Below are positions 1 through 64,000 of a DNA stretch of 64,000 nucleotides, in pieces (position 1 is the first letter of the stretch; every line of letters starts with the position of its first letter). The notes below the pieces were generated by a model. That model was not told the origin of the DNA and did not search any database. It saw only the letters and a program-made list of their open reading frames with translations. The translations under genes were made by a program, and so were the position numbers. The stretch comes from Reyranella sp. (GTDB lineage Bacteria > Pseudomonadota > Alphaproteobacteria > Reyranellales > Reyranellaceae): the NCBI RefSeq assembly GCF_030651995.1, contig NZ_JAUSBN010000071.1, forward strand, positions 1 to 64,000, in the 5' to 3' direction.

Positions 1-27
1 TCGGGACCTTCGTCGACGGTGCCCCCT

Positions 28-63
28 GGATCTCTCGATCCTCGCGCCTCAGTCTCTGAGGCG
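28..63 (-). other. Two adjacent hairpins in a leftward leader
   Basis: Read on the minus strand, downstream of the promoter at 98-126. The first hairpin is at 45-63, with a perfect 8-bp stem (arms CGCCTCAG and CTGAGGCG, 3-nt loop). The second is at 28-41, with a 5-bp stem (GGATC/GATCC) closed by a GAGA tetraloop of the GNRA class. Neither is followed by a T-run, so they look like structured leader RNA rather than terminators. The RNA continues out of the window, so its identity cannot be seen. Confidence 0.5.
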
Positions 64-97
64 GTTCCGGCGGCCCCGCTCGTCGTCGGGAGCCGGG

Positions 98-145
98 CTT
101 ATATGGGTACCCCCCAACACCGTCAACGGGAAATTTACGAAAAGC
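98..145 (-). promoter_or_regulatory. Strong sigma-70 promoter facing left, rRNA/stable-RNA type
   Basis: On the minus strand, TTGACG (126-121) is followed by a 17-bp spacer and TATAAG (103-98). An AT-rich stretch (TTTTCGTAAATTT, about 142-130) lies directly upstream of the -35 like an UP element. The sequence just after the -10 is GC-rich (CCCGGCTCCCG), the kind of discriminator seen at stringently controlled rRNA and tRNA promoters. Transcription would leave the window to the left through two hairpins. No 16S start or boxA is visible, so the rRNA assignment is inference; the promoter itself is well formed. Confidence 0.6.
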
Positions 146-196
146 GCTGCCTCTCTTGATAACGGCGTCTTTGTGTTCGTTGCGGGGACCCGCACC

Positions 197-300
197 TACC
201 GAGACTCCGACAGGGCCTCGAACATCTGCAGCCACAGACCCTCACGACTCCAGCAGTTGAAGCACCCGCCGATCGTCCATTCGCCGTTGCGACCATGTAG
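197..300 (-). pseudogene. Decayed IS5-type transposase fragment (DUF4096-like)
   Basis: Minus-strand translation between about 300 and a stop at 197 reads GEWTIGGCFNCWSREGLW followed by LQMFEALSES. This resembles the N-terminal region of IS5-family transposases, where a 'W..V..RF.RW...G.W..iFeAL' pattern is conserved. A stop codon lies just upstream in the same frame (LHGRN follows it) and the frame ends after about 34 codons. No catalytic DDE part or terminal repeats are visible. The rest of 130-454 shows no coding pattern I can support. Called from pattern similarity only. Confidence 0.4.
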
Positions 301-365
301 CAGCTACAGCTCGATCCGAGCCCCCTCCTCGTCGGCAAGCCACTGAAGCCGTTTGCTCACATCAA

Positions 366-382
366 GGCTCCCTCCTGGAGCC
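366..382. repeat. Small inverted repeat downstream of the cyclase gene
   Basis: GGCTCC and GGAGCC form a perfect 6-bp stem around a 5-nt loop, about 75 nt beyond the stop codon of the leftward cyclase gene. It could be the base of a weak transcript end, but no T-run follows on either strand. Confidence 0.3.
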
Positions 383-454
383 ATGAATGATCAACCAAAA
401 TCCGACGCGAGATCCTATTTGGTACGGACTCTGGCGCACAATTCCAGCTCCCGA

Positions 455-1537
455 TCAGGTCACCGCGATGGGGCCGCCGTTCGATCCCGTCGCGCCCCTG
501 ATCGGTGCCGGCGAGAAGATGTAGGCGAACTGGTACTTGCGGTCGGCGATGAGCCCCGTGAAATCCAGGTTCTCGTGGTTGAAGATGCCGTTCTTGGTGA
601 TCAGCTCGGCATGGACCGGAAAGGCCAGGTCCTTGTTGGGGTTTGGCACCACCTCGGTCGCCCAGGTATCTGCACCGGTGAGCGCGATGCCCTTGTCGAT
701 GAACCACTTGGCGGCTTCCATCCCGATGCCGGGTTCACCACCGTTGAACTTGTCGTTGTTCTTCATCCAGAGCTTGCCCCAGCCGGTATTGAAGAACACG
801 GCGTCGCCCTCCTTGATGTCGGCTTCCTGCATGTTCTGCTTCTGCAGCGCCGCCTTCAGGTCGGCGATGGAGATCTCCTGCCCGGCCTCCATCATGCCGC
901 CCTTGACCGCCTCGACGTCGAACAGGTGACCTCGCGTGAAGAATGGCTTCACCTGCTCGATGCCGAGCTTCTTCATACCGTAGGCGCTGCCCATCTCCTG
1001 CTCGGTGACGCCGTTGTAGTAGCGCATTTCGTTCTTGTCACCGTCCTTGCCCATCTGGATGCCGATGTGCGCCAACCCGTCGAACTGCGTTCCCGTCTGG
1101 CCGATCTCGGTCGACAGATACTCGTCGTTGTAGATCAGCTTGTTGGCGCCGAACGGGCCGCCGGTCGGACCACCGGGAATGCGCAACGTGAACGCGCGCT
1201 CGCCGAACTTGGGCATGGCCGATTCATAGATGCGGCCGATGCGATAGACCTTGCCGTCCTTGATCAGCTTCACCGTGTCGAGGACCTTCGCGGGCGTCAT
1301 GTAGTTGGAGGCGCCGGCCTGGTCGTCCTTGCCCCACTTCGGATGCGGCCACCATGCTTTGTCGGTCGCCGCAGGAGCCTGCGCGACCTGCTGTGCGTGC
1401 GCGACGCCAGCCGCCAGCGTGCCGGCGGCGACGGCGCCGCCGATCAGACCCGCCGTCAGGAACGAGCGACGATCCTCATCGATCCCCTGCTGCACCTGCT
1501 TGAAGTGTTCCTTGTCCTGAAGATACCTCGAGTCCAT
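455..1537 (-). CDS. Tat-exported cyclase-family (kynurenine formamidase-like) metal hydrolase
   Basis: A 360-aa protein of the cyclase family (PF04199), which contains metal-dependent hydrolases such as kynurenine formamidase and isatin hydrolase. The N-terminus carries a twin-arginine signal (RRSFLTAG at residues 23-30, hydrophobic stretch to AHA about residue 48), so it should act folded in the periplasm. The metal-binding region is recognisable as TGTQFDGLAHIG (148-159); the first His of the usual HTGTHxD motif is not present in that form, as in some exported members. Start chosen at the ATG preceded by AAGGAGG. The 22-residue tail before the two arginines is long. The substrate cannot be told; it is divergent from the CobW-like GTPase. 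Confidence 0.75.
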   Translation of the reverse strand: MDSRYLQDKEHFKQVQQGIDEDRRSFLTAGLIGGAVAAGTLAAGVAHAQQVAQAPAATDKAWWPHPKWGKDDQAGASNYMTPAKVLDTVKLIKDGKVYRIGRIYESAMPKFGERAFTLRIPGGPTGGPFGANKLIYNDEYLSTEIGQTGTQFDGLAHIGIQMGKDGDKNEMRYYNGVTEQEMGSAYGMKKLGIEQVKPFFTRGHLFDVEAVKGGMMEAGQEISIADLKAALQKQNMQEADIKEGDAVFFNTGWGKLWMKNNDKFNGGEPGIGMEAAKWFIDKGIALTGADTWATEVVPNPNKDLAFPVHAELITKNGIFNHENLDFTGLIADRKYQFAYIFSPAPIRGATGSNGGPIAVT

Positions 1538-1621
1538 GGACGCTCCTCCTTTTCCTTATTGATATCGAAAGCGTCATACCCTCACGTTGCATCGTCAAGC
1601 GGAAGCGTCATCGTTACTTTG

Positions 1622-1639
1622 TTACATATGCGTATGTGA
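1622..1639. promoter_or_regulatory. Palindrome at the start of the CobW-like gene, possible metal-regulator operator
   Basis: Arms ACATA and TATGT flank TGCG (1624-1637), and the match extends imperfectly outward to TTACATA...TATGTGA. AT-rich palindromes containing such half sites are the type of sequence bound by Fur/Zur-family repressors, and COG0523 genes are often controlled by Zur. The site overlaps an alternative GTG at 1636 and lies just before the SD (GAGGG, 1638-1642), so binding would block expression. It matches no consensus exactly. Confidence 0.35.
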
Positions 1640-1650
1640 GGGTGTCACCG

Positions 1651-2693
<1,043 letters not shown>

Positions 2694-2697
<4 letters not shown>

Positions 2698-3320
2698 GCG
2701 GCATCCTGCTTGGGCAGGACATCCTCGTACTTCTTGAAGCCGGGAAGCTTCTCGACCCGGCCCATCCAAGCCGTCACGTTGGTATAGGGGGCGAGATCGA
2801 TTGCGCCTTCCTCGGCATAGGCCACGTCGCCGTAGGCCGCGACATCGGCGATGGTCGCCTCGCCGCCGACCAGAAAATCCGACTTGGCCAGCGCGGCATC
2901 GAGCACCTTGAGGGCGTCGTTCGCCTGGTTGACGTACATCTGATGGACGTTGTCGTCGGCCTTCATGAAGCCGCGCTTGATCGCGCGCGGGCGATAGATG
3001 TTGGAGGCCAGCCGGTCGAACTCCCAGAACAGCCACTCGCGCACCCGCGCCTTCTCCTCGGGCGTCTTGCCGCCCATCTTGCCGAACTTGTCGGCGAGAT
3101 AGAGCAGGATCGAGCCCGACTGGCAGAGCTTGAGATCGCCGTCGACCAGCGCCGGCACCTGGCCGAAGCGGTTGATGGCGAGATACTCCGGCTGCTTGTG
3201 CGCGCCGGCGCGAAGGTCGACATGCTTGTAGGCGAAGGGCTGGCCCATAAGCGAGAGTGCGAGCCCTGCCTTGTAGGTCGGGCCGCTCAGCCAAATTCCG
3301 TATAGCGTCATCTTGGACAT
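2694..3320 (-). CDS. Glutathione S-transferase family protein
   Basis: A 208-aa cytosolic GST. The N-terminal thioredoxin-like domain (1-80) has the glutathione-binding end motif QVPALVDGDLKLCQSGSIL, where QS contacts the gamma-glutamyl group. The helical C-terminal domain runs from about 90 to 200 and contains the usual N-capping/hydrophobic staple region (GGEATIADVAAYGDV). Start chosen at the ATG preceded by GAGGGAG; an in-frame ATG 75 nt further upstream has no such site. Class and substrate are not evident. It is divergent from the VOC gene with a 73-bp spacer. Confidence 0.85.
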
Positions 3321-3393
3321 CGATATCTCCCTCAAATTCAGGCTTCCAAGCATCGCACTTGAGGCGGGCCGGGGTAAGCCTGTATGAGCGGGC

Positions 3394-4146
3394 ATGAAGA
3401 TTTCAGCACGCGATATCGATCACCTTTCCTTGACCGCGTCGGACCCCGCGGATACCGCCGCCCGACTGGGCCAGATTGGCTTCAATCTGACACCCGACGG
3501 GGTCGAGCCTCGCTGCATCTGCTTCCAGCCCGACCGGGACGACGTGCCGAATTACATCGAGTTGCTGCAGGGCCACCCGCCTCAGATTGCACTGGCACTG
3601 AACGTCGCCGAACTCGAGGGCGAGGAGCGCACGCATGCCTGGGAGACCGAGGACGGTTTCGAGGTCGATGCCGGGGTCGTGGTCGGCGAGAGTGCAGGCC
3701 CCCTTCCCTGGTTCCCGGTGAAGCACGAGACGCCCGATGCCTTCATGGAACCTGAATGGATCGTCCATCCCAATGGCGCGCTGGGCATGATGGCCATCCA
3801 CGCCATTGCCGAAAAGCCCAAGGACACTGCCAAGGCGCTCAAGGCGGCCTGGGGCGCCAACGTCGAGGAGATCTTCGACGGTTGCACCATGGTGAAAGCG
3901 GGCTCCGTCGAACTGCTGATCTGGTCGCCTCTCGCTTTCCAGCTCGAGTATAAGGCGCTCGAGATGATGCCACCGAGCGAGTTGCCGGCGGTCGTCGGCG
4001 CCGCCATTGCCATCGAGCGGGCGCGCCCGCTGCAGGGACTGCTCAGCGCCAACAACGTGCCCTTCGCCCTGGCCGAAGGTGATCGCGTTCTGGTCGCGCC
4101 CGAGCAGACCGGCGGCCTGATGATCGAGTTCATCCCGCAGAACTGA
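3394..4146 (+). CDS. VOC-superfamily (glyoxalase-like domain) protein
   Basis: A 250-aa protein with two beta-alpha-beta-beta-beta modules, starting with IDHLSLTASDPADTAARL, the typical opening of the glyoxalase-like domain family (PF13468). The C-terminal module ends in GGLMIEFIP, where a metal-ligand Glu is normally found. No substrate can be assigned: the family includes lyases, dioxygenases and binding proteins. It is convergent with the lactonase-like gene, with an 11-bp gap. Confidence 0.7.
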   Translation: MKISARDIDHLSLTASDPADTAARLGQIGFNLTPDGVEPRCICFQPDRDDVPNYIELLQGHPPQIALALNVAELEGEERTHAWETEDGFEVDAGVVVGESAGPLPWFPVKHETPDAFMEPEWIVHPNGALGMMAIHAIAEKPKDTAKALKAAWGANVEEIFDGCTMVKAGSVELLIWSPLAFQLEYKALEMMPPSELPAVVGAAIAIERARPLQGLLSANNVPFALAEGDRVLVAPEQTGGLMIEFIPQN

Positions 4147-4157
4147 CACGGACGCTT

Positions 4158-4925
4158 TTAGAACGCCGGCACCGGGGCCTGAGGCACGTTCTTCCAGAAG
4201 TCCGGATCATGTCCGAAGAAGAGCCGTGCACCGCTCTTCTCGAGAGCTTCGAGCCGGTCGAGCGAGGCCAGCATCTGCTCGCGGTCATAGACGAAGCGCG
4301 GCAGGCGGCGTTCGCGCAGGGTCCGGCAGAAGTAGCAGGCGTCGCCGGTGATCACGATCTCGCCCGCCTCGGTGCGCACCTTGAGCGATTGATGACCCGG
4401 CGTATGGCCGTAGGTCGGTATACAGACCACGGAGCCGTCGCCGAACAGGTCGTGCTCGCCCTCGACCTGCTTCACCGGATGGCCATGGTCGAAGTCGGCG
4501 CGGAAGAAGCCGACCTTGGCCGCCGTCTCCGGGTCCTGCGCCGCCTGCCATTCGCGCTTCTGCACCACCATCGTGGCGTTGGGCACCAGCTCGTTGCCGC
4601 CGGCATGATCGAAATGCAGGTGGCTGTTCACGATGAAGTCGACCTTGCCGGGATCGCGGTCGATCGCTTCAAGTCGCGACTTGACGTCGTCCTCGGGACC
4701 GTACTGCTCGAAGCCGAAGATCCGCGCCACGCCAGCGCCCATGCGGCCGGCCGCGTCGGTGCGGCACTGCGGGTGCATGCCGGTGTCGAACACCGCCCGT
4801 CCCTTCGGGTGTTCGATCAGGTAGGAGGGAATGGGCAGCGTCACCTGCCCGTCCTCGCCCTCGATCATGTCCTTGAGGCGGCCGACCAGGCGGCCGCAGG
4901 TCATGGCGTAGAGCTTGACGGCCAT
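4158..4925 (-). CDS. Metallo-beta-lactamase-fold hydrolase, N-acyl homoserine lactonase (AttM/AiiA) type
   Basis: A 255-aa cytosolic MBL-fold enzyme. The dinuclear metal site is complete: SHLHFDH (H102, H104, D106, H107), HTPGH (H178), GDA (D195) and FGHD (H239). Length, the N-terminal LYAMTCGRL and the overall order of motifs match the AttM/AiiA group, which opens the lactone ring of acyl-homoserine lactones or of small metabolic lactones. No luxI/luxR genes are nearby, so quorum quenching is possible but not shown. Located 2 nt after the 3' end of gatB on the same strand, so it may be co-transcribed with it. Confidence 0.8.
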   Translation of the reverse strand: MAVKLYAMTCGRLVGRLKDMIEGEDGQVTLPIPSYLIEHPKGRAVFDTGMHPQCRTDAAGRMGAGVARIFGFEQYGPEDDVKSRLEAIDRDPGKVDFIVNSHLHFDHAGGNELVPNATMVVQKREWQAAQDPETAAKVGFFRADFDHGHPVKQVEGEHDLFGDGSVVCIPTYGHTPGHQSLKVRTEAGEIVITGDACYFCRTLRERRLPRFVYDREQMLASLDRLEALEKSGARLFFGHDPDFWKNVPQAPVPAF

Positions 4926-4927
4926 CG

Positions 4928-6376
4928 TCAGGCGTCGAGCGCTTTTTTCAGCAGCTCGTTGACGACCTTCGGGTTGGCCTTGCCTCCGGTCGACTTCATG
5001 ACCTGGCCGACGAACCAGCCGAACAGTGTGGGCTTGGCCTTGTAGGCCGCGAGCTGGCCGGGGTTGGCGTCGATCACCGCCTTGATGGCGGCTTCAATGG
5101 CGCCGGTATCCGTCACCTGCTTCAGGCCGCGTTCCTCCACCAGGACGGCCGGGTCCTTGCCCGTCTCCTCCATGGCGGCGAACAGGTCCTTGGCGATGCG
5201 GCCGGAGATGGTGCCGTCCGCCTGAAGGTCGAGCAGCTTACCGAGATGGGCGGCGCTGATCGGCGAGGTCTCGAAGGTGGCGCCGCGCCGGTTCAGCATG
5301 GCGAAGAAATCGCCGGTTACCAGGTTGGCGGCCTGCTTGGCGTCGCGGCCCTTGGCGACAGCCTCGAAGAACTCCGCCGTCGACTTTTCGGCCGTCAGTA
5401 CGCCCGCGTCATAGGGCGAGAGACCGAAATCCTTGATGTAACGGTTCTTCCGCGCGTCGGGCAGCTCCGGCAGGGTGGCCCGGATCTGGTCGACATAGTC
5501 CTGCGTGAAGATCAGCGGCAGGAGGTCGGGATCGGGAAAGTAGCGATAGTCCTGCGCGTCTTCCTTCGAACGCGACGAACGCGTCTCGCCGCGCCCCGGA
5601 TCGAAGTTCCGGGTTTCCTGCTTGATCGTGCCGCCACCTTCGATCACCTCGACCTGGCGGCGCGCCTCGTATTCGATCGCCTGCTTCACGAAGCGGATCG
5701 AGTTCACGTTCTTGATCTCGCAGCGCGTGCCCAGCTCGCCGCCCGGCCTGCGCACCGACACGTTGACGTCGCAGCGCATGGAGCCCTCGTCCATGTTGCC
5801 GTCGCAGGTGCCGAGATAGCGCACGATCGAGCGCAGTTTGGTGAGATAGGCCGCCGCTTCGTCGGCGGTGCGCATGTCGGGCTTGCTGACGATCTCCATC
5901 AGTGCCACGCCCGACCGGTTCAGGTCGACATAGGTCTGGCTGGGATGCTGATCGTGCATACTCTTGCCCGCATCCTGCTCGAGGTGCAGCCGCTCGATAC
6001 CGATCTTCTTGGTGACGCCGCCGTCGAGATCGATCTCGACCACGCCCTCGCCCACGATCGGATCCTTGTACTGCGAGATCTGGTAGCCCTGCGGCAGGTC
6101 CTGGTAGAAGTAATTCTTGCGGTCGAAGATGGAGCGCAGGTTGATCCTGGCGTTGAGTCCGAGACCGGTCCGGATCGCCTGCTCCACACAGCGCTCGTTG
6201 ATCACGGGCAGCATGCCGGGCATGGCGGCGTCGACCAGCGACACCTGCGTGTTGGGATCGGCGCCGAACGCCGTCGGCGCGCCTGAGAAGAGCTTGGCGT
6301 CGGAAATCACTTGAGCGTGGACTTCCAGCCCCAGCACGATCTCCCACTCGCCGGTTTCACCTTTGATGAGCGACAT
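4928..6376 (-). CDS. gatB: Aspartyl/glutamyl-tRNA amidotransferase subunit B
   Basis: A 482-aa GatB. It binds misacylated tRNA and carries the kinase site that phosphorylates the Asp/Glu side chain before amidation with ammonia from GatA. The N-terminal cradle begins [13 protein letters not shown] and contains the family signatures [15 protein letters not shown] and [15 protein letters not shown]; the C-terminal YqeY-like helical domain (about 330-482) includes [16 protein letters not shown] 6376 is chosen by alignment to the family; it has no Shine-Dalgarno and a -10-like box lies 6 nt upstream, suggesting a leaderless message. Its partners gatC and gatA are at 9409-11202, separated by two unrelated genes. 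Confidence 0.95.
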
Positions 6377-6382
6377 GGCGGT

Positions 6383-6411
6383 TAGATAGCCAATAGCGAC
6401 CCGCTTGGCAA
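6383..6411 (-). promoter_or_regulatory. Candidate gatB promoter, leaderless arrangement
   Basis: Minus strand: TTGCCA (6411-6406), 17-bp spacer, TATCTA (6388-6383). The expected start site falls at or within 1-2 nt of the gatB ATG (6376), which agrees with the absence of an SD sequence there. Motif match is moderate. Confidence 0.4.
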
Positions 6412-6558
6412 AAAGATCGGTCTGCGACGTCGCGTTACGCCACATTTTCGGCACAAGATCACACTACCCGATGCCGAAGAGGCTGAAGTAAAAGCTTGGG
6501 TAAGGAGCGGCCGCTTTCGGCGCGCCCACAACAAGACGTATCCGCAGGGAGGATTTCA

Positions 6559-7542
6559 ATGACGACATTCAATCGCCGTACGCTGCTCGTCGGCGCCGCC
6601 GCCGCGACGCTGGGGGCGCCGGCCCTCGTTCGCGCCCAGGCCGCCCCCGACTGGCCCAAGGGGGCCCTCAAGATCATCGTTCCCTTCCCGCCGGGCGGCT
6701 CGACCGACCCGGTGGCACGCATCATCCAGGCCAAGATGATCGAGAACACGGGCTGGAACATCCTGGTCGACAACAAGCCGGGCGGCACCGGTGCGGTCGG
6801 TTCGGCGATCGCTGCCAAGGCCGCGCCCGACGGCCAGACCTGGATGCTGACCTTCGACAGCCACATCCTCAATCCCGCCTTTGCGTCAGGCCTGCCCTAC
6901 AAGGATTCCGAGCTGTTCAACGTCATGCAGATCGGGCGTACGCCGCAGGCGATCTGCGCGCACCCCGACCGGCCCTACAAGACCTTCGCCGAGGTGATCA
7001 CCGACGCCAAGGCGCGGCCGGGCAAGGTCAATGTCGGCGTACTCGGCGCCAGCCAGGCGCTGGTGCTGATGACCCTCATCAAGAAGGAGAATGGCGTCGA
7101 CCTCAATCTGATCCCGTACAAGGGCGGCGGGCCGCTCAACCAGGACATCCTGGCGGGCGTCACCGACGTCGCCATCGGCAGCCTGACGTCCTTCAGCCCG
7201 CATGTCCGCGCCAACAAGGTCCGGGCGCTGGCCGTGACCGGCGAGAAGCGCACACCGGCGCTCCCCGACACGTCCACGCTCATCGAGCAGGGCGTCAAGG
7301 CCTTCCCCTCCTACTCCTGGTGGGGCGTCTACGCGCCGACCGGCACCCCGCGTCCGATCGTCGACCGCATGCATGCGGAGATCAAGAAGGCGGTCCTGGC
7401 GCCCGACGTGACGCAGAAGTTCGTCGACCAGTTCAACATGGAGATCCTGACGACTTCGCCCGAGGAGTTCGCCGCCTACCAGAAGAGCGAACAGGAGCGC
7501 TGGTTCAAGGTCATCAAGGACAACGACATCAAGGGCGACTGA
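6559..7542 (+). CDS. Bug-family (tripartite tricarboxylate transporter) substrate-binding protein
   Basis: A 327-aa periplasmic solute receptor of the Bug/TctC family (PF03401). The signal peptide has a Tat-like NRRTLLVG start and ends near ALVRAQ. The mature protein opens with the family motif IIVPFPPGGSTDPVAR, and later has NKPGGTGAVGS and PYKGGGPLNQD, both ligand-pocket loops. SD GGGAGG precedes the ATG. No TctA/TctB membrane genes are next to it, so it is an orphan receptor like many Bug proteins. The convergent D-aminoacylase-type gene could be a functional partner; ligand unknown. Confidence 0.9.
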   Translation: MTTFNRRTLLVGAAAATLGAPALVRAQAAPDWPKGALKIIVPFPPGGSTDPVARIIQAKMIENTGWNILVDNKPGGTGAVGSAIAAKAAPDGQTWMLTFDSHILNPAFASGLPYKDSELFNVMQIGRTPQAICAHPDRPYKTFAEVITDAKARPGKVNVGVLGASQALVLMTLIKKENGVDLNLIPYKGGGPLNQDILAGVTDVAIGSLTSFSPHVRANKVRALAVTGEKRTPALPDTSTLIEQGVKAFPSYSWWGVYAPTGTPRPIVDRMHAEIKKAVLAPDVTQKFVDQFNMEILTTSPEEFAAYQKSEQERWFKVIKDNDIKGD

Positions 7543-7560
7543 CCGCCCTCGATGCCGACT

Positions 7561-7590
7561 GCGCGCGGGCCGCTCAGGCGGTCCGCGCGC
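7561..7590. terminator. GC-rich hairpin between convergent genes
   Basis: Arms GCGCGCGGGCCG (7561-7572) and CGGTCCGCGCGC (7579-7590) form a 12-bp stem with one G-T pair and a 6-nt loop. It overlaps the stop codon of the leftward amidohydrolase gene and lies 18 nt after the Bug gene. There is no T-run, so it would be an atypical bidirectional terminator or 3'-end stabiliser. Confidence 0.45.
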
Positions 7591-9292
7591 CGCGCACCAG
7601 ACGGCCCGGCAACGCGCCCGTCGCCTCACCGTCGCGATACGTGACCTGCCCCGACACGATGGTCGCGCGATAGCCGGTCGCGCGCTGCAGCAGGCGCTTG
7701 CCGCCGGCCGGCAAGTCCCACTTCATGATCGGCGCCTCGACGCGGAGCCTGTCGAAATCGATGACGTTGAGGTCGGCCTTCTTGCCGACCGCCACGACGC
7801 CTCGGTCGCCGAGGCCGACCGCCTTCGCATTGTCCTGCGTGTGGCGCTTCACCAGCCACGACACGTCGAGCCGGCCGCTCTTGCGGTCGCGGCCCCAATG
7901 CGAGAGCAGCGAGGTCGGGAACGAGCCGTCGGAGATCAGGCCGACATGCGCGCCGCCGTCGCCCAGCCCGATCAGCGTGTGCGGGCTCTGCATCATCTCG
8001 CTGCAGCAGTCGAGGTTGTAGGCGGCGTAGTTGGCGAAGGGTGCAAAGATGAAGTTCTTGCCCTCACCTTCGATCAGGTAGTCGTACACGACCTCGCGCG
8101 GATCGCGGTTCTCGCGACGCGCGCGCGCGCCCAGCGAGCTTTCCTGCGGCGGCTCGTAGTCCGGCGGATCGCCCAGCGGGAACATGCGATCGAAATCGGT
8201 GAGGCGCGCCGCCATGGCCGAGCGCAGCGGCTCCTGGCTCTCCTTGAGGATCTGAGCGCGGAACGTGGGATCGCGCATGATTGCGAGGCGCTCCGCGACC
8301 GTCTTGTTCTGGATCGCCTTGTAGGAGGCGCACATCGAGAACGGGATTCGGCTCGCCTGCAGTCCCTGCAGGACGCCGATCGGGCGTGGCGCCACTTGCG
8401 CCTTGGCGCTATGGCCCTTGGCGACTAGGCCTTCGACCAGCCCGAGCAGTCTGCGCCAGCCGTCGGGCCGCGAGTGGGCCTGCGCCAGCGACACCGAGAA
8501 CGGCCGGCCCGAGGCGGTGAGCAGCCGGTCGAGCATCTCGAACTCGCTCTCTGCGTTTGGCGTGTTGAAGTCCGAGATGAATTCGATGACGCCGCGGCCC
8601 GCATCCTTCATGCCGAGCGCGATACCCAGAAGCTCCTCCTCCGAGGCGCGCAGCGACGGCGTCGGATCGCCCTTCACGGTGCGATGGTTCAGTGTCCGCG
8701 AGGTCGAAAAGCCGATGGCGCCGTCGCGCATCGCCTGCGCGGTCAGCGCACGCATCTGCGCCACTTCCTCGGTCGTCGCCTCTTCGAGGCGCGCGGCGCG
8801 CTCGCCCATCACGAAGACGCGTAGCGCCCCGTGAGGCAGCTGCGCGCCGAGATCCATGTCGCGAGGCTTGGCGTCGAGCGCGTCGAGATACTGGCCGAAC
8901 GATTCCCAGGACCAGTTGAGGCCCTCGTCGAGGGCGGCGCCGGGAATGTCCTCGACGCCTTCCATCAGCTCGATGAGGCGCTGCCGGTCCTCGATCTTCA
9001 CCGGCGCGAAACCGACGCCGCAATTGCCCATCACGGCCGTGGTGACGCCGTGCCAGCTCGACGGCTGCAGGTAGGAATCCCAGGTGGCCTGACCGTCATA
9101 GTGGGTATGGATGTCGACGAAGCCGGGCGTGACCAGCATGCCCTTGCCGTCGATCTCTTCCGTGCCCTGACCGCTCACCTTGCCGACGGCAGCGATCTTG
9201 CCGTCCTTCATCGCGACGTCGGCTTCCGTGATCGCAGCACCCGTGCCATCCGCCACGTTGCCGCCGCGCACTACGAGATCGAAATCCGCCAT
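7574..9292 (-). CDS. N-acyl-D-amino-acid deacylase (D-aminoacylase) family amidohydrolase
   Basis: A 572-aa amidohydrolase of the D-aminoacylase group, which removes acyl groups from N-acyl-D-amino acids or related amides. The N-terminal composite beta domain (DLVVRGGNVADGTG) is followed by the metal motif FVDIHTHYDGQATWD (HxH), the subgroup signature VMGNCGVGFAPV, and near the C-terminus GDGGAHVGLISD, which supplies a metal-ligand Asp/His, plus KKADLNVID of the returning beta domain. Start chosen at the ATG preceded by GGAGGAAAC; an upstream in-frame ATG lacks a site. It is convergent with the Bug receptor and sits between gatB and gatA, interrupting that gene set. Confidence 0.85.
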   Translation of the reverse strand: MADFDLVVRGGNVADGTGAAITEADVAMKDGKIAAVGKVSGQGTEEIDGKGMLVTPGFVDIHTHYDGQATWDSYLQPSSWHGVTTAVMGNCGVGFAPVKIEDRQRLIELMEGVEDIPGAALDEGLNWSWESFGQYLDALDAKPRDMDLGAQLPHGALRVFVMGERAARLEEATTEEVAQMRALTAQAMRDGAIGFSTSRTLNHRTVKGDPTPSLRASEEELLGIALGMKDAGRGVIEFISDFNTPNAESEFEMLDRLLTASGRPFSVSLAQAHSRPDGWRRLLGLVEGLVAKGHSAKAQVAPRPIGVLQGLQASRIPFSMCASYKAIQNKTVAERLAIMRDPTFRAQILKESQEPLRSAMAARLTDFDRMFPLGDPPDYEPPQESSLGARARRENRDPREVVYDYLIEGEGKNFIFAPFANYAAYNLDCCSEMMQSPHTLIGLGDGGAHVGLISDGSFPTSLLSHWGRDRKSGRLDVSWLVKRHTQDNAKAVGLGDRGVVAVGKKADLNVIDFDRLRVEAPIMKWDLPAGGKRLLQRATGYRATIVSGQVTYRDGEATGALPGRLVRGARTA

Positions 9293-9408
9293 ATTCGTTT
9301 CCTCCGGGGTTCCCGAAAGCTTACGCCTTCGGGGCGGACCCGTCTCCACGGCTCACGCGAGACGAATTGCAGAACGAGCGCATCGTTTCGCGATACGACG
9401 TTTCTTCT

Positions 9409-10881
9409 TCAGTACCCCGCGGCGCGAGCGCTGAAGTCCGCCGCCTTCTCCATGGCGGCGGCCGCGCGCAGCAGCGTCTCCTCGTCGAAGGACCGGCCGA
9501 TCAGCTGCAGGCCGAGCGGCAGCCCGTCCTTGTCGAGGCCGGCCGGCACCGAGATGCCAGGCAGGCCCGCCATCGACGCGGGGATCGTGAACATGTCGTT
9601 GAGGTACATGGCCACCGGATCATCCATCTGTTCGCCCGCGGCGAAGGCCGCCGTCGGCGCCGTCGGTGTCAGCAGGACATCGCACTTCTCGAAGGCCTGC
9701 TTGAAATCGCGCGCGATCAGCGCCCGGATTTGCTGCGCCTTCGTGTAGTAGGCGTCGTAGTAGCCGGCCGACAGCACGTAGGTCCCGATCAGGATGCGGC
9801 GACGGGTTTCCTTGCCGAAGCCGGCGCCGCGCGTGTTCTCATAAAGTTCGGTCAGGTCCTTGCCCGGAACGCGCAGGCCGAAGCGAACGCCGTCGTAGCG
9901 CGCGAGGTTGGACGAACATTCCGCCGGCGCCACGATGTAATAAGCCGGCAAGGCGTACTTAGTGTGCGGCAGCGAGACTTCGACCGGGTCGGCGCCGGCC
10001 GCCTTCAGCATCTCCATGCCTTTCGACCACAGGGCCACGATCTCCTCGGACGTCCCGTCGACCCGGTATTCCTTAGGAATGCCGACCTTCATGCCCCTGA
10101 TGTCGGGGTTGCGCGCCGCGGCGGCGAAATCCGGCACCGGCAGCGGCGCCGACGTCGAGTCCTTCGGATCGTGTCCGGACATGGCCTGCAACAGCAACGC
10201 CGTGTCCTCGACCGTGCGGGCGAAAGGCCCGGGCTGGTCGAGCGAACTGGCGAAAGCCACGACGCCCCAGCGCGAGCAGCGGCCGTAGGTCGGCTTCAGG
10301 CCGACGATGCCGCAGAACGCCGCCGGCTGGCGGATCGAGCCGCCGGTATCCGTCCCCGTGCTGCCAGGAACCATGTAGGCAGCGACCGCCGCCGCCGAGC
10401 CGCCGGAGGAACCGCCCGGAACCAGCTTGCGGTTGTCGCCCTTGCGCTTCCACGGATTCTCGACGCCGCCGAAATGGCTGGTCATGTTCGAGGAGCCCAT
10501 GGCGAACTCGTCGAGGTTGGTCTTGCCGACCATCACCGCGCCCGACTTCCACAGGTTCGCCGTCACCGTGCTCTCGTATTGCGGCACGAATCCTTCGAGG
10601 ATCTTCGACGCAGCGGTCGTCTGTACGCCTTCGGTGCAGAACAGGTCCTTGATCGCGAGCGGCACGCCCTCGAGCAGGCCGGCCTCACCCTTGGCCCGCC
10701 GTGCGTCGGAGGCCTTGGCCATCTCGCGCGCCTTGTCCGGCGTCTCGGTGATGAAGGCGTTCAGCGCGCGATGCTCGTCGAGCTTCGCGAGGTGCGCATC
10801 GGCAACCTCGACCGCGCTCGCTTCCTTCTTCGCCAGCGCTGCGGAAAGCTGGGCGATCGTCAGGTCGGTAAGAGCCGCCAT
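9409..10881 (-). CDS. gatA: Aspartyl/glutamyl-tRNA amidotransferase subunit A
   Basis: A 490-aa amidase-signature enzyme that hydrolyses glutamine and channels ammonia to GatB. The Ser-cisSer-Lys triad is intact: K78 (PLAIKD), S158 (GGSSGGS) and S182 ([13 protein letters not shown]), with the same 24-residue Ser-Ser spacing as in characterised GatA. The C-terminal [12 protein letters not shown] and LPLGLQLIG segments are typical. It begins 3 nt after the gatC stop codon, so the two are translationally coupled. With GatB and the non-discriminating type AspRS in this window it would make Asn-tRNA(Asn) and/or Gln-tRNA(Gln). Confidence 0.97.
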
Positions 10882-10884
10882 CGT

Positions 10885-11202
10885 CTACTCCACCACCTTC
10901 GGAACGGTGAAGAAGCCGCCGGCATTCCTGTCGGACGGGTCGATGTACACCGCGCCGTCCGGCGCATTGGCCAGCACCTTGGCCGCGATGCCGCCATCTG
11001 TGACCTTGTCGGCACGCATCGGGAGAGTGACATCGGAGACCGACGACATCGGCTCTACATTGTTGGTGTCGACCTCGTTCAACTGCTCGATCCAGGCAAA
11101 AATGCCTGAAAGCTCGCCGGCCAGCGGCGCCAGTTCTTCCTCGGGAACCTTCAGACGGGCCAGCCGCGCGATGCGCGCCACGGTCTCCTTGTCGAGCGAC
11201 AT
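10885..11202 (-). CDS. gatC: Aspartyl/glutamyl-tRNA amidotransferase subunit C
   Basis: A 105-aa GatC, the small belt-like subunit that holds GatA and GatB together. It has the family opening VARIARLARLKVPEEE, the central EVDTNNVEPMSSV and the C-terminal GGFFTVPKVVE. Start is the ATG giving MSLDKETV, the usual N-terminus; an upstream in-frame ATG would add 11 unusual residues. First gene of a gatC-gatA pair. Confidence 0.95.
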   Translation of the reverse strand: MSLDKETVARIARLARLKVPEEELAPLAGELSGIFAWIEQLNEVDTNNVEPMSSVSDVTLPMRADKVTDGGIAAKVLANAPDGAVYIDPSDRNAGGFFTVPKVVE

Positions 11203-11292
11203 TCCAGCACTCCAAAACGCCCAGAAACAAAGCATTAATCGCGGTTGGTAGCCGGTTTGCCCTTCGTGGGCAACCGAACCGTCGTGGCTGCC

Positions 11293-13776
11293 TCAGGCGC
11301 GCCGGGCCGCCACTTCCTCGATCGCTGCCCGCACCTCGGGCTTGCGCGACAGGAGCTGGTTGAAATCCTTCTTGTAGAGGACCAGCAGGTGGCAGTAGCC
11401 GTTGGCGACGACGTCGGCGTTGCGCGGCTGGGAGCTCAAAAGTCCCATCTCACCGAAGAAGTCGCCCTCCTTGAGGGTCACCGTAACGGTGCGGGCATGG
11501 ACGGTCACCTCGCCCGCGGCAACGAAGTACATGGCATCGGACGGTCCGCCGACCCGGATGATCTTCTCTCCGGGGAAGGCGACCAGGGCACGCAGCCGCT
11601 TGCCGACCTGAACGATGGTCTCACGGTCCAGCGCTGCAAACAGCGACACACGGCCGATCATGGCCTGCAGTTCGAGGCCGAGGTCGAGAGGCGGACGCTG
11701 GCTCACGGCACTGCGCCGCTCGGCAAGCTTGTCCCGGAGGTCGTTGTAGACCTCGCGGCTGATGATGCCCTCGTGCAACCGACGGACATACTCCTCCGCT
11801 TCGAAGCGGATCGCGGCCCGCTCGAGCTGGCGCTGCTGCACCGATTCAGAGTAGCCGGGGTATTGCAGCGAGAGCGCCTTGAGTGCGCCTTCCACACCTG
11901 ACTGGCGACTGGCGATCAACGCCGCGAGCCGCTGTTCGGCATCGTGCCCGAGGAGGTCGGCGACGGAATTCGCGTTGAACACCGCGAGTTCCCCGAGCAC
12001 GCTGAGCGACACCATCAGGATCTCGAATCGATCGGCCAGACGCTCTGTCAACATGCGTTCGAAGCCGAAACGGCGATGCAGCCACAGCGCGACTCGAAAG
12101 CCGTAATTCGGCTTCGATATTTCCTCCAGCCACTCCCCGTAACCCTCGACCCCCTTGTCGCGCACCGTATCGATCAGGCGGTCGGCGTTCGCCGCCAGGA
12201 TGGCCACCATGCGCCGCGACAGGATCTGCTGCTGGAACAGCTCGAGATAGAGTTCCTTTTCGCGGGTGCAGAGAGTCACCAGGCCGATCTTGATCCGTTC
12301 GTCGAGATCTAGCGCCAGCTCCGCCGGCACGGGCTCCACCGCGGGATCCCCCGCCGACGCGGGATCGACGGCGAAGCCCTCCGTGCGTTCATTGTGCTGC
12401 CGGAGGATTTCCCGAAGATGTCGGTCGACGTTGATACGCGACAGCGCAAGCACCCGGTCGCGCAGAGCCAGCTCGAGGCGGCTGAGCTTGTCGAGACCAA
12501 ACAGACGCATCACCAGTCCAAGGGTCGTTGCATTCACGAACAGGGTGAACAGCACGAACAGGACGGCCGAGATGGCGATGAAGTCGCGCGTTGCCTCGGG
12601 GAGGCGCAGGTTGCCGGCGGCAACCATGGCCAGCACGATCGTCACTGCGCCGCGCAGGCCGCCCCATACCAGGATCGCCTTGTAGCGGCGGTTCACGGGT
12701 TGAACGAGCTTAGAGGTTTCGAGCACCGGCAGCATGCCGAACACAACCAGCGCCCGCGCCAAGAAGGCGCCTATCGCAACGGCCGCGACACCCCAGATAT
12801 AGAGCCAGTCGATCTTGAGCAGCACATCGGCCGCGATCATCGAAGCCAACACGAAGATCAGGCAGTTCGCCCAGAACTCGAGCTGCGCCCAGACCTGACG
12901 CAACGCCGTCCATTGCCGGGGATGCAGGTGGGTCGGCCCATAGGCCGCCACGGTGAGCGCTGCCATGACGACCGAAACCACTCCGGAGACGTGGATATAG
13001 TGGTCGGCGACGATGAAGCAGAGATAGCTGAGACTGACCGTGACCGAGGCGATGGCAGCATCGGAATCGCCCAGCCGGGGAAGAATCATCATGGCAACTC
13101 GTGCCATGGCGAAACCCAGCATCAGGCCGCCGACGAATTCGCGCAGGAACACGCCGACCGCCGCCGTCGGATCCGCGGGCATGGCGGAATCGCCGGATGC
13201 GCGCGCCACCAGGATGCTCATGAAAAGGCCGAAGGCCGCGATCGCCACTGCGTCATTGAGCAGAGACTCGCCCTCGGCCAGGATCGACAGCCTCTTGGGG
13301 GCGCCAACGTCTCGGAAGATGCCGATGACCGCCGCCGGATCGGTCGTCGAGACGACCGCGCCGAGCAGGAGGCAGACCACGATGTCGATACCGGTCGCAA
13401 AATGGACGACCCCCGCAACGCAGGCGATGCAGACGAGCACGGCAACGACCGCCAGCAGGAGGACCGCGTGAATCTCGTCCATCAGGCGCCGGACGTCGAT
13501 CGTCAGGCCGGCGGTAAACAGCAGCGGCGGAAGGAAAAGCGGCAGGAACACCTCGGTCCCGACCTCGAGCTTATCGAGACCGACGAAAGCGTCGGAAAGA
13601 ACTCCGAGGTCTATGCCGCGACTGATGATCCACGACCCGAGAAAGCCCATGCCCATGCCGGTAATCGCCAGCAGCACGGTATGCGGCAGCCGGAATCGCT
13701 CGGCGAGGGGCACCAGCACGCTTACGACGGTGAGGACGATCGCAATCGCCAGCAGGGCATAGAGAGTATCTGTCAC
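11293..13776 (-). CDS. SOS1-like Na+/H+ antiporter with cytoplasmic cyclic-nucleotide-binding domain
   Basis: An 827-aa protein. Residues 1-430 form a CPA1-type Na+(K+)/H+ antiporter with about 12-13 membrane segments and the ion-site motifs STTDPAAVIG (D146) and ESLLNDAVAI (N174, D175). A roughly 250-residue soluble helical region follows, then a C-terminal cNMP-binding domain (about 690-815) with GDFFGEMGLL and the phosphate-cassette Arg in SQPRNADVVA. This order equals that of plant SOS1 and some bacterial homologues. Start taken as GTG 13776 (VTDTLYALLA); the frame stays open far upstream, but that part reads as antisense of the next genes. Likely handles salt or pH stress, gated by a nucleotide. 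Divergent from the alpha/beta hydrolase gene. Confidence 0.85.
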   Translation of the reverse strand: MTDTLYALLAIAIVLTVVSVLVPLAERFRLPHTVLLAITGMGMGFLGSWIISRGIDLGVLSDAFVGLDKLEVGTEVFLPLFLPPLLFTAGLTIDVRRLMDEIHAVLLLAVVAVLVCIACVAGVVHFATGIDIVVCLLLGAVVSTTDPAAVIGIFRDVGAPKRLSILAEGESLLNDAVAIAAFGLFMSILVARASGDSAMPADPTAAVGVFLREFVGGLMLGFAMARVAMMILPRLGDSDAAIASVTVSLSYLCFIVADHYIHVSGVVSVVMAALTVAAYGPTHLHPRQWTALRQVWAQLEFWANCLIFVLASMIAADVLLKIDWLYIWGVAAVAIGAFLARALVVFGMLPVLETSKLVQPVNRRYKAILVWGGLRGAVTIVLAMVAAGNLRLPEATRDFIAISAVLFVLFTLFVNATTLGLVMRLFGLDKLSRLELALRDRVLALSRINVDRHLREILRQHNERTEGFAVDPASAGDPAVEPVPAELALDLDERIKIGLVTLCTREKELYLELFQQQILSRRMVAILAANADRLIDTVRDKGVEGYGEWLEEISKPNYGFRVALWLHRRFGFERMLTERLADRFEILMVSLSVLGELAVFNANSVADLLGHDAEQRLAALIASRQSGVEGALKALSLQYPGYSESVQQRQLERAAIRFEAEEYVRRLHEGIISREVYNDLRDKLAERRSAVSQRPPLDLGLELQAMIGRVSLFAALDRETIVQVGKRLRALVAFPGEKIIRVGGPSDAMYFVAAGEVTVHARTVTVTLKEGDFFGEMGLLSSQPRNADVVANGYCHLLVLYKKDFNQLLSRKPEVRAAIEEVAARRA

Positions 13777-13842
13777 CTTGTCTGAACGCCTTTCTCGCGG
13801 GCCGTGTCGACCCAGTCCGCTGCACGCCTTATAACCTCGGCA

Positions 13843-14610
13843 ATGGCTCGCTTGGCAGTCCTGATTCACGGCATGTGGGGAACACCCGGCGTCTGGCATC
13901 GTTGGCGCCCGTTCCTCGACGAGCGTGGGTGGCAAACAATTGCACACCCGCTGAGACATCACGACGTGCCGCCGGATGCACCGCCTGGTGCACTGGGTGA
14001 AACCAGCCTGCTCGACTATGTCGCCGATCTGGAGAAGACGATTCTGGCTCTCCCGGAGAAGCCGGTGGTCATCGGCCATTCGATGGGAGGATTGCTGGCG
14101 CTGCTGTTGTGCGCCAAGGGCCTCGCACGGGCCGGCGTGCTGCTCACCCCTGCTCCACCCTCGAGCATCCTCGCGATCAGGCCCTCCAACCTGCTGGCCT
14201 TCGCCCGGATCCAGGCGCGCTGGGGGTGGTGGCGAAAGCCGCACAGGGCAACACTCGGCGAGGCGCTTTCGTACACTTTCAATACGGCAGGCCACGCCAT
14301 GGGCGAGAAAGAGCATTCGTCCTTCGTTCACGAGTCGGGACGTGCGCTGCTCGAAATCGCCTTGCCCTGGCTCGATTGGGCAAAGGCCGCGACGGTCGAT
14401 CCACGACGCGTGACTGTGCCCCTGCTCTTCGTCGCCGCCGAAAAGGACAAGCTCGTACCGCCCGGCGTCGTGCGCCGCACCGCGAAGCACTTCGCCCACG
14501 TGTCCGATTATGTCGAGTATGAAGACCAGGGACACTGGGTGCTCGGACAACCCGGGTGGAAGCGCGTTGCGGATCACGCCGAAGCCTGGCTGACGGGCAA
14601 GGCGCCCTGA
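13843..14610 (+). CDS. Alpha/beta hydrolase
   Basis: A 255-aa single-domain alpha/beta hydrolase, cytosolic by sequence. It has the oxyanion-loop HGMWGTP, the nucleophile elbow GHSMGG (Ser), the acid in AAEKDKLVP (Asp) and the His in QGHWVLG, so the triad is complete. Substrate unknown; the size and lid suggest a small ester or lactone hydrolase. Start is the ATG giving MARLAVLIHG. Its stop codon is immediately followed by the ruvX ATG, so the two are probably co-transcribed. Confidence 0.8.
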   Translation: MARLAVLIHGMWGTPGVWHRWRPFLDERGWQTIAHPLRHHDVPPDAPPGALGETSLLDYVADLEKTILALPEKPVVIGHSMGGLLALLLCAKGLARAGVLLTPAPPSSILAIRPSNLLAFARIQARWGWWRKPHRATLGEALSYTFNTAGHAMGEKEHSSFVHESGRALLEIALPWLDWAKAATVDPRRVTVPLLFVAAEKDKLVPPGVVRRTAKHFAHVSDYVEYEDQGHWVLGQPGWKRVADHAEAWLTGKAP

Positions 14611-15087
14611 ATGCCCGTCATGGACTTTCCCGAATTCAAGGCGCTGCTCGTGCGCGACGGCCGGTTGATGGCGCTCGATCTCGGCAGCAAGACCATCGGC
14701 GTGGCGACATCCGACGTGATGAGAATGCTGGCAACGCCCCTCACCACTGTGAAGCGCACCAAGCTGGCGGCGGATCTCGCCGCGCTCGCCGAGCTCGCGC
14801 GCAAGCACGAGGTAAAGGCTTTGGTGGTCGGCCTGCCCCTCAACATGGATGGCACCGAAGGTCCGCGCTGCCAGTCGGTGCGGCAGTTCGTGACGAACAT
14901 TCAGAACCATGGTGCGCCGACGCTCGCCGCCCTGCCGATCGTCTTCCAGGACGAAAGACTCAGCACCGCGGCGGTGACACGCGGCATGATCGACGATTAC
15001 GACATGACACGCGCCAAGCGCGCCGAACGTGTCGATGCGGCCGCGGCGGCCTGGATCCTTGAAAGCGTGATCGCGCGGTTGCGTTAA
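14611..15087 (+). CDS. ruvX: Putative pre-16S rRNA nuclease / Holliday junction resolvase RuvX (YqgF)
   Basis: A 158-aa RNase H-fold protein. The catalytic Asp is D23 in LMALDLGSKTIGVA, followed by VVGLPLNMDG and the FQDERLSTAAV and DAAAAAWIL segments that carry the remaining acidic residues. YqgF is essential in many bacteria and trims the 5' end of 16S rRNA; the resolvase name is historical. The ATG directly abuts the previous stop codon; an in-frame ATG three codons on is an alternative. In alphaproteobacteria this gene usually lies between gatC and pyrB; here a 7-kb accessory stretch follows. Confidence 0.92.
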   Translation: MPVMDFPEFKALLVRDGRLMALDLGSKTIGVATSDVMRMLATPLTTVKRTKLAADLAALAELARKHEVKALVVGLPLNMDGTEGPRCQSVRQFVTNIQNHGAPTLAALPIVFQDERLSTAAVTRGMIDDYDMTRAKRAERVDAAAAAWILESVIARLR

Positions 15088-15126
15088 CCTTAATCGCGCA
15101 CCGCGAGTGCGGTGTTCGAGCAAGCT

Positions 15127-15151
15127 GTTCGTCGAAGTCTGCACGACGAAC
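15127..15151. repeat. Perfect inverted repeat between ruvX and the H-NS-like gene
   Basis: GTTCGTCG (15127-15134) and CGACGAAC (15144-15151) form a perfect 8-bp stem with a 9-nt loop, 39 nt after ruvX and 90 nt before the H-NS-like ATG. There is no T-run, so it could be an operator, possibly for autoregulation, or a transcript-end structure. Confidence 0.4.
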
Positions 15152-15241
15152 GCATGCTTTCGTACTATGCAACCATGTTGCGCTATTGCAGCTTCGCGCG
15201 TACTTCAGTCGGGACTTACACGAACAACGAGGATTGGCAGC

Positions 15242-15556
15242 ATGAAGATCAAGTCGATGGCCTTTGATGACTTGGTGGTGATGCGGGCGCAGATCGAAGC
15301 CGAGATCGAGACGCGTATTTCAAAGCAGCGCATGAAGTTGATCGAAGCTATTGCAGAACTTCGTGGAACGATCCCTGCGAAGGGCGGCTCGGAGCGTCGC
15401 GGCAAATCGCATCCGCTCAAGGGAAGAGAGCTGCCGCCGCTCTATCGCAATCCGAAGAATGCCGAGGAAACATGGGCCGGTCGCGGCAATCGCCCGAGGT
15501 GGCTGACGGCCGCGCTCAAGAGCGGAAAGAAGCTGGAAAGCTTCCTGATCAAGTAG
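15242..15556 (+). CDS. H-NS/HvrA-family nucleoid-associated protein
   Basis: A 104-aa protein with an N-terminal alpha-helical oligomerisation segment (about 1-45, rich in E, I and R) and the C-terminal H-NS DNA-binding domain YRNPKNAEETWAGRGNRPRW (about 70-90), whose RGxRP-like loop inserts into the minor groove of AT-rich DNA. Homologues silence or modulate acquired genes and, as HvrA in phototrophs, act as trans-regulators. Start is the ATG preceded by GAGGA. Position at the left end of the accessory stretch fits a role in controlling it, but that is inference. Confidence 0.88.
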   Translation: MKIKSMAFDDLVVMRAQIEAEIETRISKQRMKLIEAIAELRGTIPAKGGSERRGKSHPLKGRELPPLYRNPKNAEETWAGRGNRPRWLTAALKSGKKLESFLIK

Positions 15557-15596
15557 AGCCGAACCCTATACCTCGCATCGCGGCGTCGAAGGCGCT

Positions 15597-16769
15597 TCAA
15601 GGGCAGAGCGGTGCCGGCGATGGGCGAGCCAGCGCTTCGGCATCCAGCGAGCGGAGGAAGGCCACGAGATCGGCGCTCTGCTCCACCGTCAGGCCCAGCG
15701 GCCGGACCAGGGGTATGCCATCGCTGTGGAGGCGATCGGGACTAACCTCGGAATAGTGCCTTATGACGTCTTCGAGCGTTGCGAGGCTGCCATTGTGCAT
15801 GTACGGGCCGCCGCGGCCCACCTGGCGCAGGCCGGGGACACGAAACTCCCCGAAGTTCGTATGCTGACGCTGGACATGCCGCGTACGCCGGGCGTTGCTG
15901 CCGGACGCATCGTCATTGTACTTGCCGAGCAGGTTGAAGGGGCTGGCCGCCAGTCGGCCCAGCCCGCCGTGTCGGCCAGGATCGACCTCGCCCGGTCGGA
16001 CGAAGAACGGGATGCCGATGTCGCCGAACTCGCCGCTCGTGAAGCGTGGCCCGAGATGGCAGAGGTTGCAGCTGGCCTCGCCGATGAACAGCTTCAGCCC
16101 GCGTTGCGCCGCGAGCGGATAGCGTGACGCGCTTTCGCGATCACCGGCCAGCAAAGCATCGCGGAAGTCATCGAAGCCTGTGCGCGGGCTGACCAGTGTC
16201 GCCTGGAAGGCCGCCAACGCCTTGGCCGTGTCGACCAGCAGCCGCTCGTCATCGCTTCCGGGCCTGCTTCCGAATGCTCGTTCATAGCCGCAGGCGAACG
16301 CGGCATCGCTTCGCAGCAGTTCGCCGGCGCGCGTCGGGCCGCCGTTCATCTCTCGGGGATCGAGCAACGGACGGATGCTCTGGGCCCACAGCGAGTCGCC
16401 CGCCCCGTCCCAGCCGAACCAGTGCAGATACCCGATGTTCCACAGCGATGGTGTGCGGCGATCGAGTTCGACCGCGCCGCGCGCTTTGGCGAGACCGTCG
16501 CTCCATTCGCGGCCAGCCTGATGGCACGTGGCGCAGCTCATGCGTCCATCTCCCGACAGGCGCGGCTCGTTGAACAGATGCTCGCCCAGCGCGATGCCGG
16601 CGGGCGTGCCGGACACTTTGTTCGAGGGGTCTTGCACAGGCGGCGGGGGCCAGGGGCCGTGCTGCCCGACTGCCCTGATTTCCTCGGCCGACCAGTCGAG
16701 CAGATGCTGCGCACGGACGCCGACGGCCCCTGCCGCCAGCAAAGAAACCAGCAGCAGCAGTCGGATCAC
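15597..16769 (-). CDS. Exported diheme cytochrome c peroxidase (CcpA/MauG family)
   Basis: A 390-aa periplasmic diheme enzyme. A signal peptide (about 1-20) is followed by two haem c sites: CATCH (C79-C82-H83) and CNLCH (C234-C237-H238). GPYMHNGSLATLEDV (from about 321) carries the conserved Met/His loop near the second haem. Relatives either reduce peroxide or, like MauG and MbnH, oxidise a partner protein. Start is GTG 16769, which overlaps the stop of the upstream YtkA-like gene by 4 nt (GTGA), so translation is coupled. Last gene of a four-gene operon; the neighbouring small exported protein is the obvious partner. Confidence 0.85.
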   Translation of the reverse strand: MIRLLLLVSLLAAGAVGVRAQHLLDWSAEEIRAVGQHGPWPPPPVQDPSNKVSGTPAGIALGEHLFNEPRLSGDGRMSCATCHQAGREWSDGLAKARGAVELDRRTPSLWNIGYLHWFGWDGAGDSLWAQSIRPLLDPREMNGGPTRAGELLRSDAAFACGYERAFGSRPGSDDERLLVDTAKALAAFQATLVSPRTGFDDFRDALLAGDRESASRYPLAAQRGLKLFIGEASCNLCHLGPRFTSGEFGDIGIPFFVRPGEVDPGRHGGLGRLAASPFNLLGKYNDDASGSNARRTRHVQRQHTNFGEFRVPGLRQVGRGGPYMHNGSLATLEDVIRHYSEVSPDRLHSDGIPLVRPLGLTVEQSADLVAFLRSLDAEALARPSPAPLCP

Positions 16770-17170
16770 TTGAGGATGATATCGTGCGTCAGGCGCTCGC
16801 TCTCGCTGCCCGCACGTACGTCGAAGGTGATTTCCCAACGGCCGGGCATGTGGAACAAGAGCCCCTCGGCCCTGAAGCGACCGTTACCCTTCGCCACGAT
16901 GGTGGCCCGGTAGTTCATGCCATGTCGATGCTCGGGCATGTTGGCATCCACTGCCAGCAGCTCGGCGGCACCGCTGCGCCTGGTGCAGACATTGACGAGC
17001 AGGGCGAACGGCTCGCCCACTTCGATGCGCAGCGGATCGGACCGGAACGCCATCAGGTAATGATCGGAAAAGACGACCCATCCGGTGCCGCGTCCCAGGT
17101 CTAGCGGGCAGTCGTCGGCCCAGGCCGGCGTCGCCAGGAGAACTCCCAGCAATGCCGCGGCAAGCCTCAC
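16766..17170 (-). CDS. Small exported YtkA/FixH-like protein
   Basis: A 134-aa secreted protein: signal peptide to about residue 18 (TPAWADD), then a single Ig-like beta domain of the FixH/YtkA type. It carries a run of potential metal ligands, NMPEHRHGMNY (M79, H81, H83) and LLFHMPGRW (H107, M108), and two tryptophans, W31 and W112, plus C21 and C62 that could form a disulfide. Start is GTG 17170, overlapping the amidohydrolase stop by 4 nt; the longer frame reading upstream is antisense-like and rejected. The His/Met pattern suggests copper binding, and the adjacent diheme enzyme suggests a MbnP/MbnH-like pairing. Both are inference. Confidence 0.75.
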   Translation of the reverse strand: MRLAAALLGVLLATPAWADDCPLDLGRGTGWVVFSDHYLMAFRSDPLRIEVGEPFALLVNVCTRRSGAAELLAVDANMPEHRHGMNYRATIVAKGNGRFRAEGLLFHMPGRWEITFDVRAGSESERLTHDIILK

Positions 17171-17985
17171 GGCGCGCCTCCGAACAGCCGGTCGCCATTT
17201 TCGTACGCGATCTTGCGCGCGACGTCCGGCGGCAGGTCCGAAAGCCACTGCCGCGACCAGCGGGCATTCTCGATCACATAGTGCCAGCGCTCCGGCGTGA
17301 AGGTGTCGCTGCCCAGCACGAAGCGGTCGGGAAACTCGATGAAGAGTTCGCGCCAGCCTGGCGCCACCTTGCCGTTCGAGACGTGCGCGGTGAGGAAGGC
17401 GAGATCGCACCACAGGGTCGGATACCGGCGCAGCATCTCGCGCACCGTCTCCGGCCGCTCGAAGCCCGAATGCGCCCACAGGACCTTGGCGTTCGGGTCC
17501 TGCTGGAAATGCCGCGTCACGGCATCGGCATCGGAATGCGAATGCAGGAAGAGCCCGTACTGCTTTGCCAACTCGACGACGCGACGCACGTTGGGCAGGT
17601 CGGCATCGGCGCCGTAGATGTGGAACTCGCCGATCGCCCTGTACCTGCGCTTCGACAGCAGGTCCTCGAGATACGGGATCACCGTCGGATCCTTCGCCCA
17701 GGTCGAGATCTCGCCGCGCGAACGATAGGGCCGCAACTCGGGCACGATCATGCCCGGCGCCACGTCCTGCAGCATTTTGGTGCCCTCGTTGTTGGAGCTC
17801 GACACCATGGCGCGCTTTATGCCGGCCTTCTTCAGGATCTCGACCACTTCATTCGGCGGCACGACCGACCAAGCGTCGTGGCTGTAATGCATGTGGGCAT
17901 CGAAGATCGGCAGCTCGTCGGCCGCCCGCGCGGTGGAGACGCCGGTGGCAAACACCAGGAAAAGCACGAGGGAGAAGAGGCGCAT
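17167..17985 (-). CDS. Exported amidohydrolase (PF04909, TIM-barrel metal hydrolase)
   Basis: A 272-aa protein with a signal peptide (MRLFSLVLFLVFATGVSTARA) and a TIM-barrel amidohydrolase-2 domain. The metal motif is FDAHMHYSHD (HxH), with later LHSHSDADAV and WAHSGF supplying His ligands and LGSDTF the catalytic Asp. The family includes decarboxylases, lactonases and hydrolases. A periplasmic location is unusual for it. Start is the ATG preceded by GAAGGAT. Second gene of the operon, 10 nt after the oxygenase and overlapping the YtkA-like gene by 4 nt (GTGA). Confidence 0.8.
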   Translation of the reverse strand: MRLFSLVLFLVFATGVSTARAADELPIFDAHMHYSHDAWSVVPPNEVVEILKKAGIKRAMVSSSNNEGTKMLQDVAPGMIVPELRPYRSRGEISTWAKDPTVIPYLEDLLSKRRYRAIGEFHIYGADADLPNVRRVVELAKQYGLFLHSHSDADAVTRHFQQDPNAKVLWAHSGFERPETVREMLRRYPTLWCDLAFLTAHVSNGKVAPGWRELFIEFPDRFVLGSDTFTPERWHYVIENARWSRQWLSDLPPDVARKIAYENGDRLFGGAP

Positions 17986-17995
17986 CGTCGATCCT

Positions 17996-18628
17996 TCAGC
18001 GGCCGGTCTTCGGCGGGCAGGCGTAGTTGAAGCTAATCGAGATGCGTTCGCCGGAGAAGTGCGCCGGCGGCACCTCGTGGCGCAGCCAGCTTTCGAACAG
18101 CACCAGATCGCCGTCATGCGCCGCCACGCTTACGAAGGCACGATAGGCTTCCGGGGCATCGGCGCGACGCGGCGGCGCGGCCATCTGGTAGCCGAGCCGC
18201 GGGTCCTCGAACTTGATCGCGCCCGCCCCCTTCGGCACCGACACGTAATAGGTCCCGCTAATGAAGGAGGTCGGATGGATGTGCATTGAATGGACCGTGC
18301 CGGCCGGCATGAGGTTGGCCCAGCAATCCGTCATCGCGAGAGTCCGGCTGGCCAGATCGTAATGGAGGTCGCGCGCGAAGCTCTTCACGTGCACATCTAT
18401 TCGGCGGCGCAGCCGGTCGAACAGCGAGGAAACGAGGTGCAGACGGTCGAGGGAACCATAGGACGTATAGCCGCCGAGATAGTGCTTGGCCGACCAGCGC
18501 TGTCCCGCCGCATCCGAGGCCGCCAGCGACTGGCATTCGTCGGCGAGATCCTGGTTGAAGCGCCGCCAGCGCCGGTCGACGAGCGACTCGCGATAGATAA
18601 GGGTCGGGAAAAGAGCACGGCTCGTCAT
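17996..18628 (-). CDS. Putative 2OG-Fe(II) oxygenase (TIGR02466 type)
   Basis: A 210-aa protein of the conserved family described by TIGR02466, predicted 2-oxoglutarate/Fe(II)-dependent oxygenases with no settled function. The double-stranded beta-helix core shows HSMHIHPTSFISGTYYV (H113-Y128, with H116 and H118 likely iron ligands), KFEDPRLGY and the distal His in LFESWLRHEV (H184), followed by Arg in GERISISFNY for 2-oxoglutarate. No signal peptide, so cytosolic, unlike the three genes after it. Start is the ATG giving MTSRALFPTL; no SD is seen and a GATAAT box lies 6 nt upstream, suggesting a leaderless message. First gene of the four-gene operon. Confidence 0.78.
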   Translation of the reverse strand: MTSRALFPTLIYRESLVDRRWRRFNQDLADECQSLAASDAAGQRWSAKHYLGGYTSYGSLDRLHLVSSLFDRLRRRIDVHVKSFARDLHYDLASRTLAMTDCWANLMPAGTVHSMHIHPTSFISGTYYVSVPKGAGAIKFEDPRLGYQMAAPPRRADAPEAYRAFVSVAAHDGDLVLFESWLRHEVPPAHFSGERISISFNYACPPKTGR

Positions 18629-18673
18629 GTCGCGATTATCGATGATGCGGGCTTCACGTGCTATGTTTTCCGC
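18629..18673. promoter_or_regulatory. 45-bp divergent promoter between two oxygenase genes
   Basis: Only 45 bp separate the two start codons. On the minus strand GATAAT (18640-18635) and on the plus strand TATGTT (18662-18667) sit 6 nt ahead of each ATG. Neither gene has an SD. No good -35 is visible for either, so an activator may be needed. The two transcripts would start from almost abutting promoters and probably be co-regulated. Confidence 0.35.
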
Positions 18674-19564
18674 ATGCTGACCGATCATCAAATCGAGACC
18701 TACCGCCGCGACGGCTATCTCGTGATCCCGCGCCTGATCGAGGGGGCGCAGCTCGCCGAGCTCCGCACGCTGACCGACCGGCTGGTCGCCGAAGCGCGCG
18801 GCGTATCGGCCAATGACGATCTCTACGATCTCGAGCCCACCCACAGCGCCACGATGCCGAGGGTGCGCCGGCTGAAGCCCGCCATCTTCAAGCGCCACGC
18901 CTTCTTCCGCGACCTCGCCCGCGACCCGAAGATCACGTCCCTGCTTGCGCAGCTCATAGGCCCCGCCCTCCGCCTGCATGGCGGCAAGCTCAACATGAAG
19001 TCGGCGGGCTATGGCTCGCCGGTCGAGTGGCACCAGGACTGGGCCTTCTATCCGCACAGCAACGACGACGTGCTGGCGACCGGCATCTATCTCGACGATT
19101 GCGACGAGGCCAACGGGCCTCTCATGGTGGTCCCGGGCTCGCATCGCGGGCCGGTCCACGACCACCATGCCAACGGCCGCTTCTGCGGCGCGTTCGATCC
19201 AGAGGCGAGCGGGGTCGATGTCACGAAGGCCGTCCCGCTCATGGGTCCGGCCGGCTCAATGACCATCCATCATGCGCGGCTGGTCCACGGTTCGGCGCTC
19301 AACCGGTCCAATCGCCAGCGCCGGCTCCTGCTGCACGAATATGCCGCCGCCGATGCCTGGCCGCTGATGGGAGTCGCCGACTTCGACGAATTCAACAGCC
19401 GCATGGTGCTGGGCGAGCCGACGATCGAGCCGCGCGTCCGGCCGGCCCCGGTCCGCATGCCCCTGCCACCGGCCGATCACCAGGGCTCGATCTATGAAAA
19501 CCAGCGCGGCTCGGGTCGGCGCTTCTTCGACACCTACGAAGAGCGGCCCGCCCTTGCCGATTAG
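18674..19564 (+). CDS. Phytanoyl-CoA dioxygenase (PhyH) family protein
   Basis: A 296-aa PhyH-type 2-oxoglutarate/Fe(II) dioxygenase. The iron triad is visible as WHQDWAF (H120, D122) and LVHGSALN (H205), with R216 or R217 downstream for 2-oxoglutarate; CDEANGPLMVVPGSH is a family signature. PhyH relatives hydroxylate small molecules such as ectoine, phytanoyl-CoA and natural products. Divergent from another 2OG oxygenase gene. The exported protein gene follows after 12 nt and is likely in the same transcript. Confidence 0.88.
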   Translation: MLTDHQIETYRRDGYLVIPRLIEGAQLAELRTLTDRLVAEARGVSANDDLYDLEPTHSATMPRVRRLKPAIFKRHAFFRDLARDPKITSLLAQLIGPALRLHGGKLNMKSAGYGSPVEWHQDWAFYPHSNDDVLATGIYLDDCDEANGPLMVVPGSHRGPVHDHHANGRFCGAFDPEASGVDVTKAVPLMGPAGSMTIHHARLVHGSALNRSNRQRRLLLHEYAAADAWPLMGVADFDEFNSRMVLGEPTIEPRVRPAPVRMPLPPADHQGSIYENQRGSGRRFFDTYEERPALAD

Positions 19565-19576
19565 GGCCACCCGCCC

Positions 19577-20131
19577 ATGATCACGCGGCGGCGCGCGCTG
19601 GCGGCCGCGGGCATGCTGCTTGCCGCGCCGTCCGCGCACGCCCAACGCGTTCAATGGGCCGAATGGCTCGGCACCTATGCCGGCACCGCGCGCTATTATC
19701 GTTCGATTCCGCTGGAGGACATCGTCCCGCCGCCGAAGTCGCCGCGCGAGCAATACGATGACGGCATGCCTTTCGCTCTTCAGTTCGCGGTTCGTACGGT
19801 CGACGGCAAGCCCGCCGTCTGGCTGCGCATCGATGGCGGGCCCATGCAGACGGACGAGGTCGGCGAGACGATGTTTTTCGGGCCGGTGACGGACGGTGTG
19901 GCCTTGCTGCAATTGGCTGATGCGCGCGCGATGCCGCGTTCCGCGAGCCTGACGGCGCGGCCGAACCAGCTCGGGACGTCGGCGCTGTTCACCCACGCCG
20001 ACGGCAGCTTCTGGCGGCGGTATTTCACCGCCACCTTCACGTCGGCCGGCGCCGACGTGATCCTCTGGGTCTTCGACGCCGCCGGGACGCGGGCCCGAAC
20101 CTGGCGCGGCTCGACGACCCGTCGAGCCTGA
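19577..20131 (+). CDS. Exported protein of unknown function
   Basis: I do not recognise this 184-aa protein. It starts with a basic RRRALAAAGMLLAAPSAHAQ signal (Tat-like double arginine, cleavage near AHA), followed by a beta-rich domain with WLGTYAGTARYYRSIPLED, WLRIDGGPM and FWRRYFTATFTSAGADVI. No cysteines or metal motifs stand out. It is probably co-transcribed with the PhyH gene and convergent with the citrate synthase gene (3-nt gap). A lipocalin-like or DUF-type beta barrel is possible. Confidence 0.65.
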   Translation: MITRRRALAAAGMLLAAPSAHAQRVQWAEWLGTYAGTARYYRSIPLEDIVPPPKSPREQYDDGMPFALQFAVRTVDGKPAVWLRIDGGPMQTDEVGETMFFGPVTDGVALLQLADARAMPRSASLTARPNQLGTSALFTHADGSFWRRYFTATFTSAGADVILWVFDAAGTRARTWRGSTTRRA

Positions 20132-20134
20132 GGC

Positions 20135-21220
20135 TCAGTCGGACCGCGGTCCGACGTAAGTCGACTGCGGCCGGATGAGGCGCCCGCCCTTCTCCTGCTC
20201 GAAGATGTGGGCGCACCACCCGGCGGCGCGGCCGACGGCGAACAAGGCGGTGAAGGCGCTACGCGGCACCTCGAGCGCCTCCAGCAGCAGCGCGGTGTAG
20301 TATTCGACGTTGGTGTCGAGCCGCTGCTTCGGCTTGTGCTTGCGCAACGAGGCAATGGCGCTGCGTTCGACCTCGACCGCGAAGGCCAGCCGGCCCGCCG
20401 TCTGCGGCAGCGTCGCCACGGCGTTCTTCAGCACGTCCGCCCGGGGATCGCGCTTCTTGTAGATTCGGTGACCGAAGCCCATCAGGCGCGTACCGTTGGC
20501 GAAGGCATTGTCCAGCCACGCCTCGGCGCGCTCGGGCGATCCGATCTCGTCGAACATGTCGAGCACCGGGCCGGGCGCCCCGCCGTGCAGCGGCCCCTTG
20601 AGGGCGCAGAGCGCCGCCAGCACCGACGAGATGAGCCCGGCGCGGGTCGAGGCGACAACCCTCGCGGTGAAGGTCGAGGCGTTGAAGCCATGGTCGGTGA
20701 CGGTCGCGAGATAGATATCGAGCCCCTTCTCGAAAGCCTCGTCGGCGCGCTTGCCGCGGATCATGCGCAGGAGATCCTGCGCCGTCGTGAGGGCCGTATC
20801 CGGCGCGAGCGCCGGCTTTGAGTCGGCCGCCCGCAGCAGCGCGGCGAGGAAGACCGGGAGCGCGCCGCACACCAGGTAGTGATGCGGCGTGGGATCGGAA
20901 TCCGGCAGCATGCCGAGGCCGACACGCAACCCCTCCACAGGGCTGAGCCCCTTGGCGGCGCCCAGCAGCTTCGGGACGTCCGCGAAGGCACGCTGGCGCG
21001 CCGCGGCCAGTCCGGCCCGCACCGCCGCCTCATCGCCGCCGCCCTCGGCGAAGCCTTCCCAGAGCCGTGCGGCGACGCCCTCGAAGCCGCACGTCTTCAC
21101 GAGGTCCTCGATCGCCTGGCCGCGGACGATCAGCCTGCCGGCCTCCCCGTCCACCTCGCTCATCACCGTGTCGGCCACGATCACGCCGTCGAGCCCGCTG
21201 TCCACCCGTGTCTGCAGCAT
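20135..21220 (-). CDS. Citrate synthase / 2-methylcitrate synthase family enzyme
   Basis: A 361-aa type-II-like citrate synthase, shorter than the 430-aa TCA enzyme. It has DHGFNASTFTAR (176-187), GPLHGGAP (H212) and GFGHRIYKKRDPRAD (H251). The usual catalytic Asp is replaced by Glu in NVEYYT (E306), as in several citrate/methylcitrate synthases of the CitA group, so activity is plausible. It condenses acetyl- or propionyl-CoA with oxaloacetate. No prpB/prpD genes are nearby, so it is probably not the housekeeping TCA enzyme nor part of a propionate operon. SD AAGGGG. Divergent from the HTH/citrate-synthase fusion gene. Confidence 0.85.
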   Translation of the reverse strand: MLQTRVDSGLDGVIVADTVMSEVDGEAGRLIVRGQAIEDLVKTCGFEGVAARLWEGFAEGGGDEAAVRAGLAAARQRAFADVPKLLGAAKGLSPVEGLRVGLGMLPDSDPTPHHYLVCGALPVFLAALLRAADSKPALAPDTALTTAQDLLRMIRGKRADEAFEKGLDIYLATVTDHGFNASTFTARVVASTRAGLISSVLAALCALKGPLHGGAPGPVLDMFDEIGSPERAEAWLDNAFANGTRLMGFGHRIYKKRDPRADVLKNAVATLPQTAGRLAFAVEVERSAIASLRKHKPKQRLDTNVEYYTALLLEALEVPRSAFTALFAVGRAAGWCAHIFEQEKGGRLIRPQSTYVGPRSD

Positions 21221-21246
21221 CGCAATCCCCTTGCTGTTCCGGGCTC

Positions 21247-21275
21247 AACATTCGATCCAGCCTATGTATTGTCAA
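21247..21275 (-). promoter_or_regulatory. Candidate promoter of the citrate synthase gene
   Basis: Minus strand: consensus TTGACA (21275-21270), 17-bp spacer, AATGTT (21252-21247). It gives a leader of about 20 nt containing the AAGGGG SD. The -35 overlaps the palindrome at 21271-21282, so a protein bound there would compete with RNA polymerase. Confidence 0.45.
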
Positions 21276-21298
21276 TATTGACTGTATTAATCCATAAT
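21269..21298 (+). promoter_or_regulatory. Candidate leaderless promoter of the HTH/citrate-synthase gene
   Basis: Plus strand: TTGTCA (21269-21274), 18-bp spacer, CATAAT (21293-21298). The start codon at 21304 falls where transcription should begin and there is no SD. The spacer contains the palindrome, as in MerR-controlled promoters. Confidence 0.4.
21271..21282. promoter_or_regulatory. 12-bp perfect palindrome, probable operator shared by two divergent genes
   Basis: GTCAATATTGAC is its own reverse complement and lies in the 83-bp gap between the citrate synthase and HTH/citrate-synthase genes. It overlaps the -35 boxes of both directions. The HTH protein encoded next to it is the natural candidate to bind it. 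Confidence 0.5.
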
Positions 21299-21303
21299 AA
21301 GAA

Positions 21304-22509
21304 ATGGCAATCGAATGGCTCACCTCCAAGGAAGCGGCGCGACGTCTGGGCGTTTCGGCCGCCACGCTCTACGCCTATGTGAGCCGCGGCCTGCTGCGCT
21401 CGGAAGCCACGAACGGCCAGCGTGAGCGGCGCTACAGGGCCGACGACGTCGCCCAGCTCAAGCGTCGCCGCGAGGTCGGCCGCAAGGCCGAGTCGATCGC
21501 CGCGAACGCCCTCGACTTCGGCACGCCGGTTCTCGAGTCCTCGCTGACGCTGATCGAGAACGGCCGCCTCTTCTATCGCGGCCAGGACGCGGCGCGGCTG
21601 GCACGCAACAGCTCCCTGGAACAGGTCGCCCAGCTCCTCTGGGACTGCGACGACCGGCCCTTCGCCGCGCGTAACCTGCCGCCCCTGTCCGCCGCCCTGC
21701 GCAGTGCCTGGCAGGCCGCCTCGGCCCTGCCCCCGGTCGATGCCTGCCTCGTGCTGCTGCCGGCCGCATCGCGCTGGGATCATCCGAGCTGGGTGGAAGA
21801 TCGCCCCGCCATGCTCGAGACGGGCGCGCGCATCCTGCGGCTGCTGGCAGCCGCGGTAACCGGCCAGCCCCTCTCCGATCGCCCGATCCATGAGCAGGTG
21901 GCCACGGCCTGGAATGTTCCGCCCGAGCTCGCGCCGCTGATCCGTGCCGCCCTCGTCCTGTCGGCCGATCACGAGTTCAACGCCTCTGCCTTCGCCGCCC
22001 GCGTCGTGGCTTCGACCGGCGCCAATCTCTATGCCTCCACGATGGCGGGACTGGTGGCGATCAATGGCCCCCGTCACGGCGGACTGACGCGCCGCGTGGC
22101 GGGTCTCCTCGCCGATCTTGCGCAAGTACCCGACATCGACGCCGAGATCGCGCGCCGGGTGAGCGAGCGCATCTACATCCCGGGATTCGGCCACCAGCTC
22201 TATCCGGACGGCGACGTCCGCGCTCTCGTCCTCTTCTCGATGATGCGCGAGTTCGTCCCCGGCTCTGCAGAGCTGGCTTTCGCCCAGCGCGTGGCAAGCG
22301 CCGTCGAGCAGCAGATCGACCGCAAGCCGACCGTCGATTTCGCGACGGTCACCCTCGCCCGCGTCCTCGGCCTGCCGAAGGAGTCGGCTCTGGCCCTGTT
22401 CCTCCTCGGACGCACCGTCGGATGGATCGCGCACGCCATCGAGCAAGCCGCACACGGTGCGCTGATAAGGCCTCGTGCGCGTTACACCGGACCGCGTCCG
22501 CCGGCCTGA
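21304..22509 (+). CDS. Helix-turn-helix / citrate synthase fusion protein
   Basis: A 401-aa protein. Residues 1-55 are a MerR/excisionase-type winged HTH (TSKEAARRLGVSAATLYAYV, then ERRYRADDVAQLKRRR). Residues about 70-400 form a citrate synthase domain that keeps all three catalytic positions: GPRHGG (H258), PGFGHQLYPDGD (H297) and TVDFAT (D345), plus ADHEFNASAFAARV. Such fusions are annotated as citrate synthase in databases but their role is unsettled. Given the divergent citrate synthase and the palindrome between them, a metabolite-sensing regulator is a good hypothesis; an enzyme with a DNA-binding tail is the alternative. No SD; probably leaderless. Confidence 0.88.
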   Translation: MAIEWLTSKEAARRLGVSAATLYAYVSRGLLRSEATNGQRERRYRADDVAQLKRRREVGRKAESIAANALDFGTPVLESSLTLIENGRLFYRGQDAARLARNSSLEQVAQLLWDCDDRPFAARNLPPLSAALRSAWQAASALPPVDACLVLLPAASRWDHPSWVEDRPAMLETGARILRLLAAAVTGQPLSDRPIHEQVATAWNVPPELAPLIRAALVLSADHEFNASAFAARVVASTGANLYASTMAGLVAINGPRHGGLTRRVAGLLADLAQVPDIDAEIARRVSERIYIPGFGHQLYPDGDVRALVLFSMMREFVPGSAELAFAQRVASAVEQQIDRKPTVDFATVTLARVLGLPKESALALFLLGRTVGWIAHAIEQAAHGALIRPRARYTGPRPPA

Positions 22510-22583
22510 TCCGCGCCGCACCGGTTATCCACCAAAACGCTTTCTTGCGAGGGCCGCGCGTGCGTGCTTAACGTCGCGCTTTA

Positions 22584-23549
22584 GTGACAAACAATCGCGC
22601 GGGCGTGCCGAGGTTGCCCCACCTTCTCGGCATCGAAGGTCTTTCGCCTGAAACGATTTCGGGCTTGCTCGACCTATCTGAAACCTACATCGACCAGAAC
22701 AGATCCGTCGACAAACGGCGCGACAGGCTCGCCGGCCGGACGATCATGAACCTGTTCTTCGAGAACTCGACGCGCACGCGGACGAGTTTCGAGGTCGCCG
22801 CCAAGCGGCTCGGGGCCGACGTCATCAACATGGACGTCGCCACCTCCTCCGTGCGCAAGGGCGAGACCCTGCTCGATACGGCGATGACGCTCAACGCCAT
22901 GCGGCCCGACGCCATTGTCGTGCGCCACCACGAGTCGGGCGCCGTCAATCTCCTGTCGCAGAAGGTCAACTGCGCCGTCATCAACGCCGGCGACGGGCAG
23001 CACGAACATCCGACGCAGGCGCTGCTCGACGCGCTCACCATCCGCCGACGACGGGGCAATCTCGAGGGTCTTCTGGTGGCGATCTGCGGCGACATCATGC
23101 ACAGCCGCGTCGCCCGCTCGAACATCCACCTGCTGCAGATCATGGGCGCACGTGTGCGCGTGGTCGGCCCGCCCACCCTGATGCCGACCGACGTCGACAG
23201 GCTGGGCGTCGAGGTCCACTACAGCATGAAGACGGGCCTGAAGGACGTCGACATCGTGATGATGCTGCGGCTGCAGACCGAGCGGATGCAGGGCTCGTTC
23301 GTTCCCTCGATCAGCGAGTATTTCCATTTCTTCGGTCTCGACCGGGTCAAGCTGGAATATGCCAAGCCCGACGCCCTGATCATGCATCCCGGCCCGATGA
23401 ACCGCGGTGTCGAGATCGACTCGGAGGTGGCCGACGATCTCGATCGCAGCGTCATCCACGAGCAGGTCGAGATGGGCGTCACGGTCCGGATGGCCTGTCT
23501 CGATGCCCTGATCGGCGGCCAACGCAACCAGTTCGGAGCCGTGGCGTGA
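22584..23549 (+). CDS. pyrB: Aspartate carbamoyltransferase catalytic subunit
   Basis: A 321-aa ATCase that makes N-carbamoyl-aspartate in de novo pyrimidine synthesis. The carbamoyl-phosphate loop [13 protein letters not shown] (58-70), [12 protein letters not shown] (K92), HPTQALLD (H142) and [12 protein letters not shown] are all present. The start is a GTG without SD, chosen because it gives the usual [11 protein letters not shown]-terminus. No pyrI regulatory gene is present. It overlaps the following dihydroorotase-like gene by 4 nt (GTGA), the arrangement seen when ATCase forms a complex with a non-catalytic dihydroorotase homologue. Confidence 0.95.
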
Positions 23550-24895
23550 GCGGAAAGATCGACAAGGCCGCGCCGCCGCATGCCGGTTCGACCGCCTACA
23601 TCAATGCCCGCATCGTCGACCCCACCGGCGACGCCGAGTATCTCGGCGCCGTCCTGATCAGCGACGGCAAGATCGCCGACTTCGGCCCCAACCTCTTCGC
23701 CTCGGGCGCGCCCTACGGCATCCGGTCGGTCGACTGCCGCGGCTACTATCTCGCGCCCGGTCTGGTCGACACGCGCGTGCACACGGGCGAGCCCGGCGAG
23801 GAGCACAAGGAGACGCTGGAAAGCGCCGGCACCGCCGCCGCCGTGGGCGGCATCACCTCGATGGTGCTGCTGCCCGACACCGAGCCACCCTTCGACGACG
23901 CTTCGCTGATCGAGTTCGTTGCCCGTCGCGCCCGCCAGGTCAAGCTCGCCAACATGTATGCCTACGGCGCGCTGACAGTGGGCCTCGAAGGCAAGGAACT
24001 CGCGGAGATCGGCCTGCTCGCAGAGGCCGGCGCCGTGGCCTTCACGGATGCCGACCATGCCGTTGCCAGTGCGCAGGTCATGCGCCGCGCCCTCTACTAC
24101 GCCAAGACCTTCGATGCGCTGATCGTCCACATGCCCCAGGAGCCGGCGCTGTCCGGCGGCACCATGACGAGCGGCGCGATGGCGACGCGCCTCGGCCTGT
24201 CCGGCTGTCCGCCGCTCGCCGAGGTGATGATGGTCGAGCGCGACATCAGGCTGGCCGAGATGACCGGCGGCCGCATGCACTTCACCAAGATCTCGACCGC
24301 GGAGTCGGTGGCGGTGATCGCCGCCGCCAAGGCCCGCGGCCTCCGGATCACCTGCGATACGGCCGCGCCCTACTTTGCGCTGAACGATCTCGCCGTCGGG
24401 GACTACCGCACCTTCTGCAAGCTCGTGCCGCCGTTGCGCGCCGAGAAGGACCGTGTGGCCGTCGTCGAGGGGCTGAAGGACGGCACGATCGACGCCATCG
24501 TGTCCGATCACCGGCCGCAGGATCAGGACAGCAAGCGCGTGCCCTTCGCCCAGGCGGAGCCGGGCGGCATCGGGCTGGAGACCCTGCTGCCGATCTCGCT
24601 CGAGCTTGTTCACGGCGGCCATATCACGCTGCCCCGACTCTTCCAGCGCCTGTCCAGCACGCCTGCGTCGCTGTTCGGCCTGCCCGCCGGCAAGCTGGCC
24701 AAGGGCGCACCGGCGGATCTCGTCCTGTTCGATGCCGATTATGCCTGGAAGATCGATCGCACCGACCTCTGGAGCAAGACCAAGAACTCGCCGTTCGACG
24801 AGCGCCCGGTGCAAGGCCGCGTCCTGGCAACGATCGTCGGCGGCCGGACGATCTACCGCGACGACAGCTTCGCAATGGCGGCAACCGCCGCCTAA
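23546..24895 (+). CDS. Dihydroorotase homologue lacking metal ligands (PyrX/PyrC'-like)
   Basis: A 449-aa class I dihydroorotase fold. The DxHxH metal motif reads DTRVH (75-79), with Arg for the first His. The HxxH position reads MHFTKIS with K248 for the second His. D168, H195 and the SDHRPQ Asp remain. Active class I enzymes need both lost residues, so catalysis is doubtful. In pseudomonads a similar defective homologue (PyrC' or PyrX) is a structural subunit needed for ATCase assembly; alphaproteobacterial pyrBC operons commonly carry this version. A functional pyrC would then be elsewhere. GTG start coupled to pyrB by a 4-nt overlap. Confidence 0.85.
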
Positions 24896-24956
24896 CCGAT
24901 GCCTTCAAACGGCCATCTGGTCTGATATGGTCGTTTCGTCTCTCAACGGGGAACCG

Positions 24957-25763
24957 ATGATGCTCCGGCACTCACTTCTTCTCGGCGTCGCGACCGTCGC
25001 GCTCGCCGGCACCGCGCACGCCCAGCCGCGCGGCGGCTCGCGCGACGACCTTCTTGACGCTTTGACGCGCCACATCCAGATCTGCAGCGAAATCACCGAA
25101 ACTCAGGCGCGACTCTCCTGCTACGATCGCCTGCAGACCCAGGTCGGCGGCGTGCAGGCTCCTGCCGCGGCCCCCACGATGGCAGCCCCCGCCCCCGTAA
25201 CCCCACCGACACCCACGCCGCTGCAGGCGACCCCAACACCGCTTTCGCCGATGCCGAGCACCGGCTCCTCGATCAGCGCCGCCCCTCTGACGCCCCAGCC
25301 TCTGGGCGTGCCCGGCGGCGGCACGGCGACCCTGGGCAGCCCCCAGCCGCTCGGCACTCCCGGGGCGGCTCCATATGATCCCAACGCGGCGTTCGATCCG
25401 AGCAGGTCCACCTACCGGCCGCCGGAGGCCATGGGCCCGAAGCCACAGCCGCAGGCCCGCCGCACCGGCCCGCGACCGGTGCCGAACTTCGCGACGCCGC
25501 AGCCGTTGGTCACCATCGGCGCCAACAACCTGACCTACGGGCCCTCGCGCTACTGGCAGGTCACGATCGTGCTGAAGTCCAACATCCAGCGCCCGATTGA
25601 TACGCAGGCGGTCTGCACTTTCATGAATGGCAGTCGCGCTCTGGAGGACGCCTATTACGGCCCGGTGTCGATCCAGCCCGGCGAACAGATCACCACCGAG
25701 CTCATCGGGCCGCCCACCACGGCCTATGTCGATTCGACGAACTGCAGGCTCCTGAGCCCCTAG
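24957..25763 (+). CDS. Secreted Pro-rich protein of unknown function
   Basis: A 268-aa protein with a signal peptide (to about residue 23, GTAHAQ). An N-terminal helical motif ICSEITETQARLSCYDRLQ (a C...RLxCyD pattern found in several exported proteins) is followed by a long Pro/Ala/Thr/Gly linker with PQPLG-type repeats (about 65-170), then a C-terminal beta domain (NLTYGPSRYWQVTIVL onward) ending in Cys-containing DSTNCRLL. Probably periplasmic or envelope-attached. Located between the dihydroorotase-like gene and plsY, 9 nt before the latter. Confidence 0.7.
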   Translation: MMLRHSLLLGVATVALAGTAHAQPRGGSRDDLLDALTRHIQICSEITETQARLSCYDRLQTQVGGVQAPAAAPTMAAPAPVTPPTPTPLQATPTPLSPMPSTGSSISAAPLTPQPLGVPGGGTATLGSPQPLGTPGAAPYDPNAAFDPSRSTYRPPEAMGPKPQPQARRTGPRPVPNFATPQPLVTIGANNLTYGPSRYWQVTIVLKSNIQRPIDTQAVCTFMNGSRALEDAYYGPVSIQPGEQITTELIGPPTTAYVDSTNCRLLSP

Positions 25764-25772
25764 GACGCAGCG

Positions 25773-26381
25773 ATGATCTCGACCCTGATCCTGATGGCTG
25801 GCCCGTTCCTGATGGGCTACCTGATGGGCTCGATCCCGTTCGGGTTGCTGCTGACGCGTGCGGCAGGACTGGGCGACATCCGCAACGTCGGCTCGGGCAA
25901 CATCGGCGCCACCAACGTCCTGCGCACCGGGCGGAAAGGCCTCGCTGCCGCGACTCTGCTCTTCGATGCGCTGAAGGGCGTCGCGGCCGTGCTGATCGCC
26001 GACCAGGTGGGACAGCTGCCCGCCGTCGGCGCCGCTGCGGGCGCGGTGCTGGGCCACATGTTCCCGGTATGGCTGGGCTTCAAGGGCGGCAAGGGCGTCG
26101 CCACCACCCTCGGGGTCATGTGGGGCCTGTCCTGGCCGGTCGGCGCCATCGCCTGCGCCGCCTGGCTGCTGATGGCCGCGGTCTTTCGCTACTCTTCGCT
26201 GGCTGCGCTGCTCAGCGTGGTGATCGCCGCCATCGCCTCATGGTTCCTGACCGATCCGCGCGCCGCGATGCTGCTCACGCTGCTCGTGCCGCTTGTGTGG
26301 GTGCGCCACCACGAGAACATCGCGCGCCTGCTCAAAGGGACCGAACCCAAGATCGGCCAGGGCAAGAAGCGGGCGGCCTGA
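25773..26381 (+). CDS. plsY: Acyl-phosphate:glycerol-3-phosphate acyltransferase
   Basis: A 202-aa inner-membrane enzyme that acylates glycerol-3-phosphate with acyl-phosphate, the first step of phospholipid synthesis. The three conserved cytoplasmic loops are present: GSIPFGLLL, GSGNIGATNVLRTGRKG (the phosphate-binding motif) and FKGGKGVATTLG. About five membrane segments. In alphaproteobacteria it normally lies directly before dprA; here an MFS gene intervenes. Confidence 0.95.
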   Translation: MISTLILMAGPFLMGYLMGSIPFGLLLTRAAGLGDIRNVGSGNIGATNVLRTGRKGLAAATLLFDALKGVAAVLIADQVGQLPAVGAAAGAVLGHMFPVWLGFKGGKGVATTLGVMWGLSWPVGAIACAAWLLMAAVFRYSSLAALLSVVIAAIASWFLTDPRAAMLLTLLVPLVWVRHHENIARLLKGTEPKIGQGKKRAA

Positions 26382-26453
26382 CGTCCGCAGCATGGGTCGG
26401 ATGTCGATCCGGCCGATGCGGCATGCCGCCGTTCCTGTCATAGCAGCGGCTGC

Positions 26454-27629
26454 ATGAGCGTTTCCCCGTCCCGCAGCCTGCCCTGGGCATTGATCGGTGC
26501 CGCCTGCCTGGGGTCGTTTGCCGCGACGTCGAGCGGGACCACGCGCGCTCCTTTCCTGCTGGAAATGGCGCACGACCTCGATGTCGCGATGCCGCTGGTC
26601 GCCAACCTGGTTTCCCTGACGGCAACGGCCTGGGGCCTGACCTCCGCGTTCGGCGGCTGGATGTCCGACGTGATCGGGCGCCGGCCGATCCTGATCGCCG
26701 CGCCCTTCGCGCTTGCGCTGACATTGGTCGCGCAGGCTGCGGCCGGGTCCTTCTTCTGGGTTGCGGTCTGGGCGGCCGTCGGCGGCGGCTGCGCCGGCGC
26801 CTTCACCGGTGTCGTGTTCGCCGAAGTCTCGGCGCGCGTGCCGGACAGCCAGCGCGGCCGGGCGCTCGGCTGGGTCATGAGCGGCCAATCACTGACCCTG
26901 GTCGTCGGCGTTCCCTTGGCGGCGGCCCTTGGATCGGTCTTCGGCTGGAGGGGCTGGCTGCTCTGCGTGGCAGGCCTGTCGATCGCCGCCGTGATCAGCC
27001 TGTTCCTCACCCTGGGGCGCGGCAGTGCCGGCCACACCCGCCCCGCCGGTGTACGGCCCTCGATGCGAGCGGCGCTTTCACCGAAGGTTCTGGGCCTGCT
27101 CGGGACCGGCGTCGCCGAACGCATCTGCTACGGGCTCGCGGTGGTCTACTTCGCCACCTTCATGCAGGTCACCTATCACATGTCCCTGATCGAACTCGCC
27201 ATTCCCCTGGCGGTGTTCGCGCTGGGCAACATCGCAGGCACGCTCCTGGGCGGCCAGCTCGCCGACCGGCTGCGCGACCGTCTCCTCACCTTCGCCGTGG
27301 CCATGGCGCTGTCTGCCGTGGCGGCCCTGGTCCTGTTCACATGGCATCCCGACCCGGCCGTCACTGTGGCCGTGGGCTTTGTCTACGTGCTGCTCAACGC
27401 CTTGGGGCGGCCCTCGTACATGGCGTCGCTCGCGTCGGTGCCGGAGGATGTCCGGGGCACGGTGCTCGGGCTCAACGGCACCTCGGCCAGCGTGGGCTGG
27501 ATCGGCGCCGCCGCCTTGGGCGCCGTCATGATCAGCTGGGGCGGCTTCGAAGGCTTCGGCCCCCTCATTGGCTTGCTGGCGCTGCTCGGGGCAGGGGGCG
27601 CCCTGCTCAGCCGCCGCAGCCGGTCCTGA
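26454..27629 (+). CDS. MFS transporter, sugar/arabinose-efflux type
   Basis: A 391-aa major facilitator with about 12 membrane helices. The loop 2-3 signature is GGWMSDVIGRRP and its equivalent in the second half is GGQLADRLRDR. Helix 5 region GWVMSGQSLTLVVGVPL contains the motif C-like sequence typical of drug/proton antiporters. Substrate unknown. It separates plsY from dprA, which is not the usual order, and looks like a later insertion. Confidence 0.85.
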   Translation: MSVSPSRSLPWALIGAACLGSFAATSSGTTRAPFLLEMAHDLDVAMPLVANLVSLTATAWGLTSAFGGWMSDVIGRRPILIAAPFALALTLVAQAAAGSFFWVAVWAAVGGGCAGAFTGVVFAEVSARVPDSQRGRALGWVMSGQSLTLVVGVPLAAALGSVFGWRGWLLCVAGLSIAAVISLFLTLGRGSAGHTRPAGVRPSMRAALSPKVLGLLGTGVAERICYGLAVVYFATFMQVTYHMSLIELAIPLAVFALGNIAGTLLGGQLADRLRDRLLTFAVAMALSAVAALVLFTWHPDPAVTVAVGFVYVLLNALGRPSYMASLASVPEDVRGTVLGLNGTSASVGWIGAAALGAVMISWGGFEGFGPLIGLLALLGAGGALLSRRSRS

Positions 27630-27689
27630 CAGTAGATTGCTACTATCGGTTGTTTTACAGAGTTCTATCACTCGCATAAGGTCGACCGC

Positions 27690-28745
27690 ATGTTCGACGG
27701 TTCTGACCCTATCGACATCGCCCCGGCGGAACGCAGGGCCCGGCTGAGGCTGGCACGCAGCGCGCGGGTGGGCCCCATCACCTTCCACGAAGCGCTGGCC
27801 CATTTTGGATCGGCCCGCGTGGCCTGCGCCACGCTAGCGACCGTCGCCGATGCCGCGATCGAACGCGAAGAACGGGCGCTCGCGGCGCTTGGAGGGCGCT
27901 TCCTGGTGGTGGGCGACGCCCACTACCCGGCCGCGCTGGCCGCCCTTCCCGATGCTCCGCCAGTCCTGTCGATGCTCGGCGATCCCAACCTTCTCGACCG
28001 GCCGGCCCTGGCGATCGTCGGTGCCCGCGAGGCATCGCTGGCGGGTCGACATTTTGCCGCCAAGCTCGCCGCTGCGCTGGGCACGGCCGGCTTCGTGATC
28101 GCCTCGGGTCTCGCCCGGGGCATCGATACGGCCGCGCATGAGGCAGCGCTCGACAGCGGGACGGTCGCCGTACTGGCCTGCGGCGTGGATCAGGCATACC
28201 CGCCGCAGAACGCTGCCCTTCAGGAAACCATCGCCGCGCGCGGCCTGATCCTGAGCGAGGTGGTCCTTGGGGCGCCGCCCATCGCCCGCGCCTTCCCGCG
28301 GCGCAACCGGATCGTGAGCGGTCTCTCGGCCGGCATCGTCGTCATCGAGGCGGCCGCCCGGTCCGGCTCCCTGATCACCGCCCAGCGGGCGGCTGAACAG
28401 GGCCGCGAGGTATTCGTCGTGCCGGGCTCGCCCATGGACCCTCGCTATGCAGGATCCAATAGCCTCATCCGCGATGGGGCCATTCTGGTACGGGATGCGA
28501 ACGATATTCTGAGTGTTCTGGGCCAGCCCAAGGCGGCGGCGCAACGTCTTGAAAAACCAGCCCAAATACCCGTTGAATCAGATACCGCACGCATTGTGCA
28601 AGCCTTGGGTTCCGTCCCCACTGCGGTTGACGAATTGGTGCGCCGGTGCCAAGTGTCCGCCGCCTCCGTCGCGGAGGTCCTCATGGCTCTCGAGCTGGAG
28701 GGCCGCCTGGAGAGGCACCGGGGTAACCGCGTATCTCTGATTTAG
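27690..28745 (+). CDS. dprA: DNA-processing protein DprA
   Basis: A 351-aa protein that loads RecA on incoming single-stranded DNA during transformation. An N-terminal SAM-like helical part (about 1-70) is followed by the Rossmann-like domain with IVGAREASLAGRHFA, IASGLARGIDTAAHEAAL and FPRRNRIVSGLS, where the single-stranded-DNA pocket lies, and a C-terminal winged helix (about 295-351). Full length. A Met-Phe start at ATG 27690. It is widespread in bacteria that are not known to be competent. Confidence 0.93.
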   Translation: MFDGSDPIDIAPAERRARLRLARSARVGPITFHEALAHFGSARVACATLATVADAAIEREERALAALGGRFLVVGDAHYPAALAALPDAPPVLSMLGDPNLLDRPALAIVGAREASLAGRHFAAKLAAALGTAGFVIASGLARGIDTAAHEAALDSGTVAVLACGVDQAYPPQNAALQETIAARGLILSEVVLGAPPIARAFPRRNRIVSGLSAGIVVIEAAARSGSLITAQRAAEQGREVFVVPGSPMDPRYAGSNSLIRDGAILVRDANDILSVLGQPKAAAQRLEKPAQIPVESDTARIVQALGSVPTAVDELVRRCQVSAASVAEVLMALELEGRLERHRGNRVSLI

Positions 28746-28796
28746 TTCAGTGATTTAGCTCCGGAAACTGATATCGAACTGGAGCATTATTCGGCG

Positions 28797-31499
28797 ATGG
28801 ACGTACTGGTCGTCGAGTCCCCGGCCAAGGCGAAGACCATTGGTAAGTATCTGGGCCCCGGCTACACCGTGCTGGCCTCGTACGGTCATGTCCGCGACCT
28901 GCCGCCCAAGGATGGTTCGGTCCGGCCGGACGAAGATTTCGCGATGGATTGGGAGGTCGACCCCCAGTCTCAGAAGCGCCTCGACGCCATAGCCCAGGCC
29001 GTCACCAAGGGCGGCAAGCTCTACCTCGCCACCGACCCGGATCGCGAAGGCGAAGCCATTTCGTGGCATGTTCTCGACATCCTGCAGCGCAAGAAGGCCT
29101 TGCAGGATGTCGACGTGAAGCGCGTCACCTTCAACGCCATCACCAAGAAGTCGGTCCTCGACGCCGTCGCCAACCCGCGCGACCTCGACCAGCCGCTGAT
29201 CGATGCCTACCTGGCGCGCCGCGCGCTCGACTATCTGGTGGGCTTCACCCTGTCGCCCGTCCTGTGGCGCAAGCTGCCCGGCAGCCGCTCCGCCGGCCGC
29301 GTCCAGTCGGTGGCGCTCCGGCTGATCTGCGAGCGCGAATCCGAGATCGAGGTCTTCAAGAGCCGCGAGTACTGGACGGTCGATACCCATTTCGGCACCG
29401 CCAAGAAGCAGGTGCTGAAAGCCCGCCTCACCCATCTCGACGGGCGCAAGCTCGAGAAGTTCGATCTCGGCACGAAGGAGCGCGCCGAGCAGGCCAAGCG
29501 CGAGATCGAGCGCCGCGCCTTCGCCGTCTCCTCGATCGACCGCCGCCAGGTCCGCCGCAACCCGCCGCCGCCCTTCATCACCTCGACCCTGCAGCAGGAA
29601 GCGTCGCGCAAGCTCGGGCTCGGGGCCGCCACTGCCATGCGGCTCGCTCAGCGCCTCTATGAAGGTGTCGACATCGGCGGCGAGACGGTCGGCCTGATCA
29701 CCTACATGCGGACCGACGGCGTGCAGCTCGCGCCCGAGGCGATCGGCCAGACCCGCCGCCTGATCGAGACGAAGTACGGCGCCGCCTATGTGCCCTCCAG
29801 TCCGCGCATCTATACCTCCAAGGCCAAGAACGCCCAGGAGGCGCACGAGGCGATCCGCCCGACGGATCTGTTCCGCACACCGCAGGACGTCGCGGCCTAT
29901 TTGGACAAGGACCAACTCGGCCTCTACGAACTGGTCTGGAAGCGAACCGTCGCCAGCCAGATGGAAAGCGCCGTTCTCGACCAGGTCTCGGTCGATATCG
30001 CGAGCGGCGACAAAACGGTGCAGCTCCGCGCCACCGGCTCGGTCGTGAGGTTCAACGGCTTCCTCGCCCTGTACGACGAAGGCCAGGACGACAAGAACGA
30101 CGACGAAGAGACCGGCGCCATCCTGCCCGACGTGACCGAGAACGAGGCGATGGACCGGCGCGAGGTCGTGCCGGAGCAGCATTTCACCGAGCCACCGCCG
30201 CGTTATTCGGAAGCCAGTCTGGTCAAGAAGCTCGAGGAACTCGGCATCGGCCGTCCCTCGACCTATGCCAGCATCATCGAGGTGCTGCAGCGCCGCAACT
30301 ACGTGCGCCTCGACCGCAAGCGCTTCATTCCCGAAGATCGCGGTCGCATCGTCACGGCGTTCCTGCAGACCTATTTCCCGCGCTACGTCGAATACGGCTT
30401 CACCGCCCATCTCGAGGAAGAACTCGACGATATTTCCAGCGGCAAGATCGACTGGCACGAGGTCCTGCGCGAGTTCTGGAAGGCCTTCTCAGCCGCCGTC
30501 GGCGAGACCAAGGATCTGCGGGTCAAGGAAGTGCTCGACAAGCTCGACGAGGAGCTCGGCCCGCACTTCTTCCCGGCCAACGACAATGGCGGCAAGAATC
30601 CGCGCGACTGCCCGTCCTGCGCCAATGGCCGCCTCGGCCTCAAGCTCGGCAAGTTCGGCGCCTTCATCGGCTGCTCGAACTATCCCGAATGCCGCTTCAC
30701 GCGGAAGCTCGGGATCGTCGATGCAGACGCCGACTCGGCCAGCGGCGAAAATCTTGACGGCCCCAAGATCCTGGGAATCGATCCGGTGACGGGCAAGCAA
30801 GTCACGCTGCGCAAGGGCCCCTACGGTCTCTACGTCCAGCTCGGCGAGCCCGAGGGCAAGGAGAAGCCCAAGCGCCAGTCGTTGCTGCGTGACATGACGC
30901 CGGGCGACCTGACCCTGGAGCAGGCGCTGGCGCTGCTGTCACTGCCGCGCGAGCTGGGGCCTCATCCCGAGGATGGCGAAGTCATCCTGGCCGGTGTCGG
31001 CCGCTTCGGTCCCTACGTGAAGCACGGGCCGAAATACAAATCCGTCCCGTCCGACGAGAGTGTGCTCGACATCGGCATGAATCGCGCCGTGGCTCTGCTC
31101 GCCGAGGCAAAGACCCCGCGCGGCCGTGCCGCCGCCAAGCCGATCCGCAGCATCGGCAACCATCCCTCCGACGAGGCGCCGGTCGAACTCTACGACGGGC
31201 GCTACGGCCCCTACGTGAAGCACGGTGGCGTCAATGCCACCGTCCCGCGCGACATCAAGCCGGAGGAGCTGACGCTCGACCAGGCGGTGGCGCTTCTGGC
31301 CGAACGCGCCGCCAAGGGCGGGACCAAGAAGCCGAAGACGGCGCGAGCGAAGAAGGCGGCGCCCGAGGCCGCCAATGATGGCGGCGCCAAGCCCAAGCCG
31401 AAGAAGGCGACGGCGAAGAAGAAGCCGGCCACAAAGAAGAAGGCGGCCAAGACGAAGGACAAGGACGACGCCCCGCCCCGCACAGGCACCGATGGCTAA
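28797..31499 (+). CDS. topA: DNA topoisomerase I
   Basis: A 900-aa type IA topoisomerase that relaxes negative supercoils. The Toprim domain has VVESPAKAKTI and TDPDREGEAISWH; the active-site tyrosine is Y303 in GLITYMRTDG. One four-Cys zinc element remains (CPSC...GCSNYPEC, about 603-635), followed by three repeats of a zinc-free C-terminal domain (KGPYGLYVQLG, GRFGPYVKHG, DGRYGPYVKHG) and a Lys/Ala-rich basic tail of about 60 residues that binds DNA. This layout is usual for the class. Overlaps rnr by 8 nt. Confidence 0.96.
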   Translation: MDVLVVESPAKAKTIGKYLGPGYTVLASYGHVRDLPPKDGSVRPDEDFAMDWEVDPQSQKRLDAIAQAVTKGGKLYLATDPDREGEAISWHVLDILQRKKALQDVDVKRVTFNAITKKSVLDAVANPRDLDQPLIDAYLARRALDYLVGFTLSPVLWRKLPGSRSAGRVQSVALRLICERESEIEVFKSREYWTVDTHFGTAKKQVLKARLTHLDGRKLEKFDLGTKERAEQAKREIERRAFAVSSIDRRQVRRNPPPPFITSTLQQEASRKLGLGAATAMRLAQRLYEGVDIGGETVGLITYMRTDGVQLAPEAIGQTRRLIETKYGAAYVPSSPRIYTSKAKNAQEAHEAIRPTDLFRTPQDVAAYLDKDQLGLYELVWKRTVASQMESAVLDQVSVDIASGDKTVQLRATGSVVRFNGFLALYDEGQDDKNDDEETGAILPDVTENEAMDRREVVPEQHFTEPPPRYSEASLVKKLEELGIGRPSTYASIIEVLQRRNYVRLDRKRFIPEDRGRIVTAFLQTYFPRYVEYGFTAHLEEELDDISSGKIDWHEVLREFWKAFSAAVGETKDLRVKEVLDKLDEELGPHFFPANDNGGKNPRDCPSCANGRLGLKLGKFGAFIGCSNYPECRFTRKLGIVDADADSASGENLDGPKILGIDPVTGKQVTLRKGPYGLYVQLGEPEGKEKPKRQSLLRDMTPGDLTLEQALALLSLPRELGPHPEDGEVILAGVGRFGPYVKHGPKYKSVPSDESVLDIGMNRAVALLAEAKTPRGRAAAKPIRSIGNHPSDEAPVELYDGRYGPYVKHGGVNATVPRDIKPEELTLDQAVALLAERAAKGGTKKPKTARAKKAAPEAANDGGAKPKPKKATAKKKPATKKKAAKTKDKDDAPPRTGTDG

Positions 31500-33768
31500 G
31501 GGCAAGGTCCCGACCCGCGACGAACTGCTGGCCTTCATCCGCGACAGCGAAACGCCTGTCGGCAAGCGCGAGATCGCAAAAGCCTACGGGCTGAAGGGCG
31601 ACCAGCGCATCGAGCTCAAGGAACTTCTGCGCGACCTGCGCGACACGGGAGAGATCGCGCCGGACCGCGCCAAGACCTTCCGTCACCCCGAGTCCCTGAG
31701 CGACATGGTCGTGCTCGAGATCGTCTCGGTCGACGACGACGGCCACCTGCTGGCCGTGCCGCGCCGTCACGACGACGACAAGGACGGTCCGCCACCGCGC
31801 ATCGAGGTCTCCGCGCCGGCCTCGCGCACCGTCCCTGCCCCGGCGGTCGGTGACCGCGTGCTGGCGAGCATGAAGCGCCGCGGCAAGAATACCTACGAGG
31901 CAAAGGTCGTTCGCCGGCTCGGCAGCGGACCGAAGAAGATCCTCGGCCTCTACGAAGAACCACCCGGCCGGAACGGGCTCGGCCTCGTCACGCCGACCGA
32001 CCGCAAGCTGCGCCGCGAATTCGACGTGCGGCCCACAGACAAGAACGGCGCGCTGCCCGGCGACATCGTCTGGATCGAGGAGACCGGCGGCGCGCTGGCG
32101 CGACGTGCCCGCATCGTCGAGCGCATCGGTCCGATGAGCGATCCGCGCACCGTCAGCCTGATCTCGATCGCCGCCAACGACATTCCGGTCGACTTCCCCG
32201 AGGCCGCGATCGAGGAAGCCGACAAGGCCAAGGCCGCTCCGATGGTCCACCGCCTCGACCTGCGCGACGTGCCGCTGGTCACGATCGACGGCGAGGATGC
32301 CCGCGACTTCGACGATGCCGTCTTCGCCGAGCCCGATCCCGGCCATGCGGGCGGCTGGCGCATCCTCGTGGCCATCGCCGACGTCGCCTGGTACGTGCGC
32401 CACGATCGGCCGCTCGACCGCGCCGCCTATCGTCGCGGCACCTCGGTCTATTTCCCCGATCGCGTCGTGCCGATGCTGCCCGAACAGCTCTCCAACCACT
32501 GGTGCTCACTGGTCCCGCGCGAGGATCGGCCCGTGCTGGTGGCCGAGATGTGGATCGACGGCGAAGGCCATCTCAAGCGCCACAAGTTCCACCGCGCCAT
32601 GATGCGCTCGGCCGCGCGCCTCACCTACAACCGCGTGCAGCGCGCCATGAACGGCACGCCGGATGCCGAGATCGAGCCGCTGATGGACGAGGTCGTCCGC
32701 CCCCTCTATGGCGCCTACCGCGTCCTGCTGGCGGCGCGCGAGGCCCGCGGTGCGCTCGACCTCGACCTGCCGGAGCGCCAGGTGACGCTGGGCAAGGACG
32801 GCCATATCGCCACGATCGGCGTGCGCGAGCGTCTCGACAGCCACAAGCTGATCGAGGAGTTCATGGTGCTGGCCAACGTGGCCGCGGCGCAGGCCCTCGA
32901 ACAGCGCCAGGCTCCCTGCCTCTATCGCGTCCACGACCAGCCCGATCTCGCCAAGCTCGAGGCGCTGCGTGAATTTCTCGGCACGCTCGGCATCAAGGTG
33001 CCGACCGGCCAGCGGCTACGTCCCGCCGATCTCAACCGCGTCCTGCACGAGGTCGCCGACAAGCCGGTCTCCCAGCTCGTCAGCCAGACCGTCCTGCGCA
33101 GCCAGAGCCAGGCGGTCTACAGCCCGGACAATCTCGGCCATTTCGGCCTCGCCCTTGCCCGCTACGCCCACTTCACCTCGCCGATCCGGCGCTTCCCCGA
33201 CCTGATCGTGCATCGGGCCCTGATCGCTGCCTACGGACTGGGCGAAGGGGGGCTTTCCTCCGAGGACAAGGGCCGGTTCACCGAGTTCGGCGAGCATCTG
33301 TCGATGTGCGAGCGTCGCGCCGTCGCCGCCGAACGCGGCGCCATGGATCGCTACGTCGCTGCGTTCATGGCCGGCCACGTCGGGGCCGTCTTCCCGGGCC
33401 GCGTCAACGGTGTGACCCGCTTCGGCCTCTTCGCCACGCTCGAGGGCACTGGCGCCGACGGGCTGATCCCCATCCGCTCCCTCGGCCAGGAATTCTTCCG
33501 CCACGACGAAGGCCGGCAGGTCCTGATCGGGGAACGCACCGGCGAGACCTTCGGTCTGGGCGACCGGTTGCAGATAAAGCTGGTCGAGGCTGATACGGCC
33601 ACGGGGGGCCTGCTGTTCGAGATCGTCGACGTGATCGAGCGGGTCGAGCGGCAGCCGGCACCCCGGCATTCCCGCTCGCCCTACAGCCGGGAGAGCAACG
33701 GGCCGCCGCGGCGTCCGGTCGCGCATCGCGGGCCGCCACGGGACAAAGGGTCACGCCGACGCAAGTAG
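31492..33768 (+). CDS. rnr: Ribonuclease R
   Basis: A 758-aa 3'-5' exoribonuclease that degrades structured RNA. An N-terminal winged helix (1-70) and cold-shock domain are followed by the RNB catalytic domain with DGEDARDFDDAV (D266-D275, including the Mg-binding Asp cluster) and YAHFTSPIRRFPDLIVH. The S1 domain is at about 640-715 (GHVGAVFPGRVNGVTRFGLF), and a short basic tail follows. The ATG lies inside the topA end (8-nt overlap) and gives the expected N-terminus; the frame is open further upstream only as topA antisense-frame reading. Confidence 0.95.
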   Translation: MAKGKVPTRDELLAFIRDSETPVGKREIAKAYGLKGDQRIELKELLRDLRDTGEIAPDRAKTFRHPESLSDMVVLEIVSVDDDGHLLAVPRRHDDDKDGPPPRIEVSAPASRTVPAPAVGDRVLASMKRRGKNTYEAKVVRRLGSGPKKILGLYEEPPGRNGLGLVTPTDRKLRREFDVRPTDKNGALPGDIVWIEETGGALARRARIVERIGPMSDPRTVSLISIAANDIPVDFPEAAIEEADKAKAAPMVHRLDLRDVPLVTIDGEDARDFDDAVFAEPDPGHAGGWRILVAIADVAWYVRHDRPLDRAAYRRGTSVYFPDRVVPMLPEQLSNHWCSLVPREDRPVLVAEMWIDGEGHLKRHKFHRAMMRSAARLTYNRVQRAMNGTPDAEIEPLMDEVVRPLYGAYRVLLAAREARGALDLDLPERQVTLGKDGHIATIGVRERLDSHKLIEEFMVLANVAAAQALEQRQAPCLYRVHDQPDLAKLEALREFLGTLGIKVPTGQRLRPADLNRVLHEVADKPVSQLVSQTVLRSQSQAVYSPDNLGHFGLALARYAHFTSPIRRFPDLIVHRALIAAYGLGEGGLSSEDKGRFTEFGEHLSMCERRAVAAERGAMDRYVAAFMAGHVGAVFPGRVNGVTRFGLFATLEGTGADGLIPIRSLGQEFFRHDEGRQVLIGERTGETFGLGDRLQIKLVEADTATGGLLFEIVDVIERVERQPAPRHSRSPYSRESNGPPRRPVAHRGPPRDKGSRRRK

Positions 33769-33791
33769 ATGCGGAGCGCATCCTGCCCGCC

Positions 33792-34196
33792 ATGGATGAC
33801 GATCACGCACCGGTCGATTTCTGGACCGCCCTGATGAGGGGCTGGCACGGCCGTTGCCCGCGCTGCAACAAGGGCCGCCTGTTCAGTTCCTATCTCAAGA
33901 TGAAGGGCCATTGCGAGGTTTGCGACCTGGCGCTCGAGCCCTATCGCGCGGACGATGCGCCGGCCTATTTCACCATCTTCGTCGTCGGCCATATCGTCGT
34001 GCCGCTGGTCCTCCTGGTCGAGCGCTGGGGAGCCGAGCCGCCCCTCTGGGTTCATGCCCTTCTCTGGCTGCCGCTCTCCGTCGCGCTCGCCCTGGTCCTG
34101 TTGCCGCGGATAAAGGGTGCCGTAATTGCGCTGCTTTGGGCCCAGAAGGTGGCCGCTCCCAAGGCTGTGACCGGGGGCTTCGACCCGTCGGCCTGA
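33792..34196 (+). CDS. DUF983 membrane protein with zinc ribbon
   Basis: A 134-aa protein of the DUF983 family. It has an N-terminal four-Cys zinc ribbon (CPRC at 22-25 and CEVC at 41-44) and two C-terminal membrane segments (about 57-78 and 84-105). The family is found next to rnr or cytochrome oxidase genes in alphaproteobacteria; its role is unknown. Starts 23 nt after rnr and is likely in the same transcript. Confidence 0.88.
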   Translation: MDDDHAPVDFWTALMRGWHGRCPRCNKGRLFSSYLKMKGHCEVCDLALEPYRADDAPAYFTIFVVGHIVVPLVLLVERWGAEPPLWVHALLWLPLSVALALVLLPRIKGAVIALLWAQKVAAPKAVTGGFDPSA

Positions 34197-34246
34197 ACGA
34201 CGTGGCCGCCCGCCGACGGCCTGTGCTAGTGTAATGACTGCCGCGT

Positions 34247-35842
34247 ATGGAAGTGCCACAATTCCCTTTCCTTCGTTTGATGCTGCCACGTGCGGCCGCA
34301 TCGCTCGTGGCTGCGTGCCTGGTCGTGTCCTGCGCGACCTTCCCCGATACGCCGAGCAGCCAGGCCGACGGTCGCAGCCCCGCCGCCGGTGATGTCGGCA
34401 TCGAACGCGTCGTCCTCCAGGCCTACCGTGCCATCGGCGACCGTCATCTCTATGAGCCTAATTTCCGCAACCTGTCGGTCGAGGCCTATCGCGGCTTCGC
34501 AAGCAACGATTCCACACTCATGCTGGAGGCCAGCGAGACCACCCTCACGGTGAAACGCGACGGCAAGGAAATCGTGAGCCGCCCCGCCCCTTCCGATCCG
34601 ACGGACGGCCGCGCCTGGGGCAGCACCCTGACCGAACTCATGGCCGGGTCCATCGACGCGTCACCTGCTCTGCAGCAGGTCGACCGGCAGATGCTCATCC
34701 GCCAGGCGATGACCGCCACGACCAAGCAACTCGACCGCAACAGCCGCTACGCCGACCCCGACGAAGCGAGGGACAACCGCTTCCAGCGCGACGGCGGCGG
34801 CGGCGTCGGTATCACGGTCGAGCGCACCGAGGACAAGAAGATCCTGATCCGTGCCGTCCAGGAAGGGGCACCCGCCGCCAAGGCCGGAATCCAGATCGGC
34901 GACCAGATCCTGGCGATCGACTCCGACTCGATGATCGACCGGCCCCTGTCCGACGTCGTCGCCAAGCTGCGCGGCGCGGTCGGCGCGCCGGTGACCATGA
35001 CGGTGCTGCGTCCCTCCCAAGGCGCCGAACTCACCCTGCCGATGAAGCGCGGACGCATCGTTCCGACCACGGTGGTCTATGAACGCCGCGGCGACGTCGC
35101 CCTGATCCATCTCACCGGCTTCAACACGGCGACGACCGACAACCTCCGCGCCGCCCTCGACAAGGCCAAGGCCGACATCGGCAAGGATCTCGTCGGCATC
35201 ATCATCGACATGCGTTCGAACCGCGGCGGCCTGCTCGACCAGGCGCAGTCGGTTTCGGAAGTGTTCATCGCGGACGGCATGATCTTCTCGACCAATGGCC
35301 GCCACCCCGACAGCAAGCGCACCTATCGCAGCTCCAACGGCCGCCCCGCCACCGGACAACTCCCGATCGTCGTTCTCATGAACGGCGGCTCGGCCTCGGC
35401 GGCCGAGATCGTGGCCGCCGCGCTGCAGGATCGTGGCCGCGCCGTCGTGATCGGCACCACGAGCTACGGCAAAGGCACCGTCCAGACCGTCGTCCGCCTT
35501 GCCAACGAAGGCGAGCTGATCCTCACCTGGTCACGTCTGCAGGCACCGTCCGGCTACACCTGGAACGAGCTGGGGGTCCTGCCCAACATCTGCACTTCCA
35601 AGGTCGGCGGCGCGAGCAAGCTGGGCGTCGCGTCGGTCGATTCGAACCAGAGCTCGCTGATGCGCTGGCACGCACTGCGCAATCCGACGCCCCAGGAAGT
35701 GACCGACCTGCGCAAGATCTGCCCGCCGGGCGAAGCCGCCCCGGAGGCCGATGTCGATCTCGCCGTCCAACTGCTGCGCGACCGGGCTCTTTATGCCCAC
35801 GCCGTGCAATCCGCGACCTTCCAGGCGGCCGCCCGCCCCTAG
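34247..35842 (+). CDS. Lipoprotein S41-family C-terminal-processing protease
   Basis: A 531-aa exported protease. The signal sequence ends in a lipobox, LVVSC (about residue 29), so it should be membrane-anchored in the periplasm. The PDZ domain (about 185-270, VGITVERTEDKKILI ... AKAGIQIGDQILAID) selects C-terminal substrates. The catalytic dyad is S384 (GGSASAAEI) and K409 (TSYGKGTVQ), with the 25-residue spacing of CtpA proteases. Lipid-anchored members exist but most Ctps carry a plain signal or membrane helix. Likely trims envelope proteins such as murein hydrolases. Confidence 0.9.
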   Translation: MEVPQFPFLRLMLPRAAASLVAACLVVSCATFPDTPSSQADGRSPAAGDVGIERVVLQAYRAIGDRHLYEPNFRNLSVEAYRGFASNDSTLMLEASETTLTVKRDGKEIVSRPAPSDPTDGRAWGSTLTELMAGSIDASPALQQVDRQMLIRQAMTATTKQLDRNSRYADPDEARDNRFQRDGGGGVGITVERTEDKKILIRAVQEGAPAAKAGIQIGDQILAIDSDSMIDRPLSDVVAKLRGAVGAPVTMTVLRPSQGAELTLPMKRGRIVPTTVVYERRGDVALIHLTGFNTATTDNLRAALDKAKADIGKDLVGIIIDMRSNRGGLLDQAQSVSEVFIADGMIFSTNGRHPDSKRTYRSSNGRPATGQLPIVVLMNGGSASAAEIVAAALQDRGRAVVIGTTSYGKGTVQTVVRLANEGELILTWSRLQAPSGYTWNELGVLPNICTSKVGGASKLGVASVDSNQSSLMRWHALRNPTPQEVTDLRKICPPGEAAPEADVDLAVQLLRDRALYAHAVQSATFQAAARP

Positions 35843-35862
35843 CCTTTTCCTGGGCTCGGCGC

Positions 35863-35890
35863 TTGACACGGCAGCCCTGCTGACTACTTT
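35863..35890 (+). promoter_or_regulatory. rpmG promoter
   Basis: Consensus TTGACA (35863-35868), 16-bp spacer, TACTTT (35885-35890). Transcription would start about 40 nt before the rpmG ATG, leaving a leader with the AAGGAC ribosome-binding site (35923-35928). Confidence 0.65.
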
Positions 35891-35935
35891 GCGCCCCTCA
35901 GCGAATTCGCCCCCCAGGGCATAAGGACAATTGCC

Positions 35936-36103
35936 ATGGCCAAGCCGACCTCGATCCTGATCAAGATGATTTCCAGCGCCGACACCGGCTTCTTCTACGT
36001 GACCAAGAAGAACCCGCGCACCAAGACCGAGAAGCTCGAACTCAAGAAGTACGACCCGGTCGCGCGCAAGCACGTCGTGTTCAAGGAATCGAAGATCAAG
36101 TAG
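35936..36103 (+). CDS. rpmG: 50S ribosomal protein L33
   Basis: A complete 55-aa L33 of the zinc-free (C-minus) type: [20 protein letters not shown] followed by [10 protein letters not shown] and the C-terminal [19 protein letters not shown]. None of the four Cys of the zinc-binding form is present, so it is not the Zur-controlled paralogue pair's zinc member. It is too short to be picked by usual length cut-offs. It has its own promoter and an intrinsic terminator, so it is a single-gene transcript. Confidence 0.98.
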
Positions 36104-36130
36104 CCTGCCGCATCGCACGCTCGACGACCA

Positions 36131-36154
36131 AGCCGCCCTTCCGGGCGGCTTTTT
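36131..36154 (+). terminator. Intrinsic terminator of rpmG
   Basis: AGCCGCCC (36131-36138), loop TTCC, GGGCGGCT (36143-36150), then TTTT. A perfect 8-bp GC-rich stem with a T-run, 27 nt after the rpmG stop codon. Confidence 0.9.
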
Positions 36155-36198
36155 CGTGGGATAGGCTCCCGCGCAATCGAACATGGAGGAGAGAGAAG

Positions 36199-37698
36199 AT
36201 GAGCGCCCAGCTTTCGCGCGACGACTGGAAAGGCCGCATCGGCGGCCTGAGCTACCGCAACCAGGCCTTCATCGGTGGCAAGTTCGTCCCCTCGCTGACC
36301 GGCAAGACCTTCGACTGCGTGAATCCGGCGACCGGCCAGGTCCTGACCAAGGTCGCGGCCTGCGAGCAGGCCGACGTCGACGCCGCCGTGAAGGCCGCGC
36401 GCGCCGCCTTCGAGAAGGGCACCTGGGCCAACATGGCGCCGGCCCAGCGCAAGCGCATCATGCTGAAGCTCGCCGACCTCATGATGAAGAACCGCGAGGA
36501 GCTGGCGCTTCTCGAGACGCTCGACATGGGCAAGCCGATCGCCTTCTCGACCACGGTCGACGTTCCGGGCTCGGCCAACACGGTCCAGTGGTTCGGCGAG
36601 GCGATCGACAAGATCTATGACGAGGTCGCCCCGACCCCGGGCAACGTCATCGCCATGATCACGCGCGAGGCCGCCGGCGTCGTGGCCTGCGTCGTGCCGT
36701 GGAACTTCCCGCTGCTGATGGCCTGCTGGAAGATCTCGCCGGCGCTGGCCGCAGGCAACTCGGTGATCCTGAAGCCCGCCGAGCAGTCTCCCCTCACCGC
36801 GCTTCGCCTCGGCGAACTCGCGGCCGAGGCCGGCATGCCCGAGGGCGTGTTCAACGTGCTGCCGGGCTTCGGCGAGACCGCCGGCCAGGCGCTCGGCCGT
36901 CACATGGATGTCGACGTGCTGGCCTTCACCGGCTCGACGGAGGTCGGCAAGTACTTCCTCCGCTACTCCGGCGAATCCAACATGAAGCAGGTCTGGCTCG
37001 AGTGCGGCGGCAAGTCGCCGAACATCGTGCTGGCCGACGCACCCAACCTCGACATCGCCGCCCGCCGCACGGCGTTCGGCATCTGGTTCAACCAGGGTGA
37101 GGTCTGCACCGCCGGCTCGCGCCTGATCGTCGAGGACAAGATCAAGGACGAGTTCCTCGCCAAGGTCATGGCGATCGGCCAGAAGATGATGCCGGGCGAC
37201 CCGCTCGACCCGAAGACCCAGATGGGCGCCATGGTCGACGAAACCCAGACCAAGCGGGTCATGGGCTACATCGACGCCGGCCAGAAGGAAGGCGCCAAGC
37301 TCGCCATGGGCGGCAAGCAGGTACACATCGACAACGCCGGCTCGTTCATCGAGCCGACCGTGTTCGACAATGTCGACAACAAGATGAAGATCGCCCAGGA
37401 GGAGATCTTCGGGCCGGTCCTCTCGGTCATCCCGGTCAAGGATGCCGAACAGGCCCTCACCGTCGCCAACGACACGATCTACGGCCTGGCCTCGGCGATC
37501 TTCACCTCCGACATCAACAAGGCGTTCAAGTTCTCCAAGGCCCTGCGCGCCGGCTCGGTGTGGGTGAACACCTATGACGGCGGCGACATCACCACCCCGT
37601 TCGGCGGCTACAAGCAGTCGGGCAACGGTCGCGACAAGTCGCTGCACGCCTTCGACAAGTTCACGCAGATGAAGACGACCTGGATCCAGCTCGGCTGA
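36199..37698 (+). CDS. NAD(P)-dependent aldehyde dehydrogenase (PuuC-like)
   Basis: A 499-aa aldehyde dehydrogenase with canonical residues: N169 (PWNF), K192 (LKPAEQSP), E268 (LECGGKSPN) and C303 (NQGEVCTAG). Similarity in length and in the C-terminal GGDITTPFGGYKQSGNGRD is to gamma-glutamyl-gamma-aminobutyraldehyde dehydrogenase (PuuC) and related broad-range enzymes. No other polyamine genes are adjacent, so the substrate is uncertain. SD GGAGAG. Flanked by terminators on both sides, so transcribed alone. Confidence 0.9.
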   Translation: MSAQLSRDDWKGRIGGLSYRNQAFIGGKFVPSLTGKTFDCVNPATGQVLTKVAACEQADVDAAVKAARAAFEKGTWANMAPAQRKRIMLKLADLMMKNREELALLETLDMGKPIAFSTTVDVPGSANTVQWFGEAIDKIYDEVAPTPGNVIAMITREAAGVVACVVPWNFPLLMACWKISPALAAGNSVILKPAEQSPLTALRLGELAAEAGMPEGVFNVLPGFGETAGQALGRHMDVDVLAFTGSTEVGKYFLRYSGESNMKQVWLECGGKSPNIVLADAPNLDIAARRTAFGIWFNQGEVCTAGSRLIVEDKIKDEFLAKVMAIGQKMMPGDPLDPKTQMGAMVDETQTKRVMGYIDAGQKEGAKLAMGGKQVHIDNAGSFIEPTVFDNVDNKMKIAQEEIFGPVLSVIPVKDAEQALTVANDTIYGLASAIFTSDINKAFKFSKALRAGSVWVNTYDGGDITTPFGGYKQSGNGRDKSLHAFDKFTQMKTTWIQLG

Positions 37699-37716
37699 TT
37701 CGGCTCGACGAAAAGC

Positions 37717-37752
37717 AAGCCGCGCCGTCAATCACGCCGGCGCGGCTTTTTT
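37717..37752 (+). terminator. Intrinsic terminator of the aldehyde dehydrogenase gene
   Basis: AAGCCGCGCC (37717-37726) pairs with GGCGCGGCTT (37739-37748) across a 12-nt loop, followed by TTTT. A 10-bp perfect stem and T-run, 18 nt after the stop codon. Confidence 0.9.
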
Positions 37753-37804
37753 CTGCCCCAAATCTCATGCCACTGTCGAACACACGGCTCGCCTGAGGTC
37801 GCCC

Positions 37805-38353
37805 ATGAAGAGTGAAGGCTTGCGCCGGCTGAAGGAACGCGGCCTCGACGAGATGCGCCGCTTCCTCCTCATGTTCGTCTATCTCTACGTGGTCTTCGGC
37901 CTGTTCGTCCTGAACGAAAGCCTGGTCCTCTCGGAGCGGAACCTGTCCTTCGCACCGCAAGGATTCGCCCTGATCAACGCCGCCGTCATGGCCAAGGTCA
38001 TGTTGATCGCCGAGCACCTCCGGATCGGCCGCCGGTTCGACCACATGCCTTTGATCTGGCCCGTGGCCTACAAGGCCGGGCTGTTCGCCCTTGTCTTCAT
38101 GCTTTTCCACGCCGCCGAGCGAATTGGCCTCGGCATGGTGGCGGGCAAGTCCTTCGCCGCCAGCATGCCTCATATCGGCGGCGTCACCTGGGAGGGCAGG
38201 CTGACGGTGTGGGCCATCCTGACCATCTCGCTGCTGCCGTTCTTCGCCCTGCGGGAGATCGGGCATATCCTCGGCGAAGGCAAGCTCTGGCGACTCATGT
38301 TCCATGCGCGGCCAGCTTCGTCACCGGCCCGGACCACCGCAGACGACTCATGA
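37805..38353 (+). CDS. Membrane protein of unknown function
   Basis: An unrecognised 182-aa protein with about four hydrophobic stretches (about 20-42, 55-70, 88-110, 133-152) and charged ends. The first helix (FLLMFVYLYVVFGLFVLNE) and the HMPLIWPVAYKAGLFALVF segment are well-formed membrane helices. It has no catalytic motif. The C-terminal tail is Ala/Ser/Thr-rich. Convergent with the isochorismatase-like gene, 1 nt apart. Confidence 0.65.
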   Translation: MKSEGLRRLKERGLDEMRRFLLMFVYLYVVFGLFVLNESLVLSERNLSFAPQGFALINAAVMAKVMLIAEHLRIGRRFDHMPLIWPVAYKAGLFALVFMLFHAAERIGLGMVAGKSFAASMPHIGGVTWEGRLTVWAILTISLLPFFALREIGHILGEGKLWRLMFHARPASSPARTTADDS

Positions 38354-38354
38354 C

Positions 38355-38915
38355 TCAGCGACGCAGTATCGCGTCGACGGTCGTGACCTCGGCATACTCG
38401 CCGTCGAGAAGCGCCAAAGTGAGCTGATGGACGTCTTCCGCCGGCCATAGCCGTCCCGTCAGGTCGCGCTTGTCACACGACCAGCAGGCATCTCCCGGCA
38501 GCCTGACCGCAAAACCGAGGTTGGCCGCCACCCGCACCGTGGCTTCGACCGAGTTGGCAAGCAGCACGCCGCAGATCACCAGAGGCGGCTTCACGCCGTC
38601 GCCCCCGGCCATCGCCTGCAGCCCGGCCGTGAGGTCGGTGCCGATGAAGGCACTGTGGACCTTCTTCGCCACCACCAGCTCGCCCTCGAGCGGTGCCGTC
38701 AACGGCAGGAAGTCGTTGCCCTCCTGCCCCGGCCGGAAGGGCGAGTCGGGGCTGGTACTGTCATGCTTCACATGGACGATCGGCGCGCCGCGGCGGCGCC
38801 ACTCGGTCAGCAGCCGTGCGATGTTGGCCTCGGCGCCCGGATTGTTGCGGGGTCCCCACTTGGGATGATCCATCGCCTTCTGCTGGTCGATCACGACCAG
38901 AACGTCGTTAGCCAT
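38355..38915 (-). CDS. Isochorismatase-fold hydrolase with Ser at the catalytic Cys position
   Basis: A 186-aa protein of the isochorismatase/nicotinamidase family. The Asp (D10, VVIDQQ) and Lys (K83, VAKKVHSAF) of the usual Asp-Lys-Cys triad are present, but the Cys of the CVeaT motif is Ser: VICGVLLANSVEAT (S121, codon TCG on the coding strand). Cys-less relatives such as PhzD hydrolyse isochorismate without a covalent step, so it may still be active on an ether-type substrate. A serine nucleophile or loss of activity are alternatives. Confidence 0.82.
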   Translation of the reverse strand: MANDVLVVIDQQKAMDHPKWGPRNNPGAEANIARLLTEWRRRGAPIVHVKHDSTSPDSPFRPGQEGNDFLPLTAPLEGELVVAKKVHSAFIGTDLTAGLQAMAGGDGVKPPLVICGVLLANSVEATVRVAANLGFAVRLPGDACWSCDKRDLTGRLWPAEDVHQLTLALLDGEYAEVTTVDAILRR

Positions 38916-38985
38916 GCGTTCCTAGCCTCTTGCGCCGTACGCGCAATGGTAGTGGACTTGTCCTCAACCAGAACAGGAGGAAACG

Positions 38986-40092
38986 ATGCAGTTCGGCTAT
39001 TTCACCATGCCCTCCCATCCGCCCGAGCGTTCCCTCAAGGACGGACACGAATGGGATCTCCAGGTGATCCGCTGGCTCGACGAACTCGGCTTCTCGGAGG
39101 CCTGGATCGGCGAACATCACACTGCGCCATGGGAGCCCCATCCCTCGCCCGACCTGCTGGTGGCGCAGGCGCTGATGCAGACCAAGAACATCCGCCTCGG
39201 GCCCGGCGGCTTCCTGCTGCCCTATCACCACCCGGCCGAGCTCGCGAACCGGGTCGCCATGCTCGACCACATTTCCGGCGGGCGCCTGAACTTCGGCATT
39301 GCCGCGTCGGGCCTGCCGAGCGACTGGGCGATGTTCAACGTCGACGGCATGTCGGGTGCCAACCGCGACATGACGCGCGAGGCGCTCGACATCATCCTCA
39401 AGCTCTGGTCCTCGACCGAACCTTTCGACTACAAGGGCAAGTACTGGCACGTCACCAAGCCCGATACGATGTTCGGGTTCCTGAAGCCGCACATCAAGCC
39501 GCTGCAGGCCCCTCATCCGCCAATCGGCGTCGCCGGTCTCTCCAAGGGCTCCGACACGCTGAAGCTCGCGGGCGAGAAGGGCTACATCCCGATGAGCCTC
39601 AACCTCAATCCGGCCTACGTGAAGAGCCACTGGGAATCGGTCGAGACCGGCGCCGCCAAGTCGGGCCGCACACCCGACCGCAATGACTGGCGCCTGGTGC
39701 GCGAGGTGTTTGTGGCCGACACCGACGAAGAGGCGATGCGCCTGTCGGTCGGCTCGCACATGGGTCGCATGATGCGGGAGTACTTCCTGCCCCTGCTCTC
39801 GCAGTTCGGCTTCTTCGAATACCTGAAGCACGATGCCGGCGCGGCGGACTCCGACGTCACGCCGGAATACTGCGCCAAGCACAACTGGATCGTCGGCTCG
39901 CCGAAGACGGTCGTCGAGAAGATCGAGAAAATCTATGACGAGGTCGGCGGCTTCGGCCAGCTCCTCGTCTTCGGTTTCGACTATGTCGAAAACCCGCAGG
40001 CCTGGCGCCGCTCCCTCAAGCTGCTCTCGAAGGAAGTCATGCCCAAGGTGCAGCACCTCAAGCCCGGGATGGCGAAACTGGCGGCAGAGTAA
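38986..40092 (+). CDS. LLM-class flavin-dependent oxidoreductase
   Basis: A 368-aa luciferase-like monooxygenase (TIM barrel, FMN- or F420-dependent). It begins MQFGYFTMPSHPPER, then WIGEHHT, the typical flavin-site segment, followed by GPGGFLLPYHHPAELANRVA and DHISGGRLNFGIAASG. The family oxidises alkanes, sulfonates, EDTA or aldehydes using reduced flavin. The SD is AGGAGG. No reductase gene is adjacent. The stop codon is in the loop of a 9-bp hairpin. Confidence 0.88.
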   Translation: MQFGYFTMPSHPPERSLKDGHEWDLQVIRWLDELGFSEAWIGEHHTAPWEPHPSPDLLVAQALMQTKNIRLGPGGFLLPYHHPAELANRVAMLDHISGGRLNFGIAASGLPSDWAMFNVDGMSGANRDMTREALDIILKLWSSTEPFDYKGKYWHVTKPDTMFGFLKPHIKPLQAPHPPIGVAGLSKGSDTLKLAGEKGYIPMSLNLNPAYVKSHWESVETGAAKSGRTPDRNDWRLVREVFVADTDEEAMRLSVGSHMGRMMREYFLPLLSQFGFFEYLKHDAGAADSDVTPEYCAKHNWIVGSPKTVVEKIEKIYDEVGGFGQLLVFGFDYVENPQAWRRSLKLLSKEVMPKVQHLKPGMAKLAAE

Positions 40093-40101
40093 CTCTGCCG
40101 C
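40081..40101 (+). terminator. Hairpin enclosing the stop codon of the LLM gene
   Basis: GCGGCAGAG (40081-40089) and CTCTGCCGC (40093-40101) make a perfect 9-bp stem whose 3-nt loop is the TAA stop codon. No strong T-run follows. It may end or protect the transcript. Confidence 0.5.
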
Positions 40102-40112
40102 CCGCCGTCTTG

Positions 40113-40868
40113 CTATACCGCGACCGGCACGCTCTTGCCGGTCGCCGAGGCGACGCTGCCGTGAAGATGCGCCACCAGGGCGTCGTCGAGCTTGAGGCGC
40201 GCGGCCAGCATCGCGAGGTAGCCGCGCTCGGCGGCATTGTCTACGTCGATGGCCAGCAGGGAAGCGGTGTAGATTTCGGCCGCCTCTTCCGGCGTCGCCG
40301 CCGCGCCCGCGACGGCGTCGACATCGAGCTTGGCGCGAAGCTCGTCCATCACGAACACCTTGTCGTCGGCGCCGAGCGGCAGCTTGTCCATCTCCGCGAA
40401 GATTCGCGCCTGCTCCTGGGCATCGACATGGCCGTCGGCCTTCGCGGCGGCGATCATGGCGCGCAACAAGTGGCGCGCCAGCGCCTGCTGGCCGGCTTCG
40501 GTCGACGGGTTGAACGGGGTTCCGCTGGGCGCCGGCAACATCGGTACCGGAGCCTGCGGCGCCTGCGGGACCGGGGCTGCCTGCTTGCCGGCCTGCCAGT
40601 CGTTGTACGCCTTGTAGGCGAGCGCCCCGACCGCGGCCATGCCGCCGAGCTTGAGAGCCTCGCCGCCGATCTTGCGGCCGGTCTTGCTGCCCATCAGCAG
40701 CGCCGCCAGGCCACCGGCGAGCACTCCGCCGCCGGCCCCGCTCAGGAAGCCGCTAGGACCGCCCTGGCTGCCGGTTGGGCCAACGCCCTGGCCGCCACTC
40801 TGACCACCGCCCTGGCCACCGCCCTGGCCACCCATGAACTGTTCCAGCAACCGCTTCGCATCGAACAT
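40113..40868 (-). CDS. DUF533 (YebE/TerB-like) protein
   Basis: A 251-aa protein with a short N-terminal region (MFDAKRLLEQFMG), a Gly/Gln low-complexity stretch (repeated GGQ units, about 14-35), a hydrophobic glycine-rich helix (about 45-85) and a C-terminal TerB-like helical domain (about 135-240) with AKADGHVDAQEQARIF, where acidic residues resemble the metal site of tellurite-resistance TerB. Function unknown; probably membrane-associated. An ATG 15 nt upstream is possible but the chosen one fits the family start. Confidence 0.85.
   Translation of the reverse strand: MFDAKRLLEQFMGGQGGGQGGGQSGGQGVGPTGSQGGPSGFLSGAGGGVLAGGLAALLMGSKTGRKIGGEALKLGGMAAVGALAYKAYNDWQAGKQAAPVPQAPQAPVPMLPAPSGTPFNPSTEAGQQALARHLLRAMIAAAKADGHVDAQEQARIFAEMDKLPLGADDKVFVMDELRAKLDVDAVAGAAATPEEAAEIYTASLLAIDVDNAAERGYLAMLAARLKLDDALVAHLHGSVASATGKSVPVAV
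40121..40144 (-). terminator. Hairpin at the 3' end of the DUF533 gene
   Basis: CGACCGGCA and TGCCGGTCG form a perfect 9-bp stem with a 6-nt loop, inside the last codons of the leftward DUF533 gene. With the hairpin at 40081-40101 it makes a pair of stems between convergent genes. No T-run is clear. Confidence 0.4.
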
Positions 40869-40934
40869 AACGCCTCGCCTCATTGATTTAGTTGCGAGGT
40901 CACATGATGTGCAATTGTGGCAAAAGCGGGAGTT

Positions 40935-42161
40935 TCAGGGTCGTTTCGATAAAAACGCTGCCGCCGCAAATCCCAGGGCCGCGACCAGCATGATGCCGGC
41001 CAGCCCCCACAGGACGGGTGCGTAGCCGCCGAACGCTCCCCAGGCGAGGGACGCCAGGACCGGTCCGGCGGCGCGCATGACGTTGGTCGGCATGGTGAGG
41101 GCCCCCGAGACGACACCGTAGCCTTCGGGACCGATGAACTCGGGGACGGCCATCCCTCGCAGGATGGTCACGAGGCCGTTGGCAACGCCGTAGACGACGG
41201 CGAACAGGATCAATGGATAGACGTCGGTGATGCCGGTCGCCAGGAAGCCCATCGCCAGGGGAAAGGCAAAGTAGATCAGCGCACCCAGCTGGATGGTCGT
41301 GATGTGCCGCTGCCCGACCATCAGCAGCACCCGCCCCACCACCTGCATGGGTCCGATCAGGGCGATGATTGCCATGACCACCCCCGTCGATACGCCGCGA
41401 TCGTCGAGCAGCGGGATGAGATGAAAGCTCATGGCCGAGAAGGCGAGCCCGTAGCCTGCGAAAGCCACGACGAGCCCCCAGAAGGCCGGCACGCGGACCG
41501 CCGTGGCCAGCGGACTCCGGTTCACGACGCCCTCGGTGGGCGGCTTGGCTGCGGCGATCGGCACGGGCTTCACCTCGGGCCCCGGCACGATCAGCCAGTG
41601 CATCAGCGCGACACCCAGAACGATGACCGCCAGCACATCGAGCGCGGGCCGCCAGCCGATCCATTCGACGAGGAACTGCGTGAATGGAATGCCGAAGGTG
41701 CTGGCCAGGCCGCCGAGAAAAGTCATCAGCAGGATCGCCTGCTTGTAGCGCGGACCGTAGACGCGGGTGATTACCGCGAAGGCCGGTTCATAGAGCGTCA
41801 CCGCCTGGCAGGCGCCGAGACCGATCCACATTGCGTAGAAGACCGGCAGCGATTCGACCCTCGACCACAAGAACAGCAGCGCGGCCGCAAGCAGCGACCC
41901 GCCGGTCATCAGCAGGCGCCCGTGGCCGCGATCGATCCAGGAGCCGACGGTGATGGAACAGAGGCCGGCGGTGAGCAGCCCCGCCGAGAGAGCGCCGAAC
42001 ATCGCGCTTCGCGACCAGCCAAGCTCCTCGCTCATCGGCACGACGAACAGCGGAAAGGTGTAGTAGACGATGCCCCAGGTCACGAGCTGGCCCAGCGAGA
42101 GCATCCACAAGATGGTCGACGGGCGTTTTCGCCACGCTCCTCCTGCTGCGTCCTTCGCCAT
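40935..42161 (-). CDS. MFS transporter (monocarboxylate/OFA-like)
   Basis: A 408-aa major facilitator with 12 predicted helices. GSWIDRGHGRLLMTGG is the loop 2-3 signature, and FLGGLASTFGIPFTQFLVEW is typical of the OFA/monocarboxylate group. Substrate may be an organic acid. Start is the ATG giving MAKDAAGGAW. It is divergent from the patatin gene with 72 bp between. Confidence 0.85.
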   Translation of the reverse strand: MAKDAAGGAWRKRPSTILWMLSLGQLVTWGIVYYTFPLFVVPMSEELGWSRSAMFGALSAGLLTAGLCSITVGSWIDRGHGRLLMTGGSLLAAALLFLWSRVESLPVFYAMWIGLGACQAVTLYEPAFAVITRVYGPRYKQAILLMTFLGGLASTFGIPFTQFLVEWIGWRPALDVLAVIVLGVALMHWLIVPGPEVKPVPIAAAKPPTEGVVNRSPLATAVRVPAFWGLVVAFAGYGLAFSAMSFHLIPLLDDRGVSTGVVMAIIALIGPMQVVGRVLLMVGQRHITTIQLGALIYFAFPLAMGFLATGITDVYPLILFAVVYGVANGLVTILRGMAVPEFIGPEGYGVVSGALTMPTNVMRAAGPVLASLAWGAFGGYAPVLWGLAGIMLVAALGFAAAAFLSKRP

Positions 42162-42233
42162 AATGCCGCCTGCTCTACCCACTTCCTTACAGAACGATGA
42201 CCCTAACGCCACACGGGCCGCGAGGATAGACGC

Positions 42234-43259
42234 ATGACCGACAGCAAACGCATCAACCTCGCTCTGCAGGGCGGCGGCAGCCACGGCGCCTACACCTGGG
42301 GCGTGCTCGACGCGCTGATCGAGGACGGCCGCCTCGAAATCGAAGCGGTCAGCGGCACCAGCGCCGGCGCGATGAACGCCGCGATCCTGTTGCAGGGTTG
42401 GGCCAGGGGTGGCCCGGCCGGCGCGCGCGCCGCATTGGCCGCCTTCTGGGGCGAACTCGGCCAGATGTCGATCGCCAGCCCGATCCGCCGCACGCCGCTC
42501 GATCGCCTGCAGGGCAACTGGAACCTCGACGATTCACCCGGCGCCCTGTGGGCCGACCTGATCCAGCGCACATTCACACCCTGGCAGCGCAATCCACTCA
42601 AGTTCGATCCGCTGCGCGACCTCCTCACCCGGCACTTCGATCAGGAGTCCGTCCGGGCCTGCCACCAGATCAAGGCGTTCATCGCCGCGACCAACGTGGC
42701 GACCGGCAAGGTGCGCATCTTCACGCGCGAGGAGCTGTCGATCGACGCGCTGCTGGCATCGGCCTGCCTGCCCAGCATCCACGAAGCCGTGGTGATCGAC
42801 GGTGAGCCCTATTGGGATGGTGGCTTCCGCGGCAACCCGCCGATTTGGCCGTTCATCTACAACAGCGCGAGCGCCGACGTGGTCATCGTCGAGGTCGACC
42901 CGCCCGGCCGCGAAGGCGTTCCGCGCTCCAATGCCGAGATCGCCGACCGGCTGAACGAGATCACCTTCGGCGGCGCGCTGATGGCGGAGATGCGGGCCAT
43001 CGCCTTCGTGCAGGAACTGATCGACAACGGCGCTGTCACCGGCGAGTTCAGCGACCGGCTGAAGAAGCTGCTCATCCACTCGATCGGCGATCCCGCAACT
43101 CTGGCGCCCCTCGGCGCGGTCAGCAAGTTCAACATCGAGCCGGAATTCCTCGATCATCTGTTCAAGGCCGGCCGCGCCTCTGCAACCGCGTGGCTGGCCG
43201 CGACGTTCGACAAGGTCGGCGTCGAGAATAGCATCGACATCCGCGCGCGCTTTATGTGA
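42234..43259 (+). CDS. Patatin-like phospholipase family protein
   Basis: A 341-aa patatin-domain lipase. The oxyanion loop is LQGGGSHGAY (11-20), the nucleophile is S43 in GTSAG, and the Asp is D195 in YWDGGFRG, so the Ser-Asp dyad is complete. It lacks a signal peptide. It may hydrolyse membrane phospholipids or poly-hydroxyalkanoate-type esters. A C-terminal extension of about 100 residues beyond the DGG motif is ordinary for bacterial homologues. Confidence 0.88.
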   Translation: MTDSKRINLALQGGGSHGAYTWGVLDALIEDGRLEIEAVSGTSAGAMNAAILLQGWARGGPAGARAALAAFWGELGQMSIASPIRRTPLDRLQGNWNLDDSPGALWADLIQRTFTPWQRNPLKFDPLRDLLTRHFDQESVRACHQIKAFIAATNVATGKVRIFTREELSIDALLASACLPSIHEAVVIDGEPYWDGGFRGNPPIWPFIYNSASADVVIVEVDPPGREGVPRSNAEIADRLNEITFGGALMAEMRAIAFVQELIDNGAVTGEFSDRLKKLLIHSIGDPATLAPLGAVSKFNIEPEFLDHLFKAGRASATAWLAATFDKVGVENSIDIRARFM

Positions 43260-43305
43260 ACAGGCAATGCGATTATACGGACGTCTCAGCCTCGAAAGGA
43301 ATGCC

Positions 43306-44394
43306 ATGAAGTTGCGCCTGTCCAAGATTTCGACCTTCGCGCTCTCCGTCGCTCTCATTGCCGCCGCCGGCACGGCGCTCGCCTGTACGCGCACGCTCTA
43401 CGTGGCCCCCGACAACACCGTCTTGACCGGCCGAAACATGGATTGGGCCGAGGACATGGGCTCGAACCTCTGGGCCTTTCCCGCCGGCATGGCACGAAAC
43501 GGTGCGGCTGGCCCGCAATCCATCACCTGGACCTCCAAGTACGGCAGCGTCATCATCTCGAGCTATGAGGTCGGTACCGCCGACGGCATGAATGAAAAGG
43601 GCCTCGTGGCGAACCTGCTCTATCTGGCGGAGTCGGAGTATGCGAAGCCCGTGCCGGGCAAGCCCTATCTCTCGATCTCGGCGTGGGTTCAGTACGTTCT
43701 GGATACCTACGCCACCGTGTCTGAAACGGTCGACGCGCTGCAGAAGACGCCGTTCAACCTGCTTGCCCCCGATCTGCCCAACGGCAAGGCCTCCACGTTG
43801 CATCTCGCCATCTCCGACGCCACGGGCGATTCGGCGATCTTCGAATATGTCGGCGGCAAGCTTCAGGTGCATCACGGCAAGCAATATACGGTGATGACCA
43901 ACTCGCCGATCTACGACCAGCAGCTGGCACTGAACGAATACTGGAAGAGCATCGGTGGTCTCGTCTTTCTGCCGGGCACCAATCGCGCGGCCGACCGCTT
44001 CGCGCGGGCGTCGTTCCTCCTCGACGCGATCCCGCGGAAGGCCGACCCGTCCTACATCAAGAGTGTCCCCCAGCAGTCGTTCTCCAATCAAGCCGTCGCG
44101 AGTGTCATGGGTGTGATGCGCTCGGTCAGCGTGCCCCTCGGCATCACGACCCCGGACCAGCCCAACATCTCGTCGACGATCTGGCGCACCGTGTCCGATC
44201 AGAAGAACCTGGTTTATTTCTTCGATTCGGCTACGCGTCCCAACACCTTCTGGGTGTCCTTCTCCAAGCTCGACCTCAAGGCGGGTGCTCCGGTGAAGAA
44301 GCTCACCATCCAGGATGGCGAAGTCTTCTCCGGCGAGACGGCGGGCGCGTTCAAGGCGGCCGAACCCTTCAAGTTCCTGCCGGCAACGCCCTGA
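43306..44394 (+). CDS. Secreted linear amide C-N hydrolase (choloylglycine hydrolase family)
   Basis: A 362-aa Ntn hydrolase. The signal peptide ends GTALA and cleavage exposes C27 (CTRTLYVA), the N-terminal nucleophile of this family. The substrate loop has GRNMDWAEDMGSNLW and later VMTNSPIYDQQL (Asn of the family). Relatives are penicillin V acylases, bile-salt hydrolases and acyl-homoserine-lactone acylases. A periplasmic enzyme in a soil-type bacterium points to AHL or other N-acyl amide cleavage, but substrate is not proved. Ends 4 nt before the ROK kinase gene, so co-transcribed. Confidence 0.88.
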   Translation: MKLRLSKISTFALSVALIAAAGTALACTRTLYVAPDNTVLTGRNMDWAEDMGSNLWAFPAGMARNGAAGPQSITWTSKYGSVIISSYEVGTADGMNEKGLVANLLYLAESEYAKPVPGKPYLSISAWVQYVLDTYATVSETVDALQKTPFNLLAPDLPNGKASTLHLAISDATGDSAIFEYVGGKLQVHHGKQYTVMTNSPIYDQQLALNEYWKSIGGLVFLPGTNRAADRFARASFLLDAIPRKADPSYIKSVPQQSFSNQAVASVMGVMRSVSVPLGITTPDQPNISSTIWRTVSDQKNLVYFFDSATRPNTFWVSFSKLDLKAGAPVKKLTIQDGEVFSGETAGAFKAAEPFKFLPATP

Positions 44395-44398
44395 AGCG

Positions 44399-45304
44399 AT
44401 GCGGATAGGCATTGATCTCGGTGGAACGAAGATCGAAGGCCTCGTCCTGGACGATGATGGCTCGGAACGCGCACGCCTGCGCGTCCCGACGCCGCGTGAA
44501 AGCTACGAGGCGACGGTTGCGGCCGTCGTTTCCGTGGTGCGTGACCTGGAGCGCGAGGTCGGCGCCCGTTGCCGGATCGGCATAGGGCATCCCGGCGCCA
44601 TCTCGCCCGCCACGGGTCTCGTAAAGAATGCCAATTCCACCAGGCTGAACGGCCACCCGCTCGACCTCGACCTGAAAAGCGCCCTCGGCCGGGACGAAGT
44701 GCGCCTCTCGAACGACGCGAACTGCTTTGCCGTTTCCGAAGCCGCGGATGGCGCCGGGGCCGGCAGTTCCGTCGTTTTCGGCGTCATCCTGGGCACGGGA
44801 GTCGGCGGCGGTATCGTTATCAATGGAAAACCACTCATTGGTGCCCATGCCATAGCAGGCGAGTGGGGCCACAACGCCCTGCCCCTGCCGCGCGACGACG
44901 AGCGGCCCGGCCCTGGCTGCTACTGCGGCAGGCATGGCTGCATCGAAGCCTGGCTGAGCGGCCCTGCCTTCCAGAAGCAGTTCGCGCTGGCGTCCGGCCG
45001 CGACCTGCGGGCGACCGGCATCGCCGAGGCCGCTGCGACAGGCGATGCCCTCGCGTTGGAAGGCCTCGAAATCTACTGTGATCGTCTGGCCCGGGCGCTC
45101 GCCAGCGTCGTGAACCTGCTCGATCCGGACGTCATCGTGCTGGGCGGCGGACTTTCCAAGATCCCGCAACTCTACGAGCGCGTTCCCGAACTCTGGAAGG
45201 ACTACGTCTTCTCCGAGCGAGATAGCATCGCGACGAGATTGGTACCGCCGCGGCATGGCGATTCCAGCGGCGTGCGCGGCGCCGCCTGGCTCTGGCCGCT
45301 CTGA
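44399..45304 (+). CDS. ROK-family sugar kinase (N-acetylglucosamine kinase/fructokinase-like)
   Basis: A 301-aa ATP-dependent sugar kinase. It has the phosphate motif IDLGGTKIEG (5-14), catalytic D106 in LSNDANCFA, the ROK signature GVILGTGVGGGIV, and the zinc site with H158 and the CxCGxxGC cluster (C174, C176, C181). These zinc ligands are characteristic of NagK/Mak-type ROK kinases. It starts 4 nt after the secreted hydrolase, hinting that a sugar amide or amino sugar released outside is phosphorylated inside. Confidence 0.9.
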   Translation: MRIGIDLGGTKIEGLVLDDDGSERARLRVPTPRESYEATVAAVVSVVRDLEREVGARCRIGIGHPGAISPATGLVKNANSTRLNGHPLDLDLKSALGRDEVRLSNDANCFAVSEAADGAGAGSSVVFGVILGTGVGGGIVINGKPLIGAHAIAGEWGHNALPLPRDDERPGPGCYCGRHGCIEAWLSGPAFQKQFALASGRDLRATGIAEAAATGDALALEGLEIYCDRLARALASVVNLLDPDVIVLGGGLSKIPQLYERVPELWKDYVFSERDSIATRLVPPRHGDSSGVRGAAWLWPL

Positions 45305-45495
45305 ATTCCAATTCGTCTCATCGGTCCAGCATTGCAGTCGTCCGCAGGCTATCGGGCATGAAGACTTTGCAAGCCTCAGGATATTGCCACACGAGTGCAA
45401 CCTTTAAGGCGAAAGTCTACTGATTTACTGCCGCCTTAGTGTTATGGGCCGAACATAGGCTCGTGCCTTTTGTTTTTCGTCGCGTGAGTATTTCA

Positions 45496-47769
45496 ATGTA
45501 CCTGTTTCGCTCCATTGGATTGGCCTTTGCTGCCCTGATCGCCAGTTGCACCATTGCTGGTGCTCAGACTCCAACGGCGCCTCCGCCGGGAATGACGCAG
45601 GAGCAGTTCAAGAGCCTGGTGGACGCGATCAGCGATTCCGTGACGGAGAAGCTGAAGGCAGAAGGCGTGACGAGCCCTCCGGCCGCACCGCCTGCCGCGG
45701 CGCCCCCTCCCGCCGCCAGCAAGCCCAAGTCGAGCAAGGGCCCGCCGCCCGGCCCCAAGGTCATCGTGACACCGATCAAGGATCGGCCAGACGAATTCGG
45801 CATCTTCCTCGAAAAAGCCAGCCACCTGCCGGCCGCCCTGCCCGTGCTCGGGGCGAAGATCGCGAGTATTCCCACCCTGCTCGATCGCAGCGCTCACGGC
45901 GGCCGAGGAGCATCCGTCTTCCTGCTCCTGCTGGGAGCTGTCGCGGTCGCCGCGCTCGCTGCGGAGGCCGTCCTTAGGCTGCTGACGCAAGGGCTTCGGA
46001 CCAGGTTGTCGAGCGATGCTGGTCCCGAATTCGGGCTGCGTTCGCTGGCGCATGTCTCGGGCCTGGCCCTTATCGACGGGCTCGGTGTCCTCGCCGTCTG
46101 GGTGATCTGCCATGGCGCCGTCGGTGCCTGGTTCACCGGTCCGACCGGCCAGGACAAGCTCGCGGCGGCGGTGCTGACGGGAATCTTCTCCTGGCGCCTG
46201 TATATGCTGGTGTTCCGCATCATCCTGCAGCCGAACCTGAAGGCGGCGCGGCTCTGTGACGTTCTGGACCAGGACGCACGGGGTATGTACCTGCGGATCG
46301 CGGCTGTCATGCTGCTGATCATCCTCGGCCGCATTCTCGGCCAGGTCCTGGTTGCGATCGGCACGCCGCACGAAGCGATGACTGCCTATCAGGTCGTCGG
46401 GGCCGCGGCTTATCTTTGCGCGTTCCTCTGGCTGGTCCTGCGATCCCGCGAGGCCGCGCGGCAATGGTTCGTCGGCCTCGGCGCGCTCGCACCGCTGATC
46501 GGCGCCATCGGGCGCAAGTGGGTGCCCCTCGCTACGGCGTTCTTCCTGGCGCTCGGCGCCACGCAGATCTATGGCGCCATCGCGGAACGGGCGCACGTTG
46601 CCGGCGCGATGCTGCTGACGCTCACCGTCGTGGTCGGCATCCTGATCTTCGAGACATTCATGCAGGCCGTCGTGCGGCGGCTCGATTCGCTCATCGCGAG
46701 CCACAAGGCGGGCAGAACGACGACCACCCTGCCCGACATCGTGGCGCGCTGCGTCCGCGTGGCCGTCATCATCGCCGCCGCAGTGGTGATCGCCCAGAGC
46801 TGGGTCGTCGAAGTGTTCGCCCTCGTGAGCGAAGACGAGTGGGCCCACATAACGACCTCCTCGCGCACCGCGGGCTTCACCCTTTTCTTCGCCTTCGTGT
46901 TGTGGGAACTGCTCAAGTTCGTGACCGACCCCTACATGGGTCTGAAGAACAAGAGCGCGGCCCAAGCCATCACCGACGGAGACGCGGCCGCCTCGCCCGC
47001 CTCGCGCATCAGCACGATGATGCCGCTGCTGCGCCGGAGCGCGGCCGTCCTGATCGCCCTGGTGGCGGTCATGATCGCGCTCGACGATTTCGGCGTGAAC
47101 ATCACGCCGCTGATCGCCGGCGCCTCTGTGTTCGGCATCGCCATCTCGTTCGGCAGCCAGACGCTGGTGAAGGACATCGTCTCGGGCATCTTCTACCTGA
47201 CCGACGATGCCTTCCGGGTCGGCGAGTACATCGACTGCGGCAAAGCCAAGGGCACGGTCGAAGGCTTCACCCTGCGCTCGCTCAAGCTGCGCCACCAGAA
47301 CGGTCAGGTCCACACCATCCCGTTCGGCCAGCTCGGCCAGATCACCAACTTCAGCCGCGACTGGATCACGGTGAAGTTCAACCTCCGCTTTGCCCGCGAC
47401 ACCGATATCGAGAAGCTGCGCAAGGCGGCGAAGAAGATCGGAACCGACATGATGGAGATGCCGGCGATCAAGTCGGAGGTCCTTGCGCCCTTCAAGATGC
47501 AGGGCGTGGCCGACATCACCGGCAGCGCCCTGCTGATTCGCTTCAAGTTCACGGCCAGGCCGGGCAATCCGGCCGCCATACAACGCGAAGCGATCAAGCG
47601 CATGTTCAATACCCTGCCGAGCCTGGGGATCGAGTTCGCCACGGACGGCGCTGCGGTGGTCCTCCACACGACGACCGCCACCGTCAACCCGGGCCAGGTC
47701 GTCCAGCCGGGTTCCGACGCCCCCGCCGACGCAATGGCCTCGGACACCCCGAAGGTTGCCGCAAGCTGA
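45496..47769 (+). CDS. Large mechanosensitive ion channel (MscS family)
   Basis: A 757-aa inner-membrane protein. It has a signal-type first helix (to about residue 24), then a Pro/Ala-rich periplasmic segment (about 55-95), about ten membrane helices, and the MscS pore and beta domain at about 530-640: GASVFGIAISFGSQTLVKD is the pore-lining helix and GQVHTIPFGQLGQITNFSRD belongs to the beta domain. A mixed alpha-beta cytoplasmic domain follows. It likely releases solutes during osmotic downshift. The ATG has no SD; GTG 45484 is an alternative start. Confidence 0.87.
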   Translation: MYLFRSIGLAFAALIASCTIAGAQTPTAPPPGMTQEQFKSLVDAISDSVTEKLKAEGVTSPPAAPPAAAPPPAASKPKSSKGPPPGPKVIVTPIKDRPDEFGIFLEKASHLPAALPVLGAKIASIPTLLDRSAHGGRGASVFLLLLGAVAVAALAAEAVLRLLTQGLRTRLSSDAGPEFGLRSLAHVSGLALIDGLGVLAVWVICHGAVGAWFTGPTGQDKLAAAVLTGIFSWRLYMLVFRIILQPNLKAARLCDVLDQDARGMYLRIAAVMLLIILGRILGQVLVAIGTPHEAMTAYQVVGAAAYLCAFLWLVLRSREAARQWFVGLGALAPLIGAIGRKWVPLATAFFLALGATQIYGAIAERAHVAGAMLLTLTVVVGILIFETFMQAVVRRLDSLIASHKAGRTTTTLPDIVARCVRVAVIIAAAVVIAQSWVVEVFALVSEDEWAHITTSSRTAGFTLFFAFVLWELLKFVTDPYMGLKNKSAAQAITDGDAAASPASRISTMMPLLRRSAAVLIALVAVMIALDDFGVNITPLIAGASVFGIAISFGSQTLVKDIVSGIFYLTDDAFRVGEYIDCGKAKGTVEGFTLRSLKLRHQNGQVHTIPFGQLGQITNFSRDWITVKFNLRFARDTDIEKLRKAAKKIGTDMMEMPAIKSEVLAPFKMQGVADITGSALLIRFKFTARPGNPAAIQREAIKRMFNTLPSLGIEFATDGAAVVLHTTTATVNPGQVVQPGSDAPADAMASDTPKVAAS

Positions 47770-47860
47770 GGCGGGCGCAGGGGCGATGTCCACGACGCGG
47801 CAGGGACTGAGGCGGAGGCCGACCCAGGTAGGCTACTTTCTTCCAGAGAAGGTGTCTCGA

Positions 47861-48766
47861 ATGATCACAGCAACAGAGCGCCGCGCACTGCCGGACCTCC
47901 GGCGTTGCGCTGCCATGGCGCTTGCCGGGGTCCTTTTCGGTCTGCTCCCGTCAGGCGGGGCGCAGGCCGACGATGCTGAAGTTGACGGGTGGCAGTTCAA
48001 TGCCACCGCCTATGGCTGGCTGACGAGCGTAAGCGGAAACGTAACGGCCAAGGGCCAGACCTTCGATATCAATGCCGGCTTCGTCGACGTCATCAACAAC
48101 AGCAGCTCCGTGGCGGCCTTCAACGGCTACCTGGAGGCCCGCAAGGGACCGGTCGGCGTCTATGGCGATCTCGTCTGGTCGAGTCTCGGCTTCTCCAAGT
48201 CCGCGGCGCGCTATCGCAATCCGCTGCCGCAGCTCACCGTCTCCGGCGTCGCCAACGCCCAGGCCAGCTATACGATGACCATCGTCGAGGTGGGCGGGCT
48301 CTACGAACTCAAGCGCTGGGCGCCCAGCGAGGGCTCCTTCACGGCCTTGGATGCCCTGCTGGGATTCCGATACTGGAACAACTCCGTCACCGCCAACGTC
48401 GGCGCGACGCTCACCGCCGATCTCTACAACATGGGCTTCGAGCGGTCGTTCGGACTGGCCACCGCCCGCTCCGGCACTCTCGACTGGATCGATCCGGTCG
48501 TCGGCCTGCGCTTGCGTCACCAGTTTGCACCGGGTCAGAACGCCTTCGTCCGTGGCGACGTCGGCGGGTTCGGCTTGGGCAGCGTCTTCGCCTGGCAGGC
48601 CATCGCGGCCTACACCTACTCGTGGCAGCGTCAGGGTTATGCCCTGGGCGCTACCTTGGGCTACCGCGCGCTCTCGACAAGCTATACGACCGGCTCGGGC
48701 CTGGAGACCAGGGGCACCGACCTGATCCTGCATGGCCCGCTGATCGGTTTCAGCGTCCGCTTCTAG
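47861..48766 (+). CDS. Outer-membrane beta-barrel protein, function unknown
   Basis: A 301-aa protein with a long signal (about residues 15-39, GLLPSGGAQADD), alternating-residue beta strands throughout (FNATAYGWLTSVSGNV, GYLEARKGPVGVYGDLVWSS, AYTYSWQRQGYALGATLGY) and a C-terminal Phe in GFSVRF, as BAM-inserted barrels have. The sequence gives no channel class. It starts 92 nt after the MscS gene; SD-like GAGAAGG. Confidence 0.75.
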   Translation: MITATERRALPDLRRCAAMALAGVLFGLLPSGGAQADDAEVDGWQFNATAYGWLTSVSGNVTAKGQTFDINAGFVDVINNSSSVAAFNGYLEARKGPVGVYGDLVWSSLGFSKSAARYRNPLPQLTVSGVANAQASYTMTIVEVGGLYELKRWAPSEGSFTALDALLGFRYWNNSVTANVGATLTADLYNMGFERSFGLATARSGTLDWIDPVVGLRLRHQFAPGQNAFVRGDVGGFGLGSVFAWQAIAAYTYSWQRQGYALGATLGYRALSTSYTTGSGLETRGTDLILHGPLIGFSVRF

Positions 48767-48779
48767 GGTCCCCGCCTGC

Positions 48780-49583
48780 CTACTTGCACACGGGCTTGGG
48801 GATCGGCTCAAGGCGGGTGATGCGGTATTCGATACCGCCCTCGCCCTGCTCGTGCGTGCCGTAGAGTTCGATGCCGTTGTCCAGCGTGACGCTGCTCATC
48901 TCGAAAGCCGGTTCGCCCGCGCCCTTCGCCTCGGTATCGAAGAACCCAGCCCGGTAGTAGATGCGGCTGCGGCCGTCGACCAGTTCCTCGGCTCCCTCCG
49001 GAATCTTCACGTCGGCCAGCCGCCTCGGCACCTTGCCGATGATGGCATTGACCTGCTGGGGCGGCTTCACCTTGTCGCCGAAGAAGAACCGCGCATCGAT
49101 GCCGTTGTCGCCCGCCTTGGCGGCGCGGATGGTCGCGCGCGCGATTGCGACCGGAAACATCGTGCCCTTCGGAAGCGCCACCGTCTGGTTCGGCGGATCG
49201 CTGAAACGTGCCTCCCCGGTGCCGTCGTCGGACATGGTCGCCTCGCCCTTCATCAGGCTGGTCTGCTTGCCGCCGGTGACGGACCGATGCTCGAAGGTCA
49301 GCTTCCGGCCATCCTTGCTCTCGGTCATCTGCGTCTGCTGCTCGCTCACCACCGCGGAACGCTGGCCGGCAGTCTCCAGGCGCAGGCGCTGGTTGATGAC
49401 GTAGCCGTCGCACGTGAGCTTCAACTCGTAGGCGTAGGTGCCGGGCGTGCCGCCGGTCGGCTTGCCATTTTCGATCGCGCCGACTTCGTAGACGGCACGA
49501 TGGGGCACCATCTCCTGCGCCGACGCCTGGGCGGCGAGGACGAGAGGGCCGGCAACGGGCACAAGCAGGCGGCGAATCAGCAT
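48780..49583 (-). CDS. EipB-family (DUF1849) periplasmic protein
   Basis: A 267-aa exported protein of the EipB family, known from Brucella as a beta-spiral periplasmic protein needed for envelope integrity. It has a signal peptide to about residue 23 (QASAQ), the family start PHRAVYEV, and two Cys, one in LTCDGYVINQRL and one at the C-terminus (KPVCK), which form the conserved disulfide in EipB. It is the second of two tandem paralogues; its start overlaps the end of the first by 7 nt. Confidence 0.82.
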   Translation of the reverse strand: MLIRRLLVPVAGPLVLAAQASAQEMVPHRAVYEVGAIENGKPTGGTPGTYAYELKLTCDGYVINQRLRLETAGQRSAVVSEQQTQMTESKDGRKLTFEHRSVTGGKQTSLMKGEATMSDDGTGEARFSDPPNQTVALPKGTMFPVAIARATIRAAKAGDNGIDARFFFGDKVKPPQQVNAIIGKVPRRLADVKIPEGAEELVDGRSRIYYRAGFFDTEAKGAGEPAFEMSSVTLDNGIELYGTHEQGEGGIEYRITRLEPIPKPVCK

Positions 49584-50491
49584 CGTGGCCTCGGCAGGGC
49601 TTGGAGTTGAACGAGACGGGAATCCACGGCGAAGTCACCGTAGTCCAACAGCATCGAACGGGCGATACCGTTGCCCAGCAAGTCGAGGGCCAATTCGTAC
49701 TCCGGAGGGGCCCCCTGGTCACCGGTGGCGAAGAAGGCGAACCGCACGCTCCATGCGGGTTGATTGCGCAGGAGCGCCACGTCTCCGCGCACCACAGGCG
49801 CTCCGGTCTGCCGCGGCGGCCGGCCGATCACGGCATTCACCTGGAAGGCCCCGTCGAGGCGGGCGCCATCGAACACCAGATAGGAGGCCGACTTGTCGCC
49901 GTCGCGGGCATGGCGAAGAACCAGGGTGAGGTGCGTCGTCGGAAACAGCGTTCCGGCCGGAAGCTCGAAACTGCGCGCCTCCGGAAGCGTGAAGCTTGCC
50001 CGGCCCTTCGCCCCCGGCGCCTCGAGATCGGCATGGCCGCGCAATTCCTCTTCGACTTCGTCGTCCTGAATGTTGCGGACACTGAACCGCAGGGAGAGGC
50101 CGTCCTTGGTCTCGTAGCTGGTGAAGCTCGAATCGGTCGTGAACTCGTCGCCATCGTTGCGCAGGAAGGTGAGCTTGATCCGCTGCTTGACCTCCCAGCC
50201 CTCACAGGCCTCGACGGTCTCCAGCACCATGCGGCCCCCGACCTCGACAATCCCGCTGTTGGGGCGCGACACAGCCAGCTTCATGTCGTAGGTCGCCCGA
50301 TGCGGCGCCAGCGGCTGGTCCTTCTGTTGCGCGTCGGCGTGGTTTATCCACAGACCCAGCAACAGGAGAACGCCGACGGTGGCGAGGACGACCGCTGTTT
50401 GGATGCGAGAACGGCGAATACTATACGTGGTCAACTGACGATGGCTTGAAGGGCCAGGCCTTGTAGCCGGGCTGGCAAGCGTAATATCCAT
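49577..50491 (-). CDS. EipB-family (DUF1849) periplasmic protein, paralogue
   Basis: A 304-aa protein of the same family as its neighbour. It has a transmembrane/signal segment (about 32-54, VVLATVGVLLLLGLWINHADA), the start APHRATYDMKLA, Cys in VEACEGWEVKQ and a terminal Cys (RPRC), so the disulfide pair is conserved. The N-terminus is longer and the first helix may stay as an anchor. Tandem EipB copies on one transcript suggest they work as a pair. Confidence 0.8.
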   Translation of the reverse strand: MDITLASPATRPGPSSHRQLTTYSIRRSRIQTAVVLATVGVLLLLGLWINHADAQQKDQPLAPHRATYDMKLAVSRPNSGIVEVGGRMVLETVEACEGWEVKQRIKLTFLRNDGDEFTTDSSFTSYETKDGLSLRFSVRNIQDDEVEEELRGHADLEAPGAKGRASFTLPEARSFELPAGTLFPTTHLTLVLRHARDGDKSASYLVFDGARLDGAFQVNAVIGRPPRQTGAPVVRGDVALLRNQPAWSVRFAFFATGDQGAPPEYELALDLLGNGIARSMLLDYGDFAVDSRLVQLQALPRPRC

Positions 50492-50549
50492 GCGCGCGGA
50501 ATACCAGAATGATCGCCTGCGTCAGGGCTGCACAGGGAGGAAATCGTCA

Positions 50550-51527
50550 ATGAACAAGGGCAAGCCCAGGGTCATCGCCACCCGTCACTTCCCGCCCGAC
50601 GTCGAGGCCCGTCTGGCGGCCAACTTCGACGCCCAGCTCAACCCGGACGACCGGCTCTATGACGGACCGGCACTGGCCGAGGCTTCGGCTGGTTTCGACG
50701 CCATAATGTGCGCCGCCGGCGACGCGCTGAATGCCGCGACGATCGCCACCCTGCCCGCCTCGGTGCGCATGATCGCCACCTTCTCGGTCGGCTACGAGCA
50801 TGTCGACGTGGCGGCTGCAGCCAGGCGCAACATCGTCGTGAGCAATACGCCCGACGTGCTGACCGACGCCACTGCCGACATCACCATGCTCTGCCTGCTG
50901 GGCGCGGCCCGCCGGGCGCACGAGGGCGCGACCATGCTGCGGACCCACAACTGGGTCGGCTGGACGCCCACGCAGCTCATGGGCACCCATGTCACAGGCA
51001 AGAGACTGGGCATTCTCGGCATGGGCCGCATCGGCCAGGCCACGGCCGACCGCGCCCGCGCCTTCCGCATGCAGATCCACTACTCCAACCGAAGCCGCCT
51101 CGCGCCGGATCTCGAGAAGGGTGCCGTTTTCCACGCCAATCCCGACGACATGCTGCCCCATTGCGACTTCCTGTCGATCAACGCGCCGATGACGCCAGCG
51201 ACGGCCAAGTGGGTGAACGCCGAACGCATCGCCAAGCTGCCCAAGGGCGCCATCGTGGTGAACACAGCCCGCGGCGGGGTGGTGGACGACGAGGCCCTGA
51301 TCGCGGCCCTCAAGAGCGGCCACCTCGCCTCTGCGGGCCTCGACGTGTTCGACGGCGAGCCGCGCATCCATCAGGGCTACTACGGTCTCGAGAACGCGTT
51401 CCTGCTGCCGCACATGGGCTCGGCCACGGTCGAGACCCGCAATGCGATGGGCTTCAAGGCGCTCGACAATCTCGAGGCCTTCCTGCTCAGGGGGCAGACG
51501 CCACCGGACCTCGTGAAGGCTTCTTAG
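50550..51527 (+). CDS. D-2-hydroxyacid dehydrogenase (glyoxylate/hydroxypyruvate reductase type)
   Basis: A 325-aa NAD(P)H-dependent dehydrogenase. The nucleotide motif GILGMGRIGQA (154-164) and catalytic R241 (NTARGG), E270 (DGEP) and H288 (LPHMGSATVETR) are all in place. The closest description is glyoxylate/hydroxypyruvate reductase B or glycerate dehydrogenase. SD GGGAGG. It ends inside the oppositely oriented lipoprotein gene (41-bp overlap). Confidence 0.9.
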   Translation: MNKGKPRVIATRHFPPDVEARLAANFDAQLNPDDRLYDGPALAEASAGFDAIMCAAGDALNAATIATLPASVRMIATFSVGYEHVDVAAAARRNIVVSNTPDVLTDATADITMLCLLGAARRAHEGATMLRTHNWVGWTPTQLMGTHVTGKRLGILGMGRIGQATADRARAFRMQIHYSNRSRLAPDLEKGAVFHANPDDMLPHCDFLSINAPMTPATAKWVNAERIAKLPKGAIVVNTARGGVVDDEALIAALKSGHLASAGLDVFDGEPRIHQGYYGLENAFLLPHMGSATVETRNAMGFKALDNLEAFLLRGQTPPDLVKAS

Positions 51528-52047
51528 CCGAACGCTGAACCGTCTTCGCCTTCTTGGACTTGGCCGGAGCCGACGAGACGGCCGGCGCGGGCGCGGACCT
51601 CTCCGGGACCGGCTCGACGGTCGCCGTCCTGGGGGCTTGCCGTGCGGCAGGCGCGGGCACCGGAGGCGCGGGCGTGTCGTAGGCCGCGGCATTCCAGCTC
51701 ACGGCCGGGCTGTCGGCCGTGGGCCGGAGCGGCGAGGAATAGGAAACGCCGCTCTCCGACACCGAGCGCTGGGGCTCGGTATAGTCGGTGTCATAGGGGT
51801 CCTCGCCGTCCGCACGTTGCGTGCACATCTGGCGGCCGCGGAAGACTCGCCAGATCGCGCAATCCTTCTTGGTCACCACGGAAGCGATATGGTCGGTCGA
51901 CGTCTTGTTGGAGGTCGCCAGCAGCCCTCCATCGGCGGCGTAGCTCGCCGCCGAAACGGCAACGGGCACACCGCAGGCACTTGTCAGGAGCGCCAGTCCC
52001 GCCACCAGCGGCAGCAGGAGCCAGGAAGAGAGCTGAAATGAGCTCAT
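51487..52047 (-). CDS. Small lipoprotein of unknown function, alphaproteobacterial type
   Basis: A 186-aa protein with a lipobox LTSAC (C25). The conserved part is about 30-80: SAASYAADGGLLATSNKTST, DHIASVVTKKDCAIWRVF and GRQMC. The rest is a Pro/Ala-rich low-complexity tail that ends in basic repeats. Several alphaproteobacterial genomes have a similar small lipoprotein. Start is ATG 52047; a longer frame exists. It overlaps the end of the dehydrogenase gene convergently. Confidence 0.7.
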   Translation of the reverse strand: MSSFQLSSWLLLPLVAGLALLTSACGVPVAVSAASYAADGGLLATSNKTSTDHIASVVTKKDCAIWRVFRGRQMCTQRADGEDPYDTDYTEPQRSVSESGVSYSSPLRPTADSPAVSWNAAAYDTPAPPVPAPAARQAPRTATVEPVPERSAPAPAVSSAPAKSKKAKTVQRSAKKPSRGPVASAP

Positions 52048-52079
52048 AATCTTCTTTATAAAAAGACTATAACCCATTG

Positions 52080-52108
52080 AGAGTACTGGACCTTGTAGGT
52101 CCAGTCAA
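52080..52108 (-). promoter_or_regulatory. Promoter with embedded palindrome for the lipoprotein gene
   Basis: Minus strand: TTGACT (52108-52103), 17-bp spacer, TACTCT (52085-52080). An exact 8-bp inverted repeat (ACTGGACC and GGTCCAGT around TTGTA, 52085-52105) fills the spacer. It may instead act as a transcript end for aspS, but no T-run follows. Confidence 0.4.
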
Positions 52109-52129
52109 TTTGCACTCTTCCTGTCTGAG

Positions 52130-53932
52130 TCAGTCCTTCTTGGGAGGCAGGCGCAGCCCGATGTGGAGTTCGCGAAGCTTCTCCACCGGCACCTCGGCGG
52201 GTGCATCCATCATCAGGTCGACCGCGGACTGGTTCATCGGGAAGGTGATGATCTCGCGGATGTTCGGCTCGTCGGCGAGAAGCATGACGATGCGGTCGAC
52301 GCCCGGGGCCGCACCACCGTGCGGCGGCGCGCCGAACTTGAAGGCATTCAGCATGCCGCCGAAGCGTGCCTCGACCTCTTCCTTGCTGTAGCCCGCAATC
52401 CCGAACGCCTTGTACATGATCTCCGGCTTGTGGTTCCGGATCGCGCCGGAGCACAGCTCGATGCCGTTGCAGACGATGTCGTACTGCCACGCCTTGATGG
52501 TGAGCGGGTCCTGCGTCTCCAGCGCCTCGAGGCCGCCCTGGGGCATCGAGAACGGATTGTGGCTGAAGTCGATCTTCTTCAGCTTGTCGTCGTACTCGAA
52601 CATCGGGAAGTCGACGACCCAGCACAGGGCGAACTCGTCCTCGGCGATCACGCCCAGCTCCTGGCCGATCTTGGTCCGCGCCTGGCCCGCGAACTTCCAC
52701 GCGGTCTCGGCCGCGTCGGCCACGAAGAACAGTGAATCGCCGTCCTCGGCGCCGGTCACCGCCTTCAGCCTGGCCAGCCGCTCGTCGGCCACGAACTTGG
52801 CGATCGGCCCCTTCCCCGCGCCGTTCTCCAGCGTGATGTATCCCAGGCCCGGCTTGCCCTCGCCCTGGGCCCAGCTGTTCAACTTGTCGAAGAAGCTGCG
52901 CGGCTGGCTGGCCGCCTTGGGCGCCCGGATGGCGCGCACCACGCCGCCCTTGGCGACGATGCCGGCGAACACCTTGAAGTCGGAGCCGGCGAAGACCTCG
53001 CCTACCTCGAAGATGCGCAGCGGGTTGCGCAGGTCTGGCTTGTCGGTACCGAAGCTGAGCAGCGCCTCGGCGAAGGGAATCCGCGGAAACGGGAAGGCCG
53101 AAACCTTGCGCGGCGTATCGCGGTTGAACGAGGCGAATTCCTGGAACACGCCGCCCAGAACCGGCTCGATCGCCTCGAACACGTCGTCCTGGGTGACGAA
53201 GCTCATCTCGAAATCGAGCTGGTAGAACTCGCCGGGCGAACGGTCGGCGCGGGCATCCTCGTCGCGGAAGCAGGGCGCGATCTGGAAATAGCGGTCGAAA
53301 CCCGACACCATCAGGAGCTGCTTGAACATCTGCGGCGCCTGCGGCAGCGCGTAGAACTTGCCGGGATGCAGGCGGCTCGGCACGAGGTAGGAGCGCGCGC
53401 CCTCGGGGCTGTCGGCGGTCAGGATCGGCGTCTGGAACTCCGTGAAGCCCTGGTCGATCATGCGCCGGCGCAGGCTGGCGATCACCTGGCTGCGCAGCAT
53501 GATGTTCTTGTGCAGCTTGTCCTTGCGCAGGTCGAGGAACCGGTACTTGAGCCGCAGCTCCTCCGGCGTGGTGTCGTTTTCCTGGTAGACCGGGATCGGC
53601 AGCGGATCAGCCATCGACTGGACGACCATCTCGGCGGCATCGAGCTCGACAGCGCCGGTCGCCAGCCTGGGGTTGACCGTCGAGGCCTCGCGGGCCACGA
53701 CCTTGCCCGAAACGGTGATCACGCTCTCGGTCCGCACGGCCTCGGCGGTCTTGAAGACCGGGCTCGAGACGTCCACCACCACCTGGGTCACCCCATAGTG
53801 GTCGCGCAGGTCGATGAACAGCAGGTTGCCGTGGTCGCGCTTGCGCTGCACCCAGCCTGAAAGACGGGCCTGCTGGCCGACATGTTCGGGCCGCAGCTGG
53901 CCGCACGTATGGGTTCGGTAGACTGAAGACAT
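52130..53932 (-). CDS. aspS: Aspartyl-tRNA synthetase, non-discriminating type
   Basis: A 600-aa class II synthetase. It has an N-terminal OB-fold anticodon-binding domain (1-105), catalytic motifs ([19 protein letters not shown] is motif 2), a bacterial GAD insertion and motif 3 [17 protein letters not shown]. At the positions that separate tRNA specificities, RKRDHGNLL has His34 (Leu in E. coli) and the loop REASTVN has Ser84 (Lys in E. coli). His at the first site is the mark of the enzyme that also charges tRNA(Asn), needing GatCAB to amidate the product; those genes are in this window. No SD is obvious. Confidence 0.95.
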
Positions 53933-54057
53933 TACGTATTTTCCGGGTTTGGAGGCCCGGCAAAAGGCACCGAAAGCCGAGGCAAGTCAAGGGAATGGCC
54001 GCTTTCCGTTCACGGCAACTTTGCCGGAGCCGCTGCGGGGTCTATAGATCGTCCCCA

Positions 54058-55215
54058 ATGAAGCTCATCACAACGACTGACGAGTTGGCGGCGTTCTGCA
54101 AGCCCCTCGCCGATACTGAATTTATTGCAGTCGACACCGAGTTCATGCGTGAGCGGACCTATTGGCCCAAGCTCTGCCTGGCCCAGGTTGCCGGTCCCGA
54201 AGACGCGGCCGCGATCGACACGCTGGCCGAGGGCATTGACCTCGCCCCACTCGACGAGCTGATGCTCAATCCCAAGGTCCTCAAGGTCTTCCACGCCGCC
54301 CGCCAGGATCTGGAAATCTTCTACTTGCGCCTCCAGAAGGTGCCGGGGCCCCTGTTCGACACCCAGGTCGCCGCCATGGTCTGCGGTCACGGGGAGGCCG
54401 CTTCCTACGAATCGCTTGCCACCAAACTGGCCAAGGCAAAGATCGACAAGTCCAGCCGGTTCACCGACTGGAGCCGCCGGCCACTCAGCGAGCGCCAGAT
54501 CACCTACGCCCTGTCCGACGTCACCCACCTGCGCGTCGTCTACGAGAAGCTGAAGCGCCAGCTCGACAAGACCGGCCGTTTCTCCTGGATTGCGGAGGAA
54601 ATGTCGGTTCTGAACGATCCCGCGATCTATCGCGCCGATCCCGAGCAGGCCTGGCGCCGGCTGAAGCCGCGGGGGGCCTCCCCGCGGGTGATGGCGATCC
54701 TCAAGGAGGCCGCGGCCTGGCGCGAGCGCACGGCGCAGCGCATCGACATTCCCCGTCAGCGCCTGATCCGGGACGAGCAGCTGCTGGAGATCGCGGCCCA
54801 CGCGCCCAAGTCGATCGAGGAACTCGCCGGGACGCGCGGCCTCGGTCGCGGCTTTGCCGAAGGCTGGCAGGGCCGGGAGCTGATGGAAGCCATCGAGCGG
54901 GCGCGGGCCTTGCCGGAAGCGGAGCTGCCGGTCCGCGACAAGACCCCCGAGCAGATCCGGGCGCCCGGCGCGATCGTCGACCTTCTACGCACCCTGCTGC
55001 GGCTCAAGGCCGAGCAGGCCGGCGTGGCAGGCCGCCTGGTGGCGAGCGCCGACGAACTCGACCGGCTGGCCGCGGGAAAGCGCGACATCGCAGCCCTGAA
55101 GGGCTGGCGTCACGAAGTGTTCGGGGCGGACGCAGTGGACCTGATCGAGGGTCGTCTGGCGCTGGCGCTGAACGGCGATCAACCGAAACTCGTCCAGCTG
55201 ACGCCGAGCTCATAG
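54058..55215 (+). CDS. rnd: Ribonuclease D
   Basis: A 385-aa DEDD exonuclease that trims tRNA 3' ends. Exo I is FIAVDTEFMRE (D26, E28), Exo II FHAARQDLEIF and Exo III YALSDVTHLR with the DEDDy tyrosine. One or two HRDC helical domains follow (about 210-370, PRQRLIRDEQLLEIA). ATG 54058 gives the usual MKLITTTDELAAF start. It is divergent from aspS, as in other alphaproteobacteria. Confidence 0.93.
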   Translation: MKLITTTDELAAFCKPLADTEFIAVDTEFMRERTYWPKLCLAQVAGPEDAAAIDTLAEGIDLAPLDELMLNPKVLKVFHAARQDLEIFYLRLQKVPGPLFDTQVAAMVCGHGEAASYESLATKLAKAKIDKSSRFTDWSRRPLSERQITYALSDVTHLRVVYEKLKRQLDKTGRFSWIAEEMSVLNDPAIYRADPEQAWRRLKPRGASPRVMAILKEAAAWRERTAQRIDIPRQRLIRDEQLLEIAAHAPKSIEELAGTRGLGRGFAEGWQGRELMEAIERARALPEAELPVRDKTPEQIRAPGAIVDLLRTLLRLKAEQAGVAGRLVASADELDRLAAGKRDIAALKGWRHEVFGADAVDLIEGRLALALNGDQPKLVQLTPSS

Positions 55216-55225
55216 TCGCCCCTGG

Positions 55226-56731
55226 CTAGGCGGATACGATCACCGGCTTGAGTTCGAAGGCCTGCGCAGCGGCCTCGAGCCGCCGTGCGGTGACATCGCC
55301 AAGGCTCCTCTTGAGCGCCGTCGGCACCAGCAGCCGAAGTTCCCGCTCGGTCCGGCGAAGCTGCAGCTGTGGCAGGAGGCCCGGAGCGCCACCGCTCAGA
55401 TTGTAGGCAAGCCGCAGGCAGGCGCCGAGGCATCGGGCAAAACTGCGCCCCTTGGTGTCGGTCAGGCGCAAGGCCGTGTCGATCATCGCCGCCTTGGGCT
55501 CGCTCTTGTAGCGATAGGTTAGCGTCATCGCGAGGACGGCGCGCTCGCGGTGATTCATCCCCGGCGCGGGCAGGTGCAACACGCGGAAATACGCCTGGTC
55601 GGCACGATAGTCGGGATGGTCGTCCCACGAGATGTCACTGAGATGGCAGGCGGCCCTGCGCAGGATCTGCTCGCTGTCGGTTTCGCCGGCGAACGCAGGC
55701 GACAGCCAGTCGAAGATTTCATTCGGCGAGAGGTCGAAACGGTGCCAGCTCTCGCCCTGCTCCTCGGCGAAAGCGATCAGCGGATGACGCGCCCTCTCCT
55801 GCTCGCTCAGCCGCGAATAGTAGAAGCCCTCTCGCAGACCGAAGGCCGAGAAGACGATGGTCTTGGGCTTCAGAACCGCCAGCAGCCTGTCGAGGGCAAG
55901 GCACGCAAGCGGCAGCGTGTCGACGCGGCGGCGCGACACTCCCGGCATCTTCTCCAGCGACTTGGGGCTCTGAACGGCGATCAGTCGCGCCACCGCGCGT
56001 GCCTCGTCGGCCGGGATTTCGTACTGATGGATGATGTGCAGCGGATATCCTGCCTGCTCCATGTGCAGGCGCGCGAAGGCGCGCCACGCGCCGCCGACCG
56101 CATAGAAGGTCTTGCCCTGCTCCTCGCGCAACCAGCGCACGCCCTCGATGGCATCGACGACGGTCTTGCGGGGATCGCCTCTGCCCGAAGACATCAGGCG
56201 CAGAGGACCGACCGGCAGCGTGCTGGAGGAGCCTAGACGACCCTGGGAGAGCGAAGCGAGTTCGAGACTGCCCCCGCCCAGATCGCCCATCACGCCATCC
56301 GCATCGGGCATGCCGCACATCACGCCATAACCCGCGAAGCGCGCCTCGTCCTGGCCACTCACCGTATGGGCCACGATCCCGGGACGGCTGGCCAGCTCGC
56401 GCATGAAATCGGCGCCATCGGCGGCGTCGCGCACGGCGGCGGTCGCCAGCAAGTCGAGCGAACTGACCTTCATGTTGTGCGCCAGGGTCGCGAAGCGGTC
56501 GATGTTGGCCAGGGCCATCTCGACGCCTTCGGGATTGAGACGCCCGGTGGCATCGAGGCCACGTGCCAACCCGCACAGCACCTTCTCGTTGAAGACCGGC
56601 AACGGCGCGCGGCTCGCGCGTTCGTAAACGACGAGGCGGATCGAATTCGAGCCGACGTCGATGATGCCCACGCGGCCCGTCCGAAGAGGGGTGTGCGAGA
56701 CAGAGGCGCCTGCGGTCGGGTAGCCGTCCAT
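55226..56731 (-). CDS. ppx: Exopolyphosphatase / Ppx-GppA phosphatase
   Basis: A 501-aa phosphatase of the sugar-kinase/HSP70 fold. The phosphate-1 motif is VGIIDVGSNSIRLVVYE, with GVMGDLGGGSLELASLS for the phosphate-2 site. The C-terminal HD-like helical domain starts at about 310. It removes phosphate from polyphosphate ends and may act on pppGpp. Starts 73 nt after ppk on the same strand, the usual ppk-ppx arrangement. Confidence 0.92.
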   Translation of the reverse strand: MDGYPTAGASVSHTPLRTGRVGIIDVGSNSIRLVVYERASRAPLPVFNEKVLCGLARGLDATGRLNPEGVEMALANIDRFATLAHNMKVSSLDLLATAAVRDAADGADFMRELASRPGIVAHTVSGQDEARFAGYGVMCGMPDADGVMGDLGGGSLELASLSQGRLGSSSTLPVGPLRLMSSGRGDPRKTVVDAIEGVRWLREEQGKTFYAVGGAWRAFARLHMEQAGYPLHIIHQYEIPADEARAVARLIAVQSPKSLEKMPGVSRRRVDTLPLACLALDRLLAVLKPKTIVFSAFGLREGFYYSRLSEQERARHPLIAFAEEQGESWHRFDLSPNEIFDWLSPAFAGETDSEQILRRAACHLSDISWDDHPDYRADQAYFRVLHLPAPGMNHRERAVLAMTLTYRYKSEPKAAMIDTALRLTDTKGRSFARCLGACLRLAYNLSGGAPGLLPQLQLRRTERELRLLVPTALKRSLGDVTARRLEAAAQAFELKPVIVSA

Positions 56732-56804
56732 GCGCGCTCCCTCTAGCCGAATCCGGGGCGGATTACAGCGCCATATTGGGCGCGACCCGACGCCGCTGGC
56801 GCGT

Positions 56805-58964
56805 TCAGGAGCTCAGAACCAGTCGCGGGACTGCGCCGCTCAGCTTCAACGCGCTCCCGCGCCCGGAGAGCGACGGGTTCGTCATGAAATAGTGATGGGC
56901 GATGAAAGGTTCCTTACCGGTCTGGGGCCGGCGATAGTTACCGTCTTGTGACATCAACCAACTCTGGCCGTCGTCCTTCAGGTTGGCCACCATGATCTGG
57001 TCGAGGACCTGCTCGCGCACCGTCTGGTTCTCGACCGGACAAAGCAATTCGACGCGACGGTCGAGGTTGCGCGGCATCCAGTCGGCGGAGGAGAGGAAGA
57101 CCTTTGCTTCCATCGACGGCAGCGTCCGGCCGTTGCCGAAGCAGATTATGCGCGCATGCTCCAGGAAGCGACCGACCATGCTCTTGACCCGGATATGATC
57201 GCTGAGCCCCGGAACGCCGGGCCTGAGACAGCAGATGCCGCGCACGACCAGGTCGATCTGGACACCGGCGTTCGACGCCGCATAGAGGCGATCGATCAAT
57301 GCGCTATCCACCAGGGAGTTGAGCTTGGCCCAGATCGCCGCCGGCTTGCCGGCCTTGGCGTTGGCGATCTCGGCATCGATCAGGTCGTAGAGCGTCGGCC
57401 GCAAGGTCACCGGCGCGAAGGCGATCTTCTCCATCTGCTCGGGGCGCGCATAGCCGGTCATGTAGTTGAACAGGCGCGCGGCGTCGCGGCACATCGCCGG
57501 ATCGCAGGTGAAGAACGACAGGTCGGTGTAGATGCGCGCCGTGATCGGGTGATAGTTGCCGGTGCCGAAATGCACATAGGTGCGGATCGACTGCGCCTCG
57601 CGGCGCACCACCATCGAGACCTTGGCGTGCGTCTTGAGATCGATGAAGCCGTAAACCACCTGCACGCCGGCGCGCTCGAGATCGCGCGCCCAGCGGATGT
57701 TGGCCTCCTCGTCGAAGCGGGCCTTGAGCTCGACCAGTGCAGACACGGTCTTGCCCGCCTCGGCCGCCGCGATCAGTTCCTTGACGATGGGTGAATCGGC
57801 GCTGGTGCGATAGAGCGTCTGCTTGATCGCGACGACGGCGGGATCGCGCGCCGCCTGGCGCAGGAACTGCACCACCACGTCGAAGCTCTCGTAGGGATGA
57901 TGAACGACGATGTCCTTGGCGCGGATCGCCGCGAAGCAGTCGCCGCCGAAATCGCGGATACGCTCGGGAAAGCGCGCATTGTAGGGCTCGAACGTGAGGT
58001 CGGGCCGATCGTCTATGATCACCGCCTTCACGTCGCCGATGTTCAGCATGCGGTCGAGATGGAAGACATGAACGGTTTGGGTCTGCTCCGGAATCTCGAG
58101 CTGGTCGAACAGGAAGTCGCGCAGCTCTGCGGGCATCGCGCTGTTGACGGAGATGGAGATCAGGTCTCCCCGGCGGCGGCGTTTCAGCGCGCTCTCGTAC
58201 AGCAGGACGAGGTCCTCGGCCTCTTCGTTGATCTCGACGTCGCTGTCGCGGATCACCCGGAAGAAGGCGCGCTCGATCACCTCGTAGCCGGGGAACAGGC
58301 GCGGCAGGTAGATGTCGATCAGGTCTTCCAGCGGCAGGAAACGGATGTCCGGGCCCGGCAGGCGCACGAAGCGGTCGACCTGCGGCGGCAGGGGCAGCAG
58401 CGCCATCAGCGGCCGGCGGTCGTCGCGGCGCTGCAGCTTCAGGATGGCGGAGAAGCCGCCGTTGGGGATGAACGGAAACGGATGCGCCGGGTCGATCGCC
58501 AGCGGCGTCAGGATCGGGAAGACCTGGTCGATGAAGTAGGTGTCGAGCCAGCTGCGCTCGGCCTCCGTGAGTTCGTCCGAATCCAGCACGGCAATGCCGG
58601 CCTGGCGCAGATCGTCCTGCAGCGACGCCCAGACATCCTGCTGATGGGCCATCAGGGTCGAGGCGCGGTCGCGGATCGCCACGAGCTGTTCGGCCGGCGT
58701 CATGCCGTCGTCGCTGAGCAGGGTCGAGCGCGTCTGCAGCATGTCGACGAGCCCGGCGACACGGACCATGTAGAACTCGTCGAGGTTCGCCGCGGAAATG
58801 GACAGAAATCGCACCCGCTCCAGCAACGGATGGCGCTTGTTGGTCGCCTCCTCGAGCACGCGCGTGTTGAAGGCCAGCCACGACAGTTCGCGATTGATGA
58901 AGCGTCGGGGACTGTCGGGTGGTATTTCGAGCGAAGCCGGATCGGCCGAGTTGAGCGCGTCCAT
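56805..58964 (-). CDS. ppk: Polyphosphate kinase 1
   Basis: A 719-aa PPK1 that makes polyphosphate from ATP. The N-terminal helical domain opens with [19 protein letters not shown]; the catalytic halves carry the phosphorylated histidine H446 in DLKTHAK and the second active-site His in [14 protein letters not shown] 58964 gives the usual start near INRELSWL; an ATG 72 nt further upstream is in frame and cannot be excluded. Divergent from sixA. Confidence 0.94.
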
Positions 58965-59076
58965 GTGGACCCCTGCGGGGGCACTCTCCCTGAAATTATG
59001 CACAGGAACGGTAGCGTCTCCACATGACCCTGTCATGGCATTTAACTAAACCTTTGTTCTTGTTGGCTTTATTGGA

Positions 59077-59610
59077 ATGACGGATGTGAAGAACATTCTC
59101 CTCCTGCGCCATGCAAAATCCGCTTGGAACATCCCGCACCAGAGCGACCACGACCGCGCGCTCAACGATCGCGGTGAACGCGCGGCCAGGACCATGGCCG
59201 CGCACATGGTCGGGAAGGCGCCTCGCCCCGATCTGATCCTATGTTCGACGGCCGCCCGGACGCGCCAGACGCTGGCGCCGCTCGTGAAGGCACTGGGCAG
59301 TCCCACGCCGCCGATTTCCCTGGAGAAGCAGCTCTACCTCGCCTCGGAGAGCGAGCTTCTGGATCGCCTGCAGACCCTGCCCGAGGGTGTCGAGACCGTC
59401 CTGCTGATCGGTCACAACGAAGGCATCGGCGAATTCGCCGTCGCCCTGGCCGGACAGGGCCCTGACGAGGCGCTGCAACGTTTGCGGGAAAAATATCCCA
59501 CAGGAGCCCTGACAACACTCGTTCTTCGCCAGGGCCCCTGGAGCGCCCTGGCTCCGGGAGCCTGCGAGCTTCTGGCCTTCGTCCGGCCGCGCGATCTGGA
59601 CCCGCGCTGA
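59077..59610 (+). CDS. Phosphohistidine phosphatase SixA-type
   Basis: A 177-aa histidine phosphatase. The phospho-acceptor is H12 in LLLRHAKSAW and the second His is H113 in LIGHNEG, with Arg in RTRQT. SixA dephosphorylates His-phosphorylated proteins such as the HPt of ArcB and the nitrogen PTS. Divergent from ppk. It is 4 nt from the convergent SDR gene. Confidence 0.85.
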   Translation: MTDVKNILLLRHAKSAWNIPHQSDHDRALNDRGERAARTMAAHMVGKAPRPDLILCSTAARTRQTLAPLVKALGSPTPPISLEKQLYLASESELLDRLQTLPEGVETVLLIGHNEGIGEFAVALAGQGPDEALQRLREKYPTGALTTLVLRQGPWSALAPGACELLAFVRPRDLDPR

Positions 59611-59614
59611 CGCC

Positions 59615-60394
59615 TCAGTAGGTGCCGGGGTACTGGCCGCCATCCATCAGGATGTTCTGGCCGGTCATGTAGCCAGCGTGAACGCTGCACAGAAATGCGC
59701 ACATCATGCCGAACTCCTCGGCCGTGCCGAAGCGGCCGGCAGGATGCGCCTTGGCGGCGGTGGCGTACTCCTCTTCGAAGCTGCGCCCGGCCTTCGCCGC
59801 GCGCGCCTTCGTCGTGCCGCGCAGGCGGTCCGTGTCGAAGGGACCCGGCAGCAGGCCGTTGATCGTCACGCCATGACGGATCGTCGTTCGCGCGACGCCG
59901 GCCACGAAGCCGGTGAGGCCCGAGCGGGCGCCATTGCTGAGGCCCAGAATGTCGATCGGAGCCTTCACCGAGCTCGAGGTGATGTTCACGATGCGCCCGA
60001 AGCCGCGCTTCATCATGCCGTCGACGCTCGCCTTGATGAATTCGATCGGCGTCAGCATGTTGGCGTCGAGCGCCTTGATCCAGTCCTCGCGGTTCCAGTC
60101 GCGGAAGTTGCCCGGCGGCGGGCCACCGGCATTGTTGACGATGATGTCGGGCTCGGGACAGGCCGCCAGGACCTGCTTGCGGCCGTCATCGGTCGTGACG
60201 TCGACGGCGACCGCCGTGACCTTCACGCCGTACGTCTTGCGGATCTCCTCGGCCGTCGCCTCGAGTTCCGACTTGGTGCGCGCGTTGATCACCAGATCGA
60301 CGCCCTCGCCCGCCAGCGCTTCGGCGCAGCCGCGCCCCAGTCCCTTGCTCGCCGCGCAGACGATGGCCTTGCGGCCCTTGATGCCCATGTCCAT
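59615..60394 (-). CDS. SDR-family oxidoreductase with altered catalytic tetrad
   Basis: A 259-aa short-chain dehydrogenase. The cofactor motif is ASKGLGRG and NNAG is present, but the catalytic YxxxK is replaced: LSNGARSGLTG puts Ser153 at the Tyr position and Arg157 at the Lys position. This matches the atypical FabG-like SDR subgroup, whose members still conserve the Rossmann fold. It may use another acid/base or bind without turnover. Starts 13 nt from the DUF2147 gene on the same strand. Confidence 0.85.
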   Translation of the reverse strand: MDMGIKGRKAIVCAASKGLGRGCAEALAGEGVDLVINARTKSELEATAEEIRKTYGVKVTAVAVDVTTDDGRKQVLAACPEPDIIVNNAGGPPPGNFRDWNREDWIKALDANMLTPIEFIKASVDGMMKRGFGRIVNITSSSVKAPIDILGLSNGARSGLTGFVAGVARTTIRHGVTINGLLPGPFDTDRLRGTTKARAAKAGRSFEEEYATAAKAHPAGRFGTAEEFGMMCAFLCSVHAGYMTGQNILMDGGQYPGTY

Positions 60395-60407
60395 TTGCGT
60401 TCCTCTC

Positions 60408-60869
60408 CTAATTCACACGCGTCCAGAGTTGCGTCTTGCCGAACATCGGCGTGCCGACGAAACCGCGCAGGCGCAGCTTGCCGTCCGGCTGCAGGCTGAT
60501 GTTGGCGCTGTAGGTCTTGCCGTCCTCGCCGTTATAGACCTCGCCGTCCTCGAAGGTGTTGGGCTGGGCGGCCTGCTTGAACCCCCAGATCAGCGGCATC
60601 CCGATCACCTTGCGGGCGCGCAGTGTCGGATTCTCGTTGAGATAATCGGTGGCGGCATCCGGCGCGACGGCGGCGCCGTCCGGCCCCTTGGGGTTGATGA
60701 GGCTCACGACGAAACCGCAGATCGGGCCGCTTGTGGCATCCGGACAGGGTCCGATCTTGATCTGGGCGACACCCGACTCCGAGAGCCACGTCCCCATGAC
60801 CGTACCCTGCTGCGCCGAGGCCGTCGTCGCCACGAGAATGAACGCGCAAACGGCGAGGATCGTCTTCAT
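60408..60869 (-). CDS. Exported DUF2147 protein
   Basis: A 153-aa secreted protein of the DUF2147 family. The signal ends TTASAQ. The family core is GTWLSESGVAQIKIGPC ... ICGFVVSL, RARKVIGMPLIWGF, GEVYNGEDGKTYSANIS and LRGFVGTPMFGKTQLW. It is a small beta domain of unknown role, often near stress or catabolic genes. SD GGGAGG 7 nt before the ATG confirms the start. Confidence 0.88.
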   Translation of the reverse strand: MKTILAVCAFILVATTASAQQGTVMGTWLSESGVAQIKIGPCPDATSGPICGFVVSLINPKGPDGAAVAPDAATDYLNENPTLRARKVIGMPLIWGFKQAAQPNTFEDGEVYNGEDGKTYSANISLQPDGKLRLRGFVGTPMFGKTQLWTRVN

Positions 60870-60882
60870 CGCTTCCTCCCTC

Positions 60883-61566
60883 TCACGACGCACCGGCGAG
60901 ATCGGCCAGCACGTCCATTGCAAGGCGACGGTCGATTTCTCGCCGCTCGGTCAACGCTCGCCCGTCCAGCGCGGCCACGACCCGACGCGCCGCATCGGCC
61001 GACCGTTCCATGTGCGAGACGAGATACTGCACGACGCCGGCGCCCGCGTGCAATTGGCGGTCCGATAGCTGCTTCAGGATGATCGAGCCCAGCAGTTCGT
61101 CGTCAGGCGGCGCGACCGCTGTGGCGGGGGCGGCACGCAACCGCGAGGCGAGATCGGGCAAGGCGATCGACCAGCGTGCGGGCGGTTCGTCCGAGATCAG
61201 AAGAATGTGGCCGCCACGCTCGCGCACCAGGTTGTAGAGATGGAAGAGCCCGCGCTCGGGCGCGCGCTCCGCCCCTTCGATCACGATCGCCGGCGATGTC
61301 GCCGCGAGGCTCGTGAGATCGGTCACATTCATTCCGTCGAGGTCGGCGCCGGTCATGACGATCGCGCTGCTGCGCGCCGCCCAGATGCGGCCGAGATGAG
61401 TCTTGCCGCAACCGGTCGGGCCGTTCAGCGACAGGGCTGGCGCGGGCCAGTCCGGCCACCGGTCGATCCACGCCAGCGCCTCGCGATTCCCCTCGGCCAC
61501 GACGAAATCCTCCCGCGCATAAGTCGGCGGCGGCAGCGCGAGGTCCAGGGTGAGCTGGTTGGCCAT
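60883..61566 (-). CDS. hdaA: Hda-type DnaA regulatory inactivator (HdaA)
   Basis: A 227-aa AAA+ protein related to DnaA domain III. The N-terminal QLTLDL (residues 4-9) is the sliding-clamp-binding motif, and the Walker A is GPTGCGKTHL. It resets DnaA by stimulating ATP hydrolysis at the replication fork. It begins 8 nt after the AI-2E transporter stop, and the pair are usual neighbours in alphaproteobacteria. The frame runs far upstream only as the antisense shadow of the transporter. Confidence 0.88.
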   Translation of the reverse strand: MANQLTLDLALPPPTYAREDFVVAEGNREALAWIDRWPDWPAPALSLNGPTGCGKTHLGRIWAARSSAIVMTGADLDGMNVTDLTSLAATSPAIVIEGAERAPERGLFHLYNLVRERGGHILLISDEPPARWSIALPDLASRLRAAPATAVAPPDDELLGSIILKQLSDRQLHAGAGVVQYLVSHMERSADAARRVVAALDGRALTERREIDRRLAMDVLADLAGAS

Positions 61567-61574
61567 GGTCCGGC

Positions 61575-62654
61575 TCAACTGGGAGCGCCGCCGCGGTAGA
61601 GAGCGCTCTCGCGATAGCGGGCGATGAAGTGGCGGACGACCACACCCAGGATCGCTGCCACTGGCACGGCGATGAGCACGCCGGTGAAGCCGAACAGCGA
61701 ACCGCCGGCCAGCAGCGCGAACATGATCCAGACCGGGTGCAGGCCGACGCGGTCGCCGACCAGCTTGGGCGAGAGGAAATTCCCCTCCAGCATCTGGCCC
61801 ACCACGAACACCGCCGCGACCTTGACGACCCCGATCCAGTCCGGCGGGAATTGCGCCAGCGCCATGCCGAGCGCCATCACGCCGCCCACGAAGGTGCCGA
61901 CGAAGGGAATGAAGGAAATGGCGCCGGCGACAAGTCCGATCACGAGGCCGAACTGCAATCCCACCAGCGTGAGGCCGATCCCGTAGAAGGTGCCCAGGGC
62001 CAGGCAGACCAGGGCCTGCCCACGGACGAAGCCGGCAATGGCGGCATTCGATTCTGCGGTGAGCTTGCGGATCGTGTCGGCGTGTTCGAGCGGCAACGAA
62101 TTGTCGATTGCCGCCACCAGCTTCTCCCAGTCCCGCAGCATGTAGAAGGTCACCACCGGAGTGATGAACAGAAGGCCGAGCAGGTTGATGATCGCCACCC
62201 CACGCTCGGCGAGCGCCCCCGCGATGCCTCCCGCGACGGCCAAGCCCTTGCCTGCCCACTGCGTCGCCTCGGATTGCAGGTCGTGCATGCTGATGGGTTC
62301 GAGGCCGAGCCGGACCCGCAGCGGCTCGAGCAGCGGCTGGATGCGGCTCATGGCCTTCATCACATATTCGGGCGCATTGGTGATCAACGACTGCACCTGC
62401 CCGAACAAGGGCGGCAGGATCGCCATCACGACGCCCACACCCACCAGCGCCGCGACGATCGTCACTACGGTGGTCGCCATCGTGCGCGACAGGCCGGCGC
62501 GCTGCAGCCGCACCACGACCGGGTCGAGGAAATAGGCCACCACCATGCCCACGACGAACGGCAGCAGAATGTCGTTCAGCAGCCACATGAGCAGCAGGAA
62601 GGCCCCGGCTGCCGCGCCCCAGAAGACCCAGCGCCCCGTAGCGGTTTGACCCAT
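61575..62654 (-). CDS. AI-2E family transporter (PerM-like)
   Basis: A 359-aa membrane protein with about eight helices and the family's paired hairpins: LLMWLLNDILLPFVVGMVVAY at the start and FIPFVGTFVGGVMALGMALA near the end. The named activity (AI-2 export) is not shown for most members; many act as Na+/H+ antiporters or other exporters. Gene order with hdaA and DUF2066 is conserved in alphaproteobacteria. Confidence 0.9.
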   Translation of the reverse strand: MGQTATGRWVFWGAAAGAFLLLMWLLNDILLPFVVGMVVAYFLDPVVVRLQRAGLSRTMATTVVTIVAALVGVGVVMAILPPLFGQVQSLITNAPEYVMKAMSRIQPLLEPLRVRLGLEPISMHDLQSEATQWAGKGLAVAGGIAGALAERGVAIINLLGLLFITPVVTFYMLRDWEKLVAAIDNSLPLEHADTIRKLTAESNAAIAGFVRGQALVCLALGTFYGIGLTLVGLQFGLVIGLVAGAISFIPFVGTFVGGVMALGMALAQFPPDWIGVVKVAAVFVVGQMLEGNFLSPKLVGDRVGLHPVWIMFALLAGGSLFGFTGVLIAVPVAAILGVVVRHFIARYRESALYRGGAPS

Positions 62655-62678
62655 TCGATCAGACTCCCCCGGCGCTCA

Positions 62679-63755
62679 CTAGCGCGGCTGCAATTGCCAG
62701 CGCCCCATATCCTGGGACAGGTTCAGACCCGCCTGGGCAAGCGTGCGCTGCAGTTCCTCGGGAGAGCCGAAGAAATCGAGCCGCAGCTCAGCCCGGTCGG
62801 ATTCGAGCGTCTTCACCGTCACGGACTTCACGGCCGGAATGGCGCCGAGCCGCTGCCGCACCTGCACCCAGTCGCCGAGCGCGCGGATCGGCACGACGAC
62901 ATCCAGCGAATCCTGCGTATCGCGCCGTACCGTGCCGATGCTGCGCCAGTCCTGGTCGGCCTTGGCGTGGATCGACTTCACCGCCGCCGGCAGATCGGCC
63001 GCACTCGCGACCGGGATCGGTGGAATCTCGCTGCGGGCACCCGTCTGGGTATCGTACCGCATACCGCGAACCGTGAGGCCGCCGCTGGACTTGTCGCCCT
63101 CGACGGTGGCCACGATGATCGTCGGCGCCCGATAGCGCTCGTTGAGCCGGGCCAGCGCGGAAACGTCGCCGACATAGGCCTGCTCCGCCGAGAGCGCGCC
63201 CTGATCGGTCGGGTCGCCGCGAATCAGCGTGACCGGAACTGCGCTGCCGGCGCTGTCGAGCTGCTGCCAGGCCTCGCGCCAGGCATTGCGGTCGTTGAGA
63301 GGCTCCACCCCGGCGGGGCCCTTCCACAACGGGATCACAAGCGCCGGCCGCGGTACCGTCTCGACCACCCGGGCGCCTGCGCCGCTCAGGTAGGACTTCA
63401 CGGCATCGGGCACGAAAACGACGTTCAGCGTGGCGCTGTAGCGGCCGGGCACCGGACGCTCACGCACGAATTCTATGCCGCGCACCATGGTCTCGAGCTG
63501 CGTGTCGTCGACTTGCGGCAGCCGTGCACGATCCTCCCCCGGCACCAACCGGTTCACGAGGAGACCGAACGCCTTGCGCCGGGCCTCGCGGATTCCCTGC
63601 GCCCGCGCCTGCACGGGGTCGGCCCCGCTCACGTCGACGTCGACCCCGGTGACGTCAAACCCGGTGCCTCCCGGGGACTGCGCCAGGGCGACGTTTGCGG
63701 CGAGAACGGCCAGGAGCACGGCAGCTATCGTGGAAAAGACGCGGCCTATCGGCAT
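62679..63755 (-). CDS. Exported DUF2066 protein
   Basis: A 358-aa secreted protein. The signal peptide (about 8-25, [15 protein letters not shown]) is followed by the DUF2066 core: [20 protein letters not shown] and [11 protein letters not shown], where alternating charged residues and hydrophobic strands suggest a surface-binding domain. Function unknown. ATG 63755 is taken because it precedes the signal peptide; an ATG at 63800 would overlap purM. It is divergent from purM. Confidence 0.85.
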
Positions 63756-63782
63756 TGCGGGGGTCCGGTTTTTGGCTATGTT
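63755..63782 (+). promoter_or_regulatory. Candidate purM promoter
   Basis: TTGCGG (63755-63760), 16-bp spacer, TATGTT (63777-63782). It overlaps the start codon of the leftward DUF2066 gene. Weak match. Confidence 0.35.
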
Positions 63783-63798
63783 CGCGCACCGTAATAGC

Positions 63799-64000
63799 AT
63801 GAATGAGCCCGGCTTGAAGCCTGACGCCCCCGGCCACAATCGGCCCCCCCTCACCTACAAGGACGCCGGCGTCGACATCGACGCGGGCGACGACCTGGTC
63901 GAGCACATCAAGCCGTTGGCCAGGAGCACCAACCGCCCCGGCGTGATGGGCGGGCTGGGCGGCTTCGGCGGGCTGTTCGACCTCAAGGCGGCCGGCTTCA
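63799..64000 (+). CDS. purM: Phosphoribosylformylglycinamidine cyclo-ligase, 5' end only
   Basis: The first 67 codons of an AIR synthetase, cut by the window edge. [20 protein letters not shown] and [20 protein letters not shown] are the typical N-terminal parts. It makes aminoimidazole ribonucleotide in purine synthesis. The first 20 residues before TYKDAGV vary in the family. In alphaproteobacteria purN usually follows. Confidence 0.93.

Follow-up and report, generated by a model that had tools for sequence, protein, structure and literature searches.

A conserved cassette of an amidohydrolase, a YtkA-like protein and a MauG-type diheme enzyme with a candidate copper site in Reyranella and other Alphaproteobacteria

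Gene arrangement and predicted products

In the window, the whole stretch of 64,000 nucleotides from Reyranella sp. that was analysed, four genes lie on the minus strand at positions 15597-18628, and their coupling by a 10-nt gap and two GTGA overlaps, as given in the preliminary description, was confirmed from the ORFs and the sequence. The first, OXY (17996..18628, minus strand), encodes a cytosolic 2OG-Fe(II) oxygenase of 210 aa (TIGR02466, 227.7 bits; PF13759) and is separated by the 10 nt from AMI (17167..17985, minus strand), which encodes an exported Amidohydro_2 hydrolase of 272 aa. AMI overlaps by 4 nt with YTK (16766..17170, minus strand), a gene with a GTG start for an exported YtkA-like protein of 134 aa, and YTK by another 4 nt with MAU (15597..16769, minus strand), also starting with GTG and encoding an exported MauG-type diheme enzyme of 390 aa. 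By eye, OXY lacks a signal peptide and AMI has a signal-like N-terminus; YTK and MAU have signal-like N-termini as well, which fits the earlier assignment of one cytosolic and three exported products.

AMI scores 47.1 bits against PF04909 (cut-off 26.4) and its predicted model is an amidohydrolase barrel with a pLDDT of 74 (fair). Its likely metal ligands, H31, H33, E120, H150 and D227, are intact in no fewer than 71 of the 72 rows, with gaps in the remainder, and their pattern is that of ordinary amidohydrolases; an enzyme of clear function was not prominent among the matches listed for the AMI structure, which is not read as absence. The AMI and YTK models were built only from window proteins aligned with proteins of related loci and hence from shallow alignments, which leaves the AMI model no better than fair.

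MAU matches PF03150 (120 bits) and carries two CxxCH heme motifs, C79-x-x-C82-H83 (16521..16535, minus strand; C82 and H83 in 71/71 non-gapped rows) and C234-x-x-C237-H238 (16056..16070, minus strand; 70/70 non-gapped rows). It can be aligned with MauG and further diheme enzymes of known structure, and has equivalents of MauG Tyr294, Trp93, Pro107 and Glu113. The equivalent of Tyr294, the sixth ligand of the second heme, is Tyr339 (15753..15755, minus strand) by alignment with MauG residue 294, and it is a Tyr in all 65 non-gapped rows. By its PF03150 match, its two CxxCH motifs and Tyr339, MAU fits the CCP_MauG superfamily with a Tyr/His second heme of the MauG/BthA type. It scores 182.7 bits against the MauG model TIGR03791 (cut-off 443.85), 139.4 bits against the MbnH model TIGR04039 (cut-off 362.85) and 14.5 bits against the diheme peroxidase subfamily NF040606, the first two values being below the respective cut-offs. 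By sequence, the PDB entry closest to full-length MAU is 6e1c ('Di-heme enzyme', 3.8e-26), which we take to be MbnH, followed by 4aao, a canonical cytochrome c551 peroxidase (1.9e-24); the scores of canonical cytochrome c peroxidases are thus much like that of MauG (1.9e-24 vs 6.7e-24).

YTK gives a score of 23.3 bits against PF13115, under the Pfam gathering score of 25.9, whereas two relatives, P0006 (45.5) and the protein of the Cupriavidus locus L046 (44.4), pass it; the window protein is therefore regarded as a divergent YtkA relative. Its AlphaFold model (pLDDT 85, from a 15-sequence alignment) predicts a fold of the CrdA/YtkA type, the best fold match being Helicobacter pylori CrdA (9ll2, 9ll4; Foldseek E 6.6e-6; VIA Z 13.6, 1.8 A, 99 residues), which is also its best PDB sequence-profile match (E 0.0029). 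The profile alignment pairs YTK M78, H81, M85 and M108 with CrdA M69, M72, M75 and M99 (numbering matched to PMC9182242), the proposed methionines of the CrdA Cu(I) site according to the available text of PMC9182242. With these aligned candidate ligands and the CrdA-like predicted fold, the link to copper suggested earlier is likely, and the motif to which they belong is a candidate copper site. The two Trp noted before, W31 and W112, are both in the mature protein, and a third, W17, lies inside the signal-like stretch.

The family of MAU raises the question of a peroxidase function, with YTK as copper electron donor or copper-safety partner, by which peroxide would be removed or Cu(I) oxidised without protein modification. 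Such a role is consistent with the place of MAU in the diheme peroxidase family, where 4aao is its second-best PDB sequence match, and with the resemblance of YTK to Cu(I)-type Met/His proteins. However, MAU has a Tyr at the position of MauG Tyr294 and scores higher with the MauG and MbnH models than with NF040606, and this role leaves AMI unexplained; it is consequently judged unlikely.

Conservation and repeated loss of the cassette

Close relatives of MAU (E<=1e-100) were found in 26 of 385 alphaproteobacterial genomes, and AMI and YTK adjoin in all 26. The order AMI-YTK-MAU recurs across Alphaproteobacteria, and the 4-nt overlaps often recur with it, so that the arrangement is not due to chance. 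That the four genes are ordinary neighbours of unrelated functions, kept adjacent by coincidence or a common promoter, would suit OXY and the flanking genes, which vary between lineages, but this is extremely improbable for the other three genes given the 26/26 adjacency, the conserved order and overlaps and the co-variation at the level of residues described below. The combination of a MauG-type enzyme, a small His/Met-rich partner and a periplasmic amidohydrolase is thus a real and widely conserved unit, for which no published description was found in the literature searched, subscription papers being mostly outside its reach.

Within the order, YTK is present in 72 of 76 genomes, and these 72 loci comprise 48 with OXY-AMI-YTK-MAU (one of them cut by the contig end before OXY and one with a broken MAU), 16 with OXY-YTK and 8 with AMI-YTK-MAU. 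The four-gene form is found in 47 of the 63 YTK-bearing genomes of the genus Reyranella; outside the genus, a single genome (L131, from a related genus) has it as well. In the 30 loci outside Reyranella and L131, OXY is absent beside the cassette without exception; OXY orthologs occur in two genomes of related genera (G002 and G003), both without YTK, and OXY remains with YTK where AMI and MAU are gone. Because OXY occurs independently of the cassette, the proposed four-gene unit was dropped: the co-occurrence holds widely for AMI-YTK-MAU, which is the conserved unit, while the 2OG oxygenase, earlier counted as a pathway member, is probably a lineage-specific operon neighbour outside the function of the cassette. 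Partial combinations occur as well, namely genomes with AMI only (such as those of the AMI relatives L163 and L164), YtkA-MauG pairs without AMI (L045, L107 and L108 among them), and a Cupriavidus locus (L046) with a different amidohydrolase directly before a MauG-like gene; among 11 distant MAU relatives (L045-L055), a recognised YtkA protein is directly adjoining only in L045.

A role in copper acquisition, one of the two pathways considered in the preliminary description, has no clear support in what could be annotated around the cassette. No recurrent copper or transport gene was identified beside it in 54 loci, as judged from crude-ORF clusters with partial annotation, the exception being one group of three genomes (L091, L094 and L097) with an ABC-3 metal transporter permease, a FUR-family regulator and cupredoxins. 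When the longest member of each of the nine largest neighbour clusters was searched against Pfam, one was the MauG gene of the cassette itself, four were named (ABC ATPase, glutathione S-transferase, histidine kinase and beta-lactamase fold) and four had no match; some of the clusters may consist of shadow ORFs, and some of the core genes escaped the ORF caller.

In the 16 Reyranella genomes with OXY-YTK, AMI and MAU were not detected. This state arose repeatedly, since the trees contain 5 changes forced by well-supported branches and a single clade for 15 of these genomes is rejected (AU p 1.3e-6). One of the trees omitted 8 of its 56 rows because their flanks were short, one used 47 rows and one used 58 of 63, and in the last the motif trait was hand-set equal to the loss label so that only its change counts were used.

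The loss of both genes is accompanied by a loss of residues in YTK. Nine of them form the motif in question: M78, P79, H81, H83, M85, N86 and Y87, in the stretch MPEHRHGMNY (residues 78-87; 16910..16939, minus strand), which would be the first half of a likely metal site, and H107 and M108 (16847..16852, minus strand), which would be the second half. The residue counts cover 65 of the 72 loci of the order and 22 from outside it, the other 7 being read as aligned stretches only. Where MAU is linked, each of the first seven residues is found in no fewer than 71 of the 72 loci, against at most 3 of 15 aligned OXY-YTK genomes; for H107-M108 the counts are 72/72 and 0/15. Of the nine, 0-3 are kept in any of these 15 genomes; in the sixteenth, L196, M108 is retained. 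At the 65 of 72 linked loci where MAU is intact (four others being cut at contig ends and three having lesions), all nine residues are present in 63 and eight in 2. Moreover, 46 YTK positions are conserved in at least 41 of the 42 cassettes of Reyranella and L131, and only the nine of the motif drop to 3/15 or fewer, the Cys pair and Trp112 being retained in genomes without AMI and MAU. The motif stretches were picked with the alignment already in view, and the hypergeometric value computed on them is accordingly given no weight as a test.

In the 47-row tree, with the motif computed from the alignment and MAU scored by its presence at the locus, both agree in every row (32/0/0/15); this table treats MAU as present in L130 and L161, where it is damaged, and turns into 30/0/2/15 when these two are scored as without it. 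All five independent pairs agree on MAU and motif (sign test p 0.0625). The seven genomes of the order outside the residue counts fit this pattern: six have full cassettes with the motif, and one is without AMI and has a degraded motif. Lesions of MAU with the motif kept were seen in L130 (a stop and an internal deletion), L161 (a single stop) and L026 (frameshift), and AMI, which is stop-free in 69/72, has a stop codon with the motif kept in L131, L091 and L099; these could be recent inactivations or assembly errors. As AMI and MAU were lost together in 16 genomes, the motif may depend on AMI rather than on MAU in Reyranella. AMI-free YtkA-MauG pairs keep MPxHxH and a Met before a conserved Gly-x-Trp; they have no Tyr87 and mostly an extra Trp beside Trp112. 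Taken together, since relatives without AMI and MAU also lose the likely metal site of YTK, the three proteins probably work together.

The candidate metal site of YTK and the role of MAU

The resemblance first proposed was to MbnP/MbnH, with MAU oxidising a Trp of YTK to kynurenine and thereby building a copper site. In both cases a diheme enzyme adjoins a small secreted partner, and 6e1c heads the PDB sequence matches of MAU. The conservation of the two residues concerned points the other way: W31 is present in 29 of the 42 cassettes of Reyranella and L131 and missing in 30/30 outside, and W112 (16835..16837, minus strand) is kept in all 42, in the 30 other cassettes and in 15/15 genomes without MAU, with an aligned Trp in CrdA. 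W112 is therefore probably a structural residue of the fold, and of the residues named earlier it is the His/Met motif that tracks an intact MAU (all residues or all but one in 65/65), while the Trp are not linked to MAU. YTK itself has no match to the MbnP model TIGR04052 in a profile search, and hhalign gives a probability of only 0.3% that it is related to the MbnP-like domain carried by four fused proteins. This comparison set has four rows, two of which were scanned and reached 37-38 bits with TIGR04052 (cut-off 140); an MbnP structure was not among the matches listed for the YTK fold, which is not read as absence. With MAU in addition far under the MbnH and MauG cut-offs, the Trp-centred model was dropped as the Trp residues of YTK do not follow MAU, and such chemistry is considered very unlikely.

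AMI could instead be the protein that is matured, YTK supplying the metal and MAU modifying AMI, a scheme proposed for MtoX, which is accompanied by the chaperone SCO1 and a MauG homolog. At the MtoX loci (PMC5739008), an enzyme, a copper chaperone and a MauG homolog share an operon; here, apart from MAU, no gene of the cassette other than AMI encodes an obvious enzyme, and in the Cupriavidus locus a different amidohydrolase directly precedes the MauG-like gene. As a modified substrate AMI was rejected, however, because among those of its positions that are conserved in 70 or more of 72 rows only P178, A196 and F229 differ from both AMI-only relatives and so are specific to MAU-linked copies. 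Its metal ligands are moreover ordinary, and YTK-MAU pairs exist without it. The maturation of AMI is accordingly doubtful, if slightly less so than a peroxidase role.

The reading that we favour, tentatively and somewhat short of even confidence, is that AMI, YTK and MAU are a self-contained periplasmic cassette in which the MauG-type MAU acts on or with the likely copper site of YTK. Secreted YTK of the YtkA/CrdA fold would bind a metal, most likely Cu(I), by way of Met78, His81, His83, Met85 and Met108, with His107, Asn86 and Tyr87 beside these ligands. MAU, through its Tyr/His-ligated second heme, would use hydrogen peroxide on this site and oxidise either one of its residues, for example Tyr87 or a His/Met, or the copper bound to YTK, and either oxidation would make or switch the mature metal site. 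AMI would act as a metal-dependent hydrolase in the same pathway. We infer the identity of the metal, the action of MAU on YTK, its chemistry and the role of AMI from computed comparisons. It is possible, though on balance improbable, that peroxide-driven oxidation of a non-Trp site residue allows MAU to build or switch a copper site of mixed His/Met(/Tyr) type in a protein with the YtkA/CrdA fold; Tyr87, in the AMI-linked family only, is the obvious candidate for this oxidation.

Comparison with known systems

The chemistry of MbnP/MbnH is the conversion of Trp to kynurenine. To our knowledge, many MauG-like diheme enzymes are without a known substrate; within one genus, the repeated gene loss here serves as a natural experiment. 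It singles out a partner protein and nine of its residues, and it makes the question of the substrate testable with two small proteins.

In MbnP/MbnH, MopE/SACCP and CorA/CorB of methanotrophs a small secreted partner likewise stands beside a MauG-like diheme enzyme, and for MopE, with a copper site in the partner protein, kynurenine is reported (available text of PMC3621798). The present cassette differs from these in the CrdA-like predicted fold of YTK, for which hhalign gave no sign of a relation to MbnP, in having a His/Met/Tyr motif rather than Trp as the residues that covary with MAU, and in its third member, the amidohydrolase, in the alphaproteobacterial family. With MauG of methylamine dehydrogenase biogenesis and with BthA, as described in the accessible part of PMC6405878, MAU shares the CCP_MauG domain, two CxxCH motifs and the Tyr at the second heme, yet it is under the MauG equivalog cut-off, has no Trp at the position of MauG Trp199 and has no mau gene among the identified neighbours of the cassette.

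A YtkA-like domain is also found in YtkA/CtaK and YcnJ of Bacillus subtilis, for which genetics supports a role in the assembly of the CuA site in PMC13344008, a paper whose main text makes no mention of MauG or MbnP; the window YTK is, unlike these, a sub-threshold match to the family. H. pylori CrdA has a methionine cluster at the positions aligned with the YTK motif but is a copper-resistance protein without His or Cys (PMC9182242), whereas the motif of YTK mixes His with Met, and YTK also has two paired Cys and a partner of MauG type. The MtoX-SCO1-MauG operon, as far as PMC5739008 presents it, follows the same logic of an enzyme, a copper chaperone-like protein and a MauG homolog, with MtoX and SCO1 in the places taken here by the amidohydrolase and the YtkA-like protein. 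Should copper be the metal, bacteria would have in this cassette another means of making or controlling a copper site, in Alphaproteobacteria and in connection with a hydrolase pathway, and a non-Trp site built by MAU, if it exists, would be a second solution for an enzyme-installed copper site, unrelated to MbnH/MbnP and tied to a periplasmic hydrolase pathway.

Gene arrangement and co-occurrence

In the window, the four minus-strand genes at 15597-18628 were assigned by profile matches to a TIGR02466 2OG-Fe(II) oxygenase (OXY), an Amidohydro_2 amidohydrolase (AMI), a divergent YtkA-like protein (YTK) and a CCP_MauG diheme protein (MAU). Their sequence bears out the preliminary description of four ORFs joined by a 10-nt gap and two GTGA overlaps, and signal-like N-termini, seen by eye on AMI, YTK and MAU and lacking on OXY, agree with one predicted cytosolic and three predicted exported products. 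Named species among the MAU matches include R. aquatilis at 88% and R. massiliensis at 81%, with uncultured relatives reaching 94%; the window accordingly comes from a Reyranella-like alphaproteobacterium, and the label Reyranella for the surveyed genus is inferred from these matches.

Co-occurrence was followed in 385 alphaproteobacterial genomes, where MAU was detected in 26 (E<=1e-100), YTK in 27 (E<=1e-15) and AMI in 28 (E<=1e-80). AMI and YTK directly adjoin MAU in 26/26 MAU genomes, in the order AMI-YTK-MAU (the cassette). The 27th YTK genome, G053, belongs to a class in which OXY is followed directly by YTK (OXY-YTK genomes). At E<=1e-3, YTK matches rose to 30 genomes, the three extra weak ones being G281 and G430, which hold YtkA-MauG pairs without AMI, and G196, where MAU is not at the locus. 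AMI copies without partners occur in G284 and G181 (52-53% identical) and, more distant (E<=1e-20), in 18 further genomes; neither YTK nor MAU was found in any of the 18 loci examined from these 20 genomes, several of them short or cut. Of the four-family set proposed earlier as a periplasmic modification or copper-acquisition pathway, the three-gene part held and OXY did not: it adjoins the cassette in Reyranella and in locus L131 of a related genus, it is absent from the examined stretch of 30 other AMI-YTK-MAU loci (eight from the same order, 22 from elsewhere), and its orthologs (62%) in G002 and G003 occur in genomes without YTK.

The Reyranella synteny (RuvX, cassette, OXY, PhyH, two citrate synthases, PyrB) is largely kept, including in OXY-YTK genomes, of which 5/15 miss PhyH from the region. 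This phytanoyl-CoA dioxygenase family gene lies at 18674-19564 (+) in the window, starting 45 nt from OXY on the opposite strand, and is present in 32/41 full loci (the remaining nine being short or cut) and 10/15 OXY-YTK loci. The two citrate synthases (window 20135-22509) are divergent paralogs, one with a fused N-terminal MerR-type helix-turn-helix. Elsewhere, ORF clusters and Pfam matches on members of one group of three loci (L091, L094, L097) place the cassette beside an ABC-3 metal permease, an ABC ATPase, a FUR-family regulator, a second MauG-like gene and plastocyanin/azurin-family proteins. By Pfam, Cupriavidus locus L046 (4831-7089) has a different Amidohydro_2 gene directly before a MauG-like gene, forming a second amidohydrolase-MauG neighbourhood, with a YtkA-like protein about 4.6 kb off on the other strand.

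Probable loss of AMI and MAU and of nine YTK residues

OXY directly followed by YTK, with neither AMI nor MAU at the locus, was observed in 16 Reyranella genomes. Genome-wide searches found neither gene in 15/15 of these (E<=1e-8), nor in the sixteenth, G033 (E<=1e-5), a genome 60% complete whose contig ends just after YTK. On the flanking-gene tree at least six (47 rows) or at least seven (58 rows) state changes are needed, five of them forced by starred branches, and a single clade for the 15 genomes was rejected (AU p 1.3e-6). The tree alone is silent on gain versus loss; since synteny is retained on both flanks, the OXY-YTK state is read as losses of AMI and MAU.

Within YTK positions 20-134, 46 are conserved in at least 41/42 cassettes of Reyranella and L131. 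Nine of them (M78, P79, H81, H83, M85, N86, Y87, H107 and M108, window numbering; the motif) drop to 3/15 or fewer in OXY-YTK genomes and are kept in 29 or 30 of 30 other-genus cassettes. Positions F55, I91, F106, D117, G121 and R126 are weakened (7 to 10 of 15), and C21, C62, G110 and W112 are retained in 15/15. Per locus, intact MAU is accompanied by all nine residues in 63/65 cases and by eight in 2/65, while the 15 OXY-YTK genomes hold none (nine genomes), one (four), two (one) or three (one). On these per-residue and per-locus counts, the OXY-YTK forms seem to have kept the YTK fold and lost a His/Met/Tyr site. The earlier suggestion of an MbnP/MbnH-like oxidation of a YTK Trp is therefore not sustained: the His/Met positions are conserved together with MAU, as had been anticipated, but W112 is conserved regardless of it.

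By a simple method in which several dS values lie near 1, dN/dS was 0.05-0.36 within seven pairs of OXY-YTK forms and 0.56 for L126/L130, a pair across the two states; YTK genes of the OXY-YTK form are therefore still constrained. Because this constraint extends to motif-less YTK, a second role independent of the metal site seems to exist. L083, L118 and L119 are examples of loci with motif-less YTK, and their group gives a dN/dS of about 0.05.

MAU at the locus and the motif agree in all rows of the 47-row tree (32/0/0/15) and in 5/5 independent pairs, for which p is 0.0625 with so few pairs. Among the seven genomes added last, six have full cassettes with the motif and one (L196) is without AMI, its YTK having H81, H83, M85, Y87 and H107 replaced and M78, P79, N86 and M108 remaining. 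The YTK site is very probably coupled to MAU/AMI.

Exceptions and the partner followed by the motif

In locus L130 of genome G035 (6000-6830), MAU is reduced to its two ends by a large internal deletion and carries a stop, AMI, YTK and the motif are intact, and no second MAU copy was found in the genome. L130 groups in the tree with L125 and L126, both without AMI, MAU and motif, and is read as a recent loss in which MAU went first, the cassette being in decay. The motif is also retained where MAU has one stop (L161) or a frameshift (L026); scoring L130 and L161 as without MAU changes the tree table to 30/0/2/15. Conversely, L131, L091 and L099 have a stop inside the AMI match, near the end in L091, and keep MAU and the motif. 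The L099 stop is in frame at a conserved Trp, and the adjoining YTK and MAU are open. The motif may depend on AMI or on MAU, and the OXY-YTK set alone does not separate them because all 16 of its genomes lack both.

Relatives of the MAU of L108 (E<=1e-60) occur in 12/299 genomes of the phylum, eight from one genus, and in 11/12 a YtkA-like ORF just upstream carries MPxHxHG and, before GWW, a Met. L045, L107 and L108, found partly via YTK itself, are further AMI-free YtkA-MauG pairs. Since AMI-free pairs keep these features, M78, P79, H81, H83 and M108 go with this MAU type even when AMI is absent; N86, Y87 and H107 are mostly traits of the AMI-linked family. The AMI-free pairs of other Proteobacteria (L183-L193, L045, L107, L108) have GWW, an extra Trp beside the conserved one, in 13/14, and the Asn-Tyr typical of the AMI-linked family is missing from 14/14; in the L108 YtkA protein, a stretch at the N-terminus is rich in His and Met. 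Among distant MAU relatives (L045-L055), a directly adjoining YtkA partner was recognised only in L045; such a partner need not be obligatory for them. L049-L052 (Verrucomicrobial and related) are single-chain fusions of an MbnP-like with an MbnH-like diheme domain; of these four, the two that were scanned both score below curated cut-offs.

Predicted structures and proposed pathway

Proteins that align with MAU include MauG, canonical diheme peroxidases and 6e1c, which we take to be MbnH. At full length 6e1c ranks first (3.8e-26), followed by a cytochrome c551 peroxidase (1.9e-24) and MauG (6.7e-24); with the core alone MauG ranks first. Against the MauG and MbnH equivalog models, MAU falls short of the cut-off in each case. 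Every non-gapped row has both CxxCH motifs, W120, P134 and E140 (MauG Trp93, Pro107 and Glu113) and Y339, equivalent to the MauG heme ligand Tyr294. The position of MauG Trp199, which passes oxidising equivalents to the MauG substrate, is Gly or Ala in 70/70 non-gapped rows, as expected if MAU acts on a partner other than that of MauG.

Cassette copies of AMI keep the likely metal ligands, and AMI-only copies nearly always do so too. Modelled at pLDDT 74, AMI takes the form of an amidohydrolase barrel whose structural neighbours, the uncharacterised amidohydrolase 3cjp (Z 17.9) together with TatD and phosphotriesterase-like enzymes, are too mixed to assign a substrate. AMI as the modified protein is disfavoured because so few positions are specific to its MAU-linked form, only three strictly conserved ones differing from both nearest AMI-only copies.

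The YTK model (pLDDT 85, alignment of 15 sequences) matches H. pylori CrdA well above other folds (Foldseek E 6.6e-6; VIA Z 13.6, 1.8 A over 99 residues), followed by DUF4426 (9.7) and DUF4785 (9.3); copper-binding FetP/HftA/P19 proteins (~7.5-8.6) are not clearly above unrelated filamin repeats (~8). The sequence profile also finds CrdA (E 0.0029; next match 0.27), placing YTK M78, H81, M85, M108 and W112 opposite Met, Met, Met, Met and Trp. PMC9182242 proposes M69, M72, M75, M78 and M99 as the CrdA Cu(I) site, and by motif spacing the CrdA Met residues aligned with YTK M78, H81, M85 and M108 would be M69, M72, M75 and M99. According to PMC13344008, the B. subtilis YtkA domain supports CuA assembly. 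The metal of the putative YTK site is probably copper.

Taken together, MAU with peroxide would act on the likely metal site of YTK, either by changing a residue within it or by changing the redox state of copper bound to it, and YTK and AMI would then work in one periplasmic pathway. This whole chain, its chemistry left open between residue change and copper redox change, is plausible and tentative, and that MAU covalently modifies YTK is less likely than not. Pairing of a MauG homolog with a partner of copper type is already described for MbnH/MbnP and MopE/SACCP (PMC3621798) and for MtoX-SCO1-MauG (PMC5739008), and the present system has this pattern in common with all of them, though it is not classed as MbnP/MbnH. 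The papers listed in the literature searches showed neither a MauG homolog grouped with a YtkA/CrdA-fold protein and a periplasmic amidohydrolase nor the loss pattern; the pairing is known, and the three-member set is new within the literature searched.
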